Origin: Costertonia aggregata | GTDB lineage: Bacteria; Bacteroidota; Bacteroidia; Flavobacteriales; Flavobacteriaceae | Direction: 5' to 3' | Length of the DNA: 64,000 nucleotides | NCBI RefSeq assembly: GCF_013402795.1 | Contig: NZ_CP058595.1 | Coordinates: 717,501 to 781,500, forward strand | Shown: piece after piece, positions 1 through 64,000 of the stretch | How the letters are laid out: each line of letters starts with the position of its first letter | How positions within the stretch are numbered: position 1 is the first letter of the stretch | Made by a program: the position numbers and the translations under genes | Notes under the pieces: generated by a model | Told to the model about the DNA's origin: nothing | Seen by the model: the letters and a program-made list of their open reading frames with translations, nothing else | The model's database searches: none

Positions 1-249
1 GGACGGACCGAATTCCTTTATCTTAGATGCAATAAACTCCAGTTCCTTTTGGGACTTATCGTTTAGAATATCGAACGATTTGGTTTTGACAACATCGGCT
101 CCCGGATTATTGTAATGAAAAGTTCCTATCAATAATACCTCTGGTAGATCCGCACCCACGTCATTTGGTTCAATGCCACTGTTTGGATTTTGTTTGCAAG
201 CCGTTGCCAAGCAAACAAATAGGACAAACACTGCTTTTATTTTATACAT
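1..249 (-). CDS. DUF5694-like lipoprotein, N-terminal part (gene runs off the window)
   Basis: Reading leftwards from an ATG at 249 gives 83 codons open to the window edge, so the C-terminus is missing. The start of the protein is a lipoprotein signal: a hydrophobic stretch followed by Cys in the context ATACKQ, about residue 18. The mature part contains LLIGTFHYNNPGADVV, which resembles the opening of DUF5694 proteins, small secreted Bacteroidota proteins of unknown function. The family call rests on remembered similarity of this motif only. It lies downstream of the sigma/anti-sigma/beta-barrel genes on the same strand, 29 bases after the barrel gene, so it may be cotranscribed with them. 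No catalytic function can be assigned. Confidence 0.6.
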   Translation of the reverse strand, partial: MYKIKAVFVLFVCLATACKQNPNSGIEPNDVGADLPEVLLIGTFHYNNPGADVVKTKSFDILNDKSQKELEFIASKIKEFGPS

Positions 250-278
250 TTGAGCTGCATTAAAATTATGTGTGCGTT

Positions 279-1361
279 TTATAAATCAAACCTTAGTCCC
301 AAGGAAATATTTCTTTGCTCAACCACTGCATCCCTAAAAATAGGGTTCAGGTCATATTTCGCATAAAGCAATACCCCGTCATACCCAACATAGGCACTAA
401 GACCGTAGACAAAATCGCTGGTATTGTAACCACGCTTTAGCTTGTCCTTTACATTATCGCCATTTCGGTCATATTTTAATTTTTGACGTGTCCCCAAGTT
501 AAATCCACCATAACCACCGACCCCGATCCTAAAATTGTCCTTTAGGGAATACCTAATCTTATTTTCGGTCTTACGTAGTTTGGATGGTCCAAACTCAAAA
601 TGCACGGGGAAAACCAGATTGTCCATTCTAAGTTTTGATTTTCGCAAATCAAACTCAAATTCCTGAAGTTCGGTCTGTCCGTTTTCGGCTGCAACAAAAT
701 ATTGATTGCCTTTGGGTTTTAGACCGTTGAACTGAAAAGAAAAACCATAATTAAAGCGCATGAAATTACTGTTCTTAAAAACGCGTGTGCGCCATTGCCA
801 GCCCATTTCAAAAAATCGACTGCCACCTACCTTATACGGGGTATCTTCTAAAGATTGCCCTTCAATAATGGCGTTGTTCAGACCAACGGCGATCACAAGA
901 TCCGAATATGTTCTGCGATCGTATTTTATGTCATATTTGCGTTCTTTGTTGACCCATTTTATGCCAAAAAGTTTCTCCTCACCATCATTGCTTCCGAAAT
1001 CGATTTCTATTTTGGACACATCATCTGACTCCAATTCAACCAACTCATTACCGTTTCGTTGTAACAATTCTATTTTATTGTTCACTATGGCCAAACGGTT
1101 TTCTATGTTCAATGCTCTTTTTTTAGCAGCTGTTTCTTTTAAGGTTTTTGCTTCATCCGGACTAATTTGACCGTCTTCCAAGCGTTCGTTAATGCCTTCT
1201 ACCTCAATTTTGAGGGCATTTTTTTCTTGCTCGGTAATTTTGGTCTTTAATTCTTCAAGTACTTCAATTTTACTTTTAACTTTTTTGCTCTCTTGACTTG
1301 AAACGGTCTGCACTAGCAAAGCGCAAAACAATACCGTAGTGTACAACGTAATTTTTTTCAT
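279..1361 (-). CDS. outer-membrane beta-barrel protein of a sigma-factor operon
   Basis: A protein of about 360 residues starting at MKKITLYTTV. I prefer this ATG to one 16 codons upstream because it begins a clean signal peptide ending near VSSQ. After the signal comes a charged helical segment (about residues 25-110, rich in Lys and Glu, probably coiled coil). The rest is an alternating aromatic/polar C-terminal barrel ending in GLRFDL, which fits outer-membrane barrels whose last residue is often aromatic or hydrophobic. It is the third gene after an ECF sigma factor and a membrane-anchored anti-sigma-like protein, an order often seen in Flavobacteriaceae. The barrel may be the regulated target or the signal source; this is inference. 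No enzymatic motif is visible. Confidence 0.7.
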   Translation of the reverse strand: MKKITLYTTVLFCALLVQTVSSQESKKVKSKIEVLEELKTKITEQEKNALKIEVEGINERLEDGQISPDEAKTLKETAAKKRALNIENRLAIVNNKIELLQRNGNELVELESDDVSKIEIDFGSNDGEEKLFGIKWVNKERKYDIKYDRRTYSDLVIAVGLNNAIIEGQSLEDTPYKVGGSRFFEMGWQWRTRVFKNSNFMRFNYGFSFQFNGLKPKGNQYFVAAENGQTELQEFEFDLRKSKLRMDNLVFPVHFEFGPSKLRKTENKIRYSLKDNFRIGVGGYGGFNLGTRQKLKYDRNGDNVKDKLKRGYNTSDFVYGLSAYVGYDGVLLYAKYDLNPIFRDAVVEQRNISLGLRFDL

Positions 1362-1453
1362 GATGATTTGATTTTTGATGATTGATGAATAAACCCCTCC
1401 CTGCTCCATTGGTTTTTGGATGGAGAACTTCGACTTGTTATAAATGTTTAAGG

Positions 1454-2194
1454 TTAATTGTTACGGTCGGCAACGGCCGTTCTTACTTTAAAGAAACCTG
1501 TTTTTAATTTTTCGAAAATTTGGTCCCTGAACGATTGGTCTATCTCGCTTTCCACATCTGAAAGCAAAGCCATGGCGTCAACCTTATTAGTATCCCTGAA
1601 CAACTTATTCGTAAGGATTTCTTTTTGTGCTTGCCTTAGAAGGGAATCTACTTCGGCATCGGTCAAGGTTTCGTTATTTTGCTCCATACTATTAGCTTGC
1701 GCCAAGACTTCTACTAGCTTCTTCTCGATAATTTTTTCCGGAGTATCGAACACTTTTTGAACCTTATCCTCAATAATACCTCTTTGAGCATTCCCTGCCA
1801 GATTCTCCTCCCTTCTATCTAATTGGGGAGCGATGGTTTCCTTCTCAACATACTTTATTGATTTAGGTGCTTCAGCGTACTTATCTCCACTCTTACCCTC
1901 TAAAACAGGAAGTGCTTTTTTATCGTCTTCTTGCTTTTCACCTTTCTGCTCTGTATTGACTATCACTTTATCATTTTTAATTTTCAACGGGTTTTTAGAT
2001 TTAAAGAACAGAATGGAAACAAGTAAAAGGCCAATAAAACCGGCAGCGATACCATACCAGAAAAAAGATGACCTTTTCTGCTTTACGGGTGTTTCCAATT
2101 TTTCGGAAATTCGCTCCCAAGCCGATAGCGAGGGTTTTATTTCCCTTTCCTGTAATTTATCCTTTATATGCTCCTCAAACTTAATGGGTGCCAT
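1454..2194 (-). CDS. membrane-anchored anti-sigma-factor-like protein
   Basis: A 246-residue protein. The cytoplasmic N-terminus (about 1-43) contains SAWERISEKLE, a Trp-containing motif typical of small Bacteroidota proteins encoded just after ECF sigma factors. One transmembrane helix follows at about 44-64 (FFWYGIAAGFIGLLLVSILF). The remainder is long, charged, low in hydrophobicity and probably periplasmic, with Lys/Glu-rich helices. Its start overlaps the end of the upstream sigma-factor gene by 14 bases, implying translational coupling. I infer that it binds and restrains that sigma factor at the inner membrane. There is no recognisable zinc-binding ZAS motif (HxxxCxxC), so it is not a classical anti-sigma domain and the role rests on gene order and topology. 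Confidence 0.6.
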   Translation of the reverse strand: MAPIKFEEHIKDKLQEREIKPSLSAWERISEKLETPVKQKRSSFFWYGIAAGFIGLLLVSILFFKSKNPLKIKNDKVIVNTEQKGEKQEDDKKALPVLEGKSGDKYAEAPKSIKYVEKETIAPQLDRREENLAGNAQRGIIEDKVQKVFDTPEKIIEKKLVEVLAQANSMEQNNETLTDAEVDSLLRQAQKEILTNKLFRDTNKVDAMALLSDVESEIDQSFRDQIFEKLKTGFFKVRTAVADRNN

Positions 2195-2744
2195 AGCCTA
2201 AAATATTTTGTTCCTTTAATTTTTCCTGCAAGATTCGCCTTGCTTTGAACAGCTGCGATTTTGATGTACTCTCAGTGATATTCAACATTTCAGCAATCTC
2301 GGCATGTTTATACCCTTCTACCGCATATAGCACAAAAACCATTTTGTAACCTTCGGGCAAAGCATCAATCAGTTTTTGTATATGCGCCACATCCAAACTA
2401 GAAGAAATAGAAATGCTATCGGCATTGCTACGCTCATAGACATCGTCATCAAAGACTACAAACTGTTTTTTTCTGAGGTAGGTAATGCTTTCCCGAATCA
2501 TTATCCGCCTGATCCAACCTTCAAAACTGCCTTGGTGCTTAAAACTCGCCAAGTGCTTAAAGACCTTTACAAAACCGTTGATCATTACATCCTCCGCAAA
2601 TTGAACATCTTTTACATACTGTCTACAAACACCTAACATTTTCGGGGCATGTTTCTCGTATAGATAATGTTGCGCCTCTCTATTCCCCTCAACCGACTTT
2701 TTAATCAGTTGCTTTTCGTTTTTGTAAAAAGGTATAATTTTCAA
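2181..2744 (-). CDS. ECF-type sigma-70 family RNA polymerase sigma factor
   Basis: A 187-residue protein with the two ECF domains. Region 2 covers roughly residues 20-95, including the -10 recognition and core-binding part around FEGWIRRIMIRESITYLRKK. Region 4 covers roughly 120-180, with the helix-turn-helix around YKHAEIAEMLNITESTSKSQ. There is no region 1 or 3, as expected for the family. It directs RNA polymerase to a small regulon, probably concerned with the cell envelope. It is first in an operon with the anti-sigma-like gene (14-base overlap) and the beta-barrel gene, so autoregulation is plausible. Length and domain order are normal and nothing is missing. Confidence 0.9.
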   Translation of the reverse strand: MKIIPFYKNEKQLIKKSVEGNREAQHYLYEKHAPKMLGVCRQYVKDVQFAEDVMINGFVKVFKHLASFKHQGSFEGWIRRIMIRESITYLRKKQFVVFDDDVYERSNADSISISSSLDVAHIQKLIDALPEGYKMVFVLYAVEGYKHAEIAEMLNITESTSKSQLFKARRILQEKLKEQNILGYGTH

Positions 2745-2858
2745 AATCCAGTGGTTGTTCTCTATAGTTATAGACGACTGCTTTTTAAATAAGGTTGCCC
2801 GATAATGTGTTTTTTTATGAGAAAAAATATATCTACCTGAAATTCAAAAACATAGATA

Positions 2859-3836
2859 TCACTTTTTCCTATCTACCACGTAGTTGACCATTAATTTTAG
2901 GGAATCTTTGTATTCGGAAGTGGGATAAGCGTCCAAAAGCGACAATGCCTCATCTTTAAAGGCTTGCATTTTCTTTTCCGCATAGGTGAGTCCGCCTTTT
3001 TCTTTTACAAATGCGATGACTTCCTTAACGCGTTTTTTATCCTTATTGTAATTTTTAATTGAATTGATGAGCCATTTTTTTTCATTCTTGGAGCATACAT
3101 TCAAAACATATATCAACGGAAGGGTCATCTTCTGTTCCTTTATATCGATTCCCGTTGGTTTGCCGATTTTGGCCTCACCATAATCAAAAAGATCGTCTTT
3201 TATTTGAAAGGCCATTCCTATGAGTTCCCCGAATTTTCGAAAGGTTTCCACATCTTCAGAATCCGGTTTTACCGAACATGCCCCTAAACTACAGCATGCA
3301 GCGATGAGGGTAGCCGTTTTTTGGCGGATAATGTCGTAGTATACCTCTTCGGTAATATCTAAACGTCTTGCCTTTTCAATCTGCAACAATTCGCCCTCGC
3401 TCATTTCCCGGACGGCGACAGAAATTATCCTGAGCAAATCAAAATCCCCATTATCTATAGAGAGGAGCAATCCCTTTGAAAGCAAATAATCCCCGACCAA
3501 AACGGCAATCTTGTTTTTCCATAATGCATTAATGGAGAAAAAACCACGCCGCTTGTTACTTTCATCCACTACGTCATCATGTACCAAGGTAGCGGTGTGG
3601 ATCAACTCAATCACCGATGCCCCGCGATAGGTACGTTCATTCACTTCCCCATTGTTCAAAAGTTTCGCCGTTAAAAAGACGAACATGGGCCGCATCTGTT
3701 TGCCCTTACGGTTAACGATGTAGTATGTGATACGGTTTAAAAGGGCGACCTGTGAGGACATAGAGTCTTGGAACTTTGTTTCAAAAAGTTCCATCTCTTG
3801 ATTAATGGGCTCCTTTATTTGGGCTACAATTTTCAA
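2859..3836 (-). CDS. polyprenyl diphosphate synthase (long-chain trans-type)
   Basis: A 325-residue all-trans prenyl transferase. It condenses isopentenyl diphosphate units onto an allylic primer to make the side chain of menaquinone or a related quinone. Both Asp-rich magnesium-binding motifs are present: DDVVD at about 87-91 and DDLFD at about 214-218, each in the usual context (LVHDDVVDES and FQIKDDLFDY). RKGKQMRP near residue 43-50 is the conserved substrate-binding loop. The length is normal for octaprenyl or heptaprenyl synthases. Chain length cannot be read reliably from the sequence. It follows rlmN on the same strand with a gap of about 100 bases, so cotranscription is possible. Confidence 0.88.
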   Translation of the reverse strand: MKIVAQIKEPINQEMELFETKFQDSMSSQVALLNRITYYIVNRKGKQMRPMFVFLTAKLLNNGEVNERTYRGASVIELIHTATLVHDDVVDESNKRRGFFSINALWKNKIAVLVGDYLLSKGLLLSIDNGDFDLLRIISVAVREMSEGELLQIEKARRLDITEEVYYDIIRQKTATLIAACCSLGACSVKPDSEDVETFRKFGELIGMAFQIKDDLFDYGEAKIGKPTGIDIKEQKMTLPLIYVLNVCSKNEKKWLINSIKNYNKDKKRVKEVIAFVKEKGGLTYAEKKMQAFKDEALSLLDAYPTSEYKDSLKLMVNYVVDRKK

Positions 3837-3938
3837 ATGCTAGCGTATGTATCGATTGTTTGGCTCGATAGGGTAAAATTAAGGAAAATAAAAGGGGAAT
3901 ATGTTAATTCTGCTTCTAGAATAAAGAATTCCAATGGA

Positions 3939-4982
3939 TTATGATTTATTCGCCAATTGGCCGCACGCCGCATCAATATCCTTACCACGGGAGCGACGCA
4001 CCGTTACCACGATGCCGTTGCGTTCCAGTGTATCAACGTACATATCTATTGCTGTATTGGATGCTTGTTGAAACGCCCCATCATCAATCGGGTTATACTC
4101 TATTAGGTTTACTTTTGATGGAGCGAATTTACAAAAATCGACTAATGCGTCCACATCTTTTCGGGTGTCGTTTATGCCCTTCCAAACCACATATTCATAC
4201 GTAATCCTACTTTTGGTCTTGCTATACCAATACTCCAGTGACGCCCTCAAATCGGTCAATGTAAAGTTGGCGTTAAAAGGCATTATAGAAGTCCTGATAT
4301 TATCGATGGCCGAATGGAGTGATACCGCCAATTTAAACTTCACTTCCTCGTCGGCCATTTTCCGTATCATTTTGGGAACACCAGATGTAGAAACGGTAAT
4401 GCGTTTGGGAGACATGCCCAGACCCTCTGAAGATGTTATTTTATCAATGGCCTTTAAAACATTGTTATAGTTCATTAACGGTTCGCCCATGCCCATAAAA
4501 ACTATATTGCTCAAAGGCCTATCAAAATACAGTCGGCTTTCATTGTCAATGGCAACTACTTGATCGTAAATTTCATCGGGATTTAGATTACGCATTCGCT
4601 TTAAACGGGCGGTAGCACAAAATTTGCAATCCAAACTGCAACCTACTTGACTTGAAACGCAGGCAGTGGTCCTCGTCTTTGTGGGTATTAAAACAGATTC
4701 TACTATCAAATCATCATGTAAACGAACGGCATTCTTTATGGTACCGTCCTTACTGCGCTGCATTTGGTCGACCTTAATATGGTTGATGACAAAATTATCC
4801 TCTAACTGTTGTCTGGTCTGTTTAGAAATGTTGGTCATGGCGTCAAACGAATGGGCAGACTTCTGCCACAACCATTCATATACTTGATTGCCCCGAAAAG
4901 CCTTGTCCCCTTGACTTAGAAAAAAGTCACGAAGCTGGTCTTTGGTAAGTGCCCTGATATCTTTTTTCTTTGTTTGTACCAT
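3939..4982 (-). CDS. rlmN: 23S rRNA (adenine-2503-C2)-methyltransferase / tRNA m2A37 methyltransferase
   Basis: A 347-residue radical-SAM methyltransferase of normal length. The 4Fe-4S motif CSLDCKFC is at about 115-122. The conserved ACVSSQVGC lead-in precedes it, and SFMGMGEPL-type sequence (FMGMGEPLMNYNN) follows. The methyl-carrying Cys near the C-terminus is present in AACGQLA at about residue 340. In the family the enzyme methylates C2 of A2503 in 23S rRNA and A37 of some tRNAs, using one SAM as radical source and another as methyl donor. It lies just after a strong hairpin that separates it from queA, so it probably has its own promoter within the short gap. Confidence 0.95.
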   Translation of the reverse strand: MVQTKKKDIRALTKDQLRDFFLSQGDKAFRGNQVYEWLWQKSAHSFDAMTNISKQTRQQLEDNFVINHIKVDQMQRSKDGTIKNAVRLHDDLIVESVLIPTKTRTTACVSSQVGCSLDCKFCATARLKRMRNLNPDEIYDQVVAIDNESRLYFDRPLSNIVFMGMGEPLMNYNNVLKAIDKITSSEGLGMSPKRITVSTSGVPKMIRKMADEEVKFKLAVSLHSAIDNIRTSIMPFNANFTLTDLRASLEYWYSKTKSRITYEYVVWKGINDTRKDVDALVDFCKFAPSKVNLIEYNPIDDGAFQQASNTAIDMYVDTLERNGIVVTVRRSRGKDIDAACGQLANKS

Positions 4983-5000
4983 TGTTCAGAATATATATTA

Positions 5001-5039
5001 AAAATCCCGCTTTGTCATACACGGATAAAGCGGGATTTT
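5001..5039 (-). terminator. rho-independent terminator after queA
   Basis: A perfect 13-bp inverted repeat (AAAATCCCGCTTT at 5001-5013 and its complement at 5027-5039) with a 13-nt loop. The arms begin with A-runs and end with T-runs, so it can act in both directions. It lies between the end of queA and the start of rlmN. Confidence 0.85.
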
Positions 5040-5081
5040 GAACTTTCGTTCAAAAGAAAATTAAGAAATTTAACCTACTGA

Positions 5082-6131
5082 CTATATGATGAGCATAGCA
5101 TCACCATAGGAGTAGAATTTATACTGTTCCAAAATAGCTTCCTTATAGGCTTTTTTCATTAAATCGTGACCCGCAAAAGCCGATATCATCATCATTAAGG
5201 TAGATTTTGGCAAATGAAAATTGGTAACCATGGCATTAGCTATGCTAAAATCATACGGGGGAAATATAAATTTATTGGTCCAACCGTTGAACGTGTTCAA
5301 CATGTGGTCAGATGACACGGCACTTTCCAAACCACGCATGGCAGTAGTGCCTACGGCACAAATTCTTTTCTTACGCCTTTTGGCGTTGTTAACGATTTCA
5401 GTCGCTTTTTCATCTATAATGAGTTCTTCACTGTCCATTTTATGCTTGGAAAGATCCTCAACCTCAACCGGATTAAAAGTACCCAAACCAACATGTAGCG
5501 TAACTTCGGCAAAATCAACACCTTTGATTTCCAACCGCTTCAACAAGTGTTTTGAAAAGTGGAGTCCGGCCGTGGGGGCTGCTACGGCACCTTCATGTTT
5601 TGCGTAAATGGTCTGGTAGCGATCCTCATCCTCTGGTTCTACATCTCTTTTTATGTACTTGGGCAATGGTGTTTCTCCCAGTTCCCTTAATTTTCTTCTA
5701 AAATCGATGTAAGAACCGTCGTATAAAAATCGGAGTGTTCTACCTCTTGAAGTCGTATTATCAATAACCTCTGCCACCAAGGTCTCATCGTCGCCAAAGT
5801 ACAATTTATTCCCTATTCGTATTTTACGTGCCGGATCTACCAAAACGTCCCATAGGCGTTGCTCTTCGTTTAGCTCGCGTAGCAAGAAAACTTCGATTCT
5901 TGCACCGGTTTTTTCTTTGTTACCGTACAACCTTGCCGGAAAAACCTTGGTATTGTTCAGCACCATTACATCGTCCTCTTCAAAATAATCTATAAGGTCC
6001 TTGAACATTTTATGCTCAATTTTACCGGTTTCCCTATGAACGACCATAAGTCTGGATTCATCACGGTTTTCGGCCGGATATTCTGCCAATAAATCTTTAG
6101 GAAGCTCAAAATTGAAGTGCGATAGTTTCAT
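5082..6131 (-). CDS. queA: S-adenosylmethionine:tRNA ribosyltransferase-isomerase
   Basis: A 349-residue protein matching the QueA family over its full length. It begins [20 protein letters not shown], followed by [18 protein letters not shown] and [16 protein letters not shown]. Later family blocks are [30 protein letters not shown] and [13 protein letters not shown]. QueA transfers and isomerises the ribosyl group of SAM onto preQ1 in tRNA, giving epoxyqueuosine, the penultimate step of queuosine synthesis. It lies 87 bases downstream of aroA on the same strand and is followed by a strong terminator. No defects were seen. Confidence 0.95.
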
Positions 6132-6218
6132 ATAATGCTGTAGTGTTAAATGTTTTGCGGCTGCAAATATACAATCCCGAGATAGGGGTTGTCAAGTAAA
6201 TGACCGATTAAAATCAGA

Positions 6219-7448
6219 TTAGACTTGTTTTATGTGGAATTGAAGTTTTTGCAAATCGTTCCAAAAGTCGGGATATGATTTTGAAACCACCTCTGCATCG
6301 TTTACATAGAGCGAGGTTTTCATGGCCAAAGGTGCAAATGCCATTGCCATTCTGTGATCATTATAGGTATTTATCGCTATATCCGGGTTAATGTGTTTTG
6401 ATGGCTCCAGGGTCAAATCTTTGTCCGTTACCGAAATAACGGCACCTAGTTTGGACAACTCGGTATAAAGTGCCTCTAGCCTATCCGTTTCTTTTATTTT
6501 CAACGTATGCAACCCTGTTAAATGACAGCCCAGTCCCAAACCAAAGCACGTAACAGCTATTGTTTGTGCGATATCGGGGGCGTTTTCCAGTTGGCAGTTG
6601 ATTTTTGATGGTCTGCTGACAGCCGTTTTTTTCAAAAAAATCTTGTTGTCGGCAAACTTGGTCTGTACACCAAACGCCTCATAAATTTCAACAAGAACGC
6701 TATCGCCCTGCAAGCTATTTTGTTTGTAGGACGATAAAGTGATTTCAGTCCCTACCTTGGAAAGTGCCACAAGACTATAAAAATAAGAAGCAGAACTCCA
6801 GTCAGATTCCACGGTTACGGTTTTGGAATCTACCGATGTTTTGGGAAACACTTTGATCTGGTTTCCCTTAAACGATGACCTTACACCAATTTCGGTCAAT
6901 AGGGCCAAAGTCATTTTAATGTACGGGACGGAAGTTATCTTACCTACAAGTTCCAACTCCAAACCGTTTTCCAAACTGGGCGCAATCAGCAGCAAAGAAG
7001 AAATATATTGACTGCTGATATTTGCCGGAAGGCTGACTTTATTCTCGGTAAGTTTTTTACCGTTTACCTTTATCGGAGGATATCCTTCCTTTGCCGCATA
7101 AACAATATCCGCACCTAAATCCCGTAACGCATCGACCAATATTTTTATGGGACGCTGCGTCATTCGTTTTGAACCGGTCAATGTAACCGATTTGCCTTCT
7201 TGAGCCGCAAAATAGCCTGTTAAAAAACGCATGGCCGTTCCCGCATGATGAATATCAACGACACCATTAGAGATTGCCAGTCCTTTTTGCATGACCACAG
7301 CATCATCGGAATTGGAGATATTCTTGATTTTTATGTTCGGAAACAGTGCCTGCAACAACAAAAGCCGATTGGACTCACTTTTGGAACCCGTAATTCCGAT
7401 TTCATGTTGTAAAAGGATATCGGTAGCAGTGGATAGATGTAACTTCAA
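6219..7448 (-). CDS. aroA: 3-phosphoshikimate 1-carboxyvinyltransferase (EPSP synthase)
   Basis: A 409-residue enzyme joining shikimate-3-phosphate and phosphoenolpyruvate, the sixth step of the shikimate pathway. Family landmarks are GSKSESNRLLLLQAL near residue 21 (KSxSxR substrate loop), HHAGTAMRFLTGYFA near 67 and KRMTQRPIKILVDAL near 93. LPANISSQYISSLLL follows near 140, and ETDRLEAL and YNDHRMAMAFAPLA lie near the end. It is slightly shorter than the Escherichia coli enzyme but complete. It heads a unit with queA. The other aromatic pathway genes of this window are 8 kb away and separately controlled. Confidence 0.93.
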   Translation of the reverse strand: MKLHLSTATDILLQHEIGITGSKSESNRLLLLQALFPNIKIKNISNSDDAVVMQKGLAISNGVVDIHHAGTAMRFLTGYFAAQEGKSVTLTGSKRMTQRPIKILVDALRDLGADIVYAAKEGYPPIKVNGKKLTENKVSLPANISSQYISSLLLIAPSLENGLELELVGKITSVPYIKMTLALLTEIGVRSSFKGNQIKVFPKTSVDSKTVTVESDWSSASYFYSLVALSKVGTEITLSSYKQNSLQGDSVLVEIYEAFGVQTKFADNKIFLKKTAVSRPSKINCQLENAPDIAQTIAVTCFGLGLGCHLTGLHTLKIKETDRLEALYTELSKLGAVISVTDKDLTLEPSKHINPDIAINTYNDHRMAMAFAPLAMKTSLYVNDAEVVSKSYPDFWNDLQKLQFHIKQV

Positions 7449-7597
7449 CGGTAAATTGATTTAAAATAAGCAATAAAGATAGGGTTATTTCATGTGTTTA
7501 CTTTTTTTGAATGGCCGTAGCCGTATTGATTCGGCAGAGATGTGCGATTTTCTATGATTTGAGTAATCGTTTCGCCATTTTCAAAAATTTACTTTGA

Positions 7598-7930
7598 TCA
7601 ATCCGGTTTCAACTTCTCATTATTATGGTGCCTATCGTGATCGCGATCCGTTTTCAGTTTTAATTTTTTATCAAAGGAAGCCTGTAAGTCTACTCCCGTT
7701 TGGTTGGCCAAACATAGTACCACAAAAAGAACATCGGCCAGCTCTTCGCCTAAATCCTTTTCTTTATCGGAGGGTTTCTCGCTCTGCTCCCCATATCTGC
7801 GCGCAATGATACGGGCCACCTCCCCTACCTCTTCGGTAAGTTGGGCCATATTGGTCAACTCGTTGAAATACCTGACCCCATGTTCTTTTATCCAATTATC
7901 TACCGTTTGTTGTGCTGTAGCAATACTCAT
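7598..7930 (-). CDS. MazG-like nucleotide pyrophosphohydrolase
   Basis: A 110-residue protein of the small MazG/dUTPase-like all-alpha family. The metal-binding pattern ExxE...ExxD is visible: EEVGEVARIIARRYG around residues 32-46 and DLGEELADVLFVV around 58-70. Such proteins hydrolyse nucleoside triphosphates to monophosphate and pyrophosphate, often for nucleotide-pool cleaning. The substrate cannot be told from sequence. The C-terminal tail (KTDRDHDRHHNNEKL) is His/Asp-rich and hydrophilic. It starts 3 bases after the stop of the upstream DUF3857 gene on the same strand, so the two are probably cotranscribed. Confidence 0.85.
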   Translation of the reverse strand: MSIATAQQTVDNWIKEHGVRYFNELTNMAQLTEEVGEVARIIARRYGEQSEKPSDKEKDLGEELADVLFVVLCLANQTGVDLQASFDKKLKLKTDRDHDRHHNNEKLKPD

Positions 7931-7933
7931 AAA

Positions 7934-9952
7934 CTATATTTTACTCAAAACTACTTTTTCGGTTTCTTTTTCCACTATTTTTTTATAAAATTCTTTCAGG
8001 GAAGCATACCCATGTACTGGAATCACAGCTTGGTTAAGTTTAGTGTCTACGACAACCTGAAGCATATTGGTTTTCTCTATAATTTGGTACGTAAACATCC
8101 CCATATTTTCAGGAAGCATAACTTTTGTGTTTTCTGGCATGGAACTTACCTTATACCCTACTGGAATTTTGATGTTCACCGTGTATTTTTCCTCCCACGG
8201 AAAAACAAAATCAATTGGATAATTTCTTTCCTCCAATTTAAAAGGGTTTTCATTTTCGGTATGGAAAAAAAGTGGAGAAAAGAATATTTTTTCTCCAATA
8301 ACATCGGCTTGAGACTCTACATAAAAATCAAAAGTCTCGATTATAGATTTCCCCAAGACTTCCTTGTTGTCAATTGCATAATTAGAAATTTCCATACCAT
8401 TATTGCGATTTTCCTTTTTTTCCAAATAACTGTCCTCACTGATATCTTTATTATTATTTCTAAAGAGATATGCATTATAAAATGTAAGTATTTCTCTTTG
8501 CTTACCTTCCAGATTTCCATTATCCTTTAAAGTAACGCTCATAGCGGTAATTCTTTTCGAGGGCTTTTTGGGAACTAATGGTACAATTAATGATGAACCG
8601 TCTTCATCGATAACCCGCCCAGACCAATTTATGGTCCTAATCGGTAATAAATTAGGTTCGGTGTATTTGTTGCAAGCATCCAACAACATGTTTTTGCCAT
8701 TATATTCTACCATAGCCAAAACATAGTTGAAACCCTCTCTTGTGGGGAAAAGTGGCACCCCATTATCACGTGTGCTCGTTAGTACAGGGTTAGCCTTAAA
8801 TCCTGCTTCTTTTAGCATTGCTACCAGCATCAAATTAATATCCGCAGTACTTCCCGTTCTTTTTTTATATGCTTCTTTAACACCTTCATCGGTATACTTT
8901 CCGATATAACCGTTCCAATTCATATGGCTTTTCACATAAGAGAATATTGCGTTTATTTTCTCCCCGTTATCCGAATATTGTGCTAAAACAGTTTCCAAAT
9001 CATCTTTGAAATATTTAGTTGTATGTAGTTGTTTCCCGAAATTATCACTATCGTATATAGTTTTTACAACCTTCTCCCAATTGGTTGTATAACTTTTTCC
9101 GCTACTATTTGGGAATTTCACATATTGTATCTCGTAATTAATACTTGACCTATAATTGTTCATGTTATTTACATAAGGCTCGTCTTTTAACGCAGGTACA
9201 TCAACCATTAGGATTTCTGTAACATTCTCGGTATAATCTATACTATTCGAACTGAACGAACTAGTAGTGGCTCCAAACCCATTTTGTTCCCTTGATTTGG
9301 TTTGAAAATTTATCTTTCCCTGTTTAATGCTATTTTTTGGCATTACAGATAGATAACCTTTCATATTGGTCTTAAATGAATAATATTCAGGAATTACAAT
9401 TCTAATTTCTTGTTTTGATATTGGAATATCGTATTGTAAAACAATCTCGTCGATAGAATACGAAAATGGAGATACAATTTTGTATTGATATTCAATCACG
9501 CTACCTTCTTTTACATTGGGCATTGTAAACTTTTCCTCTTTGTAATATTTGGAGGTTTTTTCACTAAAAGCATCAGAGCTTTTTAGTTTGGATTTAACAA
9601 TTTCATTACCTTCCCAATTATATGTATATGCCTTTAACCCAGAAAAAGATTCATTATCCTTATTCGATAGATAAAGCTTTTCCTCAACTGTGGCATAGTC
9701 AAACCCATTTTTATCATAGATTTTTACACGCTCATGTATTTCGGTGATTATTTGAAACCCTGATGATTTCACGTAATCATATGAAACGGAAACATTTCTA
9801 TATAAAACTGCTGCTACAGCAGAGGAATCTTTTTTATAAAACTTCTCAAGAAGTTCTTCTTTTGATACTTTTCCAAATTTGTGATTTTGCCCAACCACTA
9901 AAAAGGTAAAGAATAAAAAAGGCATATATAAAATTTCTTTATATTTCATCAT
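7934..9952 (-). CDS. DUF3857 / transglutaminase-like secreted protein
   Basis: A 672-residue exported protein. It has an N-terminal signal (YMPFLFFTFLVVGQ), an N-terminal DUF3857 beta domain (about 50-260) and a central transglutaminase-like region. The central region is around NAIFSYVKSHMNWNGYIG, followed by RTGSTADINLMLVAMLKEAG and YVLAMVEYNGKNMLLDACNKY. In the usual transglutaminase Cys-His-Asp pattern the Cys position here reads GSTADINL. The active-site Cys therefore appears to be missing and the domain is probably not a peptidase. The His position is also not clear. Function is unknown in the family; periplasmic or surface location is inferred from the signal. It is paired with a second DUF3857 gene 37 bases upstream. 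The paralogues have diverged strongly. Confidence 0.75.
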   Translation of the reverse strand: MMKYKEILYMPFLFFTFLVVGQNHKFGKVSKEELLEKFYKKDSSAVAAVLYRNVSVSYDYVKSSGFQIITEIHERVKIYDKNGFDYATVEEKLYLSNKDNESFSGLKAYTYNWEGNEIVKSKLKSSDAFSEKTSKYYKEEKFTMPNVKEGSVIEYQYKIVSPFSYSIDEIVLQYDIPISKQEIRIVIPEYYSFKTNMKGYLSVMPKNSIKQGKINFQTKSREQNGFGATTSSFSSNSIDYTENVTEILMVDVPALKDEPYVNNMNNYRSSINYEIQYVKFPNSSGKSYTTNWEKVVKTIYDSDNFGKQLHTTKYFKDDLETVLAQYSDNGEKINAIFSYVKSHMNWNGYIGKYTDEGVKEAYKKRTGSTADINLMLVAMLKEAGFKANPVLTSTRDNGVPLFPTREGFNYVLAMVEYNGKNMLLDACNKYTEPNLLPIRTINWSGRVIDEDGSSLIVPLVPKKPSKRITAMSVTLKDNGNLEGKQREILTFYNAYLFRNNNKDISEDSYLEKKENRNNGMEISNYAIDNKEVLGKSIIETFDFYVESQADVIGEKIFFSPLFFHTENENPFKLEERNYPIDFVFPWEEKYTVNIKIPVGYKVSSMPENTKVMLPENMGMFTYQIIEKTNMLQVVVDTKLNQAVIPVHGYASLKEFYKKIVEKETEKVVLSKI

Positions 9953-9989
9953 AACTATATTCTCGTTTTTTGGTTTTACAGATAATTTT

Positions 9990-11906
9990 TTACTCCTGTT
10001 TTTTTATAAGAACAATCTTTGCAGCGTCATTGTTTGCAGTTTCCTTTCTAAAACTTCTATAGGCACTATACTTTTCTTTTTCATAATACCCTTCTTTAAT
10101 AAAAAGACTTCTGGTATATTTTATATTGCTTCCTTTTTCATTGTACTTAAATTTGATTTTATAAGTTCCAAATTCACTTTCAATAGTTTTATTATTCGGA
10201 ATGGCCTCTATCATGTATCCTTTCGGGATATTAATTGAAAACTCATCCTCGTCCAGATAGCCTCGCTGTATCTCTAAAGGCAATTGCCTACTTCTATACC
10301 TATTGGGAACAAAACTATTTTCATCAAAAGCATTTGCAACAAATAGAATTCTATCGCCACTTTTTGAGGCATAGCCATTAGCTTTCACAGAAACTTTCTC
10401 TGCAAATATTATATTCTCTTTATCATTTTTTAAGTCGTGCGAAAGCACAATTAGGTTATTAATATTGTCCCAATAATTTTTATAATGCGTCGTAATATCT
10501 TTTACAGATTGGTTCTCTAAAGAAAATCTGTTATCATACTGAATCCCTTTGGTTTTGATTATTATCTCTCCAGAAATATCGCCATTTTCATTAATAGAAT
10601 AATCGGCCGTAGTTTTTTGATGGTTTTCCTTGTTCAAATATGAGGAGGTAGTAACAATTTCACCGTTGTCAGGTTTTATGACCAATACTTTTCTACCATC
10701 TGTAAAGTCACCTAAAAAGCCAAATGGGTGTATTTGTGAGGTACAATCAATCCAGTAATATTGTTCGTTATACGGTATAGCTAAAATTACATGGTTGCCC
10801 TGTGCTAAATCGGCAAAATCCTCTTCAAAATCAACCTTAGCCTTTCCAGCTTCCACATGGGTATAATAAGAAGTTACCCCTGCAATTTCCAAAAGAGCTT
10901 TTGTATAATTGGACAAGCCTTTACAATCCCCATACTTTAGGTCATCAACTTCAATGGCATTTGATGGCTGTATGCCGCCAATACCTACTTGTACACTTAT
11001 ATATCTTGTGTTATTCTGCACATAGCGATAAATTAACTTGGCTTTTTCCAAATCATCCTCAACACCATTCACTAGAGACTTTATTTTCATCTTTGTCGCT
11101 TCCGATACGGCATTGCGCCCCATAAGTAAATTAGTGCTCATCCATGTTCCCAAATCTTTCCAATTAGAGACGTGGCCATTGTATCCTTCATAATGAAAAT
11201 TTACCGCCCTTACCATCAGTTTTGGAGCTATTTTATTGAAAGGCGGGGATAATGCCTCCTGTTTTATAGCTTTAATATTGAATGCTTCGTAAGATATTTG
11301 ATTCGGTAATTCATTCTTGGAAAAATCCATTGTCCCAAAATTCTTCTCTTTGAATTCAGGCTTTTGATCATACTCGTTATAGGTGATAGAATATATACTT
11401 TTCTCTGTACTCACCAAAAAGCCATCTAAAAAATACCAATTGGGAATATTACTAGTATTTTTCGTTACGATTTCATATTCAAACTCAATCGTATATGGAT
11501 AGGCTATTGGCGTATGCTCTAAATACATTATCCTGGAATCGGAATATAATGTTCCACCATCCACAGCACTTACATCAGTAAAATCCTTTCTTTTTATTAG
11601 ATTGATTTCGTTGCCTCTGGCATCGTATATAATTGCTATGGCATTCCTGACCTTTGTACTATTGTTATATCCTAAAGATGCACCAGCATGCTTATTTCCG
11701 AGTTTATTGAGTACGGTCACGACTCTTTTCGAAGAAATTTTCATCTCTTTCATCGAAAGAAGTTCTACGCGCATTTCATTTAGCCTTACTACCGCGTTGG
11801 CACCCTGTACCATGTCTTTACCAATTGTAGATACTGAATAAATTGAATTTTGTGAAGTAGAAATAATGCTAAAAAATAGCATGAAAAATAAGAATGTAAA
11901 TCGCAT
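9990..11906 (-). CDS. DUF3857 / transglutaminase-like secreted protein with Cys-containing core
   Basis: A protein of about 638 residues. I start it at MRFTFLFFMLFF because that gives a normal signal peptide; an ATG 16 codons upstream adds a non-signal extension. It has an N-terminal DUF3857 domain and a transglutaminase core at about 270-400: YRYVQNNTRYISVQVGIGG, then KYGDCKGLSNYTKALLEIAG with the expected nucleophilic Cys. GNHVILAIPYNEQYYWIDCT then supplies a His/Asp-type segment. Unlike its neighbour downstream it keeps the Cys in the YGDCKG motif. It is presumably a periplasmic peptidase or amidase-like protein of unknown substrate. It is tandem with the neighbouring DUF3857 gene, likely one transcript. 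Confidence 0.78.
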   Translation of the reverse strand: MRFTFLFFMLFFSIISTSQNSIYSVSTIGKDMVQGANAVVRLNEMRVELLSMKEMKISSKRVVTVLNKLGNKHAGASLGYNNSTKVRNAIAIIYDARGNEINLIKRKDFTDVSAVDGGTLYSDSRIMYLEHTPIAYPYTIEFEYEIVTKNTSNIPNWYFLDGFLVSTEKSIYSITYNEYDQKPEFKEKNFGTMDFSKNELPNQISYEAFNIKAIKQEALSPPFNKIAPKLMVRAVNFHYEGYNGHVSNWKDLGTWMSTNLLMGRNAVSEATKMKIKSLVNGVEDDLEKAKLIYRYVQNNTRYISVQVGIGGIQPSNAIEVDDLKYGDCKGLSNYTKALLEIAGVTSYYTHVEAGKAKVDFEEDFADLAQGNHVILAIPYNEQYYWIDCTSQIHPFGFLGDFTDGRKVLVIKPDNGEIVTTSSYLNKENHQKTTADYSINENGDISGEIIIKTKGIQYDNRFSLENQSVKDITTHYKNYWDNINNLIVLSHDLKNDKENIIFAEKVSVKANGYASKSGDRILFVANAFDENSFVPNRYRSRQLPLEIQRGYLDEDEFSINIPKGYMIEAIPNNKTIESEFGTYKIKFKYNEKGSNIKYTRSLFIKEGYYEKEKYSAYRSFRKETANNDAAKIVLIKKQE

Positions 11907-11986
11907 TGGTTTGGTTTGGCTGGCAAAATTTAAGGTAAAAATCCTACATAACACCTAAAACCGATGCAAAAAATCGATGTATTGCT

Positions 11987-12439
11987 TTATTCTTTGTTCT
12001 TGGTATCTATGAGTATGGTAACCGGACCATCGTTGAGCAGGTCTACTTTCATGTCGGCGCCAAAAATTCCTGTGCCGACTTTTTTGCCCAAATCGGTTTC
12101 CACCTGTTTTATAAATGCTTCGTATAACGGAACTGCAATATGTGGTTTGGCCGCTTTAATGTACGAAGGTCGGTTTCCTTTTTTGGTCGCGGCATGCAAC
12201 GTAAATTGGCTAACCACGATGATATCACCACCTGTGTTCAACAAAGATTCATTCATAAGACCTTCCCCGTCATCAAAAATACGAAGGTTTACGATTTTTT
12301 TGGACAACCATTCAACATCTTCCGGATCATCGCTTGCTTCTATCCCCAAGAGAACCAAGACCCCTTCACCCATTTGGGAAATTACTTCTGAATCTACTTT
12401 TACGCTAGCTCTAGCCACTCTTTGGATTACCGCTCTCAT
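11987..12439 (-). CDS. dtd: D-aminoacyl-tRNA deacylase
   Basis: A 150-residue protein of normal family length. It begins MRAVIQRVARASVKVDSE and carries both active-site signatures: SQFTLHAATKKGNRPSY near residue 77-93 (SQFTL motif) and NDGPVTILID near the C-terminus (the cross-subunit Gly-Pro motif). It removes D-amino acids mistakenly attached to tRNA and acts as a homodimer in the cytoplasm. Its ATG overlaps the stop codon of rsgA by 4 bases, showing translational coupling. Confidence 0.95.
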   Translation of the reverse strand: MRAVIQRVARASVKVDSEVISQMGEGVLVLLGIEASDDPEDVEWLSKKIVNLRIFDDGEGLMNESLLNTGGDIIVVSQFTLHAATKKGNRPSYIKAAKPHIAVPLYEAFIKQVETDLGKKVGTGIFGADMKVDLLNDGPVTILIDTKNKE

Positions 12440-13389
12440 TTTTTTTCGCCATATAGGTCGATCCTGTAATTTTCATCTTCACCCGTTATCATTTGCACAT
12501 AGCTCCTGTAACGGCTCCATGAGACCTTATTATCTTCCAAAGCATCTTTTACCGCACATTTAGGTTCGTCCAAATGCATGCAGTTGTTGAATTTGCAATG
12601 TTCTTTTAATTCGAAGAATTCCGGAAAATAATCCCCTATTTCCGAAGGTTGCATATCTACAATACCAAAACCTTTTATGCCAGGTGTATCAATTATTCTG
12701 CCATCAAAATCCAAATCGAACATTTCCGCAAATGTGGTCGTGTGCTGCCCTTGCAGGTGTTGCTGTGATATTTCAGCGGTCTTTAATGTCAGGTTAGGGT
12801 CTATCGCATTTATCAAAGTTGATTTGCCTACGCCAGAATGGCCCGCGAACATACTGGTCTTTTTTAGCATAAGCTCTTTGACCTTGTTTACATTTTTCCC
12901 TGTTTTTGCCGATATGCCGATACAGGTATATCCTATTTTTCTATATAAGGCGGCGAGGTATTTTATCTCGGTCAATTCATCATCATTATAAACATCTATT
13001 TTATTAAAAAGTAATACAGCTGGTATGTGATAGGCCTCGGCGGTAACCAAAAATCGATCGATAAAAATACTGTAAGTAACAGGGTTGTTCAAGGTTACCA
13101 AAAGAAAAACCTGATCTAAATTTGCCGCTATTATATGAGTTTGTTTGGAAAGATTTACGGACTTACGGATGATATAGTTCTTTCTATCTACTATATCGGA
13201 TATGACACCCAAGGTTTCATCTCCCGTATTTTCAAGCTCAAATACAACAACGTCCCCCACGGCAACCGGATTAGTACTTTTTATACCTTTAATACGTAGT
13301 TTTCCCTTTATTCTACACTCGTAAAAAACACCTTTATCTGTCTTTACATTGTACCAACTGCCAGTGGATTTATATACGGTTCCTATCAT
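12436..13389 (-). CDS. rsgA: ribosome small-subunit-dependent GTPase A
   Basis: A 317-residue circularly permuted GTPase. An N-terminal OB fold (about 1-65, starting MIGTVYKSTGSWYNV) precedes the G motifs in order G4 (NKIDVYN), G1 (AGHSGVGKSTLINAI) and G3 (IDTPGIKGFG). A C-terminal zinc knuckle contains HCKFNNCMHLDEPKC. This order is diagnostic for RsgA (YjeQ). The protein binds the 30S subunit and helps its late maturation. It overlaps dtd by 4 bases. The divergent gene at 13589 begins about 200 bases away. Confidence 0.95.
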   Translation of the reverse strand: MIGTVYKSTGSWYNVKTDKGVFYECRIKGKLRIKGIKSTNPVAVGDVVVFELENTGDETLGVISDIVDRKNYIIRKSVNLSKQTHIIAANLDQVFLLVTLNNPVTYSIFIDRFLVTAEAYHIPAVLLFNKIDVYNDDELTEIKYLAALYRKIGYTCIGISAKTGKNVNKVKELMLKKTSMFAGHSGVGKSTLINAIDPNLTLKTAEISQQHLQGQHTTTFAEMFDLDFDGRIIDTPGIKGFGIVDMQPSEIGDYFPEFFELKEHCKFNNCMHLDEPKCAVKDALEDNKVSWSRYRSYVQMITGEDENYRIDLYGEKK

Positions 13390-13588
13390 TTTTTAGACCT
13401 GTCATCAATAATTACAAAATAACAGCTTTTTTAAAGGAATACTATTCTTTTCTAAGTCTTTCAATACGATATGGTACAATAAACCGTATTTAAATGTAAC
13501 AAAATTTGAAAAGAACCGTTTTAACAATTATATTGCTTTTTTAACATTTTAATCATTACTTAATAAATCTTAAATTAAATCATCACCA

Positions 13589-14026
13589 ATGAAAAAAGTA
13601 TTCCTAATTGCCAGCCTATTTGCATTGTTTGCATTTGACGCAAACGCACAACAGTTTAAAGTTATCACCAGTGTAGAGTCCATAGTACCTAACGGTTTGG
13701 GACGATCCAGAATCATAAGTGCCAACGAAGAAAAAGATTACACCGAATATACCTCTACCCAAACCGAAGATGACAATACCCGAAACAAATCCAAAAGAGG
13801 AGAAATTCGTGTAAAAGCCTTTGATGAAACCAAATTATTGAACTTCTTTAATATTGGTGGTATCCGTTTTCAGAATATTGCGGCCAATGATGCCCTTATC
13901 ACCTCTAAAATAAACGCCATGGTCGCCGAAGGTTGGGAACTGGCTTTTGTAACCAGTGCTGTTGAAAGTGCCGGTAAGGGAGATAACCAAGGTATTTTCA
14001 TTACCCGATATATCTTTAAAAGATAG
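13589..14026 (+). CDS. small secreted protein of unknown function
   Basis: A 145-residue protein with a clear signal peptide (MKKVFLIASLFALFAFDANAQ, cleavage after about residue 20). The mature part has a polar, Thr/Glu/Lys-rich middle (EEKDYTEYTSTQTEDDN) and a C-terminal alpha/beta segment with INAMVAEGWELAFVTSAVES and GIFITRYIFKR. The phrase NAMVAEGWELAFVTSA resembles the core of DUF4177-like small proteins (KLNELGKEGWELV...), but that is a weak match. It is a single-gene transcript ending in a strong bidirectional terminator. I do not recognise a named family. Confidence 0.65.
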   Translation: MKKVFLIASLFALFAFDANAQQFKVITSVESIVPNGLGRSRIISANEEKDYTEYTSTQTEDDNTRNKSKRGEIRVKAFDETKLLNFFNIGGIRFQNIAANDALITSKINAMVAEGWELAFVTSAVESAGKGDNQGIFITRYIFKR

Positions 14027-14043
14027 GTAGTAAATAGTATACC

Positions 14044-14080
14044 ATAAGAAAGCCCGGTGTTAAACACCGGGCTTTCTTAT
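14044..14080. terminator. bidirectional terminator between convergent genes
   Basis: A perfect palindrome with 18-base arms (14044-14061 and 14063-14080) around one central base. The GC core is AAGCCCGGTG and A/T runs lie outside it. It sits between the stop of the small secreted gene (+) and the stop of the head-GIN gene (-), so it can end both transcripts. Confidence 0.9.
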
Positions 14081-14101
14081 TTTGGGTCGTAATGCGATTA
14101 T

Positions 14102-14776
14102 CTAATCCTTCATGTATATTCGCCCACCTGCAAAGGTTCTTTTATTGACTTCTTTAGGATTGCCATAAACATACACGTCACCACCTGCTTTTACCTTAAT
14201 ATCTATTTTATCGGAAGCATGTACTTCAGCTTCGCCGGCAGCCGTGATTTTTACGCTAGACACAGCGGATTTCAAATCCCTACCTTCGAATATACCACCC
14301 GTATTCAGCACTATATTTTGGCGTTTTGCCAAACCGGAAACTTCAAGGATGCCGCCCGTTACCGCTCTCATATCCACGTTATCTACATTTAGCCCAGCTT
14401 TTATCCTCGCCCCTTCTTGCGCTCGCAACTCAATATAATCCTGCTCCATAAGTGCATTACAGGTTATTTGCGCCCCTTCGTTTGCATCAATGATATCCAA
14501 TTGTGTGTAATATACCTCTATAAAAGTATCTTCTCCCGTAAATTTTTTCTCAAGTTCCATACGTAGTTTCAACACACCATTTTTATTCACGAATTTGATA
14601 TCATCAACGTTTTCGCCCTTGATTAAGATTCGGTTTTCGTCAGATTTGATAAGGTTTACTTCAACAAGGTCAAATACCTTTACTTCGTTAAAATTACCTA
14701 CCTCTTTGTCAACAATGCGTTGAGCATTTACATTGACTGCTAAAATCGTTATAAAAAATACTATTGCTTTTTTCAT
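14102..14776 (-). CDS. head-GIN domain (DUF2807) secreted protein
   Basis: A 224-residue protein with a signal peptide (MKKAIVFFITILAVNVNAQ). A repetitive right-handed beta structure follows: VNLIKSDENRILIKGENVDD, then repeated short strands such as DMRAVTGGILEVSG and DLKSAVSSVKITAAGEAEVHA. This is the DUF2807/head-GIN pattern, common in Bacteroidota and thought to be an auto-transporter-adhesin-like extracellular or periplasmic fold. No enzymatic residues are known. A second, larger family member lies at 26124-26876. It is convergent with the preceding + strand gene. Confidence 0.8.
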   Translation of the reverse strand: MKKAIVFFITILAVNVNAQRIVDKEVGNFNEVKVFDLVEVNLIKSDENRILIKGENVDDIKFVNKNGVLKLRMELEKKFTGEDTFIEVYYTQLDIIDANEGAQITCNALMEQDYIELRAQEGARIKAGLNVDNVDMRAVTGGILEVSGLAKRQNIVLNTGGIFEGRDLKSAVSSVKITAAGEAEVHASDKIDIKVKAGGDVYVYGNPKEVNKRTFAGGRIYMKD

Positions 14777-14916
14777 TTTATCTCGTTTTTGATTTCTCTA
14801 AAGATAGATTCAAAATTGATTTGTTACAGTTTTTTCAACTTTTTAAAAAACAAACTGTTTATACTATTTTCTTTTGCTTGGCATATTGTTTGATACTAAA
14901 AGGATAAACCGACATC

Positions 14917-15600
14917 ATGTACAAAAACTACTTCTTTATCAGCTTTGGTCTCAGCTTTTTTCTGAGCATAGCACAAAACCAACTCACTGCCACCAATGAT
15001 ACAGCAAATACAATTGTACTTACAGAAGCCTCAAGCGAGGTTACCATCAATGATGTATGGGAAAACAAACTAAAAATAGGCATCTACACCTTGCAAGGTG
15101 ACTACATTAAAGAAATATACCCTAGTACGGTACAGGGTACAAGAAATAACGGGGCACTGCTATCAACAATTACATTTTGGATGGTTCCCTATACCAGTAA
15201 GGCATTTGTGCCCCACGCACGTTCGTCGAATACAGTAGAACAACAAGAATTTATTTTCAGTTTTCCGATAGGAAATCAAGATGTGATATCAAACAATTTG
15301 GATAACGAATGGTTTAGAACAGCATCTTCGCCCTATGAGTTCGTGCTATTGAGATTAAAAAGTAAAAAAGGACGAAACATACGACAGTTCACTACAAGCT
15401 CCGGAAGCTGGTTGGGCATACGCAATGGCATCGACCCGAAAAAAGTGGTACAGTTCTCTATTGAGCCACTAGAAAATAACATGTACCGCATTGTACCCTC
15501 AACCCGGTTAGTAGCTGGCGAGTATTGCTTTATATACCAAGGTGGCATTCCGAACAATAGCTTTGAGAACAAGTTGATTTTTGACTTTTCTATCAAATAA
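14917..15600 (+). CDS. secreted protein of unknown function
   Basis: A 227-residue protein with an N-terminal signal (YFFISFGLSFFLSIAQ). The mature chain is mostly beta strands and polar loops. It contains FTTSSGSWLGIRNGIDPKK near residue 155 and IVPSTRLVAGEYCFIYQGGIP near 190. The latter resembles the end of small beta-sandwich surface proteins in which a LxPGEYxF-like phrase is common. No known family was recognised. It is transcribed alone and convergent with the aromatic operon. The downstream hairpin at 15725-15751 mainly serves the opposite strand. Confidence 0.6.
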   Translation: MYKNYFFISFGLSFFLSIAQNQLTATNDTANTIVLTEASSEVTINDVWENKLKIGIYTLQGDYIKEIYPSTVQGTRNNGALLSTITFWMVPYTSKAFVPHARSSNTVEQQEFIFSFPIGNQDVISNNLDNEWFRTASSPYEFVLLRLKSKKGRNIRQFTTSSGSWLGIRNGIDPKKVVQFSIEPLENNMYRIVPSTRLVAGEYCFIYQGGIPNNSFENKLIFDFSIK

Positions 15601-15724
15601 ACAATCAAGAATCCAAATCTACGACCCAAGGAATAGAGTATCGTTACCTTGGTTCGAGTAATTTTAAAATTTGGGCACTATTTTGAATTGGACATGATTT
15701 TTATCAAAACAGCAAATACTTTGC

Positions 15725-15751
15725 ATAAAAAAACCCGATCGAAATCGGGTT
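15725..15751 (-). terminator. terminator of the Phe/Tyr biosynthesis operon
   Basis: On the minus strand an 8-bp stem (AACCCGAT with ATCGGGTT, 15732-15739 and 15744-15751) with a CGAA/TTCG loop is followed directly by a run of seven T. It lies 9 bases past the stop of the DAHP synthase-chorismate mutase gene, the last gene of the operon. Confidence 0.85.
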
Positions 15752-15759
15752 GTTTAAAT

Positions 15760-16842
15760 TTATGAGTTAATAACTTTCTCTTGATGATTGATGGATTCCT
15801 GGTGAATGGCCTTGAACATCTTAAGCACAAACTCCTCGCTAAGCCCTTTGGATTCACCTTCAAGAATCATGGCACCCAAAATCTGGTTCCATCTATTGGA
15901 CTGAAGCACGGCTACGTTCTTCTGCTTTTTGAGCTCTCCGATACTATCCGAGATTTTCATCCTTTTCCCCATGGTGTCTATCAATTGGGAATCAATAACA
16001 TCGATTTGTGCACGTAGGTTGCTCAACTTGCTATTGTATTCCGCTTCTTCGTCGGTTTCTTTGCGTATCCTTAAATCTTTCATAATCTGTACTAATTTTG
16101 CCGGGGTCACTTGCTGCGCGGCATCGCTCCACGCATTGTCCGGGTCAAAATGTGTTTCGATCATCAAACCGTCAAAATTCAAATCCAACGCGGTTTGCGA
16201 AACATCAAAAATCATATCCCTTTTCCCGGTAATGTGCGAAGGGTCGTTGATCAAGGGCAAGTCGGGAAATTTATTCTGGAACTCAATGGCCAATTGCCAT
16301 TCCGGAATATTTCTGTATTTTGTTTTCTCATAGGTAGAAAATCCTCTATGGATGGCTCCTAATTTTTTGATACCTGCCGTATGCAAGCGTTCTATACCTC
16401 CCAACCATAAGGCTAAATCGGGATTTACAGGATTTTTCACCAAAACAATTTTGTCTGTACCCTGCAAAGCATCGGCCAATTCTTGCATGATAAACGGACT
16501 AACCGTTGATCGTGCACCGATCCATAACAGATCAACATCATGCTCTAAGGCCAATTCCACATGGGCACGGTTGGCAACCTCGGTTGCGGTTTTTAAGCCG
16601 GTTTCCTGCTTTACTTTTTGCAACCATTTTAAACCCAAAGCACCTACGCCTTCAAAATTACCAGGGCGCGTTCTTGGCTTCCAGATTCCTGCACGGTAAT
16701 AGTTTACATCGGTATCTTTAAGTTCGTGTGCAATTTTCAGCACTTGTTCCTCGGTTTCGGCACTACATGGTCCTGCGATTACCAGGGGATGGTCCAATTT
16801 CATATCATCCAACCATGTTCTCATTTCTCTTGTATTCTCCAT
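15760..16842 (-). CDS. bifunctional DAHP synthase / chorismate mutase (type II)
   Basis: A 360-residue fusion. The N-terminal part (about 1-262) is a class-I DAHP synthase core: VIAGPCSAETEEQV, YRAGIWKPRTRPGNFEG and KNPVNPDLALWLGG, then AIHRGFSTYEKTKYRN, INDPSHITGKRD and MIETHFDPDNAWSDA. The C-terminal part (about 265-350) is an AroQ-type chorismate mutase helix bundle (LSNLRAQIDVIDSQLIDTMGKRMKISDSIGELK split across the domain). The fusion catalyses the first step of the shikimate pathway and the chorismate-to-prephenate branch step. Its start codon overlaps the stop of the prephenate dehydrogenase gene by one base, so it is the last cistron of a coupled operon. Confidence 0.92.
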   Translation of the reverse strand: MENTREMRTWLDDMKLDHPLVIAGPCSAETEEQVLKIAHELKDTDVNYYRAGIWKPRTRPGNFEGVGALGLKWLQKVKQETGLKTATEVANRAHVELALEHDVDLLWIGARSTVSPFIMQELADALQGTDKIVLVKNPVNPDLALWLGGIERLHTAGIKKLGAIHRGFSTYEKTKYRNIPEWQLAIEFQNKFPDLPLINDPSHITGKRDMIFDVSQTALDLNFDGLMIETHFDPDNAWSDAAQQVTPAKLVQIMKDLRIRKETDEEAEYNSKLSNLRAQIDVIDSQLIDTMGKRMKISDSIGELKKQKNVAVLQSNRWNQILGAMILEGESKGLSEEFVLKMFKAIHQESINHQEKVINS

Positions 16843-17708
16843 TACTTATATTTTTTGTTTAATGGTATTCCGTTTAATATTCCCTTTATCTTATTCGTGT
16901 CGTTCATTGCCTTGTATATTCCCTCATAATCCCCCTGCTCCAATAGTGCCTTGAACTCTTTTAGATTTTGGATGTACTCTTCCAAAGTTTCCACCACGTT
17001 ATCTTTATTTTGCTCAAAAATAGGGGTCCACATGGCCGGGGAACTTTTGGCAAGGCGAACGGTACTTTCAAATCCACTACCGGCCATATCAAAAATATCG
17101 CGTTCGTTTTTTTCTTTTTCGATGACCGTTTTTCCCAGCATAAAGGAGCTGATATGGGATAAATGGGAAACATAGGCGATATGTTTATCATGTGCCTCTG
17201 CATTCATATATCGTATTCGCATTCCCATATCCTTAAACAATTGCAAAGCTTTTTCCTGTAATTTGAACGCTGTTTTTTCTACTTCGCAAATGATATTTGT
17301 TTTCCCATCATATAACCCATTTATGGCCGCAGAGGGGCCAGAAAATTCTGTTCCGGCTATAGGATGGCAAGCTAAAAAATTTCTTCGTTTCGGATGGTTT
17401 TCCAATGTTCTACAAATCAATTTTTTGGTTGAACCACCATCAAAAACAATACAATCGTCATGTACTGCATCCAGTATTCTGGGCAACTCGCTTACCAAAG
17501 CGTTTACAGGAATGGAAACCATAACCATATCTGCTTTGTTCAATTCGGAATGATCCGATTTTACATCGATAAGATTCAAGGCCTGTGCTTGGTCTAAGTG
17601 CGACTCATTGGTATCAATACCATAGATGGTAACATCTTGGCGCAAACGTTTTATATCCTTTGCGAAAGAACCTCCGATCAAACCGATACCGATTACAAAT
17701 ACATTCAT
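16842..17708 (-). CDS. tyrA: prephenate dehydrogenase
   Basis: A 288-residue NAD(P)-dependent dehydrogenase converting prephenate to 4-hydroxyphenylpyruvate for tyrosine. The dinucleotide-binding motif VIGIGLIGGSFAKDI is at about residue 5. HPIAGTEFSGPSAAINGLYDGK near 115 holds the catalytic His region. The helical C-terminal part carries HDKHIAYVSHLSHISSFML near 178, with the conserved family His residues. There is no C-terminal ACT domain, so feedback control probably acts elsewhere. It lies between the aminotransferase and the DAHP synthase-chorismate mutase gene. Confidence 0.9.
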   Translation of the reverse strand: MNVFVIGIGLIGGSFAKDIKRLRQDVTIYGIDTNESHLDQAQALNLIDVKSDHSELNKADMVMVSIPVNALVSELPRILDAVHDDCIVFDGGSTKKLICRTLENHPKRRNFLACHPIAGTEFSGPSAAINGLYDGKTNIICEVEKTAFKLQEKALQLFKDMGMRIRYMNAEAHDKHIAYVSHLSHISSFMLGKTVIEKEKNERDIFDMAGSGFESTVRLAKSSPAMWTPIFEQNKDNVVETLEEYIQNLKEFKALLEQGDYEGIYKAMNDTNKIKGILNGIPLNKKYK

Positions 17709-17793
17709 TTTTTTAAGATTCTAGATATTGGAATTGAGATTTTAGATACATTTTGATCTAGCGTTTTAAAATCTCACGTCCCATATCTCTTTT

Positions 17794-18939
17794 CTAAAAT
17801 CTACTGATCGCTTCCTTTATCTTTTCTTCGGTAACACATAACGAAAACCGAATATACCCTTCACCGTTACTACCAAATATAGTACCCGGAGCTATGAAAA
17901 TATCCTTATCATACAGTACTTCATCAATAAAGTCCTCAGCTGCTTTGCTACCTTTGGGCAGTTTTGCCCATACAAACATACCGGCAGCATTTGGGTCATA
18001 CTCACAGTTCAACAATTCAACCAATTTAAATAGCGAACTACGCCTTGATGCATACAAGGCATCTAACTTCTTAAACCACTCATCCGAACTTTTCAATGCG
18101 GTTATGGCGCCTTTTTGAATTCCATAAAACATGCCTGAATCCATATTGCTCTTTACCTTAAGTATCGAGTTGATGTGTTCGGCACTTCCAGCAACCATGC
18201 CGACACGCCATCCGGCCATATTAAAAGTTTTGCTGAGCGAATTTAGTTCAAGTGCGGTATCCTTAGCATCGGGTACTTGTAAGATACTGGTGGGATTATT
18301 ATTCAAAACAAAACTGTATGGGTTGTCATTTACCAACAATATGCTATGCTTTTTGGCAAAATTGACAAGTTTGCCCATGGCTTTATCGCTAATGGTAGCA
18401 CCTGTGGGCATATTGGGATAACTTATCCACATTATCTTTACTTTGGACAGATTTTCTTCAGACAGTGCCTGCAAATTGGGCAACCAGGCACCTGCCTCGG
18501 TTAAATCATACATTCTTGGAACGGCACCGACCAATTTCGTGACCGAAGTATAGGTCGGGTAGCCAGGGTTGGGAATGAGCACCTCATCTCCTGGGTTTAA
18601 AAAGGCCATACTAATATGCATTATGCCTTCTTTTGAACCCATTAAGGGGAGTATTTCATTGGCTCCATCCAAATGGACCCCAAACTTTTTAAGGTAAAAG
18701 GTTGACATGGCAGTTCTCAATTCGGGCAACCCCTGATAGCTTTGGTATTGGTGCGCCCCGTTTTCCAATACGGCATCTTGAATACTTTGTATAATTTCTT
18801 CGGAAGGTGCCAAATCGGGACTGCCGATACCCATATTGATAATAGGTCTGCCATTGGCAATTAGCCCTCGTACTTCCCTCAATTTTTTGGAGAAGTAGTA
18901 TTCCTCAACAGTTTTTAATCTATCAGCCGTAGTTATCAT
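17794..18939 (-). CDS. PLP-dependent aminotransferase of the aromatic operon
   Basis: A 381-residue fold-type I aminotransferase. INMGIGSPDLAPS near 35 and NPGYPTYTSVTKL near 120 are followed by WISYPNMPTGATIS near 170. The PLP-lysine region is LNSLSKTFNMAGWRVGM near 232, and the substrate-binding Arg region is GYIRFSLCVTEE near the C-terminus. By position it supplies the transamination of prephenate, phenylpyruvate or 4-hydroxyphenylpyruvate. Which keto acid it uses cannot be read from sequence. It overlaps pheA by 4 bases (ATGA) and is followed by tyrA after 85 bases. Similar proteins are often called LL-diaminopimelate aminotransferase-like or AspC-like. Confidence 0.88.
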   Translation of the reverse strand: MITTADRLKTVEEYYFSKKLREVRGLIANGRPIINMGIGSPDLAPSEEIIQSIQDAVLENGAHQYQSYQGLPELRTAMSTFYLKKFGVHLDGANEILPLMGSKEGIMHISMAFLNPGDEVLIPNPGYPTYTSVTKLVGAVPRMYDLTEAGAWLPNLQALSEENLSKVKIMWISYPNMPTGATISDKAMGKLVNFAKKHSILLVNDNPYSFVLNNNPTSILQVPDAKDTALELNSLSKTFNMAGWRVGMVAGSAEHINSILKVKSNMDSGMFYGIQKGAITALKSSDEWFKKLDALYASRRSSLFKLVELLNCEYDPNAAGMFVWAKLPKGSKAAEDFIDEVLYDKDIFIAPGTIFGSNGEGYIRFSLCVTEEKIKEAISRF

Positions 18940-19763
18940 ATTCTGGCATTTTTATATTCTCCAAGCACCCTAAAATCCTCAGTCATAATATGAAGCAGCG
19001 ATTTTGCTTTTTCAAAGCTATCATAGGCATCAAAGGTTATATCCACGAAAAAAGCATACTTCCACGGTGTTTCTATAATGGGAAGGGACTGAATTTTGGT
19101 AAGGTTCAAATTACAATCGCTCATCACGTTAAGTACCGTTGCCAAACTACCTCGTTTATGATCGGTAACAAAACGTAAGGATGCTTTGTTGATTTCCGTT
19201 TTGGGAAGCTCCTTATTTTGTGTTTTGACCACGATAAAGCGGGTAGAATTATTGGTGATCGTCTGTATTTCGGAAGCAATGATATCCAAATCATACAATT
19301 GGGCGGCAGCTTTGGGGGCTATGGCAGCTATTTTATGTAGCTTTTCCCTTTGTATTCTTTGTGCGGTTTCTGCCGTATCCACGGCTTCAACGAGTTTAAT
19401 GTGCGAATGTGCCTTTAAAAATTCCTTGCATTGCAATAGGGCCATTGGGTGTGAGTGTACCTCTTCGATATCTTCCATTGTTTGCCCTTTGTACACCATC
19501 AAATTATGGTGTATGTTCAAATAGTGTTCACCGATGATGTGCAAATTGTTTTGATACACCAATGCATAGTTGGGAATAATAGAACCTGCGATTGAGTTTT
19601 CAATGGCCATGACCCCCTTATCGGCTCTTCTGTTCAGCACATGATCCACCAAACTATCGAACGAAAGGCATTCGACCAACGCTATATCTTCCCCAAAATA
19701 ATCTTTGGCCACTTGATGGTGATTAGAGCCCCTTATGCCCTGTATGGCTATTTTTAAACTCAT
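18936..19763 (-). CDS. pheA: prephenate dehydratase
   Basis: A 275-residue enzyme making phenylpyruvate from prephenate. The catalytic domain (about 1-180) includes IQGIRGSNHHQVAKDYFG, then GVMAIENSIAGSIIPNY and NNSTRFIVVKT, where the Thr of TRF is catalytic in the family. The C-terminal ACT domain (about 195-270) contains RGSLATVLNVMSDCNLNLTKIQS-type sequence and an ES(L/R)P-like Phe-binding region (SLPIIETPWKYAFFVD). There is no fused chorismate mutase; that activity is on the last gene of the operon. It is the first structural gene behind the aromatic leader peptide and attenuator. Confidence 0.93.
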   Translation of the reverse strand: MSLKIAIQGIRGSNHHQVAKDYFGEDIALVECLSFDSLVDHVLNRRADKGVMAIENSIAGSIIPNYALVYQNNLHIIGEHYLNIHHNLMVYKGQTMEDIEEVHSHPMALLQCKEFLKAHSHIKLVEAVDTAETAQRIQREKLHKIAAIAPKAAAQLYDLDIIASEIQTITNNSTRFIVVKTQNKELPKTEINKASLRFVTDHKRGSLATVLNVMSDCNLNLTKIQSLPIIETPWKYAFFVDITFDAYDSFEKAKSLLHIMTEDFRVLGEYKNARI

Positions 19764-19820
19764 TGGCTTTTATTTGAACCCTAAAACTGCTTCAGGATTG
19801 TCCAAAACACGGTTTTAAAC

Positions 19821-19850
19821 AAAAAAAAAGCCCCGTTTTTCACGAGACTT
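19821..19850 (-). terminator. attenuator terminator of the Phe/Tyr operon
   Basis: On the minus strand, AAGTCTCG (19850-19843) pairs with CGGGGCTT (19835-19828), with two G-T wobbles, and is followed by nine T (19829-19821). It lies between the leader peptide and pheA, about 60 bases before the pheA start. The same AGTCTCG strand can pair instead with CGGGGCT at 19888-19882, inside the end of the leader peptide, giving a mutually exclusive antiterminator. Confidence 0.8.
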
Positions 19851-19874
19851 CAATTGTTATATTTTTAGCATATA

Positions 19875-19946
19875 CTACAACAGCCCCGTACTTCTCTTAA
19901 AAAAGAAGTAGAAGTAAAAACCGTTCCAGAAATATTGCTTTGTCAT
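19875..19946 (-). CDS. aromatic leader peptide controlling the Phe/Tyr operon
   Basis: A 23-codon open frame from ATG at 19946 to TAG at 19875, upstream of pheA. Residues 5-16 read YFWNGFYFYFFF: six Phe, three Tyr and one Trp in twelve codons. The last codons before the stop (ACG GGG CTG) contain the CGGGGCT sequence that can pair with the 5' arm of the downstream terminator. This is the arrangement expected for ribosome-mediated attenuation. A ribosome stalled on Phe/Tyr codons leaves that segment free to form the antiterminator; a ribosome reaching the stop covers it and the terminator forms. A weak Bacteroidota -7-like box (TAAAATTTG, one base too long) at 20000-19992 could start the transcript. 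Confidence 0.85.
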   Translation of the reverse strand: MTKQYFWNGFYFYFFFKRSTGLL

Positions 19947-20111
19947 TTTGCTTGTAAAACTTTGGCTAAAGTACTAATTAAATCTAAAAATCAAATTTTA
20001 CGCCTCTTTTTTTTGGATTTTTTTTATTTGTGCCGTATTCATTCCTTTTTGTATCAAAAAACATTGCCATTTTTAAGAATACCGAATTTATCAGAATGAT
20101 TATGAATTGCT

Positions 20112-20119
20112 TAATTTTG
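20112..20119 (+). promoter_or_regulatory. probable -7 promoter box of gldA
   Basis: TAATTTTG matches the Bacteroidota -7 consensus TAnnTTTG exactly and lies 16 bases before the gldA ATG, implying a very short untranslated leader. A clear -33 TTTG box is not visible at the usual distance. Confidence 0.4.
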
Positions 20120-20135
20120 GTTTAAAACAGAACAC

Positions 20136-21029
20136 ATGTCCATATTTGTCAAAAGTATTTCCAAATCATTTGGTACGCAAAAAGCCTTGGATGCCATATC
20201 TTTTTCCATTAACAAGGGAGAAATCGTTGGTTTTCTTGGACCCAATGGTGCGGGAAAATCTACCCTTATGAAAATTTTGACCACATACCATCAGGCAGAT
20301 GAAGGAGAGGCTAAAGTAAATGATTTTGATGTACTTACGGATACAAAAAACGTTCGGCAGAGTATTGGCTACCTACCCGAACATAACCCGTTATATTTAG
20401 ATATGTACGTAAAGGAGTATTTGGCGTTCAATGCCGATGTATACAAGGTAAGTAAAGATAAAATCACCGAGGTCATCAAAAAAACCGGGCTGCAGCCGGA
20501 AGCCCACAAAAAAATCGGACAACTTTCAAAAGGATATAGACAACGTGTTGGATTGGCCGCAGCATTGCTTCATGATCCCGATGTGTTGATTTTGGATGAA
20601 CCTACGACCGGACTTGACCCAAATCAATTACTTGAAATCAGGAAACTGATCAAAGGTATAGGAAAAGAGAAAACCATTTTGCTCTCTACGCATATCATGA
20701 AAGAGGTAGAAGCGGTCTGTGACCGTGTACTTATCATAAATAAAGGTGTTTTGGTCGCCGATAAAAAACTTTCGGACCTTAGGGATGAAGAGGAACAGAT
20801 TATTGAAGTGGAATTTGATTATCGTGTAGAAGAAGCCTTTTTGAACAAACTACCGCATGTAACACATGTAAAGAACGTAACGGGGTTTGTATATGAAATC
20901 ACTTTTAATACAACGACCGATATGCGACCGGCCGTATTTGACTTTGCCCATGACAACGAATTGAAAACACTACAATTGAACAAGAAGAATAGAAATCTGG
21001 AAAGTCTGTTTACCGAATTAACCAGTTAG
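20136..21029 (+). CDS. gldA: gliding-motility ABC transporter ATP-binding protein GldA
   Basis: A 297-residue ABC ATPase. Walker A is GFLGPNGAGKSTLMKIL (about 33-49) and the signature is QLSKGYRQRVGLAAALL (about 133). Walker B is DVLILDEPTTGLDP (about 154), with the switch His in LLSTHIMKEVE. The C-terminal part (about 225-297) is the extension typical of CcmA/NatA-like exporters and GldA. In Bacteroidota GldA works with GldF and GldG, which are not adjacent here, in an ABC complex needed for gliding in Flavobacterium johnsoniae. The assignment to GldA over a generic ATPase rests on full-length similarity as I remember it. It is transcribed away from the aromatic operon. Confidence 0.82.
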   Translation: MSIFVKSISKSFGTQKALDAISFSINKGEIVGFLGPNGAGKSTLMKILTTYHQADEGEAKVNDFDVLTDTKNVRQSIGYLPEHNPLYLDMYVKEYLAFNADVYKVSKDKITEVIKKTGLQPEAHKKIGQLSKGYRQRVGLAAALLHDPDVLILDEPTTGLDPNQLLEIRKLIKGIGKEKTILLSTHIMKEVEAVCDRVLIINKGVLVADKKLSDLRDEEEQIIEVEFDYRVEEAFLNKLPHVTHVKNVTGFVYEITFNTTTDMRPAVFDFAHDNELKTLQLNKKNRNLESLFTELTS

Positions 21030-21067
21030 ACCTAAAACCCGCTGGTATTTGGATTGTATCGATACAT

Positions 21068-21235
21068 TTATCTATCGCTATTTTTTTCGCTTTCAACGAC
21101 TATAGCAATCTCATCGGTAGTTTTGATGGTATCTTCTTTTACGAATTCGGGTTCGGTATTTTGTTCGGAAGAGCTTAGCTTAAAAAGAACTACCGTTAAA
21201 ATAAGCAGCATAAATAATAGACCTGATTTTCGCAT
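21068..21235 (-). CDS. small single-pass membrane protein, hypothetical
   Basis: A 55-codon open frame from ATG at 21235 to TAA at 21068. Residues 1-20 are a membrane or signal segment (KSGLLFMLLILTVVLFKL). The remainder is acidic and polar (SSSEQNTEPEFVKEDTIKTT). The clean hydrophobic/acidic layout and balanced composition suggest a real small protein, but there is no known family. It lies between gldA (convergent, 38 bases) and the outer-membrane receptor-like gene. A longer frame on the other strand over the same bases looks like its shadow. Confidence 0.45.
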   Translation of the reverse strand: MRKSGLLFMLLILTVVLFKLSSSEQNTEPEFVKEDTIKTTDEIAIVVESEKNSDR

Positions 21236-21373
21236 CGTAGTTTATTTACAATCGTGAAATTAGGTTTTTTGATTCCTTACTTTCCGTTTTTTCTATAAAC
21301 TGCCTAAAAATCAGGTTTAGTGGTTCCCGTTCTGGGGCTGTATTTATGTATACTTTGTAAATTTTTGATGCAT

Positions 21374-23731
21374 CTATCGTATTCTGTCCAAATTTTCATC
21401 AACATTTTTATTTTTATAATCTGGTTCTTTGGTCTTTCCAAAAGAATATTTCATTGAAAAAGCGACCTCTTGGGCATCTACGAAGTACACTCCTTCGGCA
21501 TTTACCCCATTAATTGAATAGCGCTCTTCGAAATTCATGGCTTTGGTGATGTCATTAAAACGCAAAGAACATTTTAGTCTGTCAAAAAAAGTTTTGGTAA
21601 TGGCCGCATTGAGCACTAGCATGGGGTTTCTCTCAAAAATACCTTCGGAACGTTTTGTCAACCCCCAGCCCCCTAAAGAAATCACGGTATCTTTTCGGAG
21701 TTTAAATTGATGGTCAGTATATAAATATAGATAAGGTCTTATTGATGTGCTTGTAGCGGAAGCATCTCGTATATTTTTAGTTGATATAGAGACCGTATTG
21801 GATGAAGTCCATATCCCTTTGGTCATCGGAGCGGTGAAATTGATATCGATACCCGATTCCCTTTCAAGGTTTTTAAGGGAAAAAACAGCCCTATCGTCAC
21901 CCGCCGTATAGCTAATCGTATAATACATAGGGTTTTTGCGTTTATAATATTCAATTGAAATTGAGTTCTTGGCGAACTGGTATACCACTGATAATTCATC
22001 GGTCAGCGTAGGAAGTAGGTTTACATTCCCTTCCCCTTCCAAAAACGGATTGAAAAATACTTGGATGGAACTTGCGTTGGAATAATTGGGCCGGTCTATA
22101 CTCTTTGCATAGTTGAAAGTTATGTTCTTGGTACTATCCAAAGCAACGGTCAGGTTCGCTTTGGGAAACAGATTTGTGTTTTTTCTGTTAACCAACGGTA
22201 TGTCCTCCGCTTCTTCCTCGCCTTGCACGACATTGTTTTCAATACGTAGCCCCGCACTAAAATCTATCTTTTCGCTTATTTTTCCGGATAATGTTGAATA
22301 TCCGGCAATATTCTTTTCAGAATAATCGTAGTCTATATCCAAAATCGCATCCGTTTCCAAAAATTCATTATTGGTCAAGGCATTGGCTCTCGCATCGCTT
22401 ATGTTTGCCCCAAATTCCCACTTTAGGCCTTGGGTCAGAGCTTCGTCAAAATCCAATCGATATGCCAGCACATTAATGCGATAACGTTGTTTGCGTAGTT
22501 CGGATATGACAAATTCAGTAGCATTGAAATTATTGGCGATTTCAGTATTCAGACGCTGATCATAGGATGAGTATTGCAACCCAGCGAACATATTTGTCTT
22601 GGCACTTAGCTTTTTTTGATAATTTAAATTGCCGCTGATAAAATCCTTTATGTTTTCATTGTCCGTTTCTGTGATGATATCATCTTCATTGGTGCCCTGC
22701 CTTAAAAAAGTATCCGTATCAATTATAGCATTGTTGTCTTGCAAACGGTGCGTTACATTTGCAGAAAAATAATCCGTATCGTTAATTTGGTAGAATAGGC
22801 CACCGCCTGAATTTATCTCTACCCTGTCATTCTTATCGACCAAAATAAGATAATCCGAAAGTATGTTGGCATCAGGAATGGCAAATTCAAATTGATGGCT
22901 TTCCCATTGCAACAAGTCGTTGTATGCTAAATTAGCTTTTAGCGTTACTTTTCCCTTTTTATAACTACCGTTGATATCGCTATACTTATTGAAATTGCGT
23001 TTAAATGATAATGTTTCGGAGAGGTTAACCTTACCGCCTTCTATATTATTTATCTTTCTGGTTATCAAAAGTACCGCCCTACCGTTAGCCTCGTACTTTG
23101 CGGAAGGGTTCCGAATAATCTCGATAGAACTGATATCATCCACAGCCACTGCATAAAACTCTTCCATTGAAATACGTTGATTACCCATATACATCAAGGG
23201 AGCACCTTTACCCAATACCGAAACCGATTCCCTATCGGCACTTACTTGAAGACTTGGAAGCCTCGACAACAATTCCATAGGGTCGGGAATCGATGAAAAC
23301 ACGGGGTTGGTCACATCTATTTTTAAATCCCCCCTCTTGTTGGTTGTGATAGGTTTTGCAGCTATAACCGCTACTTCTTCCAAAGTGGTAGTGCTAGGCT
23401 CTAACTTTATGGATAATCCTTTGTTCCTATCTACAATTAAATTTCGCTCATAGGTCTCAAAACCCAAACTTGAAATTTGTATCCGATACGTTCCGGACGC
23501 AATATCCTCCAACTTGAAACCCAATTCGTTCAAAATGGTATACTTTATAAGTGTGTTGTCTTTATCGGCCAAAAGAAGTACGTCCCCAACGGTAATCATC
23601 TTGTTATCATTGTCCAAGACCCTGCCCGTAATGGTAAATGATGTCTGCGCATTGATCAAACTGCAGAACAGAACAAGAAAGAGAAAACTATTTTTTTGCA
23701 ATGTATTGTTTTGCTTTGCAATTACGTACAA
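21374..23731 (-). CDS. outer-membrane beta-barrel protein with N-terminal carboxypeptidase-like domain
   Basis: A 785-residue TonB-receptor-like protein. After a signal peptide (SFLFLVLFCSLINAQ) comes a carboxypeptidase-regulatory-like beta domain (about 32-110: TGRVLDNDNKMITVGDV). A plug-like region follows (about 120-230: ISSIEIIRNPSAKYEANGR), then a large barrel. The absence of a clear TonB box and the ALSSIEIIRNPSAKYEA signature fit the flavobacterial outer membrane beta-barrel family related to TonB-dependent receptors. There is no SusD partner next to it, so it is not a polysaccharide-utilisation pair. The substrate is unknown. It is followed by a membrane-tethered LuxR-type regulator gene upstream in coordinates, same strand. 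Confidence 0.8.
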   Translation of the reverse strand: MYVIAKQNNTLQKNSFLFLVLFCSLINAQTSFTITGRVLDNDNKMITVGDVLLLADKDNTLIKYTILNELGFKLEDIASGTYRIQISSLGFETYERNLIVDRNKGLSIKLEPSTTTLEEVAVIAAKPITTNKRGDLKIDVTNPVFSSIPDPMELLSRLPSLQVSADRESVSVLGKGAPLMYMGNQRISMEEFYAVAVDDISSIEIIRNPSAKYEANGRAVLLITRKINNIEGGKVNLSETLSFKRNFNKYSDINGSYKKGKVTLKANLAYNDLLQWESHQFEFAIPDANILSDYLILVDKNDRVEINSGGGLFYQINDTDYFSANVTHRLQDNNAIIDTDTFLRQGTNEDDIITETDNENIKDFISGNLNYQKKLSAKTNMFAGLQYSSYDQRLNTEIANNFNATEFVISELRKQRYRINVLAYRLDFDEALTQGLKWEFGANISDARANALTNNEFLETDAILDIDYDYSEKNIAGYSTLSGKISEKIDFSAGLRIENNVVQGEEEAEDIPLVNRKNTNLFPKANLTVALDSTKNITFNYAKSIDRPNYSNASSIQVFFNPFLEGEGNVNLLPTLTDELSVVYQFAKNSISIEYYKRKNPMYYTISYTAGDDRAVFSLKNLERESGIDINFTAPMTKGIWTSSNTVSISTKNIRDASATSTSIRPYLYLYTDHQFKLRKDTVISLGGWGLTKRSEGIFERNPMLVLNAAITKTFFDRLKCSLRFNDITKAMNFEERYSINGVNAEGVYFVDAQEVAFSMKYSFGKTKEPDYKNKNVDENLDRIR

Positions 23732-23897
23732 AACAGATTTTGAAATCAGAATCAGGGGTCTGATTTAGGGACTAGTACCTGGATAAATCTTTATAAAAAG
23801 AATGAAATCATACTTTTGAGGCCTACCATGATGTGTATTGCAGTCTTTTGATTGGCCATGCAAAATCGTCAAAAAAATAATGAAACGGATATACAGT

Positions 23898-24878
23898 CTA
23901 TACTTGGTATCGCTCCAAAAGCTCTTTACGATTCGCAACCTTTAGTTTACTGTAGATATTTGTAATATGGGTCTTGACCGTGCTTAGGCTTATAAAAAGT
24001 TCGTTGGCAATTTCTTTATTGCTTTTACCTTCTAAAATGAGTGCCCTGATATTCTGCTCTTGCCTGCTTAAATTGGCTACGAGTGCATTTTGTTTTCTTT
24101 TTAATCGATATACAAATAGCGAAAGTACAACTGTGATTATTACTAAAATAAGGATAATGGCTTTGCTCCATTGATATTTTTGCACTACCACTTTTTGGGT
24201 CAAGTAGGCCAACCGTCTGGATAAAAACCGATATTCCGCAGGTTGCATATCGCTTTCTTCCAATTCGGCCAGAAGGGCCAAATAATAATTGGGATTTTCG
24301 GCGATATCCTTATCCAATAATCCCTTTTTGGCCAATTGATCGATACCGATAAGCTTTACCAATAATATTTTGAGCGAATCCTTGGTGTAGGATTTTAACT
24401 TTGCAGCATATGCCTCCGAAATAGTGTCTTCGGTATTTTTTTCCTTTTCCAATGCCCATTGGAACTTCTGCATCTTCTGCCACTCTGCATCGGCAGGACT
24501 GGAACTTCTATATTTACCCAACAGTTTTTTGGATTTTGGAAAATATATCTTGTCCGATTTGGAAAGAATAAAATCGGTTGTATGGGCAACGGTATCTGAA
24601 ATCACTTTTTTGATCGGATTTACATATAACCGATAAATGGCATCCTTATCAGAGATATGCTTGCCCTTAAATGAAAAGGAACCATCTTTAGCGATAGGTG
24701 ACCAAGCGACAGATTGTAGCCTGTTTTCACCTTCTTCCAAACTGATCTTGCTTAGATATATTTTTTGCTCCCATTTCCCATCTTCTTCTAAGCTTGTATG
24801 ACCAGATATGGCGGTTTGGGCAGATATATGTAATATATTCAGGAATAAGAGAAGAAATATGCACTGTTTTTGATTCAT
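23898..24878 (-). CDS. membrane-tethered LuxR-family transcriptional regulator
   Basis: A 326-residue protein with an unusual layout. A signal peptide (about 1-20) is followed by an exported region of about 210 residues without a recognised domain. The first part is beta-rich (about 25-120) and the second helical (about 130-230). One transmembrane helix (about 239-257) leads into a cytoplasmic LuxR/GerE helix-turn-helix (about 271-326: LEGKSNKEIANELFISLSTVKTHITNIYSKL). It could therefore sense something in the periplasm and bind DNA while anchored. The neighbours are an outer-membrane receptor-like gene and a LACTB-like hydrolase, which are candidate targets. Related flavobacterial regulators carry tetratricopeptide sensor domains; here none is obvious. 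Confidence 0.8.
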   Translation of the reverse strand: MNQKQCIFLLLFLNILHISAQTAISGHTSLEEDGKWEQKIYLSKISLEEGENRLQSVAWSPIAKDGSFSFKGKHISDKDAIYRLYVNPIKKVISDTVAHTTDFILSKSDKIYFPKSKKLLGKYRSSSPADAEWQKMQKFQWALEKEKNTEDTISEAYAAKLKSYTKDSLKILLVKLIGIDQLAKKGLLDKDIAENPNYYLALLAELEESDMQPAEYRFLSRRLAYLTQKVVVQKYQWSKAIILILVIITVVLSLFVYRLKRKQNALVANLSRQEQNIRALILEGKSNKEIANELFISLSTVKTHITNIYSKLKVANRKELLERYQV

Positions 24879-24936
24879 TTATTTCGCAATCTAATTTCTA
24901 ATTGAATTTAGTATTGAACTAAATATAGTGATTCAA

Positions 24937-26037
24937 TCAAAACTTTTCATATGAATCCAAAAGAGTTTGCATAACCTCATCCAACTCTTCCTGCACTTTG
25001 GGATCCGTACAATTCACTAAAATGGCAAATATCATTTGTTCATCGGGATATACAAAAAAGTTGGAATAGCCACCAACACCGTTACCTATATGCCCATAAT
25101 ACGGCCGGCCTTGTTTATCCTCACTCACTTGCCAGCCCAAGCCATAATAGGTAGATTGCCCATCAATAGTTTCAGAAGTCAAAAATTGTGATATTATCTC
25201 TTCATCCAAAATATTACCGTCCAAATAGGCTTGGCCCAGTTTGGCAATGTCCTCGGAAGTGGACAAATAACCACCACCTGCCAATTTATAAAAGTTGTTC
25301 ACAGGAATGGCTTCCCTAAAACCTAACCGGTTTTTGGTATAATTTCGGCTACGCCTGTTAAAACTGTTTTTATCATCATGGCTTAGCTCACTGACCTGTT
25401 CGGCAAAAGTATTCTCCATTCCCAAGGGTTTCAACACTTTCTCCTGTACATAATTCTCAAAAAGGACTCCGCTCGCTTCCTGCATCGCCAATGAAACCAA
25501 TACCCAACCATAGCTGTTGTAGTGATAGTCGGTACCGGGTTCAAAAAGTAAATCGTCATCCTTAAAAATCGCAATACTTTCTTTGATGGAATACGGCTCG
25601 TTCAGACCGTATTCCTTGCCTTGATAACCCCGAATACCCGCTGTGTGGCTCGCCAATTGCCGTATGGTAAAATCCCACCGCTTTTTTGGGTAATACGGTA
25701 CATAAGTATAAAATGAAGCATCCAAATCAATGGTTTCGTCCGCTACCATATGGGCCAGAGCCGTTGCCGCTATGGGTTTGGAAACGCTTGCAATCCTAAA
25801 AATTGTTTTTTGTGGCTGTACATGGGTTTTTTGTTTCAAATCAGCATAGCCATAGCCTCTTTGGAATATTTTTCCTCCATCTCTTAAAACCGAGATAGCT
25901 AGCCCGGGAACCTTTTCATCATCTACCAAGCGTTGCATTAGCATATCTGCCTTAACAAAACCATGCAATTCAGTATTCTCACCCAGTATAGTCCGTGAAG
26001 CAAATAGGTTTTTGAGATATTTGAGAATAGGATTCAT
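24937..26037 (-). CDS. LACTB-like serine hydrolase (beta-lactamase class C fold)
   Basis: A 366-residue protein with all three motifs of the penicillin-binding-protein/class C fold. SVSK is near residue 84 (FRIASVSKPIAATAL). YNSYGW near 173 corresponds to the Tyr motif as in LACTB (YSTFGY). HIG is near 318 (YYGHIGNGVGGYSNFF). It is probably a peptidase or esterase and not an antibiotic lactamase. No convincing signal peptide is seen, although the N-terminus is short and basic, so location is uncertain. It lies just upstream (in transcription) of the LuxR-type regulator gene and may share its transcript (58-base gap). Confidence 0.82.
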   Translation of the reverse strand: MNPILKYLKNLFASRTILGENTELHGFVKADMLMQRLVDDEKVPGLAISVLRDGGKIFQRGYGYADLKQKTHVQPQKTIFRIASVSKPIAATALAHMVADETIDLDASFYTYVPYYPKKRWDFTIRQLASHTAGIRGYQGKEYGLNEPYSIKESIAIFKDDDLLFEPGTDYHYNSYGWVLVSLAMQEASGVLFENYVQEKVLKPLGMENTFAEQVSELSHDDKNSFNRRSRNYTKNRLGFREAIPVNNFYKLAGGGYLSTSEDIAKLGQAYLDGNILDEEIISQFLTSETIDGQSTYYGLGWQVSEDKQGRPYYGHIGNGVGGYSNFFVYPDEQMIFAILVNCTDPKVQEELDEVMQTLLDSYEKF

Positions 26038-26123
26038 TGCCTTGATTTTGTTGTTCTGAATGTAATAAGAAATCTATGATTTAAACCAATATTTGCGGCA
26101 AGGTTTAAGGTGACAAAAACTAT

Positions 26124-26876
26124 TTAATCCAAGAAAATCAGTCTGCCATTGAAAATTTCTTCTACCTCAATAACAGGAGGACGGTTAAAACTTTGCACAT
26201 CGCCCGTACCACGAATGATACCATTGACAGAGGCTTGTGGATTAATCAACATATCATTGGACCCCCTATGGTTTAAGTTTACATTTTGAGCGATAAGATT
26301 ATGGGCCTCAATGCGAGAATCGCCCGCAGCGATAGAGAGATTCAAATTTTGCACGGCACCGCTTAACTTAAAATAAGCGATACCGTTTACGGTCACACTA
26401 ACGTTGGTCGAATTCAATTCCAAATCAAACTCACCATCCGTAGTTGCTGCTTCGGGCTCTATAAAACTCTCGGACAACAAAATCAAGCTTGGATAATCTA
26501 AACTACCATCACTACGTATGGTCTGACCCGTACTGCTTCGTATCTCAACAATATTGGGCGAGGTCACATAAACCGTTGTTATACCGTATTCACGAAAAAG
26601 ATTACACCCGTTTTCATTTCTTACAATAAGTCTATCGCCCTCAACCACAGCGCTAACTTCTCCCCGTAGAAATTCCCCGGTCTCAATCTCGACTTTTTGG
26701 GTATCGCCTTGTTTTATAATCAGAGCTACTTTTTCAAAAACCGTTATTCTAGAAAAATTGGGTACTTCAACTTCATCCCTAATGATTTCACCAGCATTTT
26801 GAAAACAATCGGGAGCTTTTTCAGAATTGCAGGAAAGCAATAAAAGTAGTAGAATATATTTCTGTAACTTACCCAT
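26124..26876 (-). CDS. head-GIN domain (DUF2807) lipoprotein
   Basis: A protein of about 250 residues. I start it at MGKLQKYILLLLLLSC, which gives a compact lipoprotein signal with lipobox LLSC. An ATG 17 codons upstream (26927) only 3 bases after the preceding stop is a possible alternative and would suit translational coupling, but it spoils the signal. The mature chain has the repetitive head-GIN pattern: ITVFEKVALIIKQGDTQKVEI, then successive short strands (FELDLNSTN-like, FKLSGAVQNLNLSIAAGDSRIEA, LNHRGSNDM). It is larger than the 14102-14776 paralogue. It is probably anchored in the outer or inner membrane facing the periplasm. It follows a PagL-like gene. Confidence 0.78.
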   Translation of the reverse strand: MGKLQKYILLLLLLSCNSEKAPDCFQNAGEIIRDEVEVPNFSRITVFEKVALIIKQGDTQKVEIETGEFLRGEVSAVVEGDRLIVRNENGCNLFREYGITTVYVTSPNIVEIRSSTGQTIRSDGSLDYPSLILLSESFIEPEAATTDGEFDLELNSTNVSVTVNGIAYFKLSGAVQNLNLSIAAGDSRIEAHNLIAQNVNLNHRGSNDMLINPQASVNGIIRGTGDVQSFNRPPVIEVEEIFNGRLIFLD

Positions 26877-26929
26877 GGTGCGGGTCCCTATTTCGTTGTA
26901 CTTTATAAACAATATCCTTTTTTTCATGG

Positions 26930-28027
26930 CTATAATCTAATACCTATTCCAAATTCAACAGCCTCGGCCTTGGCTCCATGTGATTTTAAGGTAACGGCAC
27001 CAAATACCTTATCTCCAAAATAGCGTTTTAAACCAATGCGGTTGTACATACGCCCTTCAAAATCAAACGGATAATACACATAATATCCCAATTGGGCAAT
27101 TGCGGACATCTTATTGATGAACAGCTCGTGTCCCAGAAAAATACCGACTCTTTTAAAATCATCATCAACGTTCACATTCTTTTCTGGAAAAGAAGTCGCC
27201 TGAAAGCGTATCAATTCCTTTAAAAAGTTGGAAAAGAAAACATCAGCACCCAACTGTAGGGCACTTTTTCTTCCCAAACGTTTATCCGCATAACCCGATA
27301 GTATAAAAAAACCGTGTTGTCCCAAATCTATCACATCGCTCTCATTGACCCCGCCACGCAGTACCAAATTATATTTGATGGGTTCGGTTACTTTCACCTT
27401 TTCAGACTTTGGTAAATATTCCAGCTTTTTACCGCCATCCAAATCATATGTCAAACCAGCATTTAGGGCAAATGTATTCGTAGAGGTGTTGGGTGCCCTA
27501 AAGTTTGCGTTGGAATAATGTATTACCGATATACCTGTTTTAAAACCCAACCCCTTGAAAATATTCTCTTTGTGGTAATTGAGCATTAAATACGTTGAGC
27601 TCATAAAATCCGAGCCGTAAGCATTGTTTCTAAAATTGGTCTCCTTGTCGTAAGGGTTTGTAGTATATGTTATTCCCTGCCCAATCCTAAACTGCACATT
27701 TCTCTTAAAAAAATAGAAATTGTAGTGGGCGTACAGTCCAAAATTCTCTCCCAGGGTCTCGTTGTTCATATCTTGGTAAATGAACGAAGCCCCATAATCC
27801 GGGTAATTATATAGCTGCTCCCATTCCTGTGAACCATATGTTTTTCTATTAAATCCTAAAATAACACCCCCTGGATGATTGGTAATCAAATGCGAAATAT
27901 CAGGATTATGTAATAATACAGAACCATAAAATTGATTTACATCAATAGTATATTTCTTGACATCCCCGTTTTGTGAAAAACACATTGTTACCGAAAAAAA
28001 AAGGCAAAAAAGAAGCTTAAAGTTCAT
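26930..28027 (-). CDS. acyloxyacyl hydrolase / PagL-like lipid A deacylase
   Basis: A protein of about 365 residues started at MNFKLLFCLFFSVTMCFSQ, a normal signal peptide; an upstream ATG 14 codons away adds a non-signal stretch. The mature part is an outer-membrane barrel. It resembles the acyloxyacyl hydrolase family, containing GFKTGISVIHYSNANFRAPN with the His-Tyr-Ser-Asn segment that corresponds to the PagL catalytic His-Ser pair. PagL removes the 3-O acyl chain of lipid A at the outer surface. It is longer than classical PagL (about 170 residues). Many flavobacterial homologues share that extra length. The enzyme activity is inference. Same strand as, and 3 bases from, the possible upstream start of the head-GIN lipoprotein. 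Confidence 0.7.
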   Translation of the reverse strand: MNFKLLFCLFFSVTMCFSQNGDVKKYTIDVNQFYGSVLLHNPDISHLITNHPGGVILGFNRKTYGSQEWEQLYNYPDYGASFIYQDMNNETLGENFGLYAHYNFYFFKRNVQFRIGQGITYTTNPYDKETNFRNNAYGSDFMSSTYLMLNYHKENIFKGLGFKTGISVIHYSNANFRAPNTSTNTFALNAGLTYDLDGGKKLEYLPKSEKVKVTEPIKYNLVLRGGVNESDVIDLGQHGFFILSGYADKRLGRKSALQLGADVFFSNFLKELIRFQATSFPEKNVNVDDDFKRVGIFLGHELFINKMSAIAQLGYYVYYPFDFEGRMYNRIGLKRYFGDKVFGAVTLKSHGAKAEAVEFGIGIRL

Positions 28028-28182
28028 CGGTCGTAAAGGTAATGACGAAGTACGAAATACGAGGCACAAAGGTTGAAAAAGTACGCAGTTATAAGTTGCA
28101 GTTTACGGTTTTACCCGCAGGACAAAGAGCCGATTGACTAGAAAACAAACTCATAAACCGCTAAACTTATTGACTCTTTTCT

Positions 28183-29136
28183 TTAAAAAACCTCTTGTGC
28201 AATACCCTTGATATTATCCGATTTACCCATGGAATAGTAGTGTAATACTGGAACACCAGCTACCAAGAGTTCTTTTGATTGTTCAATACACCATTCCACC
28301 CCAACTTGGCGTACGGCCTTATTGTCTTTGCACTGCTCAACCGCCTCTACCAAATCTTCAGGCAAATCGATTTTAAAAACCTGGGGCAGCAGATTTAAGT
28401 GACGTTTTACCGCAATGGGTTTGATACCCGGAATTATAGGCACATTGATTCCCATTTTCCTAGCCGCCTCAACAAACTCAAAATACTTTTTATTGTCGAA
28501 GAACATTTGGGTCACTACGTAATCTGCACCTGCCTCGACTTTTTCTTTCAGCCGTTTCAAATCCGTACTCATGGAGGGCGCCTCTAGATGTTTTTCAGGA
28601 TACCCTGCCACCCCGATACAAAAATCGGCACAATCATCGGTTTCAATAACTTCATGTAAATACTTGCCGCAGTTGAGATTTTGAACCTGCTTTACCAATC
28701 CGATAGCATAATTATGTCCGCCTTCAGTCGGCTCAAAATATTTTTCCTCGCGCATGGCATCACCGCGAAGTGCCATGATATTATCGATACCCAAATAATG
28801 ACAATCGACCAATAGATATTCGGTTTCTTCTTTGGTAAACCCCCCGCAAAGCACATGCGGAACAGTGTCGACATCATACTTATGTTTGATTGAAGCGCAA
28901 ATACCCACCGTGCCAGGCCTCATACGAGTCAGCTTCTTGTCTAACAATCCGTCACGGTCAATATAGATGTATTCTTCTCGGGAAGTCGTTACATCAATAA
29001 AAGGCGGTTTGAACTCCATCAAAGGGTCGATATTATTATAAAGCTCTTGAATATTTCTCCCTTTTACCGGGGGGATTATTTCAAAAGAAAATAATGTCTT
29101 TCCCTTAGCTTCTTTTATATGGTCAGTTACTTTCAT
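28183..29136 (-). CDS. metF: 5,10-methylenetetrahydrofolate reductase
   Basis: A 317-residue flavoenzyme reducing methylene-THF to methyl-THF, the methyl donor for MetH. Landmarks are FSFEIIPPVKGRNIQELY with the catalytic Glu near residue 19 and FIDVTTSREE near 48. NIMALRGDAMRE near 118 and YVVTQMFFDN near 206 follow, with VPIIPGIKPI near 235. It is the last gene of the metH1-metH2-metF unit on the minus strand. That unit is led by a SAM-I riboswitch, so low SAM should raise its expression if the transcript extends through the degenerate four-helix-bundle gene in between. Confidence 0.94.
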   Translation of the reverse strand: MKVTDHIKEAKGKTLFSFEIIPPVKGRNIQELYNNIDPLMEFKPPFIDVTTSREEYIYIDRDGLLDKKLTRMRPGTVGICASIKHKYDVDTVPHVLCGGFTKEETEYLLVDCHYLGIDNIMALRGDAMREEKYFEPTEGGHNYAIGLVKQVQNLNCGKYLHEVIETDDCADFCIGVAGYPEKHLEAPSMSTDLKRLKEKVEAGADYVVTQMFFDNKKYFEFVEAARKMGINVPIIPGIKPIAVKRHLNLLPQVFKIDLPEDLVEAVEQCKDNKAVRQVGVEWCIEQSKELLVAGVPVLHYYSMGKSDNIKGIAQEVF

Positions 29137-29144
29137 TCTCTAGG

Positions 29145-29175
29145 TAGTTGATGGTTGAGCGTTGATGGTTGATAG
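29145..29175. repeat. degenerate GTTGATGGTTGA direct repeat next to the four-helix-bundle pseudogene
   Basis: Two copies of GTTGATGGTTGA-like sequence (about 29148 and 29161) lie just before metF. The word reappears in inverted orientation (ACCATCAACTCTCAACTA) at 29578-29596 on the other side of the pseudogene, where it overlaps the metH2 stop codon. The function is unknown. Confidence 0.55.
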
Positions 29176-29197
29176 AATTCTAAATCGGATTTATGGA

Positions 29198-29553
29198 TTA
29201 CTTTTTACTCCTAAAATATGAGATAAAACCGCTTAGCAATTTTTTGCAGAGTGTTATCTGGGTAATTTGATTTTTAATTTTTTTTCATCTAAATAATTTT
29301 GATCAAGGGCTAGAAAAAGCTGGGTTTAAAGTTCATATAAAGAACCTCTTGCTACATGTAGAAACTGAATAGTATCAGCAGAAGTTCTACGACCGCAGCC
29401 CTCAGCAATGTTTGAAGGAACGGAGACTGCACATCTTCTCATTTGACTAGTCAAACCATATGATTCCTCTTTTGGGAAAGATTTTGTGACCGAGTATAAA
29501 CTACTAACCAATTTGCGTGATTCTTTCCAAACTTCTAATTCCGTATAATCCAT
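29198..29553 (-). pseudogene. degenerate four-helix-bundle protein (S23/IVS-type, TIGR02436-like)
   Basis: From ATG at 29553 the frame encodes DYTELEVWKESRKLV, then MRRCAVSVPSNIAEG and HVARGSLYEL, the classical S23-type four-helix-bundle sequence. It then meets TAA at 29326-29328 where the family has Glu (SLYELE; GAA to TAA). Beyond the stop the expected TQLFLALDQNYLDEKK follows in the same frame. A shift at the A-rich runs (about 29271-29285) then puts the normal ending QITLCKKLLSGFISYF in another frame, ending at 29198. The gene thus carries one nonsense and one frameshift mutation. Family members are found as intervening sequences in 23S rRNA genes and scattered in Bacteroidota genomes. 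It lies between metH2 and metF, flanked by short inverted repeats. Confidence 0.8.
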
Positions 29554-29581
29554 ATCCTTTTTTTCCAACAACCCTTAACCA

Positions 29582-32500
29582 TCAACTCTCAACTATATTC
29601 GGTGCCAGCCATTTCATAGCGTCTTCCAGGGCTATTCCTTTTCGTTCGGCATAATCTTTTACTTGATCTTCTTCTATTTTACCCAATCCGAAATAACGGG
29701 CTTTGGGGTTGGCAAAATAATAACCTGAAACCGAAGCTGCCGGCCACATGGCCAAACTCTCGGTTAATTTTACGCCTATTTTTTCTTCCACTCCGAGAAT
29801 TTCCCAAATGGTCAATTTCTCCAAATGATCGGGACAAGCAGGATAACCTGGTGCTGGGCGAATTCCCTTATACGACTCGTTGATCAATTCTTCATTGCTT
29901 AAATCTTCGTTCGCTGCATAACCCCAATATTTTGTCCGCACTTCCTTATGCAAGTATTCGGCAAAAGCTTCGGCCAAACGATCGGCTAGGGCTTTTATCA
30001 TTATCGAACTGTAATCATCCAAATCTTTTTCGTAAGCTGCCGCTAATTCAGCAGTTCCAAATCCGGTTGATACACAAAAACAACCGATATAGTCTTGTTT
30101 GCCCGAATCTTTGGGAGCGATAAAATCGGCCAAGGCATAGTCGGGTATCCCCTCTCTACGTTGCAATTGTTGGCGAAGGGTACGGAAAGCCCCCCCCGCC
30201 CCCAAAGGGGAAGCTAACAACCGATCGTGTATCTGCTCTAGTACCTCTTCGAGATTACCTAAAACTTCGTTGTTCGTAAAACGAATTACACGATAGCCTT
30301 GCTCTTCGAGCCATGCCGTTCGTTCTTCATCGCTTTTTTTGTTCTCTGGCAATTGGTGGATGCTACCATCGATCTCAACGATCAAATTTTGTTTGAGACA
30401 AACAAAGTCGGCAATGAATTCGCCAATAATATGTTGACGGCGAAACTTATATCCATCTAAATTCTTGCCACTCAAGGCATTCCAAAGCATTTCTTCCGCT
30501 TCGGTAGGTCGATTACGCATGTTTTTAGCGTGCTCTTTCAGTAATCCGTAGAGCATAGGGTTTGCCGTCGCCCAATATTGCTCCCCCTTTGGGGGCGGGG
30601 GGGCTACTTCAATGTCATCATCATTGACAGTGTTGGCCGGAAACAAGCCAAAAATTCCTTTGGCCTGTAACTGTTTTTCCTGCAACACTTTTTTCAACAT
30701 GGCTTGGGCATCTTCGAACAACTCGGTCGCTTGAGCACCCACCACATTATCGGTCAAAATATCAGGATATTTTCCGTGGAGTTCCCAGCTTCTGAAAAAA
30801 GGTGTCCAGTCAATAAAATCAACCAGTTTTTCCAAATCGAGATTTTCAATTATTTGAATACCGAGTTCGTTAGGTTCCTTAATTTGAGCTGAGTCCCAAT
30901 CTATCTTGAATTTATTTTTCCGAGCTTCCTCTATGGATTTATATTCTTTTTTAACGGAACGTTTCAAGAATTTATCCCGAAACACATCGTAATCTTCCTT
31001 AATGGATTTTTTATAAGCGTCCGAGGTTTCTTTTTGTAGCAAGTCGCCGACCACGGTAACCGCACGTGAAGCATCATTGACATGAACGACGGCTTGGCTG
31101 TATTGAGGGTCAATTTTAACGGCCGTATGTGCCTTACTGGTGGTGGCCCCTCCTATCAATAACGGAACCTTAAAGTTCTGGCGTTCCATTTCTTTGGCAA
31201 GGTGCACCATTTCATCAAGGGATGGCGTAATCAATCCGCTTAGGCCGATGACATCTACATTATGTTCTATGGCCGATGCGATAATTTTTTCAGGCGGTAC
31301 CATCACGCCCAAATCGACGATTTCATAATTATTGCAAGCTAGCACTACGCTCACGATGTTTTTGCCAATATCGTGAACATCTCCCTTAACAGTGGCCATT
31401 AAAATTTTTCCAGCTCCAGCCCCCCCCGCCCCCAAAGGGGGAGCTATTAACTGGGCATGAATTTTTTCTAAAACCGCTTCTAGGTTGGTCAACACCTCAT
31501 TATTAGTAAAACGAATAACCTTATATCCTTGTTCTTCGAGCCAGGCTGTTCGTTCTTCATCAATCTTTCTATTCTCAGGTAGTTGATGAATGCTACCATC
31601 AATCTCGACAATCAAGTTCTGTTTTAGGCAAACAAAGTCTGTAATGAATTCGCCGATAATATGTTGACGACGAAACTTATATCCATCCAAATTCTTACCG
31701 CTCAAGGCATTCCAAAGCATTTTTTCCGCTTCGGTAGGCCGGTTACGCATTTTTCTAGCGTGCTCTTTCAGTAATCCATAGAGAACAGGATTTGCCGTCT
31801 TCCAATGAAGCTCCCCCTTTGGGGGTTGGGGGGCTGATTTTTTTTTCTCCTCTTCTATATATGGAAGAAGATACGCCACCGCCTTTTTCATTACCCTTGC
31901 CGATTTTACCACTTGGGGCAAAAACATTTTTCCGCTTCCGAAAAGGTCGCCAACGACGTTCATTCCCGTCATCAGATGGCCTTCGATAACCTCAATGGGT
32001 TTGGCGGAAGCTTTTCTCGCTTCTTCTACATCTTCTACAATATATTGGTCGATGCCCTTTACCAAAGCTCTGGTAATTCTATCTTGAAGCGGTGCTGATC
32101 GCCACGATAGATCGACCTTGCTTTCCTTGGCTTTTCCTACCACCGATTCGGCGAAATCCAACAATCTCTCAGTGGCATCGTCACGGCGGTTGAGCATCAC
32201 GTCTTCGACACGTTCCAATAAATCTTTCGGAATATCGTCATACACTTCCAACATCGTCGGGTTGACAATGCCCATGTTCATTCCCGCTCTAATGGCATGA
32301 TATAAAAAAACGGAATGCATTGCTTCCCGCACGGGATTATTCCCTCGGAAAGAAAAAGAAATATTGCTAACTCCCCCGCTCACACTGCAATGCGGTAGGT
32401 TTTCACGCACCCATTTTGTTGCATTTATGAAATCAAGCGCATTCAGTTTGTGCTCGTCCATTCCTGTAGCGACCGGAAAAATATTGAGGTCAAAAATGAT

Positions 32501-33061
32501 ATCTTCAGGAGGGAAACCTACTCTATTGACCAGAATGTTATACGAACGTTTCGAAATTTCGATTCGCCTGTCATAATTATCGGCTTGACCGACCTCATCA
32601 AAGGCCATAACTATAACCGCAGCTCCATATCTCTTTATGAGTTTCGCATGACGGATAAATTCATCTTCACCTTCTTTAAGACTTATAGAATTGACCACGC
32701 ATTTGCCTTGCACGACTTGAAGTCCGGCCTCAATAATTTCCCATTTTGAACTATCGATCATAATGGGCACTCGAGCAATATCGGGTTCGGCAATGACTAG
32801 ATTTAAAAACTTGACCATGGCCTCTTTGCCATCGATCAAGCCGTCATCCATATTGATATCGATGATTTGGGCGCCTCCTTCGACCTGATGGCGTGCGACA
32901 TCAAGTGCTTCCTCGAATTTTTCCTCCTTAATAAGTCTGAGAAATTTTTTGGACCCGGCCACGTTGGTACGTTCCCCCACATTGATGAAATTACTTTCTG
33001 GGGTGACCACAAGAGGTTCCAGTCCAGATAATTTCAAATATTTCGGTTTTGCTTCAATCAT
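29582..33061 (-). CDS. metH: methionine synthase, cobalamin-dependent, large subunit (pterin, B12 and activation domains) with two in-frame DUF559 inserts
   Basis: A 1159-residue protein; without the two inserts it would be about 880, the usual size of the second half of a split MetH. The pterin-binding domain (about 20-280) starts [16 protein letters not shown]. The cap of the B12 region (about 310-405) is followed by insert 1 (about 409-548). The cobalamin domain contains [14 protein letters not shown] (B12-ligand His in DxHxxG). The activation domain follows with [12 protein letters not shown], then insert 2 (about 819-958), FRTLRQQ and [15 protein letters not shown]. It transfers methyl from methyl-THF via cobalamin to homocysteine, whose binding domain is on the separate upstream gene. 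Both inserts lie between or at the edge of domains and keep the frame. The stop codon lies in a GTTGAGAGTTGATGG repeat. Confidence 0.93.
30188..30605 (-). mobile_element. in-frame DUF559 insertion element, copy 2 (in MetH activation domain)
   Basis: The sequence between the outermost matched bases is 418 bp. The ends are imperfect inverted repeats: AGC, seven C, G, five C, AAA, GGGG A AGCT at 30188-30215, and GCT, five C, TTT, five G, C, seven G, CT at 30580-30605. The interior encodes about 115 residues of a DUF559/very-short-patch-repair-like nuclease domain: [51 protein letters not shown] and [12 protein letters not shown]. The likely catalytic Asp (DFVC) and Glu/Asp (EIDG) are intact. The element has no stop in this frame, so the host protein is read through, and the inverted repeats are translated as PPPPKGE and PLGAGGA. 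It separates DDDIEV from FRTLRQQ of MetH. Confidence 0.85.
31418..31835 (-). mobile_element. in-frame DUF559 insertion element, copy 1 (before MetH cobalamin domain)
   Basis: This has the same size (418 bp between outermost matched bases), orientation, reading frame and structure as the copy at 30188-30605. The inverted ends are at 31418-31445 and 31809-31835 and differ only at a CG/AA position and in homopolymer length. The encoded domain is nearly the same: [38 protein letters not shown] and [13 protein letters not shown]. It differs by scattered substitutions, so the copies are not a very recent duplication. It sits between IEEEKKKSA and [16 protein letters not shown], exactly at the linker preceding the B12 domain. 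No target duplication is obvious. Confidence 0.85.
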
Positions 33062-33064
33062 CTA

Positions 33065-34066
33065 TTAAATTTCAACTATCAGTGCTCGCGGATCATACTG
33101 TTTTACCAAATCGGCTATTGCCATAATATGTTCGGGAGTCGTTCCACAACATCCGCCGACGATATTGACCAATCCTTTTTCGACGTATTCCTTTATCTGT
33201 GCAGCCATTTGCTCAGGTGTTTCATCATATTCGCCAAAAGCGTTCGGTAAGCCCGCATTAGGGTGGGCAGAGATAAAGTGTTCCGATTTTTTAGAAATTA
33301 CTTCCAAATGAGGAACCAATTGACTGGCGCCCAACGCACAATTAAAGCCAACGGACAAAATCGGAATATGGGAAATAGAAATCAAAAAAGCTTCGGCGGT
33401 TTGCCCGGAAAGGGTTCTGCCTGAAGCATCGGTAATCGTACCACTTACCATAATTGGCACGTCTATATTCCGTTCTTCCTTGACCTCCTCAATGGCAAAA
33501 AGAGCGGCTTTTGCATTTAAGGTGTCAAATATGGTTTCAACCAGCAGCATATCGGCTCCGCCATCCAACAACGCCTCTGCCTGTTGTTTATAGGCGATAC
33601 GAAGTTCGTCGAACGAAATGGCCCGAAAACCAGGATCGTTCACATCCGGAGACATACTTGCGGTCTTGTTTGTAGGCCCCATACTGCCTGCTACAAATCT
33701 TGGCTTATGCGGTTCTTTTGCCGTGAATTCATCAGCGACTTTTTTGGCAATCTTGGCGGATTCGTAGTTGAGTTCGTAGACCAATTCTTCCATATGGTAA
33801 TCGGCCATGGCTATGGTCGTTCCTGAAAAGGTGTTGGTTTCGACAATGTCAGCTCCTGCCGCAAAATACTTTCGATGGACTTCGGCGATCGCTTCCGGCT
33901 GGGTCAACGACAACAAATCATTGTTTCCCTGCAGCGGATGTTCCCAATCCTTAAAACGCTCCCCACGAAAGTCTCCCTCGGTAAACTTATAGCGCTGTAA
34001 CATGGTTCCCATGGCGCCATCAAGTACCAAAATTCTTTCTTTCAATATATCCTTAATATTTAGCAT
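33065..34066 (-). CDS. homocysteine S-methyltransferase domain protein (first half of a split MetH)
   Basis: A 333-residue protein equal to the homocysteine-binding domain of Met[14 protein letters not shown] is near the start, VETNTFSGT near 76 and FNCALGA near 230. The zinc ligands are that Cys and the pair in [14 protein letters not shown] near 308. It ends 3 bases before the start of the large subunit gene, so the two parts are translated in tandem and probably form one enzyme. The split is common in Flavobacteriia and is not a frameshift artefact, because each piece has complete domains and its own start. A SAM-I riboswitch lies 80 bases upstream of its start. Confidence 0.93.
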
Positions 34067-34145
34067 AACAATATCTACAAATCAATGAATTCGTAAATGA
34101 AAATTATCAAGTAAGGAAAAGTGTTGACGACCTGTCATTTCTTTT

Positions 34146-34261
34146 GTTATCTGCCGAGATGCTGAAACTAAATCAGCACACGATAGAATGTAGCACCTTC
34201 TTTAAAGATAAAGGGTTGCTAAGGCTTCATCGGGTCCAATCCCTCCACCTTTCTTGATAAC
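34146..34261 (-). promoter_or_regulatory. SAM-I (S-box) riboswitch of the metH-metF unit
   Basis: On the minus strand the S-box core is complete. P1 is GTTATC (34261-34256) paired with GATAAC (34151-34146). Between them are AAGAAAGGTGGAGGGA, GATGAAGCC, TAGCAACC and AAGGTGCTA, the conserved blocks of the class. It lies upstream of metH1. I see no clear intrinsic terminator between the aptamer and the ATG, so control may act on translation start. Confidence 0.93.
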
Positions 34262-34344
34262 GATTTCAATGTATTAATGAACTGGGTACAAAGAAACGGT
34301 AGAGTAGAATGAAAAGCAAGAAAACTGGATTTTTTTATATCTTA

Positions 34345-34377
34345 TAAAAACATCCAACTCTTTTAGAGTTGGATGTT
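34345..34377 (-). terminator. rho-independent terminator after the flavin reductase gene
   Basis: A perfect 13-bp stem (AACATCCAACTCT at 34349-34361 with its complement at 34365-34377), 3-nt loop, followed on the minus strand by TTTTT. It ends the sulfate-assimilation transcript 28 bases past its last stop codon and insulates the metH riboswitch. Confidence 0.88.
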
Positions 34378-34404
34378 TAAGCTAATCCATAATCATAGTA
34401 AATT

Positions 34405-35466
34405 TTAAGCGATGCTTTGTACTACCTCTTTCTTCGCTTCTTTTTTTGTACCATCAAAACCTTCTACTCCACCAACTGTGGTATATTTCATGACATACCG
34501 TTTACCGGGATTTATGATTTGATAGGCATATTGGCACATCACGGCCGCTTCATGAAAACCGGAAAGTATAAGTTTCAATTTTCCTTCATACGTATTTACG
34601 TCGCCTATGGCGAACACACCGGGAAGATTGGTTTGGTAGTCTTTCGAATTATTGACCATAATGGCGTTTTTCTCTATTTCGAGTCCCCACTCGCCTATCG
34701 GACCCAGTTTTGGGGATAGGCCGAAAAGCGGAATGAAATTATCCACTTCGAGATAGGTTTCGCCTTTTTCAGGGTCGTTATGTTTGATAACAACAGCTTC
34801 CAAATTTTCATCACCATACAATTTTCTGACCTCAGCTTCGGTAAAGAGTTTTATCTTACCGAGTTTAGCCAATTCGGATGCTTTTTCGACGGAATCCAAG
34901 GCACCCCGGAATTCGTTTCTTCGATGTACCAAGGAAACCTCGGAGGCCACTTCGGCCAAGAAAATAGCCCAATCCAACGCGGAATCTCCTCCACCTGCGA
35001 TGACCACTTTTTTATTGCGATACACCTCTGGATCTTTGATGATATAGGCAACTCCTTTATCCTCGAAATCGACAATATTTTCGATAGGCGGTTTTCTAGG
35101 TTCAAACGAACCTAATCCGCCAGCAATAACCACAACCGGAGCTTGATGCTGTGTTCCTTTGTTCGTCGTCACGATATACGAACCGTCTTCTTGCTTGTCC
35201 AAAGTTTCGGCACGTTCGCCCAAAGTGAACCCCGGTTCGAAGGGTTTTATCTGATCCATTAGATTGTCGACCAAATCGCCCGCCAATATCTCCGTAAAAG
35301 CTGGAATATCGTATATGGGTTTCTTCGGATAAATCTCCGAACACTGTCCGCCCGGTTGGGGCAATGCATCGATCAAATGGCATTTCAATTTTAATAATCC
35401 CGCTTCGAAAACCGTGAATAATCCCGTTGGGCCTGCGCCTATTATTAGGATGTCTGTTTTTATCAT
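34405..35466 (-). CDS. thioredoxin-reductase-like NAD(P)H:ferredoxin oxidoreductase
   Basis: A 353-residue flavoprotein. FAD-binding IIGAGPTGLFTVFEAG is near residue 7, GGQCSEIYPKKPIYDIP near 40, and NADPH-binding VVIAGGGDSALDWAIFL near 155. The C-terminal FAD motif is FAIGDVNTYEGKLKLI, where thioredoxin reductases have GDVR. It lacks the CxxC redox pair of true thioredoxin reductases, which is the character of the YumC-type ferredoxin-NADP reductases. As the last gene of the sulfate assimilation unit it probably passes NADPH electrons to a ferredoxin for the siroheme sulfite reductase, which has no flavoprotein subunit here. That role is inferred from context. Confidence 0.85.
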   Translation of the reverse strand: MIKTDILIIGAGPTGLFTVFEAGLLKLKCHLIDALPQPGGQCSEIYPKKPIYDIPAFTEILAGDLVDNLMDQIKPFEPGFTLGERAETLDKQEDGSYIVTTNKGTQHQAPVVVIAGGLGSFEPRKPPIENIVDFEDKGVAYIIKDPEVYRNKKVVIAGGGDSALDWAIFLAEVASEVSLVHRRNEFRGALDSVEKASELAKLGKIKLFTEAEVRKLYGDENLEAVVIKHNDPEKGETYLEVDNFIPLFGLSPKLGPIGEWGLEIEKNAIMVNNSKDYQTNLPGVFAIGDVNTYEGKLKLILSGFHEAAVMCQYAYQIINPGKRYVMKYTTVGGVEGFDGTKKEAKKEVVQSIA

Positions 35467-35480
35467 TTTTTTACTCTTTT

Positions 35481-36062
35481 TTATACTTTTTCTACCAATT
35501 TCTGCGTGATTTCGTTCATTTTATCCACTTTTTGCTCAAAATCTCCTTTTATCGTCTTTCTATAATCGTTCAAGTTTTTCACCATTTGGTTGATGTCTTC
35601 GGGAATAACATCCTCGAAAAATTGTCTTAGACGTTTTGCCGTGGTCGGGGACTGTCCATTCGTCGAAATCGCAATCTTTACATTGCCCTTTGTGACGATT
35701 CCGCCCATATAGAAATCACAAAATGGGGGATTATCGGCAACATTGACCAGTTTATCAAGAGACCTACAGTCTTTATACACCTGAATGTTCACTTCGGGAA
35801 CATCCGTGGTTGCGATTACCATATGCTTTCCCTTCAAATACTTGGCATGGTAGGAATCGGTTATCAACGCTACATCAAATCTATTGGCCAATTCTCTGGT
35901 TGCTTTTCTGAACATAGGCGATACCATTGTCACTTTCGCATCTGGACTCGACTTCGTCAAAAAAGTGAGTTTTTCTTCGGCCACATTCCCCCCACCAACA
36001 ATCAAAATATGCAGCTTGGCGGTTTTTAGGAATATTGGGTATAGGTTGTTGCGCTCTGTCAT
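35481..36062 (-). CDS. precorrin-2 dehydrogenase / sirohydrochlorin ferrochelatase (CysG N-terminal/Met8 type)
   Basis: A 193-residue protein corresponding to the N-terminal half of CysG. NLYPIFLKTAKLHILIVGGGNVAEEKLTFL carries the NAD-binding loop (about residue 6-30). NPPFCDFYMGGIVTKGNVKIAISTNGQSPT is the usual active-site region (about 110-140), and KRLRQFFEDVIPE is the following helix. It oxidises precorrin-2 and inserts iron to make siroheme for the sulfite reductase encoded two genes upstream. It overlaps cobA by 4 bases. No methyltransferase half is fused; that activity is on the neighbouring cobA gene. Confidence 0.9.
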   Translation of the reverse strand: MTERNNLYPIFLKTAKLHILIVGGGNVAEEKLTFLTKSSPDAKVTMVSPMFRKATRELANRFDVALITDSYHAKYLKGKHMVIATTDVPEVNIQVYKDCRSLDKLVNVADNPPFCDFYMGGIVTKGNVKIAISTNGQSPTTAKRLRQFFEDVIPEDINQMVKNLNDYRKTIKGDFEQKVDKMNEITQKLVEKV

Positions 36063-36973
36063 GATTCGATTTTTTCGGTTAGACCTACAAGGAGGTTGCT
36101 CTGGCTTCGGCTACGCTCAGCCGCCGCGACAACACCTTGCAGGTCTTCACTACTCTGACTTTCAAGGTGTTGACGACGGATGAGGCCACCTTGTAGGTCA
36201 GAAATGATGTCTCGGTGTCGCACGACTTCCCCAATAATGATAATCGCTGGATTGGCCAGTTCTTTTCGTTCAACTTCTCTTTCAATGGAATCGATTGTTC
36301 CTACACCTACTTTTTCATTTTCCCGCGTTCCGTTTTGGATAATGGCGATCGGGGTTTTCGATTTTCCCTCCTTCTTGAAAAGGGTTACGATTTGAGAAAG
36401 TTTTGACATCCCCATTAAAATGACAACGGTCGCACTTGATTTGGCGGCCAACCGTACGTCGTTCGATAATTTATGCTCTTTGGTAGTACCGGTAATGACC
36501 CAAAAACTTTCTGCTGAACCTCTCTTTGTAACGGGAATATTCTGAGCTGCCGGTACGGAAAGACATGATGAAATTCCGGGTACGATTGCGACTTCGAGTC
36601 CGTGGGCGGCCGCATATTCCATTTCTTCGGCGCCGCGACCGAATACAAAAGGATCGCCCCCCTTTAACCGTACCACATGCTTACCTTGTTTTGCTCTTTG
36701 AACGATAAGTTCATTGATTTGTTCTTGTTGGTAGGAATAACATCCTCTTCGCTTTCCAACGAAAATATGCTCAGCTTGAGGGGCATATTCCAATAATTGG
36801 GTATCGATCAAAGCGTCGTACAAAACCACATCAGCTTTTTGCAAGGCTTTTATTGCTTTTAACGTGATGAGCTCTACGTCGCCGGGGCCGGCACCGATTA
36901 CGGTTAGAAGCCTCCGACTTCGGCTACGCTCAATCTCCGAAATGGTTTCTAAATTTTTTAGTATCTCTTTCAT
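36059..36973 (-). CDS. cobA: uroporphyrinogen-III C-methyltransferase with repeat-derived N- and C-terminal segments
   Basis: A 304-residue SUMT enzyme that methylates uroporphyrinogen III twice to give precorrin-2. The core (about 22-258) has VIGAGPGDVELITLKA, VVLYDALID, HVVRLKGGDPFVFGRGAEEM and VPGISS. The N-terminus carries EIERSRSRR and the tail (about residues 258-304) has GLIRRQHLESQSS and AAAERSRSQSNLLVG. Both derive from genomic palindromic repeats (36911-36945 and 36073-36205) read in frame. Typical SUMTs end soon after the GEVVRHRDI segment, so the last 45 or so residues look like added sequence. It lies between the sulfite reductase (3 bases away) and the Met8-type gene (4-base overlap). 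Confidence 0.9.
   Translation of the reverse strand: MKEILKNLETISEIERSRSRRLLTVIGAGPGDVELITLKAIKALQKADVVLYDALIDTQLLEYAPQAEHIFVGKRRGCYSYQQEQINELIVQRAKQGKHVVRLKGGDPFVFGRGAEEMEYAAAHGLEVAIVPGISSCLSVPAAQNIPVTKRGSAESFWVITGTTKEHKLSNDVRLAAKSSATVVILMGMSKLSQIVTLFKKEGKSKTPIAIIQNGTRENEKVGVGTIDSIEREVERKELANPAIIIIGEVVRHRDIISDLQGGLIRRQHLESQSSEDLQGVVAAAERSRSQSNLLVGLTEKIES
36073..36205. repeat. compound palindromic repeat inside the cobA 3' end
   Basis: This holds an outer inverted pair GACCTACAAGG/CCTTGTAGGTC (36081-36091 and 36189-36199) and an inner pair CAACACCTTG/CAAGGTGTTG (36130-36139 and 36163-36172). One copy of the dispersed core CTTCGGCTACGCTCA lies at 36105-36119. It appears to be several intergenic repeat units nested in one another, and is translated as part of CobA. 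Confidence 0.75.
36911..36945. repeat. GCTACGCTCA repeat inside the cobA 5' end
   Basis: CTTCGGCTACGCTCA at 36918-36932 with flanks CCTCCGA and ATCTCCGA. On the minus strand it is read in frame as EIERSRSRR within the first 25 codons of cobA. It has the same orientation and reading frame as the copy at the other end of the gene. Confidence 0.75.
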
Positions 36974-36976
36974 CTT

Positions 36977-39067
36977 CTATATGGTCGCCAATTCTCGTTC
37001 TCTAAATTTTTCAACGGATTTCAAAAACCCCTTTGCATCTTCCAAATAGCTCTTGGCAAAGGCTTCCGTGGGTTCGTTTTTATTTAATTGTAAGACCAAA
37101 TTTTCAAATCTGTCACCTACGGCAATTCTACCGGAAGAAATAAACTTTTCATCAAAATCTTTGATAATACTATTATGGGTATTGACTTTTGTTTTTTCGG
37201 CGGTCAATAAGGCCTTGGCCGAATTGACCATCGATGAATAGGAATGGTAAATGCTCGCCGCCCATTTTTCGGCACTTAAACTTTCTTCGGCACATTGGAT
37301 TTTCTCTTGACTTTCCAACAATAATGTGGCGATAAGGTCAATCACGACGCCGGCACATTCACCGATGCCGATTTCCTTTTTATATTTTTCGGTGTTGCCC
37401 CAATCGATAAAATCGTCTTGGGTCAAGTTTTCAATATCGGTCAAGGGCTTTAGAAAATCATAGAAATAATGTTCGCCTTTTTCTGCATAATAATCGGCAA
37501 AAGACTTTTCTTTTCCGTTTGCTTCAAAATCATCTAAAATCAAACGCAATGCTTGGGGGCCTCTTTTACTGGGCACTTTTACAACTTTATCCGCAAAACG
37601 ACCATTGCCGTTTCCATCGTTTCCTCCACCCAATAAAACCTGAAGTGCCGGCGCTACCAATTTATCTTTGGTACGGATGCTCATGCCCTGAAAACCGATG
37701 TTCGCCATGTTATGCTGGCCACAGGCGTTCATGCATCCACTGATTTTGATAACTACATCAGGGTTACTGATGTATTGTGGATATTCAGCTTTTATTATGC
37801 GCTCCAATTCTTCGGCGATGCCTGTGCTGCTGGCGATGCCTAAATTGCAGGTATCCGTACCTGGGCAGGCGGTAATGTCCAAGGCTTTGTTGTAACCGGC
37901 TTCCGCAAAGCCCAATTTTTCCAGTTCCGTGTAGAAAAACGGAAGGAGTTCTTCTTTTACATACGGAATCAAAATATTCTGCCGCAATGACAAACGGATT
38001 TCCCCTGCGGCATAATTCTGAACCAAATCAGCCAATAATCTTGCCTTATCCGTATAGAAATCGCCCAAAAGCACCTTGATGCCGATAGCAACAAAACCTT
38101 CCTGTTTTTGAGGAACGATATTCGTGGATTTCCATTTTTCGAAAGTTTCTTTATCGGTTATTTCGATTTTCGGAATTTCCGTTTCAGCCACTTTTATCTT
38201 TGGATAACTTTCCGCATCAATCGGAAAAACCTCATGTGGAACCGCTTTTTGCTCTTCTTTCAGTAATTTTTTAAATCCGTCAAGACCAACATCTTTCAAT
38301 AGGAATTTCATTCGCGCTTTGGCCCTACTTTTTCGTTCGCCATAGCGGTCAAAAACACGAATAACTCCATCCATAAGCGGGATTATCTTATCCGAAGGAA
38401 GAAACTCGAAAAGCACATCGGCATGGCGCGGCTGTGAACCTAATCCGCCACCTAACATTACTTTAAAACCTCTTACGCCATTTTGGATTTTGGCAATAAA
38501 TCCGAGATCGTGCATATAGGAAAGTCCCGTATCGGTATCACTTGCGGAAAAAGAAACTTTGAATTTGCGGCCCATTTCTTGGCTGATGGGATTCCGAAGA
38601 AAATATTTGAACAGGGATTCGGCATATGGGGAAACATCGAACGGTTCGTCAACATCAATGCCGGCCGTTTCACTAGCCGTTACATTTCGTACGGTGTTGC
38701 CACAAGCTTCACGTAGCGTAACTTCATCTTTTTCGAGCTGCGCCCAAAGCTCAGGAGTTCTATCCAAATCAACATAGTGAATTTGAATATCCTGCCTTGT
38801 CGTTATATGCAGGCGACCTGTGGAATACTCATCCGAGACATCGCAAATACCATGCAATTGCCGGGATGTCACTTTACCGTAGGGCAGTTTGATACGGATC
38901 ATCTGTACGCCCTGTTGCCGCTGACCGTATACACCACGCGCCAAACGAAGACTACGGAATTTCTCCTCGTCAACCTTCCCGTTATGGAACTCGTTTATCT
39001 TGCGTTCCAATTCAAGAATGTCTTTCTCAACTACGGGATTCTCTATTTCTGTTCTAAAACTTTCCAT
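36977..39067 (-). CDS. siroheme/4Fe-4S sulfite (nitrite/sulfite-family) reductase with C-terminal HEPN-like helical extension
   Basis: A 696-residue protein. The reductase part (about 40-540) has duplicated ferredoxin-like repeats. It carries the cofactor motifs ACPGTDTCNLGIASSTG (about 398-405, CxxxxxC) and SGCMNACGQHNMANIGFQG (about 444-448, CxxxC), which bind the 4Fe-4S cluster bridged to siroheme. It reduces sulfite to sulfide with six electrons. About 150 extra C-terminal residues form charged helices (CAEESLSAEKWAASIYHSYS, then MVNSAKALLTAEK and AKSYLEDAKGFLKSVEKF). These resemble a HEPN domain and are absent from classical CysI. By context (cysD, cysN, cysH, cobA, siroheme synthase) it is the assimilatory sulfite reductase and not a nitrite reductase. 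Confidence 0.86.
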   Translation of the reverse strand: MESFRTEIENPVVEKDILELERKINEFHNGKVDEEKFRSLRLARGVYGQRQQGVQMIRIKLPYGKVTSRQLHGICDVSDEYSTGRLHITTRQDIQIHYVDLDRTPELWAQLEKDEVTLREACGNTVRNVTASETAGIDVDEPFDVSPYAESLFKYFLRNPISQEMGRKFKVSFSASDTDTGLSYMHDLGFIAKIQNGVRGFKVMLGGGLGSQPRHADVLFEFLPSDKIIPLMDGVIRVFDRYGERKSRAKARMKFLLKDVGLDGFKKLLKEEQKAVPHEVFPIDAESYPKIKVAETEIPKIEITDKETFEKWKSTNIVPQKQEGFVAIGIKVLLGDFYTDKARLLADLVQNYAAGEIRLSLRQNILIPYVKEELLPFFYTELEKLGFAEAGYNKALDITACPGTDTCNLGIASSTGIAEELERIIKAEYPQYISNPDVVIKISGCMNACGQHNMANIGFQGMSIRTKDKLVAPALQVLLGGGNDGNGNGRFADKVVKVPSKRGPQALRLILDDFEANGKEKSFADYYAEKGEHYFYDFLKPLTDIENLTQDDFIDWGNTEKYKKEIGIGECAGVVIDLIATLLLESQEKIQCAEESLSAEKWAASIYHSYSSMVNSAKALLTAEKTKVNTHNSIIKDFDEKFISSGRIAVGDRFENLVLQLNKNEPTEAFAKSYLEDAKGFLKSVEKFRERELATI

Positions 39068-39245
39068 CCAAATTAGATTTTAGACTCTAGACGTCAGACG
39101 TCAGATTTTAATATTTTTTATCCTATGGGATAAATAGGATTTATTTGTGTGTTACTTCTCGAATGGTCAATTTTCCATTGCATTTTTACAAGCCTATTAC
39201 AAGGTGCTTCTGACCTGTTAGGATTTCTCGTGCCTCACTCAAAAC

Positions 39246-39304
39246 AAGCCCCCCCAACATACCACGTCTGAATAATAATTACCGCTTCGGGGGTTAGGGG
39301 GCTT
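39246..39304. repeat. short palindromic element with DUF559-element-like ends
   Basis: A 59-bp element with arms AAGCCCCCCCAAC (39246-39258) and GTTAGGGGGCTT (39293-39304). The right end (on the minus strand AAGCCCCC, TAAC, CCCCG, AAG) resembles the outer part of the inverted repeats of the DUF559 elements in metH2. Its last bases are the first two bases of the cysN stop codon TAA. It may also act as a terminator or a stem at the cysN mRNA end. Confidence 0.6.
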
Positions 39305-40550
39305 ATTGTACAAACCCTGCCCCTACCGTATTGTTCGACTGGGTATCAATCAAAATAAACGAACCATTCGTCCTGTGATTTTTGAACTTATCGTAAAAAA
39401 TCGGCTTGTTCAATTTAAAGGTTACTTGTGCGATATCGTTCATACCTAGTCCGTCAACATTCTTTTCGATACCCGAATAATCGGGATTTATCTTATGATG
39501 AATGTTATCGACCTTGGCCAGTACTTTATTGATTCCATGCTGTACGACATATTTTTTTCCGGTGGTCAATTTTTCGGAATCCATCCAAGAAATCGTAGCC
39601 GTGAACTGTTTTTCAATCGTAGGTAAATCGCCTGCCTTGACCAACATATCTCCCCTACTCAGATTGATTTCATCTTCCAGGGTTATGGTTACCGATGACC
39701 TTCTTGCCGCTGTTTCGTATTTCTTGTCGTAAAAAAAGATTTCCTTGATTTTTGACCGTGTTTGCGATGGTAACGCAACGACCTCATCGCCTACGCTAAG
39801 CTCGCCACCGTAAACTTTTCCGGCAAAGCCGCGGAAATCATGATGTTCATCTGTTTTTGGCCGGATGACATATTGCACTGGAAATCTTGGCGTACCTACG
39901 TTTGATACCGCTGCCAAATCCAAACCTTCCAAATGTTCCAAAAGTGTTTCGCCTTTGTACCAAGGAGTATTTTGGGATTTGTTTACCACATTATCCCCCT
40001 TCAAAGCACTAACCGGAATAAAGGTTATTTTTTGATCTTCGTAATCCCGTTTGGCCATCAGTTCCTCAAAATCGGACTTGATTTCACTGTATCGCTCTTC
40101 TGAAAAATCTACCAAATCCATTTTATTAATAGCTACTACCACTTCTTTGACCCGCAACAGGTTATTGATGAAAAAGTGTCGATTGGTTTGTTCGATTACA
40201 CCTTTTCGGGCATCGATCAAGATAATCGCAGCTTGGGAAGTTGAGGCCCCGGTAACCATGTTCCTGGTATATTCTACATGGCCCGGCGTATCGGCTATGA
40301 TATAACTCTTGGTTGCTGTCGAAAAGTAAATATGGGCCACATCAATGGTAATTCCCTGTTCCCGTTCGGCCACCAGTCCATCGGTTGCTAAGGAGAAATC
40401 CAAGTAATCATACCCATTTTTCTTACTTCGCTTTTCGATGGCCTCCAATTTATCGATGGTTAATGATTTTGTATCGTAGAGCAGTCTGCCAATCAAGGTA
40501 CTTTTACCGTCATCTACACTTCCTGCTGTTGCTATTTTTAGTACTTCCAC
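39303..40550 (-). CDS. cysN: sulfate adenylyltransferase subunit 1 (GTPase subunit)
   Basis: A 415-residue elongation-factor-like GTPase. G1 is ATAGSVDDGKSTLIGRLL near residue 7, G3 is IADTPGHVEYTRNMVTGAS near 88 and G4 is VVAINKMDLVDFS near 142, followed by beta-barrel domains. With CysD it activates sulfate to APS, GTP hydrolysis driving the reaction. It is not fused to APS kinase (CysC). The stop codon overlaps a short palindromic element. It is followed, in transcription order, by the sulfite reductase gene after about 235 bases and preceded by cysD. Confidence 0.94.
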   Translation of the reverse strand: MEVLKIATAGSVDDGKSTLIGRLLYDTKSLTIDKLEAIEKRSKKNGYDYLDFSLATDGLVAEREQGITIDVAHIYFSTATKSYIIADTPGHVEYTRNMVTGASTSQAAIILIDARKGVIEQTNRHFFINNLLRVKEVVVAINKMDLVDFSEERYSEIKSDFEELMAKRDYEDQKITFIPVSALKGDNVVNKSQNTPWYKGETLLEHLEGLDLAAVSNVGTPRFPVQYVIRPKTDEHHDFRGFAGKVYGGELSVGDEVVALPSQTRSKIKEIFFYDKKYETAARRSSVTITLEDEINLSRGDMLVKAGDLPTIEKQFTATISWMDSEKLTTGKKYVVQHGINKVLAKVDNIHHKINPDYSGIEKNVDGLGMNDIAQVTFKLNKPIFYDKFKNHRTNGSFILIDTQSNNTVGAGFVQ

Positions 40551-40568
40551 TTTAGTTGTTTGTTGTCA

Positions 40569-40625
40569 GTTGATAGTTGTCAGTTTTGTTTCGTTTTCTG
40601 CCAACGAACAACCGACAACTATTAA
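40569..40625. repeat. imperfect inverted repeat between cysD and cysN
   Basis: GTTGATAGTTGTCAGTT-like sequence (about 40569-40585) faces AACCGACAACTATTAACC (about 40609-40625); ATAGTTGTC/GACAACTAT is exact (40573-40581, 40614-40622). It belongs to the degenerate GTTGAT/TTGTCAG word family seen in several gaps of this window. Confidence 0.55.
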
Positions 40626-40630
40626 CCATA

Positions 40631-41551
40631 TTAAAAGTATCCTTGTTGTTTCCTTTTTTCCATTGCGGCTTCTGAACGCTTGTCATCGATTCGGGCGCCT
40701 CTTTCGGAAATGGTGGAATCCCTTATTTCTTGCACAACGGATTCAATATCAGTCGCCTCGGAAAATACGGCAGCCGTACAGCTCATATCGCCTACCGTTC
40801 TAAAGCGTACCATTCGTTCCAGAACCTCTTCGTCTTCTTCTTGGAATACATATTCGGAATGTGACCAAATCAAGCCATCCCTTAAAAAGACTTTTCTCTT
40901 ATGTGCAAAATAGATGGAAGGAATTTCAATCTGTTCTTTTTCAATATACGACCATACATCCAATTCTGTCCAGTTCGAAATCGGGAAAACACGCACGTTT
41001 TGTCCCAATTCAATTTGTCCGTTCAGCATATCGAACAATTCTGGGCGTTGATTTCTTTCGTCCCATTGGCCGAAATCATCACGTACCGAAAAAATTCGCT
41101 CCTTGGCACGGGCTTTTTCCTCATCCCTTCTTGCACCGCCGATACAGGCATCGAACTTGAATTCTTCTATGGCATCTAAAAGGGTTGTCGTTTGAAGTGA
41201 ATTACGACTGGAATATCTTCCGGATTCTTCTTTGACCTTTCCTTGGTCTATGGAATCCTGAACATTTCTTACGATAAGTTCAAGTCCTAATTCCTCTACT
41301 AATCTATCACGGAATTCTATGGTTTCCGGAAAATTGTGCCCCGTATCAATGTGCATTAAAGGAAACGGAATCTTTGCTGGCCAAAAGGCTTTTTGTGCCA
41401 ATCGAACCAAGGTTATGGAATCTTTCCCCCCTGAGAAAAGCAACACCGGTTTTTCGAATTGTGCGGCCACTTCCCTGAAGATGTAGATGGCTTCGTTTTC
41501 GAGGGCGTTAATATGTGCGGTATTCTTTAAAAGACTTGTTTCAGGTTTCAT
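40631..41551 (-). CDS. cysD: sulfate adenylyltransferase subunit 2
   Basis: A 306-residue PP-loop ATP pyrophosphatase. The family motif is VLLFSGGKDSITLVRLA near residue 36. IPFPLMHIDTGHNFPETIEFRD follows near 62 and ACIGGARRDEEKARAKERIFS near 133, with the C-terminal block ERMVRFRTVGDMSCTAAVFS near 250. It makes APS and pyrophosphate from ATP and sulfate in complex with CysN. It is encoded between cysH and cysN on the minus strand. The length is normal for the family. Confidence 0.95.
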   Translation of the reverse strand: MKPETSLLKNTAHINALENEAIYIFREVAAQFEKPVLLFSGGKDSITLVRLAQKAFWPAKIPFPLMHIDTGHNFPETIEFRDRLVEELGLELIVRNVQDSIDQGKVKEESGRYSSRNSLQTTTLLDAIEEFKFDACIGGARRDEEKARAKERIFSVRDDFGQWDERNQRPELFDMLNGQIELGQNVRVFPISNWTELDVWSYIEKEQIEIPSIYFAHKRKVFLRDGLIWSHSEYVFQEEDEEVLERMVRFRTVGDMSCTAAVFSEATDIESVVQEIRDSTISERGARIDDKRSEAAMEKRKQQGYF

Positions 41552-41570
41552 ATTTCAAGTTTCAAGTTAA

Positions 41571-41593
41571 TGCCTCGGCTACGCTCGGCAACC
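41571..41593. repeat. GCTACGCTC repeat copy upstream of cysD
   Basis: TGCCTCGGCTACGCTCGGCA is palindromic at its ends (TGCC/GGCA) and contains the dispersed GGCTACGCTC core. It lies in the gap between cysH and cysD, next to a TTTCAAGTTTCAAGTT tandem. Confidence 0.6.
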
Positions 41594-41660
41594 AACTTTT
41601 GACATCATAACTCGTTAATATTTCCAACTTTTTTACTTCGTATTTCTATTTTCGTATTTC

Positions 41661-42284
41661 TTACGTGTGTAATCCGCATTCACGATTTTCCAAAACTTTG
41701 GTCGGGTCAAAGTATTTATGTTCGTTTGGTAAATTTCTTTCCTTTAAATAGATATCCAATTGTGTGTCGCTCCAATGGTAAAACGGACTAACCTTTAGAA
41801 CTCCGTCTTTACTAAGACTCAAAATATCCAATGAATCACGATGGGCTGTTTGCCCTTTCCTAAGGTTCGTAAACCAAACATCTGGCTTATGTGCTGCCAT
41901 TGCCCTTCTAAAGGGTTCCAATTTTACCTGTTCTGTGAACTCGGCATGTTTCGGGTGTTCGATATCAGGAATTCCCATGACAGCATCTCTATGGGATGAT
42001 GTCTGCTTCGGAACATATAAATCGATATTCAACCCAAGGCGCTCAATCAATTCTTCGGCATGTTTATAGGTGTTAGGCGTATTATAGCCCGTATCGCACC
42101 AAATCACAGGAATATCTTTTTTTACATCGACCACTGCGTTCAGAATGGCCACTTCGTACGGTCTAAAATTGGTCGTAACAATGGGTTTTTGGGCGTTCTT
42201 AATAGCCCAAGAAATAATTTCCCCAGGCGGAATGCCCATGAATTGAATATTAAGTTTTTCGATTTGTTCTTTTGTGAAAACCAT
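41661..42284 (-). CDS. cysH: phosphoadenylyl-sulfate / adenylyl-sulfate reductase
   Basis: A 207-residue CysH-family protein. VIWCDTGYNTPNTYKHAEEL lies near 65, the substrate-binding segment DVWFTNLRKGQTAHRDS near 140 and SPFYHWSDTQLDIYL near 170. The C-terminal catalytic motif is RECGLHT at the very end. The CC...CxxC cluster ligands of APS-type reductases are absent, which points to the iron-sulfur-free PAPS-type. However, no APS kinase gene is in this cluster and CysN is not fused to one. It releases sulfite using thioredoxin or glutaredoxin electrons. It lies 10 bases downstream of the DUF2061 gene. Confidence 0.88.
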   Translation of the reverse strand: MVFTKEQIEKLNIQFMGIPPGEIISWAIKNAQKPIVTTNFRPYEVAILNAVVDVKKDIPVIWCDTGYNTPNTYKHAEELIERLGLNIDLYVPKQTSSHRDAVMGIPDIEHPKHAEFTEQVKLEPFRRAMAAHKPDVWFTNLRKGQTAHRDSLDILSLSKDGVLKVSPFYHWSDTQLDIYLKERNLPNEHKYFDPTKVLENRECGLHT

Positions 42285-42294
42285 AATCCAGAAT

Positions 42295-42558
42295 TTATTT
42301 TCCCCAATTTATTTTGTTCCAAAGACGTTCATGAAAGAAATAGAGAAACATTTTCGTGATAAAATCTATGGATGCTATCGAAGCAGCGATAGCCACTTCG
42401 CCAGTAAGGATGTATGATATGAGCAGGGTATCCAAAGTTCCGATTACTCTCCAACTCACTGCTTTTGCAACGCTACGAATGGGTCTTTCCGATTTTTTAT
42501 CGGCTTCGTATTTTGTCTTGGATTCTTTTTTGCTTAAAACAAGTTGGTCAACAATCAT
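42295..42558 (-). CDS. DUF2061 small membrane protein
   Basis: An 87-residue protein. The charged N-terminus is followed by RSVAKAVSWRVIGTLDTLLISYILTG and two hydrophobic helices, ending in FLYFFHERLWNKINWG. This matches DUF2061, small proteins with the SWR(V/I)xGTLDT signature often encoded beside sulfate assimilation genes. A role in the membrane, perhaps linked to sulfate uptake, has been suggested from context only. It sits between the Rrf2 regulator and cysH, so it is probably the first structural gene of the sulfur unit. Confidence 0.85.
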   Translation of the reverse strand: MIVDQLVLSKKESKTKYEADKKSERPIRSVAKAVSWRVIGTLDTLLISYILTGEVAIAASIASIDFITKMFLYFFHERLWNKINWGK

Positions 42559-42745
42559 TGAAAAATCAAATTAATCTAATTATCCTATTGATATACTAGA
42601 GTAAACAAATGTAAACCAAAAATATTGTTCAAAAAACAATCTTGGATAAGATTTAACATTTATCCTATAGAATTTATAGATTAATAACCATATGCTAGAA
42701 ATATTTCGATTTTTATAATTTCAAAAGGTATTCGAATTAAAAATT

Positions 42746-43156
42746 CTAAATAATCAAATCGGCCAGCGTGTTATTCCGATAAACACCTAAATTGGCATCA
42801 CGAACCTTGAGCATCAATTTATTGACCGAACAGGCTTTTTCGTCAGGACAGTCGTCACACTTTTCATAAAAGTTTAGACTGACGCAGGGTACCATGGCAA
42901 TAGGCCCTTCAAGAACACGCATGACATCGGTCATTAGCACTTCATTTGGGTTTTTTATCAAGTAGTACCCCCCACCCTTGCCTTTTTTTGAACCCAAAAA
43001 ACCCGTCTTTCTCAAGGACAACAAAATACTTTCCAAAAATTTTTGGGAAATATTTTCGTGCTCTGCGATTTCTGCTATCTGAACTGGATTATTACCCTTT
43101 TGGCAGGCTAGGTACGTTAGCGCTTTGAGTCCGTATTTTGTTTTTTTGGAGAGCAT
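42746..43156 (-). CDS. Rrf2-family transcriptional regulator, likely of sulfur assimilation
   Basis: A 136-residue regulator. The N-terminal winged helix (about 1-80) is typical: MLSKKTKYGLKALTYLA, IAEIAEHENISQKFLESILLSL-type recognition region, GFLGSKKGKGGGYYL. Cys91, Cys100, Cys103 and Cys109 follow (CVSLNFYEKCDDCPDEKAC). Rrf2 regulators such as IscR and NsrR bind an iron-sulfur cluster through Cys in this region, so a cluster or redox-sensing role is plausible. By contrast CymR of Bacillus, another Rrf2 member, controls cysteine metabolism with a protein partner. It is first in line with DUF2061 and cysHDN on the minus strand, making it the likely regulator of that unit. Confidence 0.85.
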   Translation of the reverse strand: MLSKKTKYGLKALTYLACQKGNNPVQIAEIAEHENISQKFLESILLSLRKTGFLGSKKGKGGGYYLIKNPNEVLMTDVMRVLEGPIAMVPCVSLNFYEKCDDCPDEKACSVNKLMLKVRDANLGVYRNNTLADLII

Positions 43157-43368
43157 AAAGCTAAGATAGGGAAAAATGAGTATTCGGTCGGCAGTGTTCA
43201 GTTTGTAGTTTGTGATCTAAGAATTTAAGGGGAAATGAAGTGAATGATGTTTAGTGCATGGCTCTGGATATCGAGAGTTTACCTTTTTATTTTTTCCGTA
43301 AACCGTGAATTACTGGAACTATTTAAAAAACGACAAATGGAATTTGCTATGCCCTTTTCAATTTTGCA

Positions 43369-44160
43369 TCATCTATTAAATTTAAAGTTTAGTCCATAAG
43401 TCAAAAAAGAATCGTTGGCCTTGGCACCTACCAAATTTATATTCTCATAGAAATCATTAAAACCGACCTTAAGACTCAGACCTTTATAAACAGGTGCCAG
43501 TAGCGAAGTTTCTAAATTGAATCGATAGTTTTCCGGTTCGGTAATGTCTTGTTGAAACCAGAACAAAAAATTAAAGATCAGCCTTTTAGGCACAAGAACA
43601 AATTTTGAACTCAAGACCGGGGAGATGAAAAAGCCATCGATGGTATCGCCGCCTCCATTATCAAAATCTTTAAAATTGCTACCCATATATTTTTTTTTGG
43701 CGTAGCTTCCCATTAAACCGAACTGTACAAAGGCCCGTGATTTTTTAACCGCAGCATATCTTGTACCCAACCCGTATTGAATATTTATGTTGATTCGTTT
43801 AATAAAGAATTTTTCAAAGAAAAACCCTCCAAAAACATCAAGCTTTTTATCTATTCTGTAAGTGAGAAAGTTTCTCGTCAAGTAGTCATCTTGTGATTTG
43901 TTTTCAAAAACTTTTTGAAAAAGGTACAAATGCCTTGAATTAAAATTCCATTTTCGGTTTTTTGAGTCCATCGAGAAATCAAGTTGGTTAATGAATTGTA
44001 AGCGTTCAAAATTACCGGTTTGTACATTACCTGTCGCTGCAAAATCAAGGTCTGTTCTCGTGGAGTCTTTTACACTTTGACCATGTAGTTTGCTTTGTAT
44101 GAGAAAACAAATCAGAAATGCAATTAAAAATATAAACTGTTTTTTCCCAGTCATTACCAA
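43369..44160 (-). CDS. DUF481 outer-membrane barrel protein
   Basis: A 263-residue protein with a signal peptide (QFIFLIAFLICFLIQSKLHG). The rest is beta-barrel: TRTDLDFAATGNVQTGNFERLQF, repeated aromatic alternations, GLGTRYAAVKKSRAFVQFG, ending LTYGLNFKFNR. This is the DUF481/salt-inducible outer-membrane family, whose function is poorly known. ATG codons at residues 1 and 3 are both possible. It is downstream of the double NTF2-like gene (about 50 bases). Confidence 0.7.
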   Translation of the reverse strand: MVMTGKKQFIFLIAFLICFLIQSKLHGQSVKDSTRTDLDFAATGNVQTGNFERLQFINQLDFSMDSKNRKWNFNSRHLYLFQKVFENKSQDDYLTRNFLTYRIDKKLDVFGGFFFEKFFIKRININIQYGLGTRYAAVKKSRAFVQFGLMGSYAKKKYMGSNFKDFDNGGGDTIDGFFISPVLSSKFVLVPKRLIFNFLFWFQQDITEPENYRFNLETSLLAPVYKGLSLKVGFNDFYENINLVGAKANDSFLTYGLNFKFNR

Positions 44161-44208
44161 AAGTTAAAAGGGACACCGTAAAGTACCCCTCTGCTATCAT
44201 TGATCAAA

Positions 44209-44985
44209 TCAAAAATGAGGGTGGTCGTTCGCCACGTTCTCCCATGGTTCAATGGCTTGTTCAACACTCCAATGCTCGGCAATCTTGCCATCATCCATTC
44301 TAAACCAGTCGAAAACGACACGTTCTTTTTCCCCGAAATAGTGGGAATGGGCCATAACAAGGTCTCCCGAGGCCAACAACAACTTATTGTCATGATGCAT
44401 TCGCCCGCCCATTTTGCTGACAATATGGTCTTTCAGTACCTCTTTACCCCTCAATTCGCCATCCATCTCGTTATGATAGATATAATCGGTAGATACCAAA
44501 CTGTCGATTTCAACCAATCTACCCCTGTTCAGCACATGGTCAAGAAATCGTTTTATGCTAGCTTTATTTTTTTTCCTGATATCATCGGAAACCTCTTTTT
44601 CACCATCCCCCGCTCCGGCAATGGCATTTTGCAATTGCTCATCGGGCAAAGGCATAAGTGCATCCCAATGCTCTTGTACCTTGCCGTTTTCGATACGCCA
44701 TACGTCGGTGCACAACAGAGGATGTTCCCCTAGCGGATTCGGTGCGGTGTAATAGCCATGGTAGGCCATGATATCGCCATCGGATACCCATCGTACTGGT
44801 TTATAGCCAAAATTCATTTGCAACATTTCCTTTAGGTGTACAATGGTATCGCCAGCCCAGGGGTTGTGTTGAATAAAATCTATGGCAAAGTTGGTATCGA
44901 TACCCGATTCACTTTTGTCTTTGAGGATAGCATCCAAGCCATACCAAACGATTTGAATGTTATTTTTTTCTTGTTCTGAGAGCAT
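44209..44985 (-). CDS. double NTF2-like (SnoaL/DUF4440-type) protein
   Basis: A 258-residue protein made of two similar SnoaL-like domains. The first (about 5-125) contains DTNFAIDFIQHNPWAGDTIV and IENGKVQEHWDALMPLP. The second (about 137-258) contains STDYIYHNEMDGELRGKEVLKD and RMDDGKIAEHWSVEQAIEPW. Each has the conserved His-containing NHNP or YHNE region and the closing GKxxEHW motif. Such cone-shaped domains include isomerases and polyketide cyclases, but many are uncharacterised. No signal peptide is present. It lies next to the Spy/CpxP-like gene and may be controlled by the divergent HxlR-type regulator. Confidence 0.78.
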   Translation of the reverse strand: MLSEQEKNNIQIVWYGLDAILKDKSESGIDTNFAIDFIQHNPWAGDTIVHLKEMLQMNFGYKPVRWVSDGDIMAYHGYYTAPNPLGEHPLLCTDVWRIENGKVQEHWDALMPLPDEQLQNAIAGAGDGEKEVSDDIRKKNKASIKRFLDHVLNRGRLVEIDSLVSTDYIYHNEMDGELRGKEVLKDHIVSKMGGRMHHDNKLLLASGDLVMAHSHYFGEKERVVFDWFRMDDGKIAEHWSVEQAIEPWENVANDHPHF

Positions 44986-45003
44986 TTTGCGTTGATTTAA
45001 AGG

Positions 45004-45324
45004 TTATGATTTGATTTTAAGCTTTTTCAGTTGGGTTGGATTCAATACTTGCTTCAGACCTTCTTCCCATTCCTTCACAGCAGCAATGATGATTTCTTTT
45101 TTTCTTCCTGCCTCATATGCTTTTTGATGCCCTTCCGAACGGTTTAAGTTCAATACATAAACCTTCTCTTTCTGCTCTTGGGTCAAGTCCAGTTTTTTTG
45201 CCATTTTTTCCGTGATGTGCCTTACTTGTTCTTCCTGTGATTTTTGTGTCCACATCACAGAGCAAATACCAAAAAATGTCGCTATGACGAATAGTGTCCC
45301 TAGGATGATTTTCTTTCGTTTCAT
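45004..45324 (-). CDS. Spy/CpxP-like small periplasmic protein
   Basis: A 106-residue protein with an N-terminal export signal or membrane anchor (IILGTLFVIATFFGICSVMW). The helical mature part contains LDLTQEQKEKVYVLNLNRSEGHQ and ends in VLNPTQLKKLKIKS. The LTxxQ-like motifs resemble the Spy/CpxP periplasmic helical chaperone family, though the match is loose. It lies 18 bases upstream (in transcription) of the double NTF2-like gene and is divergent from an HxlR-type regulator. Confidence 0.6.
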   Translation of the reverse strand: MKRKKIILGTLFVIATFFGICSVMWTQKSQEEQVRHITEKMAKKLDLTQEQKEKVYVLNLNRSEGHQKAYEAGRKKEIIIAAVKEWEEGLKQVLNPTQLKKLKIKS

Positions 45325-45440
45325 GATTTTTAAATTTTAGAATTTGGTTCAAATATGTTACGTTTGTCTTTCATAATCAAGTAGTTATATAAGAATTACA
45401 TAGTCATTTTTTGTAGACCATAATTGAAAATCAGCTAGTT

Positions 45441-45761
45441 ATGAAAAGTGAAAATTTTGTTAATTTAAATGCTTGCCCTGTCACGTATACCATGCGTAAA
45501 ATCGGTGGCAAGTGGAAACCCATAATACTATACTTGATTTCCAAGGGCGGAAATCGATTTGGAATCCTTCAAAGGGGAATTGAGGGAATAAGCAAACAGA
45601 TGTTGACAAAACAGCTCAGGGAGTTGGAAGCCGATGGTATTCTGCATCGTGAGATTTTTCCAGAGATTCCACCAAGGGTCGAGTATTCCATTACCGAAAA
45701 AGGAAGGTCGTTATTTCCGGTAATAGAAAGTATGCGTAGTTGGGGGGAAAAGCAGATGTGA
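45441..45761 (+). CDS. HxlR-family winged-helix transcriptional regulator
   Basis: A 106-residue regulator of normal length for the family. It begins with a Cys-containing lead (NACPVTYTMRKIGGKWKPIIL), where the Cys is conserved in redox-sensing HxlR proteins such as HypR and YodB. ISKQMLTKQLRELEADGILHRE and RVEYSITEKGRSLFPVIE follow (helix-turn-helix and wing). It is divergent from the Spy-like/NTF2 genes, with a shared region of about 115 bases that probably holds its operator. Confidence 0.92.
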   Translation: MKSENFVNLNACPVTYTMRKIGGKWKPIILYLISKGGNRFGILQRGIEGISKQMLTKQLRELEADGILHREIFPEIPPRVEYSITEKGRSLFPVIESMRSWGEKQM

Positions 45762-45818
45762 AGTTATCAAATTCTGCTTGGGTTAAGCGTAAGTGCCAAA
45801 AGCTATCGAATTATTGGC

Positions 45819-46982
45819 TTACCCCAACGCCTGCCCGATATCACCAATAATATCATCAATATGCTCCAACCCCACGGATACACGAACCATTCCGTCGGTA
45901 ATGCCCGTTTCAGCTCTCTCTTCCGTAGATAACTTACTATGTGTAGTTGATGCGGGATGCGTAACGATACTTCTAGAATCGCCCAAGTTGGCAGAGAGGG
46001 AAAGTAATTTAATGGAATCGAAGAATTTCTGCCCAGCTGCCAATCCGCCTTTCACTTCAAAAGCGACTACGCAACCACCGGCCTTCATTTGTTTTTTGGC
46101 AACCTCGTATTTGGGATGTGACTTCAAAAAGGGGTATTTAACCCAATTTACTTTTTCATGATTTTCAAGATACTCTGCCAATTTTAAGGCATTCTCGCAG
46201 TGCCTGTCTACACGAACCGCCAAGGTTTCCAAACTTTTGGAAAGCACCCATGCATTGAATGGTGACAAGGCAGGGCCTGTTATTCTTGAAAATCGGTATA
46301 CTTTATCAATCAAATCCGCTCTCCCGACCGTGATGCCTGCAAGCACCCTACCTTGACCGTCCATTAGCTTGGTACCGGAATGGATGACCAGATCCGCTCC
46401 AAATTTTATAGGCTGTTGTAAATATGGGGATGCAAAACAGTTGTCAATTATCAAAATCAGATCGTGTTTTTTTGCAATTGCTCCTAGAACTTCCAAATCC
46501 AAAATATCAACTCCGGGATTTGTAGGTGATTCGGTATATATAATCTTCGTTTGAGGCGTAATCAAGCTTTCAATACTATACAACTCATTAATCTTGAAAT
46601 AGGTATGTGAAATATTCCATTTGGGAAAAAAGTTATTAAACAACGAATGTGTAGAACCAAAAATACTTCTAGCGGAAAGAATATGGTCGCCACTTTTCAA
46701 CAAAGCGGCAAAAGTAGAGAAGACTGCGGCCATTCCCGAGGCAAAGGCAAATCCAGCTTCGGCACCTTCCATTTGACATACCTTATCTACGAACTCCGAT
46801 GAATTCGGATTTGAATACCTGGAATAGATATTTCGTTCTTTTTCCTCAGCGAAAGAAGCCCGCATGTCTTCGGCATCTTCAAAAACGAAGCTAGAAGTGA
46901 GGTATAGCGGAACTGAATGTTCTAGGTTTTGCGAACGTTTGATTTGCGTTCGTATGGCGTTGGTTTCGAATTGTTTGCTCAT
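45819..46982 (-). CDS. metZ: Cys/Met-metabolism PLP enzyme, O-succinyl/acetylhomoserine sulfhydrylase type
   Basis: A 387-residue trans-sulfuration family enzyme. YLTSSFVFEDAEDM is near 28 and YSRYSNPNSSEFVDKVCQMEGAEAGFAFASGMAAV-like sequence near 55-90, followed by TESPTNPGVDILDL near 150. The PLP-lysine segment is VIHSGTKLMDGQGRVLAG near 205 and the closing part is SNLGDSRSIVTHPASTTH-like. The KLMDGQGRVLAG phrase is characteristic of MetZ (homocysteine from O-succinylhomoserine and sulfide). Because the upstream pathway here makes O-acetylhomoserine, the acyl substrate is uncertain and cystathionine synthase/lyase activity cannot be excluded. It follows the GIY-YIG gene and repeat cluster on the same strand. 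Confidence 0.85.
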   Translation of the reverse strand: MSKQFETNAIRTQIKRSQNLEHSVPLYLTSSFVFEDAEDMRASFAEEKERNIYSRYSNPNSSEFVDKVCQMEGAEAGFAFASGMAAVFSTFAALLKSGDHILSARSIFGSTHSLFNNFFPKWNISHTYFKINELYSIESLITPQTKIIYTESPTNPGVDILDLEVLGAIAKKHDLILIIDNCFASPYLQQPIKFGADLVIHSGTKLMDGQGRVLAGITVGRADLIDKVYRFSRITGPALSPFNAWVLSKSLETLAVRVDRHCENALKLAEYLENHEKVNWVKYPFLKSHPKYEVAKKQMKAGGCVVAFEVKGGLAAGQKFFDSIKLLSLSANLGDSRSIVTHPASTTHSKLSTEERAETGITDGMVRVSVGLEHIDDIIGDIGQALG

Positions 46983-47043
46983 ATTTTATTTTTCATTCCC
47001 TTAATAATGGGGTTTATTTCTCAATTTATGGTTCGGTTTCGGG

Positions 47044-47165
47044 CATTCCGGTGGCTTCGGCTACGCTCAGCCACCGGAATGTGGCTACGCTCAACCACTG
47101 GAATAACTCTAGGCTCAAGGTTTGGTCTCGGACTTCGGCCCCTGAGCGTAGCCGAAGGGAGCCGA
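47044..47165. repeat. cluster of GCTACGCTCA palindromic repeats
   Basis: This includes a perfect 13-bp inverted repeat CATTCCGGTGGCT/AGCCACCGGAATG (47044-47056, 47069-47081) around the core TCGGCTACGCTC. A second GTGGCTACGCTCAACCAC unit is at about 47081-47097. A reversed core TGAGCGTAGCCGAAG is at 47143-47157. The cluster fills the gap between metZ and the GIY-YIG gene. Confidence 0.8.
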
Positions 47166-47177
47166 AGTGACCAAAAA

Positions 47178-47492
47178 TCAATTTCGCTCCTTAAAATATT
47201 TATAGTGTGTCCCATTTTGACATTCCGCCAAATTATGGAGTTTTTCCAGTTCTCCGTTTATGAGGGCTTCCTTTTTTGCCCGACTCCAACCTTGAATCTG
47301 TTTTTCCCGATAGAACGCGGTATCGACTCTCTGATATTCTTCCACATAAATCAACTTTACCGGAAGTCTTTTCGCCGTGTAATTTGCTCCCTCCCCATTT
47401 TGATGTTGTTCTAGTCTAAGCTCAAGTTCTTTCGTACTGCCAGTATAGTACGTACCATCGGAACAGCATAAGATGTATGTGTAGCCTCTCAT
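47178..47492 (-). CDS. GIY-YIG family nuclease-like protein
   Basis: A 104-residue protein started at MRGYTYILCCSDGTYYTGSTKEL. This gives the normal family beginning; an upstream ATG would add 23 residues read from repeat-like sequence. The GIY and YIG motifs appear as YTYIL and YYTGS. The conserved Arg and Glu are within RLEQHQNGEGANYTAKRLPVKLIYVEEY and AFYREKQIQGWSRAKKEALI. Small free-standing GIY-YIG proteins of this kind (UPF0213/YhbQ type) are probable DNA-repair or DNA-structure nucleases with unknown target. It is embedded in a repeat cluster between metZ and the metX-thrA fusion, as if carried by or tolerated among repeats. Confidence 0.85.
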   Translation of the reverse strand: MRGYTYILCCSDGTYYTGSTKELELRLEQHQNGEGANYTAKRLPVKLIYVEEYQRVDTAFYREKQIQGWSRAKKEALINGELEKLHNLAECQNGTHYKYFKERN

Positions 47493-47562
47493 TGACTTCG
47501 GTTTTACTTTTTTAACAACCCCCGATTTCGGCTTCGCCAATCTCCGAGGTAGCTGGGCCAAA

Positions 47563-47588
47563 GGTGGCTGAGCGTAGCCGAAGCCACC
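47563..47588. repeat. GCTACGCTCA palindrome at the end of the metX-thrA gene
   Basis: GGTGGCT and AGCCACC (47563-47569, 47582-47588) flank the reversed core TGAGCGTAGCCGAAG. It lies between the stop of the fused aspartate kinase gene and the GIY-YIG gene. Confidence 0.75.
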
Positions 47589-47594
47589 AAATCG

Positions 47595-50500
47595 TTATCC
47601 TTTCTCCGCAATCCTTAAAATATCCCCAAAGACACCTCTGGCGGTTACCGCCGCTCCAGCACCAGCTCCTTGAATGACCAACGGATTCTCACCATAAGAC
47701 TGCGTATAAATTTCTATGATAGAATCCGAACCTTTTACCTGCCCCAAGGCACTTTCTTTGGGAACGGAAACTAATTTTACATCCAAAACCCCTTTTTCTT
47801 GTTGTAAATCGCCATGTAAGTCTCCAACGTAACGTAAGACATGACCCGGTTTCTGGTTCTTTTTGATTTCGTTGAACTTATCGTCCAATACTCCTAGATT
47901 CTTCAGAAAAAAATCGACTTCCACTTTTTGTAAAGCCTCTGGAATCAGGTTTTGGATGTTGATATCAGAAAACTCATTCCCCAGATCCAACTCTCGGGCC
48001 AATATCAATAATTTTCGCCCAACATCGTTTCCGGACAAATCCTCCCTAGGGTCAGGCTCTGTGAAGCCTTTTCGCATCGCATCTTTAAGGATGGATGAGA
48101 ATGGAGCGTCAACTTCTGAGAACGTATTAAAAATATAGCTCAGACTTCCCGAAAAAACACCTTTGATACGCGTGATATTTTCTCCCGAGAGGTGCAATAG
48201 TTTTATGGTGTCTATCAATGGGAGTCCTGCACCAACATTGGTTTCGTACAAATACTGTTTTTGATTTTTGACCAGTTCACCCCGTAGTGATCGATAATAG
48301 TCAAAACCCAATGTATTGGCGATTTTATTGGACGATACCACATCAAACCCGTTTTTTATAAAATCAAAATAATGGGCTACAAAGTCGTTACTTGCCGTAT
48401 TGTCCACTACAATCAAATTCTCCAAATGATTGTTCTTGGCAAAGTGTATCGCATCTTTTATTTCATAAGGTTTTCCTTTACTATCAATGTTGGATTTCCA
48501 GTTTTTTGTGACCCCGTTTTCTGCCAACAAGATTTTTCGGGAATTGGCAATGGCGAAAATCCGTAAATCGATTCCCTTTCTATGTTCTATGGTTTGGGAC
48601 GATTCTAAAATTTGGTCTATCAAGGTTCCACCAACATTTCCGTGGCCAAAAATAGCTAGATTCACTTTTTTATTGACCCCAAAAACCTGACCGTGCATTA
48701 CGTTCAATGCCTTGGTCAAATCTGACTGTTTTACCACCAAGCTCACGTTTTTTCCCGATACCGTGTTATTGAACAATAAGGGTACAATTTGATTTTTTAT
48801 AAGTGTGTTGTACGGCTTATGAAATGTACTTAAATCCTGACCCACAACAGAAATGACCGATACATCTGGCACTACGGTAATTAAATTGATATCCTTTGAT
48901 TCAAAATCGCCCGTAAATTCTTTCTCCAAAGCCAGTTTGGCTTTTTGGGCTTTGTTCTTTTTAACAACAAGACCTATTCCACGTTCGGAAGAACCTTGGG
49001 AAATAATACTGACACTTATATTGTTGGCTTCCAAGGTTTTAAAGATACGGGCATCAATACCCACTTTTCCTAACAGTCCCCTACCTTCAAGGTTTACCAA
49101 GGCGACATCCTCAATGACCGATAACGATTTAATGCCTTCCTTATTGGACTCGGCATTTATGAGCGTACCCTCGTTATCATCTTTAAAAGTATTCAGAATG
49201 CGTAACGGTATATTTTTTTCAATCAGCGGGATAATCGTCTTTGCATGTAGAATGGTAGTTCCAAAGTTGGCCAATTCGTTGGCCTCTGCATATGACAGGT
49301 TTGCAATGCGTTTAGCCTCGGGAACATAATCGGGATTGGCCGTAAAAATACCATCTACATGTGTATAGTTCTGAAGTTCTTCGGCATCCAAAAAATTCGC
49401 TATAAGTGCCGCAGAATAATTACTGCCGTTTCTCCCCAGGGTGGTAGTCTCCCCATCTTCGGTAGCAGCGATAAAACCAGTGATTACAGGAACAGTATCA
49501 ACGGGCAGTTCGGAAAATTGTTTGAGCACATTTTCCTTGGACTTCTCTTCAAATACCTTTGCATCCCCAAACGTATCATCGGTCTTCAAAAGTTCTCTAG
49601 CGTCTATAAACGAGGCTTTGATACCTTTATCGGTTAAAAGTTTGGCGACCAATTTTGCCGAGATAATTTCCCCTTGTGCCAAGACCTCATCCTTTATTTT
49701 GGCACTGTAATCACCAAGCAATGATACCCCTTCAAACAACTTGGCCAACTTTTTGAACTCTACTGTAAGATCAATATCGGCATAAGTATGTTGCTGGTAT
49801 TTTTCAAGTAACTCAACGTCTTTTTGATACGCTATACCGTTTGCCGCTTTATCCAGAATAGCTTCCAGCTGATCTGTTGCTTTTTCACGGGCAGATAATA
49901 CCACGGCAATTTTTTCACCAGTCTCAGCCTTGGAAACGATAATATCCAAAACACGCTCCAGACCTTCTCCGTTACTGAGGGATTTTCCGCCAAACTTTAA
50001 AACCTTGATTTTTCCTGTTTTACCATTGGTTTTGAAAATCGTATCCAACAACTTTTCCATCTGATCAAACTCTATCAAAAAAGCATCATGCCCATGAAGC
50101 GATCGTACCTCACCATATGTTACATTACTATTGGCCTGTGCCAATTGCTTAAAGGTATCCTTGTTTTCCTTGGCCGTAAAGAATAAATCGGAATCCACTC
50201 CTACGATATGAATGTTGGTATCGCTGTTTTGAAGATCAATAAAGTTTTCCTCCCCGTTACGGGTAACATCAATGGTCTTGAGCAACTGGTTCATTAATTT
50301 ATAGGCCGATAATTGAAACCGTTCCTGTAATTTTTTCCCGTGGTGCGTCAACCAACTCTCTACATTGAACACTTGGAGTTCTTCGTTGGTGCTTCGTTTG
50401 AACCGCTCTTTAAAAGATTCCGGCGTTCGGTAGCACAACATCGCATGCATACGTGCATCATGCACGGGTTGTTTTGAATTTACGAGAAACTGTTCCTGAA

Positions 50501-50981
50501 TTTGACAGTTGGCTATCAACCAGTCCGTGGATTTCCAGTCCGAAGCTACCGGAATCAGATGCTGTGCCAAATTGGGCTCCAAGGCGGCCATTTCCCAAGC
50601 GATGCCGCCACCCAAGGAGCCGCCTATGATGGCAAAAAGCTTTTTGACGTTCAATTTTGCCAATCCCAAAATAAAAATCCGTGCGATATCCCCAGCCACA
50701 AAATCCTTATAATTATCGATCACAAAACCATCATAGCCGTTTCCTGGAATATTGAAGGAGAGAATCGTATATTTTTTTGTGTCGATACACTTTCCGTCGC
50801 CGATCAAAGCGGACCACCAGCCATCTTTACCCGTAACATTTGAATTACCCGTTAGGGCATGATTTACCAGAACTATGGGAGCCGAATGCAGTTCCTTGCC
50901 AAAAAGTTGGTAAGAAAGTTCAATATCTTGGCATACACCATTGATGGTAGTATATTTTGCTATATCTAATTTGTGCAGCAT
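47595..50981 (-). CDS. thrA: fused homoserine O-acetyltransferase - aspartate kinase - homoserine dehydrogenase
   Basis: About 1128 residues from ATG at 50981 (MLHKLDIAKYT); an ATG at 51041 would add 20 residues. The N-terminal alpha/beta hydrolase of MetX type (about 1-325) has LVNHALTGNSNVTG, the nucleophile elbow GGSLGGGIAWEMA and the catalytic His in SLHGHDAFLIEF. The aspartate kinase (about 330-790) starts KVLKFGGKSLSNGEG and carries the ACT domains (about 640-790). The homoserine dehydrogenase (about 795-1128) starts AIFGHGNVGGTLIDQIL. One polypeptide thus does three steps from aspartate towards O-acetylhomoserine, except the semialdehyde dehydrogenase step, which must be elsewhere. The fusion is frequent in Flavobacteriia. 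It probably shares the metY transcript under SAM-I control. Confidence 0.93.
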   Translation of the reverse strand: MLHKLDIAKYTTINGVCQDIELSYQLFGKELHSAPIVLVNHALTGNSNVTGKDGWWSALIGDGKCIDTKKYTILSFNIPGNGYDGFVIDNYKDFVAGDIARIFILGLAKLNVKKLFAIIGGSLGGGIAWEMAALEPNLAQHLIPVASDWKSTDWLIANCQIQEQFLVNSKQPVHDARMHAMLCYRTPESFKERFKRSTNEELQVFNVESWLTHHGKKLQERFQLSAYKLMNQLLKTIDVTRNGEENFIDLQNSDTNIHIVGVDSDLFFTAKENKDTFKQLAQANSNVTYGEVRSLHGHDAFLIEFDQMEKLLDTIFKTNGKTGKIKVLKFGGKSLSNGEGLERVLDIIVSKAETGEKIAVVLSAREKATDQLEAILDKAANGIAYQKDVELLEKYQQHTYADIDLTVEFKKLAKLFEGVSLLGDYSAKIKDEVLAQGEIISAKLVAKLLTDKGIKASFIDARELLKTDDTFGDAKVFEEKSKENVLKQFSELPVDTVPVITGFIAATEDGETTTLGRNGSNYSAALIANFLDAEELQNYTHVDGIFTANPDYVPEAKRIANLSYAEANELANFGTTILHAKTIIPLIEKNIPLRILNTFKDDNEGTLINAESNKEGIKSLSVIEDVALVNLEGRGLLGKVGIDARIFKTLEANNISVSIISQGSSERGIGLVVKKNKAQKAKLALEKEFTGDFESKDINLITVVPDVSVISVVGQDLSTFHKPYNTLIKNQIVPLLFNNTVSGKNVSLVVKQSDLTKALNVMHGQVFGVNKKVNLAIFGHGNVGGTLIDQILESSQTIEHRKGIDLRIFAIANSRKILLAENGVTKNWKSNIDSKGKPYEIKDAIHFAKNNHLENLIVVDNTASNDFVAHYFDFIKNGFDVVSSNKIANTLGFDYYRSLRGELVKNQKQYLYETNVGAGLPLIDTIKLLHLSGENITRIKGVFSGSLSYIFNTFSEVDAPFSSILKDAMRKGFTEPDPREDLSGNDVGRKLLILARELDLGNEFSDINIQNLIPEALQKVEVDFFLKNLGVLDDKFNEIKKNQKPGHVLRYVGDLHGDLQQEKGVLDVKLVSVPKESALGQVKGSDSIIEIYTQSYGENPLVIQGAGAGAAVTARGVFGDILRIAEKG

Positions 50982-51087
50982 ACCGTATTGTATATTTCTA
51001 TCTCTTAGAATTGAATCCAAAAAATAATGCTTCAAATTCAATGGATTACCATAAAACCATTTGGGTCACCAAGCGCAATCAAAATGA

Positions 51088-52383
51088 CTATTCAACCAAA
51101 ACAGATGTATCTATCGTAGCGAACGCCTGTTCCAAATCGGTTTTTAAATCTTCGATATCTTCCAAACCAACGGACAACCGAATCAAATCCTTGGTAACGC
51201 CCGAAGCTTCCTGTGCGGCATCATCAAGCTGTTGGTGCGTGGTACTAGCAGGATGTATGATCAATGATTTACTATCGCCGATATTGGCCAATAATGAAAA
51301 TATTTTAGTGGCGTCCGTCACTTTTTTTGCAGATTCAAATCCACCCTTAATACCAAAGGTTACGAGTCCACTTTGTCCGTTGGGTAGGTATTGCTGGGCC
51401 AAATCATAATATTTACTGCTTTCGAGACCTGGATAATTGACCCAAGCCACCTCGTCCCTACCTTCTAACCACTTCGCCAATGCCAAAGCATTTTCGCTGT
51501 GTTGCTTAATTCGAATAGGTAAGGTTTCCAAACCTTGCAGAATCTGAAACGCATTGAACGGACTCAAAGCACCGCCAAAATCACGTAATCCTTCCAAAAT
51601 CAATTTAAACGTAAACGCGGCCGCTCCCAATGCTTCACTGTATACCAAACCATGATACCCGGCAGAGGGCTCCGTAAATTCGGGGAACTTGCCATTGGTC
51701 CAATCAAAAGTGCCTGCATCTATGATAGCGCCACCTAGGGCCGTACCATTACCGTTAATGTATTTGGTAAGGGAATGTATGACCAAGTTGGCACCATGTT
51801 CAATAGGATTCAACAAAGCCGGGGAAGCTACCGTATTGTCAACGATAAAGGGAACCTGTGCCGCTTTCGCCTCTTTGGATATGGCCTTAAGATCTAAAAC
51901 GTCAAGTTTTGGATTACCCAAGGATTCCACAAAGAATGCCCGTGTATTTTCTTGTACCGCTTTTTTAAAGTTCTCTGGGTTAGAGGCGTCTACAAACGTG
52001 GTAGTAATACCCAATCTGGGCAAGGTCACACTCAACAAAGTGTATGTACCGCCATACAAGCTGCTGGATGCAACGATATGGTCTCCCGCTCGTAAAAGCG
52101 TCATCAATCCTGTTGAAATGGCGGAAGTTCCCGATGCAAAAACCACTGCGCCGACACCACCTTCCAGAGCGGCCAATCTGTTTTGTAGGGCCTCATTGGT
52201 GGGGTTGTTCAAACGGGTATAGATAAATCCCAATTCGGCCAACGAAAATAGGTTGGCGGCATGCTCGGTATTGTTGAACACGTATGATGTGGATTGGTAA
52301 ATAGGGATTGCCCTAGTGCCTTGCGTGTTGTTGGTGTCATGCCCTGCGTGTAAGGCGTTGGTTGCAAATTTTTGAGTACTCAT
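51088..52383 (-). CDS. metY: O-acetylhomoserine sulfhydrylase
   Basis: A 431-residue PLP enzyme started at MSTQKFATNALHAGHDTNNT. An open frame extends 64 codons further upstream, but that part lies in the leader RNA of a SAM-I riboswitch and is rejected. PIYQSTSYVF is near 32 and ALEGGVGAVVFASGTSAI near 75. The PLP-Lys region is VIHSLTKYINGNGTALGG near 208 and SLLANIGDSKSLIIHPASTTH lies near the end. It makes homocysteine from O-acetylhomoserine and sulfide and links the sulfate reduction genes to methionine. It is followed after about 106 bases by the metX-thrA fusion. Confidence 0.93.
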   Translation of the reverse strand: MSTQKFATNALHAGHDTNNTQGTRAIPIYQSTSYVFNNTEHAANLFSLAELGFIYTRLNNPTNEALQNRLAALEGGVGAVVFASGTSAISTGLMTLLRAGDHIVASSSLYGGTYTLLSVTLPRLGITTTFVDASNPENFKKAVQENTRAFFVESLGNPKLDVLDLKAISKEAKAAQVPFIVDNTVASPALLNPIEHGANLVIHSLTKYINGNGTALGGAIIDAGTFDWTNGKFPEFTEPSAGYHGLVYSEALGAAAFTFKLILEGLRDFGGALSPFNAFQILQGLETLPIRIKQHSENALALAKWLEGRDEVAWVNYPGLESSKYYDLAQQYLPNGQSGLVTFGIKGGFESAKKVTDATKIFSLLANIGDSKSLIIHPASTTHQQLDDAAQEASGVTKDLIRLSVGLEDIEDLKTDLEQAFATIDTSVLVE

Positions 52384-52561
52384 GATTTCTTTTGTTTTAT
52401 GTATTCCGTTTCTTTTTAAAGGAATACTGGTTCTTAATAGATTCCCGCCTTTGCGGCGGTAACAAAAAATTATTAAAAGCCAAACCCTAGCCGACCGACG
52501 TTGCGGATAGGTAAAATCAAAAAAAGTTATCAGAAAGTGAGATCGAAGAATTTCGATGACT

Positions 52562-52704
52562 GTTATCCTTCCCAATGGTCGGTATTTACCGCCAAGAAAT
52601 CCTGAATTTACTTCAGGACAGGGTAGAATTTAGCACCTTCTTTGTATGGAACAAAGGGTTGCTAAGGCTTCAAAGGGTCTAATCCCTCCACCTTTCTTGA
52701 TAAC
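52562..52704 (-). promoter_or_regulatory. SAM-I (S-box) riboswitch of metY
   Basis: On the minus strand P1 is GTTATC (52704-52699) with GATAAC (52567-52562). The blocks AAGAAAGGTGGAGGGA, TTTGAAGCC, TAGCAACC and AAGGTGCTA are in order, followed by an extra hairpin (TCCTGAAG...TTCAGGA-like) and GGTAAATACC. A second GATAAC followed by TTTTTTT lies about 30 bases further down and could compete for the P1 5' strand, a possible expression platform. Confidence 0.92.
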
Positions 52705-52955
52705 TATTCAATATATGTTTGAACTTTATACAGCACAAATTAAAGTCAGAAAGTTTTAAAAACCTAATGATTCGCGTAAATTTCAAAAAAACCTAATGTT
52801 TTGATGGTATAAATTAAAAATACCCTCTAGTAGGTTTCTAGAAAGAAACTAAACGAACTTGTAGTTATATTTGTTAAGATTTAGATACATAGTTACTAGT
52901 GATTATATATAATTGTTACCATTTATTTTGAAAATTCAGTTCAGAGTCAACTTTT

Positions 52956-53069
52956 ATGACAGAATATTTTCCAATAGTATTTGCAATAATCATAATTGGG
53001 ATTTTAGCATATCGATACAGAAATAAAAGTGGTGGAGATTCTGATTTCGACAACTTTGACTTTGATTAA
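52956..53069 (+). CDS. very small single-pass membrane protein, hypothetical
   Basis: 37 codons from ATG at 52956 to TAA at 53069. A transmembrane helix (FPIVFAIIIIGILAYRY) is followed by a basic turn and an acidic tail (GGDSDFDNFDFD). The layout (short helix, positive cytoplasmic edge, acidic end) is that of real small membrane proteins. It stands alone in a gap, with no family known to me. Confidence 0.45.
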   Translation: MTEYFPIVFAIIIIGILAYRYRNKSGGDSDFDNFDFD

Positions 53070-53169
53070 AAAATCTAGAGTTTTAAAAGTGTTATAGACG
53101 GACTTCCAAATCGAACGTTGTCTGAACGCAGATGGATTTTTTAGAGAGTTTCTTCAATTTGGCGACAGC

Positions 53170-53739
53170 TTGGAAAGGACAGGAAAAATCGAAATAATAC
53201 CTGACCTATCACAAGACTTGTCAATAGATATAAAAATGTATTCCTACGCTACACCTCCTGATTTTCCCGGGATTGACGATATTGAGGTGATTCAAAGAAA
53301 AACTGATTCGGTTTTTCAAACTTGGCTAAACGGATCCCCTGAACTTGTTAACGCATATCCGATATTTATAAGAAATTCTTCAAATGACAGTCTGCATATT
53401 GACAACCAAGATGGACATCTCTTTATGATTCAAAAAGCGAAAGACCCCAACGGAATTTGGAGACCAATTGAATATTGGACATACTCAACTTGTGGCAATA
53501 GCTATGGTTATACCTCTATTGGACCAAACGACATAATTGTAATCAAGAAAATCAGGCATCAGGGGCCATTTGGAACCAAGCTCAGACTTAAAATAAAGAA
53601 CAACAACAAAATAGTTTATTCAAAGCCCTTTGATGGTTCTATTCACGTTGAACAATTTGAATTTGAAAATATAGAGTCTTGGACAAAAAAACGCCTTGAA
53701 GACAAATATTATAGAGAAAGAATATTTTTCAATAAATAA
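53170..53739 (+). CDS. hypothetical protein, start uncertain and possibly 5'-truncated
   Basis: About 189 residues from a TTG at 53170. In the same frame the coding-like sequence continues upstream to about 53098 without an ATG (it includes ADGFFREFLQFGDS). The true start may therefore be TTG/GTG, or the gene may be a fragment of a longer one. An internal ATG at residue 23 is also possible. The protein is soluble, with an SPELVNAYPIFIRNSSNDSLHI segment and PIEYWTYSTCGNSYG. No domain was recognised. The beta-rich shape with NSSNDSLHI suggests a small beta sandwich. It lies in an AT-rich accessory stretch. Confidence 0.5.
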   Translation: MERTGKIEIIPDLSQDLSIDIKMYSYATPPDFPGIDDIEVIQRKTDSVFQTWLNGSPELVNAYPIFIRNSSNDSLHIDNQDGHLFMIQKAKDPNGIWRPIEYWTYSTCGNSYGYTSIGPNDIIVIKKIRHQGPFGTKLRLKIKNNNKIVYSKPFDGSIHVEQFEFENIESWTKKRLEDKYYRERIFFNK

Positions 53740-53880
53740 CATGTGCTAACATTTGCAATAATTCATTACTCCATTTTAACTAAATTCAACTCATTAACAA
53801 AACGGTTGAATTTCGTTGTTACAGATATTGAGAAGTACACGGACTGGCATATAAACCACTTATTGAAACCTTTTATTTAG

Positions 53881-55128
53881 TTAATTTGGATTCCATAGGG
53901 TAATAGTCTCTTGGTCATTTAATCTAAATGTGGTTTGAGTAAACCGCAAATCTTCTAAATCTAAGTTTGGATATTGCTCTAACAACTCATCAGGTAGCTC
54001 ACCAATGGTTGGATAATGATTTTCTTTTGACTGTACAGACCATGTCCATGTTTTTATTGATGCACCGTCTAAATTCGTCCAATATGAAGTTTTAAGAAGA
54101 TAACCAGTAAGGTTGATATTAAATTTAAAATTTGTAATTGAAGCATCCTCAATTGACATTAATGGTTGTTCAGGTATAACTACAACATCTGGTAATTCCC
54201 CAACTTTTCTGTAGCGATACTCATATTTAGGTGTTGGCTTAATACTAAATTTAATATCATATGAGTCGAACCTGTTTAATTCACCCGCTCTCAGAACCCC
54301 CTCCAAACCTGCAGTAGAAAATATACTACTTAAAGCGTACGATTCCTTAGGTTCGGAGCTAGAGCCTATCAAACTAAAAGATAAGCCGTAATGTTGGGGA
54401 TAATCTATTTCTAAATATTTATCATAATTACTAAAATTAGAATAATCCAATTTCAGACTATCCCCAACATTGTAGTTTGACAAAACATAGTATTTGGAAT
54501 TTTGATTACCATCTTGTACTGATATGATATAGTCTCTTTTAGATTCTAATATGTCAAAGTCGCCAAAATATGAGACTAAATTACCTTGAACAGCTTTGCC
54601 TGGCGCAAGCAATCCCGAAGTTTCTCCGTTCCATGCCGAAAAACCTGTCACCACTCCATTGACATTTGGTATGTTATCTACAACCAAGTTAAAAGATCCA
54701 GTCTTAGCGCTAAGATTCCCTGCTTCACAGCTATAGTCCAACGTTTCACCTTTTTTAAATTGAGAGATTGAACTAAGGGAGTACCCAGGATTCTCACCTT
54801 CCGAACCGATAATGAAAACGGTAACCGTAAAATCATCTGGTGTTTCATTCTCTAAAGCCTTAAATTCTAAACTTTCATTTATTAGATAGTTAAAGGGTTT
54901 AAAGTCGATTAACTCACCTTTTTCGGTATGTAGAATAACATAAAAGTCAAAACTCCCCAAAATTAGATTACAACCCGTTTTGAAAGTGAAATAAGTAGAA
55001 AGTTTTTGTTCTTCAACTACATCCTCTTCTATCGCTTCTTCGCCCGTTAGCTCTTCCATACTATCTTGCGTTGAACAGCTTGTAGTTAGAAAGACTAGGA
55101 ATAGAAAAATAGATAAATATGATTTCAT
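53881..55128 (-). CDS. large lipoprotein of unknown function
   Basis: A 415-residue protein with a clear lipoprotein signal (YLSIFLFLVFLTTSCS; lipid-carrying Cys at about 18). An acidic spacer follows (EELTGEEAIEEDVVEEQ), typical of Bacteroidota surface lipoproteins. The rest is beta-rich: DFYVILHTEKGELIDFKPF, NLVVDNIPNVNGVVTGFSAWNG, and YLEIDYPQHYGLSFSL. The acidic residues after the Cys fit the lipoprotein export signal known in Bacteroidota. No family or catalytic motif was recognised. It is alone in the accessory stretch. Confidence 0.65.
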   Translation of the reverse strand: MKSYLSIFLFLVFLTTSCSTQDSMEELTGEEAIEEDVVEEQKLSTYFTFKTGCNLILGSFDFYVILHTEKGELIDFKPFNYLINESLEFKALENETPDDFTVTVFIIGSEGENPGYSLSSISQFKKGETLDYSCEAGNLSAKTGSFNLVVDNIPNVNGVVTGFSAWNGETSGLLAPGKAVQGNLVSYFGDFDILESKRDYIISVQDGNQNSKYYVLSNYNVGDSLKLDYSNFSNYDKYLEIDYPQHYGLSFSLIGSSSEPKESYALSSIFSTAGLEGVLRAGELNRFDSYDIKFSIKPTPKYEYRYRKVGELPDVVVIPEQPLMSIEDASITNFKFNINLTGYLLKTSYWTNLDGASIKTWTWSVQSKENHYPTIGELPDELLEQYPNLDLEDLRFTQTTFRLNDQETITLWNPN

Positions 55129-55832
55129 ATTTTGTTCAGTATTTATATTGAAATAACTTCACGAAGTTAGATAATATTTTCTTTGCTTTATATAGCTACT
55201 GTAAGGAAATTCATGTTTAATTTCGATGAAAATGCAGGAACACTTAAGTTTCGATCATTGAGTAAATGTTGGTTTGCTTCATAACTACACACAGCTCTGT
55301 CCCAAGCGACAATTGATCTTTAATACTGGATATTTCTGAAAATCTTATTCTTTCTGATTGCACTATTAATTTCAAGAGATTAAAAACTTAAGCCATAATG
55401 GGATTGAAAACTGTTCTGTAAAAAGAGACACAAGCGGATTAATGAAATCCTCGCTCAAAAGCAATATTTATGCAAACATGTCTTCCAATTTATATAAAAC
55501 AGATACGCAGATAGTTTGCTAGCTTTACCAATGTGGGTTAGAAAATCGCAAGCAAAACTTTTAAGTAAAAAAGAAAGCCAAAGCAATAAAAAAAGCTCAA
55601 AATGTACGATTTCACATTTGCAGAATAAAAAACCATGACTAACAACACCTATAACGAATAGGGTATAAAGTACTATATTTAAAAGCTTAAGCATAATTAC
55701 CAAACCCACAAAATCTTTGGGGTTTAGCTTTGGATAAGAAAAGAAAAGCTAAACAATAAGTTTTAACTACGTCGGCAGACGCAGACTCAACGTTTCCTTG
55801 CCTGCTCTATTTGCCATATATGGGAGCGTTAA
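55129..55832. other. 704-bp gap without a supported gene
   Basis: AT-rich sequence. The longest frame (minus strand, 55455-55709) is Phe/Leu/Cys-rich and looks like chance. No hairpin, riboswitch or repeat of the families described here was found. The end near 55760-55800 (TACGTCGGCAGACGCAGACT) is more GC-rich and may be a remnant of something, but I cannot assign it. Confidence 0.4.
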
Positions 55833-57770
55833 CTACTCCAACACACTAAACTCCAAACTAGAATCGGTAAAAACCGTGTGGGTCTGGGTTTTAAAATCTT
55901 CCTCATCTGCTTTAAAGATATTTTCCACATAGGTTTGCGGGTTTAAATCGATCAACGGAAACCATGTGCTTTGCACTTGTACTTGAAGCTTATGGCCTTT
56001 TTTGATCGTATGGAAAACGTCCTGCAATTTTATATTGACTTCGGTTTTTTGATCGGGCACAAAAGGTTCTGGGTTCTCAAAACTATTTCGAAACCTTCCC
56101 CGCAATACTTCGCTCCGTACCATTAAATGATAGTTGCTCATTTTTAAGTGGTCTTGCATTTCTTCGTTCGTTTCTGTTTTTGCGGGGTGCACATCGATTA
56201 CCTTAACGATCCAGTCGGCTGCCGTTCCCGTTGTAGCCACTTTCAGTTTTGCCAAAATATCCCCGGCCAGGGTGAAATCGGCTTCCATGACATCGGTCTC
56301 AAAAACCAGCACATCAGAACGGCGAGCGGCAAAACGTTGATCGTCAGTCATATATTTTCTGGGTGTAAATACCGACTTTACGTCCTCGGAATAGGGTACC
56401 GGTTTTTTGATATCGCTTATAAAATCAATACCTGCTTCCGCTTTTTGGTCAACCGTCAACTGCTGATCTACGGATAGGAACATTTCTTTCTTCTGTACAC
56501 CTTTGGGTGGCCAAGCATCAAATTGCTTCCATTCTTTTTTACCCGAATCAAATACGTAGGCTTCGGGCAGGCCACTATTTTTATCACCGCTTCCTTTTAA
56601 GAAATGATTGAAAAATTTAGTTTCGATGTTTTCTTGAAAAAACTCGGATATGCTATCTCCAAAATAGTAATTGCCCACTACGGTACGGCCATCTCTTTTC
56701 GCCCATCTGCCGTGGTCCCAGGGGCCAAAAACCATGGTGTTATAGTTTTCTTTATTATACTTTTCAATATTCTTGTACGTTTCTAACGGGCCGTACAAAT
56801 CCTCGGCATCAAACCAACCGCCAACGACCATGGTCGCCACATGCGATTTTACATTCCTCAAATGTTGAATGAGTCCGCGACTCTGCCAAAGTTCATCATA
56901 GTTGGGGTGCTCTTTAAGTTCGTTCCAGAAAAAATCATCGGTCATTTCATCGGGAGCCAATGATGGCTTGTCTTCCAAACCGTACTCAAAAAAAGAATTT
57001 AAATTCTTTAAAGGCCCCTTATCCAAGAAAAACTGATATTGATCTTCGGTACCTAGATCCGGTAACGTGTACCAAGCTGTATCAATAGGCTGGTCTCCAT
57101 TGGGCCGTGGCGTTCCAAAAAGGGAAGTTGCTCTAAAATAGCTCAACAAATACGCTCCATTATGATGAAAATCATCAAAAAAGAAGTCACCGATACTCGC
57201 TTGGGGCGAAGCCGCCTTTAATGCAGGGTGTGCGTCTACGGTAGCGTAAGTGGAATAAAACCCAGGATAGGAAATGCCCCAAATACCCACTCTACCATTA
57301 TTGTTTTCTACATTGTTCACCAACCATTCGATAGTGTCATAGGTATCCGAGCTTTCATCAATATCGGTATCCGAGGTTTTATTGGGAATATAGGCGCGCA
57401 TATTCTCATAATGGCCTTCGCTCAACCATCTTCCCCGTACATCTTGATATACGATAATATTACCTTCTTTCATCATATGGATATTGGGTCCGATTTTTGC
57501 CTTGAACTTTCCTTCGCCATACGGTCTGGAACTGTACGGAGTACGTTGCATGATGATGGGATATTTTTTTGATGTGTCCTTTGGAGAATAAATCGTTGTG
57601 TGCAGTTTTACACCATCACGCATGGCAATATCCACTTCTTGCTTAGTATAGTTATCGGCGACATAAGTGTCCGTTACTTCGGCCGTTTCGGCTTTTGTAT
57701 TGGTTTTACCGCACGAAAGTAGCAGTGTTATCAATAAAAGTAGAATTGGAACCTTTGAATTGAATTTCAT
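55833..57770 (-). CDS. CocE/NonD-family serine hydrolase (X-Pro dipeptidyl-peptidase S15 type), lipoprotein
   Basis: A 645-residue exported hydrolase with a lipoprotein signal (PILLLLITLLLSCGK, Cys at about 20). The alpha/beta-hydrolase core starts KQEVDIAMRDGVKLHTTIYSP. The nucleophile motif is VGIWGISYPGFYSTY (Gly-x-Ser-Tyr-x-Gly). The Asp is in MVVGGWFDAEDLYGPLE and the His in MVFGPWDHGRWAKRDG. A C-terminal jelly-roll domain (about 440-645) carries LKVATTGTAADWIVKVIDVHP and HKLQVQVQSTWFPLIDLNP. Members include cocaine esterase, glutaryl-acylases and X-Pro peptidases. The natural substrate is probably an ester or peptide outside the cytoplasm. It starts 53 bases after a terminator hairpin. 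Confidence 0.9.
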   Translation of the reverse strand: MKFNSKVPILLLLITLLLSCGKTNTKAETAEVTDTYVADNYTKQEVDIAMRDGVKLHTTIYSPKDTSKKYPIIMQRTPYSSRPYGEGKFKAKIGPNIHMMKEGNIIVYQDVRGRWLSEGHYENMRAYIPNKTSDTDIDESSDTYDTIEWLVNNVENNNGRVGIWGISYPGFYSTYATVDAHPALKAASPQASIGDFFFDDFHHNGAYLLSYFRATSLFGTPRPNGDQPIDTAWYTLPDLGTEDQYQFFLDKGPLKNLNSFFEYGLEDKPSLAPDEMTDDFFWNELKEHPNYDELWQSRGLIQHLRNVKSHVATMVVGGWFDAEDLYGPLETYKNIEKYNKENYNTMVFGPWDHGRWAKRDGRTVVGNYYFGDSISEFFQENIETKFFNHFLKGSGDKNSGLPEAYVFDSGKKEWKQFDAWPPKGVQKKEMFLSVDQQLTVDQKAEAGIDFISDIKKPVPYSEDVKSVFTPRKYMTDDQRFAARRSDVLVFETDVMEADFTLAGDILAKLKVATTGTAADWIVKVIDVHPAKTETNEEMQDHLKMSNYHLMVRSEVLRGRFRNSFENPEPFVPDQKTEVNIKLQDVFHTIKKGHKLQVQVQSTWFPLIDLNPQTYVENIFKADEEDFKTQTHTVFTDSSLEFSVLE

Positions 57771-57822
57771 AGTGATTTAATTGATTTCCTAAAACTACAA
57801 AGTAATATGGGGCAACCCAAAT

Positions 57823-57848
57823 AAAAAACAGGACTTGAAAAAGCCCTG
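57823..57848 (-). terminator. rho-independent terminator after metK
   Basis: On the minus strand CAGGGCTT (57848-57841) pairs with AAGTCCTG (57836-57829), one mismatch, TTTC loop, then TTTTTT (57828-57823). It is 256 bases past the metK stop and 53 bases before the start of the hydrolase gene. The stretch 57849-58103 between them shows no gene. Confidence 0.7.
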
Positions 57849-58103
57849 ATTATATTTTACAAGTGGATTTCTGAAACCTGTAGTATGTACAACAGAATAA
57901 AATCATTTTTTAGGGAATAGCCTGTCTCCGAACGGGACACGAAGCGCAATCTTATTATGGGATTCTCGTAGCTCGTGCCACGCTGTGTCGAAATGGCCAC
58001 ATCATTAAAAGTTTACAAAAACGAAAGTAACCGCAATCAGATTGCAGGGTTTTAAGCTTTGACCGGATAATGAAGTAACGGGGTATTCAACACATTGAAA
58101 AAT

Positions 58104-59360
58104 CTAGAGCGCAAAGGCTTTTTTTATTTCTTCAACCCTATCCAACTTTTCCCAAGTGAAGAGTTCAACCTCTTTTTCTACCCTACCATTATAGGGCGAT
58201 TCAAAAACTTTGGTAACTATTTTTGGTTCTTTCCCCATATGACCATAAGCGGCCGTTTCCAAATAGATAGGGTTTCTTAGCTTCAGCCTGTCCTCAATGG
58301 CAAAAGGGCGCATATCAAAAAGTCTGGCGACTTTTTCGGCAATTTCGCCATCGGTCATATCCACATTTGCCGTACCGTAGGTATCCACGAAAATAGACGT
58401 TGGCTCAACTACGCCAATGGCATAGCTTACCTGCACCAATATTTCATCTGCTACACCAGCCGCAACCAAATTTTTGGCAGCATGTCGGGCCGCATAGGCC
58501 GCACTGCGATCTACCTTGCTTGGGTCTTTACCGCTAAAGGCACCGCCCCCATGGGCGCCTTTACCACCGTAGGTATCCACAATAATTTTTCTCCCAGTCA
58601 GGCCCGTATCGCCATGTGGGCCACCGATCACGAATTTCCCGGTCGGGTTGATGTGATATTTTATCTGGTCGTCAAATAACTTTTGTGTGCCAGCCGGTAA
58701 TTGCGCCTTGACCTTCGGAATTAAAATGGAAATGATGTCCGACTTTATCTTTGCCAACATTTTTTCGTCATCGGCGTCAAAAGCATCGTGTTGTGTCGAA
58801 ATTACAATGGTATCGATTCGTTGGGGTAGATTCTCGTTGGAATACTCGATAGTGACCTGCGCTTTAGCATCGGGGCGTAGATAGTCAATTTGTGTTCCCT
58901 CTCTCCGCAAATCGGCCAAAGTCCTTAAAATTCGATGTGAAATATCCAAGGCCAATGGCATGTAGTTTTCAGTTTCCTTGGTGGCATAGCCGAACATCAT
59001 CCCTTGGTCACCGGCGCCTTGTTCTTCCTTAGAACCCCTATCCACTCCTTGATTGATGTCTTGGGATTGCTCATGTATCAATGAAATGACACCGCAAGAA
59101 TCGCCACTAAATTGGTATTCCCCTTTTGTGTAGCCTATGGTGTTGATTACATCCCTGGCGATGTTTTGAACATCCAGATACGTGTCGCTTTTCACTTCGC
59201 CTGCCAAAACAACCTGACCTGTAGTCACCAAGGTTTCGCAAGCTACCTTGCTTTCCGGGTCAAAAGCTAAAAAATGATCTAATAAGGCGTCACTGATTTG
59301 GTCTGCGACTTTGTCCGGATGCCCTTCACTAACGGACTCAGAAGTAAATAAATATGACAT
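58104..59360 (-). CDS. metK: S-adenosylmethionine synthetase
   Basis: A 418-residue enzyme making SAM from methionine and ATP. Family blocks are [21 protein letters not shown] at the start, [15 protein letters not shown] near 42 and [13 protein letters not shown] near 115. [24 protein letters not shown] follows near 242 and [22 protein letters not shown] near 270. It is a cytosolic homotetramer or dimer in the family. It is preceded by a SAM-II-type riboswitch, so its product should lower its own synthesis. It is complete and of normal length for Bacteroidota. Confidence 0.96.
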
Positions 59361-59447
59361 TCTTAGGTTTTAATTCTGGAAGATTTGACGTAATACCTTA
59401 AAGTAGCTTACTTCTCTGAAGAGATTCCAAATTACGTTTGGAACAAA

Positions 59448-59519
59448 CTGCTTTAGCATTTTTCTTGTGCCAAACTTAGTTTGGCATCCGAGGTTGCAAT
59501 CAGTCAAATCCTTCCTCTA
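59448..59519 (-). promoter_or_regulatory. SAM-II-type riboswitch upstream of metK
   Basis: On the minus strand a P1 stem GAGG/CCTC (59517-59514, 59493-59490) encloses AAGGATTTGACTGATTGCAA. The tail AAAAATGCTAAAGCAG (59463-59448) follows, matching the layout of SAM-II: loop with GATTT and TTGCAA, then an A-rich segment ending in GCTAAA that forms the pseudoknot. An extra perfect hairpin GCCAAAC/GTTTGGC (59475-59469, 59485-59479) sits in between, as in some SAM-II variants. No terminator is visible before metK; control is probably at translation start, about 90 bases downstream. Confidence 0.7.
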
Positions 59520-59530
59520 GTTTGATATGG

Positions 59531-59538
59531 CAAAAGTA
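59531..59538 (-). promoter_or_regulatory. probable -7 promoter box of metK
   Basis: On the minus strand TACTTTTG matches TAnnTTTG exactly. It lies about 11 bases before the first base of the riboswitch P1, a good distance for a transcript starting just ahead of the aptamer. The -33 box is not clear. Confidence 0.45.
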
Positions 59539-59690
59539 CGTATTTGCAAAAGAAATAAAAACTTTGATTTACTTTTATCTATGTTGTAATTCAACAAGTA
59601 TTCTTTCCCAAACCCGTTATACTTTGTATATTGTATGCCCCAACTTTTTTAAAGACAAAACAACATCACTAACCATAAACAACACGTAGT

Positions 59691-60305
59691 ATGCATATTG
59701 CAGTTGCAGGAAACATAGGGGCTGGCAAAACTACCTTGACTAGATTACTTTCAAAACACTATAAATGGGAAGCCCATTTTGAGGATGTCGTGGACAATCC
59801 CTATTTGGATGACTTCTATACCCAAATGGAACGTTGGAGTTTTAACCTTCAGATCTATTTTTTGAACAGCAGGTACAGACAAATACTACAGATCAGGGAA
59901 AGTGGTAAAAATATCATACAGGACAGGACCATTTATGAGGATGCCCATATTTTCGCGCCCAATTTGCATGCAATGGGTTTAATGACCAATAGGGATTTTC
60001 AAAACTATTCAAGTTTGTTCGAATTGATGGAAAGTTTGGTAAAACCACCGGATATATTGATTTATCTCAGAAGCTCTATTCCTAATTTGGTAAAGCAAAT
60101 CCACAAACGGGGAAGGGAATATGAAAATACCATATCGATCGACTATTTAAGCCGACTCAATGAGCGCTACGAAGCTTGGGTACATGGGTATGAAAAAGGG
60201 AATTTATTGGTCATTGATGTTGACAATCTCGATTTTGTAGACAATCCCGAACACTTGGGAGAGGTCATCAACAAAATTGATGCAGAAATCAACGGACTGT
60301 TCTAA
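59691..60305 (+). CDS. deoxynucleoside kinase
   Basis: A 204-residue P-loop kinase of the deoxyadenosine/deoxyguanosine kinase family. The P-loop AVAGNIGAGKTTLTRLL is near residue 4, substrate-binding DRTIYEDAHIFAP near 79 and the LID region KQIHKRGREYENTI near 140. It salvages deoxynucleosides by 5'-phosphorylation; base specificity cannot be read with certainty. It is transcribed divergently from metK and converges on the App1-like gene (7 bases between stops). Confidence 0.88.
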   Translation: MHIAVAGNIGAGKTTLTRLLSKHYKWEAHFEDVVDNPYLDDFYTQMERWSFNLQIYFLNSRYRQILQIRESGKNIIQDRTIYEDAHIFAPNLHAMGLMTNRDFQNYSSLFELMESLVKPPDILIYLRSSIPNLVKQIHKRGREYENTISIDYLSRLNERYEAWVHGYEKGNLLVIDVDNLDFVDNPEHLGEVINKIDAEINGLF

Positions 60306-60312
60306 ACCGCTC

Positions 60313-61305
60313 TTACGCGATAAACCCGTGGTTTTTTGCATGCACTAGGGCGTCTTCGCTCTTTTCAATCAACAATACAGGGGTCAGTGTATAGTTTTCA
60401 ATCAGATTTTTAATGCGGCGCACCCTTTTTTTATGCCTAACGGTCCTTAGATAAATGGCCGCCACCCTATTTGGATGGTTTTTGGCTATTTGCATATAAA
60501 TATCCGCATCGTGCTCCCCACTATCGCCTATTAGTATAAATTTCATATCGGGGTAAGTCTTTAAAATATTCAAAACCTCTTTTTGTTTTTGTGGTTTTTT
60601 GCTCCTAAAATCAACAAAGCTTCTCAGAATTATCGGGCCTTTGGGAAACTTGTTCACTGTAAGGAACATCTCCAAATAACGATACAGATTCCATGGGCTG
60701 TGGCTTACGTAAAAGATAGGGTTTGCCCTTTTACCCGATTTCCCCCTATGCAACAAATGATAAAACTCCGCAGCACCTTCCAAAGGTTTACGCTTGGTCG
60801 CCCTTTTAAAAAACGTATTGAAAATAACCTGCCATTTTAAGAGCGAAACCACACCAGTATGCAAAATAGTGTCATCAATATCGCTGATCACCCCGAATTC
60901 AGATGTTTTTGACGGAATCAGGATTTCGGCCGGGAATCTGTTTTGGTTCAGAATTTCTCTTTTTAACGATTCGTCGGTATAAGAAATTTCACATTGCAAC
61001 CAACCTTCGGCATTGGTAAGCTTTTCCAAATCGCCCAATGTATCATCGATCAAATAATAACCATTTTTATCGGTAGTACCCGTAAGCGTTCTATCATCGG
61101 GCAAGGTAATCTTTATACCGGTATGCTTTATTTCATCGGTCTCAAAACGCTTCCACGTATTGAGAAAAAGCTTAAAGAATCCCTTTTGGGCCAAATCTAT
61201 ACCTTCATCTTCCAGTGCCCTGCCCCTAAGGTACAAATGAGTATCAGTGCCATAGGTCTGAAACGCGATAATCTGAAGTTTATCCTTTTTACCGAAGATA
61301 CCCAT
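60313..61305 (-). CDS. App1-like phosphatidate phosphatase domain protein (DUF2183)
   Basis: About 330 residues from MGIFGKKDKLQIIAFQTYG; an ATG 9 codons upstream is possible. The N-terminal beta domain (about 10-130) is followed by a HAD-type phosphatase domain (about 135-330) with the catalytic motif VISDIDDTILHTGVV. Then come FYVSHSPWNLYRYLEMFL and MKFILIGDSGEHDADIYMQIA. These are signatures of the App1 family, named for yeast App1, a phosphatidate phosphatase. The bacterial substrate is not established. No membrane segment or signal is visible. It is convergent with the kinase gene. Confidence 0.82.
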   Translation of the reverse strand: MGIFGKKDKLQIIAFQTYGTDTHLYLRGRALEDEGIDLAQKGFFKLFLNTWKRFETDEIKHTGIKITLPDDRTLTGTTDKNGYYLIDDTLGDLEKLTNAEGWLQCEISYTDESLKREILNQNRFPAEILIPSKTSEFGVISDIDDTILHTGVVSLLKWQVIFNTFFKRATKRKPLEGAAEFYHLLHRGKSGKRANPIFYVSHSPWNLYRYLEMFLTVNKFPKGPIILRSFVDFRSKKPQKQKEVLNILKTYPDMKFILIGDSGEHDADIYMQIAKNHPNRVAAIYLRTVRHKKRVRRIKNLIENYTLTPVLLIEKSEDALVHAKNHGFIA

Positions 61306-61496
61306 ACGGTAAATATAGAAAATAGAAGACAATACAGAAATGCTATCCTCATCAAAAAACGGACTTTACTCATTCAAATAAGACCATGACTCATTCTTTG
61401 TTTTACAGGTATGGGGTATAAGTTAGTTTTAAAGGGAAATCAAAACGCACACCTACCTGGAACTTTAATTCATGTATACCCTTAAACTTTAAAAAG

Positions 61497-62198
61497 ATGG
61501 AAGTAAAAAAGAACCCAAAGAACGACGTAAACCAAAACAAGGGCCTTTATTTTGTAATTGGCCTTGTGTTGATTCTAACATTGACGTACACCGCATTGGA
61601 GTGGAAAACCTATGACCTGAATCCGGAATATTTTTCCGAACTGGATATACCGGATGAATTAACAGAAGAGGTGCCCATTACCATGCATATCAAAACCTTG
61701 CCCCCGCCACCGCCAGTGGCGCCACCGGTAATTGAAATTATTGAAGATGACGATAAAAAAATAGAAACAGAAATACTATCAACAGAAGTTGACCAAACTA
61801 CGGAGATACTTGATGTAGAGGATATTGATGTTATTGATGAGCCCGATGACACACCGGTACCCTTTTCGGTTATTGAAGATGTTCCCGTTTTCCCAGGTTG
61901 TGAAAATGAAAAAGATAAGCGAGCCTGTTTTCAGACGATGATGAACAAACACATAAAAAAAGTTTTTCGTTATCCGGAATTGGAAAAAGAAATGGGTATT
62001 CAAGGAAGGGTCAACATTATGTTCGAAATTCAGAAAGACGGCAGTATTGATAATATTAGAATGCGAGGCCCAAATAAAAACTTAGAAAAAGAAGCCAAAC
62101 GCATTATTGAAAAGCTTCCGAGAATGACACCGGGCAAGCAAAGAGGAAGGGCGGTAAAGGTTCCTTTTAGTTTACCTATTAACTTTAAGCTGCAATAA
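61497..62198 (+). CDS. TonB-family energy-transducer protein
   Basis: A 233-residue protein. One N-terminal transmembrane helix (about 17-35) precedes a Pro-rich periplasmic segment (LPPPPPVAPPVIEIIE at about 65) and an acidic linker. The C-terminal TonB domain (about 130-233) contains EDVPVFPGCENEKDKRACFQTMMNKHIKK-like sequence, then YPELEKEMGIQGRVNIMFEI and LPRMTPGKQRGRAVKVPFSLPI. The PVFPGC...ACFQ Cys pair is common in Bacteroidota TonB proteins. It is expected to pass energy from ExbB/ExbD (not here) to outer-membrane receptors, possibly including the receptor-like protein at 21374-23731, but no link is shown. Confidence 0.88.
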   Translation: MEVKKNPKNDVNQNKGLYFVIGLVLILTLTYTALEWKTYDLNPEYFSELDIPDELTEEVPITMHIKTLPPPPPVAPPVIEIIEDDDKKIETEILSTEVDQTTEILDVEDIDVIDEPDDTPVPFSVIEDVPVFPGCENEKDKRACFQTMMNKHIKKVFRYPELEKEMGIQGRVNIMFEIQKDGSIDNIRMRGPNKNLEKEAKRIIEKLPRMTPGKQRGRAVKVPFSLPINFKLQ

Positions 62199-62205
62199 AA
62201 AACAA

Positions 62206-62240
62206 AAAATCGGGCTATGGCTTTACCATAACCCGATTTT
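62206..62240. terminator. bidirectional terminator between tonB-like gene and pyrophosphatase gene
   Basis: AAAATCGGGCTATGG (62206-62220) pairs with CCATAACCCGATTTT (62226-62240) with one mismatch and a 5-nt loop; outer A/T runs serve both strands. It lies between the stop codons of the convergent genes. Confidence 0.85.
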
Positions 62241-62260
62241 ACATGATATAGTAAAATAGA

Positions 62261-64000
62261 CTATTGTCTTGTTTCCCCTTCGACCATGCTATAGTTTTTT
62301 TCGCCCTTTACCGTAACTTTTTCAGCATTAAAAGACTTCAACTTAGCTTCAACCTCAACTTTTGTTCCAGTAAACGTTTTCTTTTGGGAAACTTCCTTTC
62401 CGTTAATCAAGGTCGTATAGTTTACCGTAGCCTCAGCAGTATCTTCGTTTACAACGTTCATGGTAATCGTCTTGGAAACCTCTTCGTCAACGTTTGCCAT
62501 TCCCGTATCGGAACTAACCGCTATACTCGGTGCGATAACCAATGCAACAACGGACATAAGTTTTAATAAAATATTCAAGGAAGGTCCCGAAGTATCCTTG
62601 AACGGGTCACCTACGGTGTCGCCCACGACAGCAGCTTTATGCGCGTCGGAACCTTTACGCCCATCAGACTCGATCATCTTTTTGGCATTATCCCAAGCAC
62701 CTCCTGCGTTAGACTGGAAAATGGCCATCAAAACACCAGCAGAAGTTACGCCCGCCAAAAGACCGCCCAACATTTCAGCTCCGCCAATAAATCCAACAGC
62801 AACGGGAACGGCGATGGCCAAAAGACCGGGCAATACCATTTCCTTAATCGAAGCCTTTGTGGAAATATCAACGCACTTGTCATATTCCGCATAACCATCG
62901 GCAGCATCAAAAGTAGCTCTTTGTTCCGGGGTAGCTTTGGACATATCTGAATCAACAGCCCTCATAACTTCCAACGCCGCTTTCAGTTGAGGAATATCCC
63001 TAAACTGGCGGCGAACCTCTTCAATCATGGCCATGGCCGCACGGCCAACCGCATTCATGGAAAGTGCCGAGAATACAAAAGGCAACATCGCACCGACCAA
63101 AAGTCCCGCCATAACCGTAGGCTTGGAAACATCGATTGAATTGACATTGGCCACCTTCATAAATGCTGAGAACAAAGCCAAAGCCGTTAAGGCAGCAGAA
63201 GCGATGGCAAAACCTTTACCAATGGCAGCAGTCGTGTTACCAACGGCATCCAATTTATCTGTTCTTTCACGTACCTCGGGGTCTAATTCCGCCATCTCGG
63301 CGATACCACCAGCGTTGTCCGATATGGGCCCGTATGCATCAACAGCCAATTGAATACCGGTATTCGCCAACATACCTACGGCAGCTATCGCAATTCCGTA
63401 AAGACCTGCAAAATGATGTGATACCAATATCGCGGCAGCAATCAATATAATAGGAATCATGGTAGACATCATACCCACACCCAAACCTGCAATGATATTG
63501 GTAGCGGCCCCAGTTTCAGATTGTTTTACAATTGAATTTACCGGCTTGGTACCAGTACCTGTATAATATTCTGTGATCTTACCTACTCCCAGACCAGCGA
63601 TCAAACCGGCCAAAGTAGCCCAAAAAATCCCCATTGCGCCATAAGGCAAACCTTCAACAGACTCTGGGATCAAAGCATTGATAATAAAATAGGAAGCTAC
63701 CACCATGAGACCGGCAGAGCCAAATTCACCGATATTCAAGGCAGTCTGCGGATTACCGCCGTCTTTTACCTTTACAAAGAACGTACCGATTATAGACATA
63801 ACGATACCCACTGCCGCCAACACCAAAGGAAGATAAACAGCCCCTAAACCAGCAAAATCAGGAGTTATGATAAACGCTCCCAAAACCATGGTACCTATAA
63901 TCGAGCCCACATAAGATTCAAATAAATCGGCACCCATGCCGGCCACGTCACCAACATTGTCACCAACGTTATCGGCAATAGTTGCCGGGTTTAATGGATG
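62261..64000 (-). CDS. hppA: membrane-bound ion-pumping pyrophosphatase, 5' part beyond the window
   Basis: The gene runs in from the right edge; 579 codons are visible, without the N-terminal helices. The pyrophosphate-binding acidic motif [24 protein letters not shown] is at the visible beginning (split here over the edge region 63900-64000). Many transmembrane helices follow. [21 protein letters not shown] is near 63180-63245; Ala in GNTTAA is the sign of the potassium-dependent subfamily. [15 protein letters not shown] follows. A further acidic C-terminal domain of about 80 residues is present ([23 protein letters not shown]). It couples PPi hydrolysis to Na+ or H+ export; which ion is not decided here, though Na+ would suit a marine species. 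Confidence 0.93.

Follow-up and report, generated by a model that had tools for sequence, protein, structure and literature searches.

A probable ribosome-mediated attenuator with a mixed Phe/Tyr leader peptide upstream of the pheA operon in Costertonia aggregata and other Bacteroidia

The pheA-tyrA locus and its leader

The window analysed here, a stretch of 64,000 nt from Costertonia aggregata (contig NZ_CP058595.1, positions 717,501 to 781,500), carries an operon for aromatic amino acid synthesis on its minus strand, preceded by a short ORF, by RNA segments that can pair in alternative ways and by a promoter-like element. The features are as follows, in window coordinates:

19995-19966, minus strand: promoter-like element, TTTG (19995-19992), an 18-nt spacer and TACTTTAG (19973-19966)
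19946-19875, minus strand: leader ORF of 23 codons, ATG at 19946, stop TAG at 19877-19875; putative control codons 5-7 and 10-16
19925-19879, minus strand: strand 1:2 hairpin of the MFE fold, AACGGUUUU (19925-19917) with GGGGCUGUU (19887-19879), plus an inner ACUUCU/AGAAGU pairing
19889-19882, minus strand: strand 2, predicted 5' arm of the antiterminator, ACGGGGCU, within codons 20-22 and nearly identical to strand 4
19850-19842, minus strand: strand 3, AAGUCUCGU, common to antiterminator and terminator
19836-19828 and 19829-19821, minus strand: strand 4, ACGGGGCUU (19836-19828), and a nine-T tract (19829-19821); intrinsic terminator from the terminator scan
19763-18936, minus strand: pheA, prephenate dehydratase (Pfam PF00800, PDT, 4.3e-58; weak ACT match)
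18939-17794, minus strand: class I/II aminotransferase (PF00155, 3.7e-56)
17708-16842, minus strand: tyrA, prephenate dehydrogenase (PF02153 and PF20463)
16842-15760, minus strand: DAHP synthase fused to chorismate mutase (PF00793 and PF01817)

The leader ORF encodes the peptide MTKQYFWNGFYFYFFFKRSTGLL and is separated from the downstream pheA ORF by a gap of 111 nt. Its segment from Y5 to F16, YFWNGFYFYFFF, contains 10 aromatics in 12 residues (three Tyr, six Phe and one Trp), so that the ORF is enriched in codons for Phe and Tyr, the products of the downstream operon. Elsewhere in the window, the maximum is 7 aromatics or fewer per 12 residues (634 ORFs of 12-45 codons, both strands). An earlier reading of the letters alone (hereafter, the sequence-only reading) had described a 23-codon peptide with 10 aromatics in 12, which checking of the sequence and coordinates showed to be right, and the strand that it left unstated is the minus strand. 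It had also correctly pointed out that the 5' arm of the terminator is complementary to the CGGGGCT within the last leader codons, located at 19888-19882. The unit is nonetheless larger than it had been described, as it also includes the conserved upstream promoter-like element and a third, competing hairpin within the ORF.

The promoter-like element resembles TTTG / TAnnTTTG, the -33/-7 promoter consensus of Bacteroidota. A TTG-like box together with a TAnnTTnG-like box, the latter ending 15-19 nt before the leader ATG, was found in 58 of 78 relatives, and a score of at least 8 of 9 was reached in 45% of the relatives vs 5% of shuffles. This position would imply a very short 5' UTR of the leader transcript. 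Transcription starting downstream of the peptide, the situation that the sequence-only reading considered fatal to its proposal, is unlikely because this conserved, predicted promoter lies upstream of the ORF.

Conservation of the leader in close relatives

The closest relatives were represented by 80 loci obtained from a PheA protein search, covering Maribacter, Arenibacter, Flagellimonas/Muricauda, Zobellia, Cellulophaga, Muriicola and others. An aromatic leader ORF lies upstream of pheA in all 80, starting with GTG in one of them (L077), and the aminotransferase gene adjoins pheA downstream in all 80 as well. In an alignment of 68 leader sequences, F12 and F14 are Phe in every row, codons 6, 10 and 12 vary between TTT and TTC, and codon 7 is always aromatic (Trp in 50, Tyr in 11 and Phe in 7). 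The comparison with sister species proposed in the sequence-only reading shows that both the peptide and the stems are conserved, with compensatory changes in the alignment, and this conservation extends far beyond the sister species.

The Asn codon AAC at 19925-19923, located within the aromatic run, is an additional conserved position: Asn is present in 68/68 near leaders and is seen again in many of the distant leaders. This conservation may be explained in the near relatives by pairing with the GUU that follows strand 2, an explanation that does not obviously extend elsewhere.

Mutually exclusive helices in the leader RNA

The terminator scan recovered one intrinsic terminator between the leader ORF and pheA (19850-19828, followed by the T tract; 0.4 expected in shuffles) and no second terminator-like site in the 500-nt region scanned around the leader. 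Strand 3 can pair either with strand 2 (2:3) or with strand 4 (3:4), and the two helices are mutually exclusive. Both were evaluated in the 68-sequence alignment, in which the relatedness of the sequences weakens all structure counts and the shuffle counts are not probabilities: the 3:4 terminator has 98.5% of cells paired and two-sided changes in 7/9 pairs, and the 2:3 antiterminator has 96.8% of cells paired and two-sided changes in 4/7 pairs, with 0/500 shuffles as good in either case. Covariation in this alignment appears to support the terminator strongly and the antiterminator more weakly, since the two-sided changes of the latter are found in 5 cells only.

The third helix, 1:2, is a candidate pause or protector hairpin between codons 8-14 and strand 2; it has 93.8% of cells paired in the same alignment, and its covariation does not exceed that of shuffles. 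After this negative result, synonymous codons 2-17 were randomised in 63 leaders. The native synonymous codons stabilise the leader RNA, with z below zero in 98% of the 63 leaders (median -1.85, window -3.15), and Asn is encoded by AAC in 85% of leader codons vs 39% in pheA. Because synonymous randomisation destabilises the leader RNA and AAC is preferred, this codon bias suggests a selection consistent with the 1:2 hairpin.

It could be argued that a T-rich intergenic region readily yields Phe-rich frames and that the terminator belongs to something else. Indeed, the region is AT-rich and contains a T run. Nevertheless, dinucleotide shuffling of the 372-nt intergenic region (2000 shuffles) never gave more than 8 aromatics per 12 residues, let alone the 10 observed, the leader is conserved in every one of the 80 near loci and the terminator covaries. 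We therefore regard a chance origin as refuted.

Simulated ribosome stalling and the proposed mechanism

The effect of a stalled ribosome was simulated on transcripts ending after strand 3, with the 3' edge of the ribosome set 12 nt beyond the first base of the A site. For stalls at A-site codons 5-16, the median P(2:3) was ~1; it dropped to 0.72 for codon 17 and was 0 for codon 18 and later ones. In silico, a ribosome held at any of the aromatic codons (5-16) leaves strand 2 exposed, and one at the stop codon covers it. From these values, the aromatic run ends in the model at the last position from which a stall can still clearly open the switch. On transcripts that carry no ribosome and lack strand 4, the leader of the window prefers 1:2, and 75% of the 68 aligned leaders prefer 2:3.

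At equilibrium with strand 4 included, codons 11-13 were the only stall positions for which the antiterminator was favoured. Such folding was a poor test of the stall codon, as the terminator wins most stalls once all strands exist, and truncated transcripts were used instead. Since the terminator wins at equilibrium for stalls outside codons 11-13, the switch would have to be kinetic for these stalls, as in classical attenuators. The stall simulation lends support, at the level of modelling, to the attenuation geometry claimed in the sequence-only reading.

Taken together, this element is very probably a ribosome-mediated transcription attenuator of a Phe/Tyr operon, of the classical trp/phe/his type. 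Transcription would start just upstream of the leader ORF, and a ribosome would translate the leader while RNA polymerase makes the remaining leader RNA. When charging of tRNA-Phe or tRNA-Tyr (or of tRNA-Trp, through codon 7) falls short, the ribosome would slow as one of codons 5-16 occupies the A site, and strand 2 would stay free to pair with strand 3 while strand 4 has yet to be transcribed. Once 2:3 has formed, the polymerase would continue into the pheA, aminotransferase, tyrA and DAHP synthase genes. When the aromatic tRNAs are charged, the ribosome would reach the stop codon and cover strand 2, allowing 3:4 to form and ending transcription at the T tract. Such a response to amino acids is what we infer from the arrangement of codons and helices.

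Distribution across Bacteroidia

Aromatic leaders were found in 19/20 Flavobacteriaceae genomes of further genera and in all seven Flavobacteriaceae sampled later (L141, L156-L161). In other Flavobacteriales families, the leader is present in f2, f3, f8 (2/3) and f14, where it is shorter. It is absent from the single f11 genome sampled and from f4, where PheA is divergent. No convincing aromatic leader was found before pheA in six f15 genomes of ~0.6 Mb (L105, L142-L146); a TTG-start ORF in L142 was regarded as AT-rich noise. These six symbiont-like Flavobacteriales genomes, all from one family, keep pheA, and tyrA was checked in one of them (G169). The distribution looks as if attenuation had been lost with genome reduction in this family. 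In other Bacteroidia orders, the leader was found in ~14/24 upstream regions, and outside the class in 1/9 (L132).

A class-wide screen with a uniform procedure yielded 32 terminator-bearing leaders. In 31/32 of them, the distance from the last aromatic codon to the start of strand 2 is 7-17 nt, and 24/32 do better than shuffles when taken individually (p<0.05); a Fisher combination over the 32 leaders assumes their independence. Phe and Tyr are both present in 32/32, and Trp also occurs in 14. In distant leaders the peptide sequence differs, and aromatic density and geometry are kept.

These patterns bear on two other ways of explaining the element. The first is a ligand-binding riboswitch, or a terminator bound by a protein, with the ORF being incidental; riboswitch-type attenuators likewise combine an intrinsic terminator and a competing helix. 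However, the Phe and Tyr codons are kept despite synonymous third-base changes, the peptide varies across the class while its aromatic density is retained, the helix keeps its position with respect to the last aromatic codon, and no Rfam riboswitch matches the leader site, which makes this explanation very unlikely. The second is an arrest peptide, whose nascent chain would stall the ribosome on free Phe or Tyr rather than through codon starvation. As might be expected of such a peptide, its conservation among near relatives is strong and includes positions 8 and 21-23, but the conserved N8 and G21-L22 fall within RNA strands 1 and 2, where pairing can explain them. Across families, moreover, aromatic density alone is kept, without any specific arrest motif, and a ligand-induced arrest would have the wrong sign for the control of a biosynthetic operon. 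We consider an arrest peptide extremely unlikely.

Amino acids probably read by the leader

Within the attenuation model, the sequence-only reading had proposed that Phe is sensed together with Tyr, and this proposal is supported by the content of the operon, by the Phe/Tyr mix of all class-wide leaders and by the location of tyrA, which was within ~3 kb of pheA in 16 of the leader-bearing genomes that were checked and far from it in two others (G188, G213). From these comparisons, the attenuator most likely reads the charging of Phe and Tyr tRNAs together, and possibly that of Trp.

The leader could instead sense Phe only, with Tyr and Trp codons tolerated because they fit the RNA pairing or differ little from Phe codons. 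Phe codons are indeed the commonest (6/10 in the leader of the window), and F12 and F14 never change, in contrast to the Tyr positions, of which codon 11 can be Phe, Thr, Ser or Asn and codon 13 can be Phe; the two genomes with a distant tyrA would also fit. Yet Tyr is kept in 64/68 near leaders at codon 5 and in 63/68 at codon 13, it occurs in every class-wide leader, often as many times as Phe, and its codons occupy positions where a simulated stall frees strand 2. Together with the presence of tyrA in the neighbourhood of pheA in most genomes checked, these observations render sensing of Phe alone unlikely.

A broader version of joint sensing can be proposed more tentatively, as a possibility that we hold somewhat less likely than its converse. 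A single leader would act as an OR gate, in which too little charged tRNA for any one of Phe, Tyr and Trp would open the operon; this gate would be ancestral in the aromatic synthesis of Bacteroidia and would have been lost in the symbionts with reduced genomes and in f4 (divergent PheA; the only such family sampled).

Comparison with known attenuators

In E. coli, pheL is a Phe-rich leader peptide before pheA, in which a 2:3 antiterminator competes with a 3:4 terminator and the position of the ribosome is the switch. That leader is Phe-only, and Tyr is handled by a separate repressor. Codons for more than one amino acid are known from the ilvGMEDA and thr leaders. The element described here has in common with pheL (Rfam RF01859) the aromatic leader peptide before pheA, the alternative 2:3 and 3:4 helices and the proposed switch by ribosome position. 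It differs in that the leader also carries Tyr (and often Trp) codons, the operon adds tyrA, the aminotransferase and DAHP synthase/chorismate mutase, and the host belongs to another phylum. With Trp_leader (RF00513), ilvGMEDA and thr leaders it would have ribosome-mediated attenuation in common, and the amino acids differ.

At gathering thresholds, Rfam has no match at the leader site. In a search with loose thresholds, the best E-value was that of Phe_leader RF01859 (22.9 bits vs a gathering score of 55, E 0.14), followed by Trp_leader RF00513 (18.2 bits vs a cutoff of 41). As the best sub-threshold matches are both attenuators, they were counted in favour of the attenuator reading. The leader very probably works like pheL/trpL, yet it falls outside those Rfam families.

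In Flavobacterium psychrophilum, passages of a 2021 study report an unnamed structured 5' element before pheA, without an Rfam hit and conserved in other Flavobacteriaceae and, separately, strong clues to leader-peptide attenuation before amino-acid operons (PMC9723704). Judging from these passages, that element is very likely the same as the leader described here; the main-text passages mention no peptide, control codons, alternative helices or spread beyond the family. In Bacteroides thetaiotaomicron, leader-like short ORFs are mentioned in general terms in passages of another study (PMC7366714). In the open-access literature, the F. psychrophilum remark is the only one that we found on a mixed Phe/Tyr leader or a Phe attenuator of Bacteroidota, and no description was found there of the peptide, its Phe/Tyr mix or its class-wide spread. 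The mechanism is ordinary; what is new is the class-wide conservation, the mixed aromatic code, the absence from Rfam and the characterisation of the leader as a family.

Little has been documented of how Bacteroidota regulate amino-acid synthesis, and this leader offers a concrete and testable cis-element with defined control codons, extending from Flavobacteriaceae to other orders. Unlike the arrangement in E. coli, one leader would be able to serve a joint Phe/Tyr operon.

Other elements in the genome and the window

Simple density tests in the same genome retrieved no leaders upstream of hisG, ilvD and two homoserine-dehydrogenase genes. Upstream of trpE, a short ORF, MKIRNTNTWWWNNSRQIS, contains three tandem Trp codons (L163, G000:C1:537161-540598, locus 1332-1387) and is followed by a strong hairpin, TAAGGCTTGTCATCACGACAAGCCTTA, and a weak T tract. 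This ORF and hairpin constitute a candidate Trp leader.

Within the window, the ORF of the B12-dependent methionine synthase (29582-33061) contains two in-frame insertions of ~410 bp on the minus strand (30188-30605 and 31418-31836), which are ~81% identical over 300 nt, each encode a DUF559 (PF04480) endonuclease-like domain and are flanked by ~25-nt inverted repeats (AGCTCCCCCTTTGGGGG...). Elsewhere in the genome, a leucyl-tRNA synthetase gene holds a third in-frame copy of DUF559, with 50% identity (L170). From their sequences, these insertions look like a mobile in-frame endonuclease ORF. Finally, two SAM-I riboswitches and one SAM-II riboswitch are located on the minus strand of the window (34144-34263, 52583-52706 and 59443-59523), preceding genes for a homocysteine methyltransferase, a Cys/Met PLP enzyme and S-adenosylmethionine synthetase.

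Follow-up and report, generated by a model that had tools for sequence, protein, structure and literature searches.

The prevailing view of homing endonucleases is that self-splicing frees them to invade conserved genes (PMC3943268). I-Bth0305I is a homing endonuclease of the group I intron type and possesses added DNA-binding parts (PMC3943268). Rickettsia palindromic elements are mobile palindromic repeats that are found in frame within many unrelated protein genes (PMC10969869). The locus described here lies within a stretch of 64,000 nucleotides of the Costertonia aggregata genome (the window), where two copies of a nuclease-encoding unit are located in frame within the methionine synthase gene metH. 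No description of such elements was found in a search of the open-access full-text literature, and priority is thus not certain.

The metH open reading frame (29582-33061, minus strand) encodes 1159 residues, is open throughout and includes pterin-binding, B12-binding and activation domains, with both elements inside it. The gene is present as a single copy in the genome and is split, since the homocysteine-binding N-terminal part of methionine synthase is encoded by a separate reading frame of its own (33065-34066, minus strand). The order of Pfam domains is Pterin_bind, B12-binding_2, DUF559, B12-binding, DUF559 and Met_synt_B12, with DUF559 matched over two stretches (E 8e-74, above the curated PF04480 cut-off). 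Element 1 is a 418 nt block at MetH site 1 (31418-31835, minus strand), in the linker joining B12-binding_2 to B12-binding, and its DUF559 nuclease domain (31448-31768, minus strand) corresponds to MetH residues 432-538. Its 5' terminal repeat (31809-31835, minus strand; AGCCCCCCAACCCCCAAAGGGGGAGCT) is translated into a linker ending in APQPPKGE and its 3' terminal repeat (31418-31445, minus strand; AGCTCCCCCTTTGGGGGCGGGGGGGGCT) into the linker PPLGAGGA. Element 2, likewise of 418 nt, is found at MetH site 2 (30188-30605), in the linker that precedes the activation domain Met_synt_B12, with its nuclease domain at 30218-30538 and terminal repeats at 30579-30605 (5', translated as PPPPKGE) and 30188-30215 (3', translated as SPLGAGGA), all on the minus strand. 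The units start with AGCCCCCC and finish with GGGGGGCT. An earlier note on this DNA had described two 418-bp blocks in the same orientation and frame, bounded by imperfect inverted repeats within a metH that still encodes 1159 residues, and all of this is borne out, the repeats being 24-27 nt in length with 92-96% complementarity.

The two blocks, which share strand and frame, align with zero gaps and are identical at 345 of 418 positions (82.5%), and their differences are mainly in third codon positions (12, 11 and 50 for the first, second and third positions). For this pair dN is 0.057 and dS is about 1.9, which is saturated. Within the terminal repeats only one of 18 third positions has changed, against 49 of 122 in the core (Fisher p 0.003), although the core is itself near synonymous saturation. 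Whilst the net length of an insert had been expected to be a multiple of three, 418 is not (1 mod 3), and the frame is kept intact because each block displaces a piece of native linker and is not a clean addition. The alignment to the nearest insert-free MetH (from G322, 86.6% identity over 909 aa) has the native linkers LLNPQVGDTEG and YQSQY..EKKHL replaced by the window blocks. A structure model of the whole MetH is of low confidence (pLDDT 71, pTM 0.38) and was used solely to note that low-confidence linkers flank the inserts.

A nuclease within an essential gene resembles the layout of an intein or an intron, and the inverted ends could pair in RNA, such that the inserts might represent an unrecognised self-splicing sequence, protein or RNA, that is removed before the enzyme works. 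This explanation is most improbable. The splicing blocks of inteins (an N-terminal Cys/Ser/Thr nucleophile; a C-terminal HN followed by Cys/Ser/Thr) are absent from the junctions and Pfam detects no Hint domain, in agreement with the first reading of the sequence. Similarly, no Rfam family is matched at threshold and no group I or group II catalytic RNA structure was found by Rfam; the one sub-threshold match, to suhB (window 31806-31853, on an element end; 26.6 bits vs a cut-off of 41), is a chance similarity to a GC-rich hairpin. Moreover, every insertion preserves the frame at each of its ends and is free of stop codons, which an intron would not need, and the junction positions are variable and located in dispensable linkers.

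Insert-free versions of the gene are abundant among relatives. Among 86 genomes of the family in which metH is matched, 83 are without an insert at site 1, which is filled only in the window genome, G015 and G437, and in the remaining genomes that were read both sites hold short variable linkers. The possibility that the inserts are ancestral MetH domains, named at the outset as what a general absence of such homologues would mean, is thereby rejected. A genome of the Flavobacterium group (G252) is also filled at site 1, whilst its 29 closest congeners are all empty (87-91% DNA identity over the query). The G252 element displaces about 21 nt of linker (AGDKQGN) and no target-site duplication is visible in this one close comparison of a filled and an empty allele. 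Terminal inverted repeats are a feature of the DDE/HUH insertion sequences and MITEs, but the target-site duplication of those elements is not seen here; the replacement of some 20-25 nt of linker with no visible duplication is easier to reconcile with break repair than with a DDE transposase of the cut-and-paste kind. The co-existence among relatives of filled and empty versions of one site is, on the other hand, what is found with homing endonuclease genes. A check for co-conversion in one filled allele gave, over 30 nt, a higher divergence for the right flank (0.20 vs 0.08) and no clear picture for the left, and this single case was not used as evidence. A Flavobacterium-like filled metH is also found on a contig assigned to a Candidatus Nitrotoga metagenome-assembled genome (CALQCV020000062.1), an assignment that is probably a binning error.

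The predicted nuclease is small, at about 110 aa, and its AlphaFold model has a pLDDT of 84. The nearest solved structures identified by Foldseek are 3hrl (the putative endonuclease NGO0050, E 1e-7) and 3r3p, followed by Vsr; the match to 3r3p, the catalytic domain of I-Bth0305I, has a probability of 1.00 and a TM score of 0.75 by target length. Sequence profiles also match 3hrl (2e-29) and 3r3p (3.7e-7), whilst the match to NCBIfam NF007294 is below its cut-off. The catalytic-type residues E, D, E and D are kept in all 71 profile-found copies, a count restricted to these because the peptide pattern by which the other copies were found itself requires two of the four residues. The model and the alignments thus point to a fold of the homing endonuclease type with an intact active site. 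For close pairs of elements dN/dS is 0.03-0.2, with dS near saturation for several of the pairs, and the nuclease reading frame is under strong purifying selection. The frame can outlive the nuclease, however, since the LeuRS gene of one genome (G002, L028) contains a decayed DUF559 insert in which catalytic residues are lost and the gene frame is intact.

These elements are not confined to metH. The window genome (3.91 Mb) carries one further DUF559 element, the third, within the reading frame of its LeuRS gene, which is itself single copy. A survey of 398 genomes of the order gave 140 DUF559 matches, of which 46, as counted from the table, are part of open frames of at least 230 aa; a few of these 46 are remote DUF559-like domains of other architectures. 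Across the phylum, DUF559 is found in 162 of 396 genomes, with about a third of the copies among the matches listed being in long frames. A search of the genome and its relatives for other genes carrying the element, as had been proposed, found it in frame in many and not only as a free-standing gene: more than 25 other enzyme genes in the Bacteroidota, many of them essential, contain in-frame copies, the hosts having been identified by direct reading or Pfam confirmation. Several sites are used in MetH (three) and in LeuRS, IleRS, MetRS and UvrA (two each). Further hosts are ValRS, RecG, HemD, AroC, MazG and an ArgB-like amino-acid kinase, together with UDP-GlcNAc 2-epimerase, DegT aminotransferase, adenine deaminase and aldehyde dehydrogenase-MaoC. 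The element also occurs in a UvrD/AddA-type helicase, RNase H and an M23 peptidase, as well as in HsdR, HsdM and Eco57I-type and N6/N4 methylases. Terminal fusions are found at the C-terminus of HisD and IspG and at the N-terminus of HisF, HemF and IspF, and these protein-end fusions, a few of the hosts, may represent a looser kind of association than the internal copies do. The same arrangement is present in dozens of independent assemblies, several of them of named isolates, and assembly error, which the earlier note had held up as a danger, is therefore rejected. Named and cultured strains with the element in MetH include Winogradskyella sediminis DSM 28134, Flavobacterium cucumis DSM 18830 and Salegentibacter holothuriorum DSM 23405. 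The window elements belong to a phylum-wide class in the Bacteroidota.

Other in-frame domains were encountered alongside these. An Eco57I-like restriction-modification enzyme (L312, G410:C2:95500-103500; a reading frame of 1210 aa) contains an in-frame domain of the Y1-type (RAYT-like) transposases, which adds another type of mobile domain inserted in frame. The N-terminus of HemF carries in-frame Y1 transposase fusions in two genera (L313 from G036 and L314 from G115) and DUF559 elements in four other genomes (L326, L327, L328 and L330), and is thus a shared hot spot.

The ends of the elements were compared by aligning the left flank locally with the reverse-complemented right flank, and a score of at least 13 was taken as a match. 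Such a match is obtained with an element's own ends in 68 of 150 elements, as opposed to 5.7% when ends are taken from different elements and 0.13% after shuffling, from which it follows that the ends match within an element and vary between elements. Chance is excluded as the source of the inverted ends in the window, as only 0.13% of the shuffled controls are as good. One element (L155) has ends that match over 64 nt with a score of 61; strong matching ends are no longer present in over half of the elements, and those of RecG have lost them (0/6). Matching inverted ends are also found with 23 of 44 free-standing DUF559 copies in the Bacteroidota, and therefore the unit consists of the ends together with the nuclease, whether in frame or not.

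Ends of this type could alternatively belong to non-autonomous, MITE- or REP-like repeats that are moved in trans by some other transposase, with DUF559 as a passenger placed in frame by chance and selection. GC-rich hairpin repeats do occur on their own in the window genome, some host genes have a repeat but no nuclease (site 2 of the G015 MetH, L018, and the G282 MetH), and Y1 transposases of the RAYT type are present in 25 of the 34 element-bearing genomes. The explanation is nevertheless unlikely. The Y1 transposase that is associated with REP/RAYT systems (Y1_Tnp) is absent from the other nine of the 34, including the complete single-contig genomes G023 and G066, and RAYT/REP as the necessary mover is rejected for this quarter of the element-bearing genomes. 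Moreover, a passenger has no need of invariant DUF559 catalytic residues or of strong purifying selection, and the solo repeats of the window genome amount to just a handful.

Amongst the solo repeats of the window genome, one is within the hisH frame (L318, 3780000-3782200; peptide ..FSPPIPEGRVK..) with no nuclease. Others of the end type lie at 2305000-2307200 (L317), where an acetylornithine carbamoyltransferase-like gene has one at its C-terminus and argB has one at its N-terminus (HLPLGEAGRG). A further repeat resembling one element end is located at window 39282-39303 (contig 756782-756803), outside the surrounding long reading frames. In the G015 metH, from another genus, site 2 is occupied in frame by a repeat-like peptide of a different kind, RHAKLDSASQ, and this linker thus seems to take unrelated insertions.

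The history of the elements was followed with a tree of 150 elements and 111 columns in which many forks are unresolved. Insertion site clusters strongly on the tree (45 label changes vs 92.8 when shuffled, 0/200) and the clustering spans genera and families. The RecG elements form one clade with a host/element correlation of 0.73 and look to be vertically inherited. Other sites tell a different story: the LeuRS genes of two congeners (G248 and G273) are 92% identical whereas their elements are only 54% identical, with different ends, and between the window genome and G322 the corresponding values for LeuRS are 87% and 58%. Site-specific clades with a history that is partly independent of the host gene are also characteristic of homing endonucleases. 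For MetH, the host genes of Marivirga and the Flavobacteriaceae are 58-60% identical and the elements 69-70%. In none of the bootstrap element trees (0%) do the Flavobacteriaceae group as a single clade, but an AU test does not reject such a clade for the MetH elements (p 0.10), and hence a cross-order transfer of the MetH element into Marivirga is suggested, not claimed.

Both MetH sites are filled in the window genome and in a Flavobacterium metagenome-assembled genome (L122), and in each case the two copies are sisters (98/85 and 95/92, respectively). The choice between two insertions and an older duplication, previously left open, can be narrowed to this extent: the window copies are sisters and old (dS about 1.9), so that site 2 was most likely filled from site 1 inside the same MetH gene, apparently twice independently. 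On the same tree two AddA-like copies are nearest to a LeuRS copy. A very recent jump has not been observed, as no two sites were found to hold near-identical copies. Viral contigs and phages provide remote relatives only (at most 44% identity) and plasmids no close relative (best 54%), and neither a viral nor a plasmid origin was retained. Overall, the phylogeny is suggestive of both transposition and homing to fixed sites.

The strong purifying selection, the long persistence in RecG and the retention of the frame over long periods could also be taken to mean that the nuclease is a beneficial domain, recruited for host defence, repair or regulation, and not selfish. We regard this as improbable, as the presence of the insert is patchy with sister species that are insert-free, the same domain is found in more than 25 unrelated enzymes, and congeners hold different elements at the same site. 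No PADLOC model is matched, and a defence system was not retained as a candidate; the decayed LeuRS copy of G002, moreover, has lost catalytic residues with the gene intact.

It is quite probable, instead, that the window blocks are copies of a mobile element that homes and is also copied ectopically, with its nuclease produced as a domain that the host enzyme keeps permanently. The earlier proposal of a mobile, nuclease-carrying, read-through element with ends that act as linkers is supported in this respect, with mobility itself, nuclease activity, homing and translation as a single chain being steps that we infer. The unit would comprise one DUF559 nuclease frame, of the Vsr / PD-(D/E)XK fold, flanked by terminal inverted repeats. 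Residing in frame, the nuclease would be translated together with the host enzyme as an additional domain, the repeats would act as Pro/Gly-rich linkers within a tolerant inter-domain linker, and it is this location in tolerant linkers that would make splicing unnecessary. Expressed from the host gene promoter, the nuclease is envisaged to cut an unoccupied allele within the linker, and the break would then be repaired by copying in the element, which is homing as carried out by inteins and homing-endonuclease introns. On rarer occasions the end repeats may permit copying to a new place, for which the candidate cases are MetH site 1 to site 2 and LeuRS to the AddA-like helicase. The element would be hard to lose because imprecise deletion in an essential gene is presumably lethal.

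On balance, the elements appear to represent a new class of mobile element, namely a minimal autonomous nuclease of the Vsr fold between inverted repeats, about 420 bp in total, that homes and jumps and persists unspliced in essential enzymes throughout the phylum. In effect this is the strategy of the intein with the choice of tolerant linkers in place of self-splicing. Unspliced nuclease elements in LeuRS, IleRS, MetH, RecG, UvrA and other core genes would be another way to inhabit essential genes. They also amount to a natural, repeated domain-insertion experiment on which enzyme linkers accept a folded insert of 140 residues, a possible route to multi-domain proteins via selfish DNA and a source of compact nucleases for characterisation. 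For annotation, an 'endonuclease domain' and an 'aminoacyl-tRNA synthetase' in a single chain probably do not constitute a functional fusion.

In comparison with the known systems, the DUF559 units share their catalytic-domain fold with I-Bth0305I (3r3p), an EDxHD or Vsr-like homing endonuclease, and the EDxHD enzymes likewise place a nuclease at fixed sites in conserved genes, with a patchy distribution and empty alleles. Unlike I-Bth0305I, the units have no intron, have terminal inverted repeats and have a domain that is predicted to stay in the host protein. Most characterised homing endonucleases have an extra DNA-binding region, whereas none is obvious in the DUF559 nuclease. Inteins with homing endonuclease domains are similarly in-frame nucleases of conserved, often essential single-copy genes and form site-specific clades, but the DUF559 units lack a splicing domain or motifs, occupy a tolerant linker and are predicted to stay part of the protein. 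Rickettsia palindromic elements share in-frame insertion into many protein genes, yet their roughly 150 bp code for a short peptide, whereas the units described here are of about 420-460 bp, carry a conserved nuclease, in the window a predicted folded domain within 418 bp, and occur in another phylum. Short GC-rich hairpin repeats and some solo copies are held in common with REP/RAYT systems and MITEs, from which the DUF559 units differ in having a nuclease of a different fold between the repeats and in the lack of a visible target duplication. Free-standing DUF559 proteins (PRK09767-like, PF04480) have the same domain with its own start and stop, in contrast to the read-through into host domains at both ends. 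Inteins, introns, Rickettsia palindromic elements and REP/RAYT systems each have a defining feature that the DUF559 units do not display, and the closest likeness is to the Rickettsia palindromic elements in life style, to inteins in strategy and to I-Bth0305I in fold.
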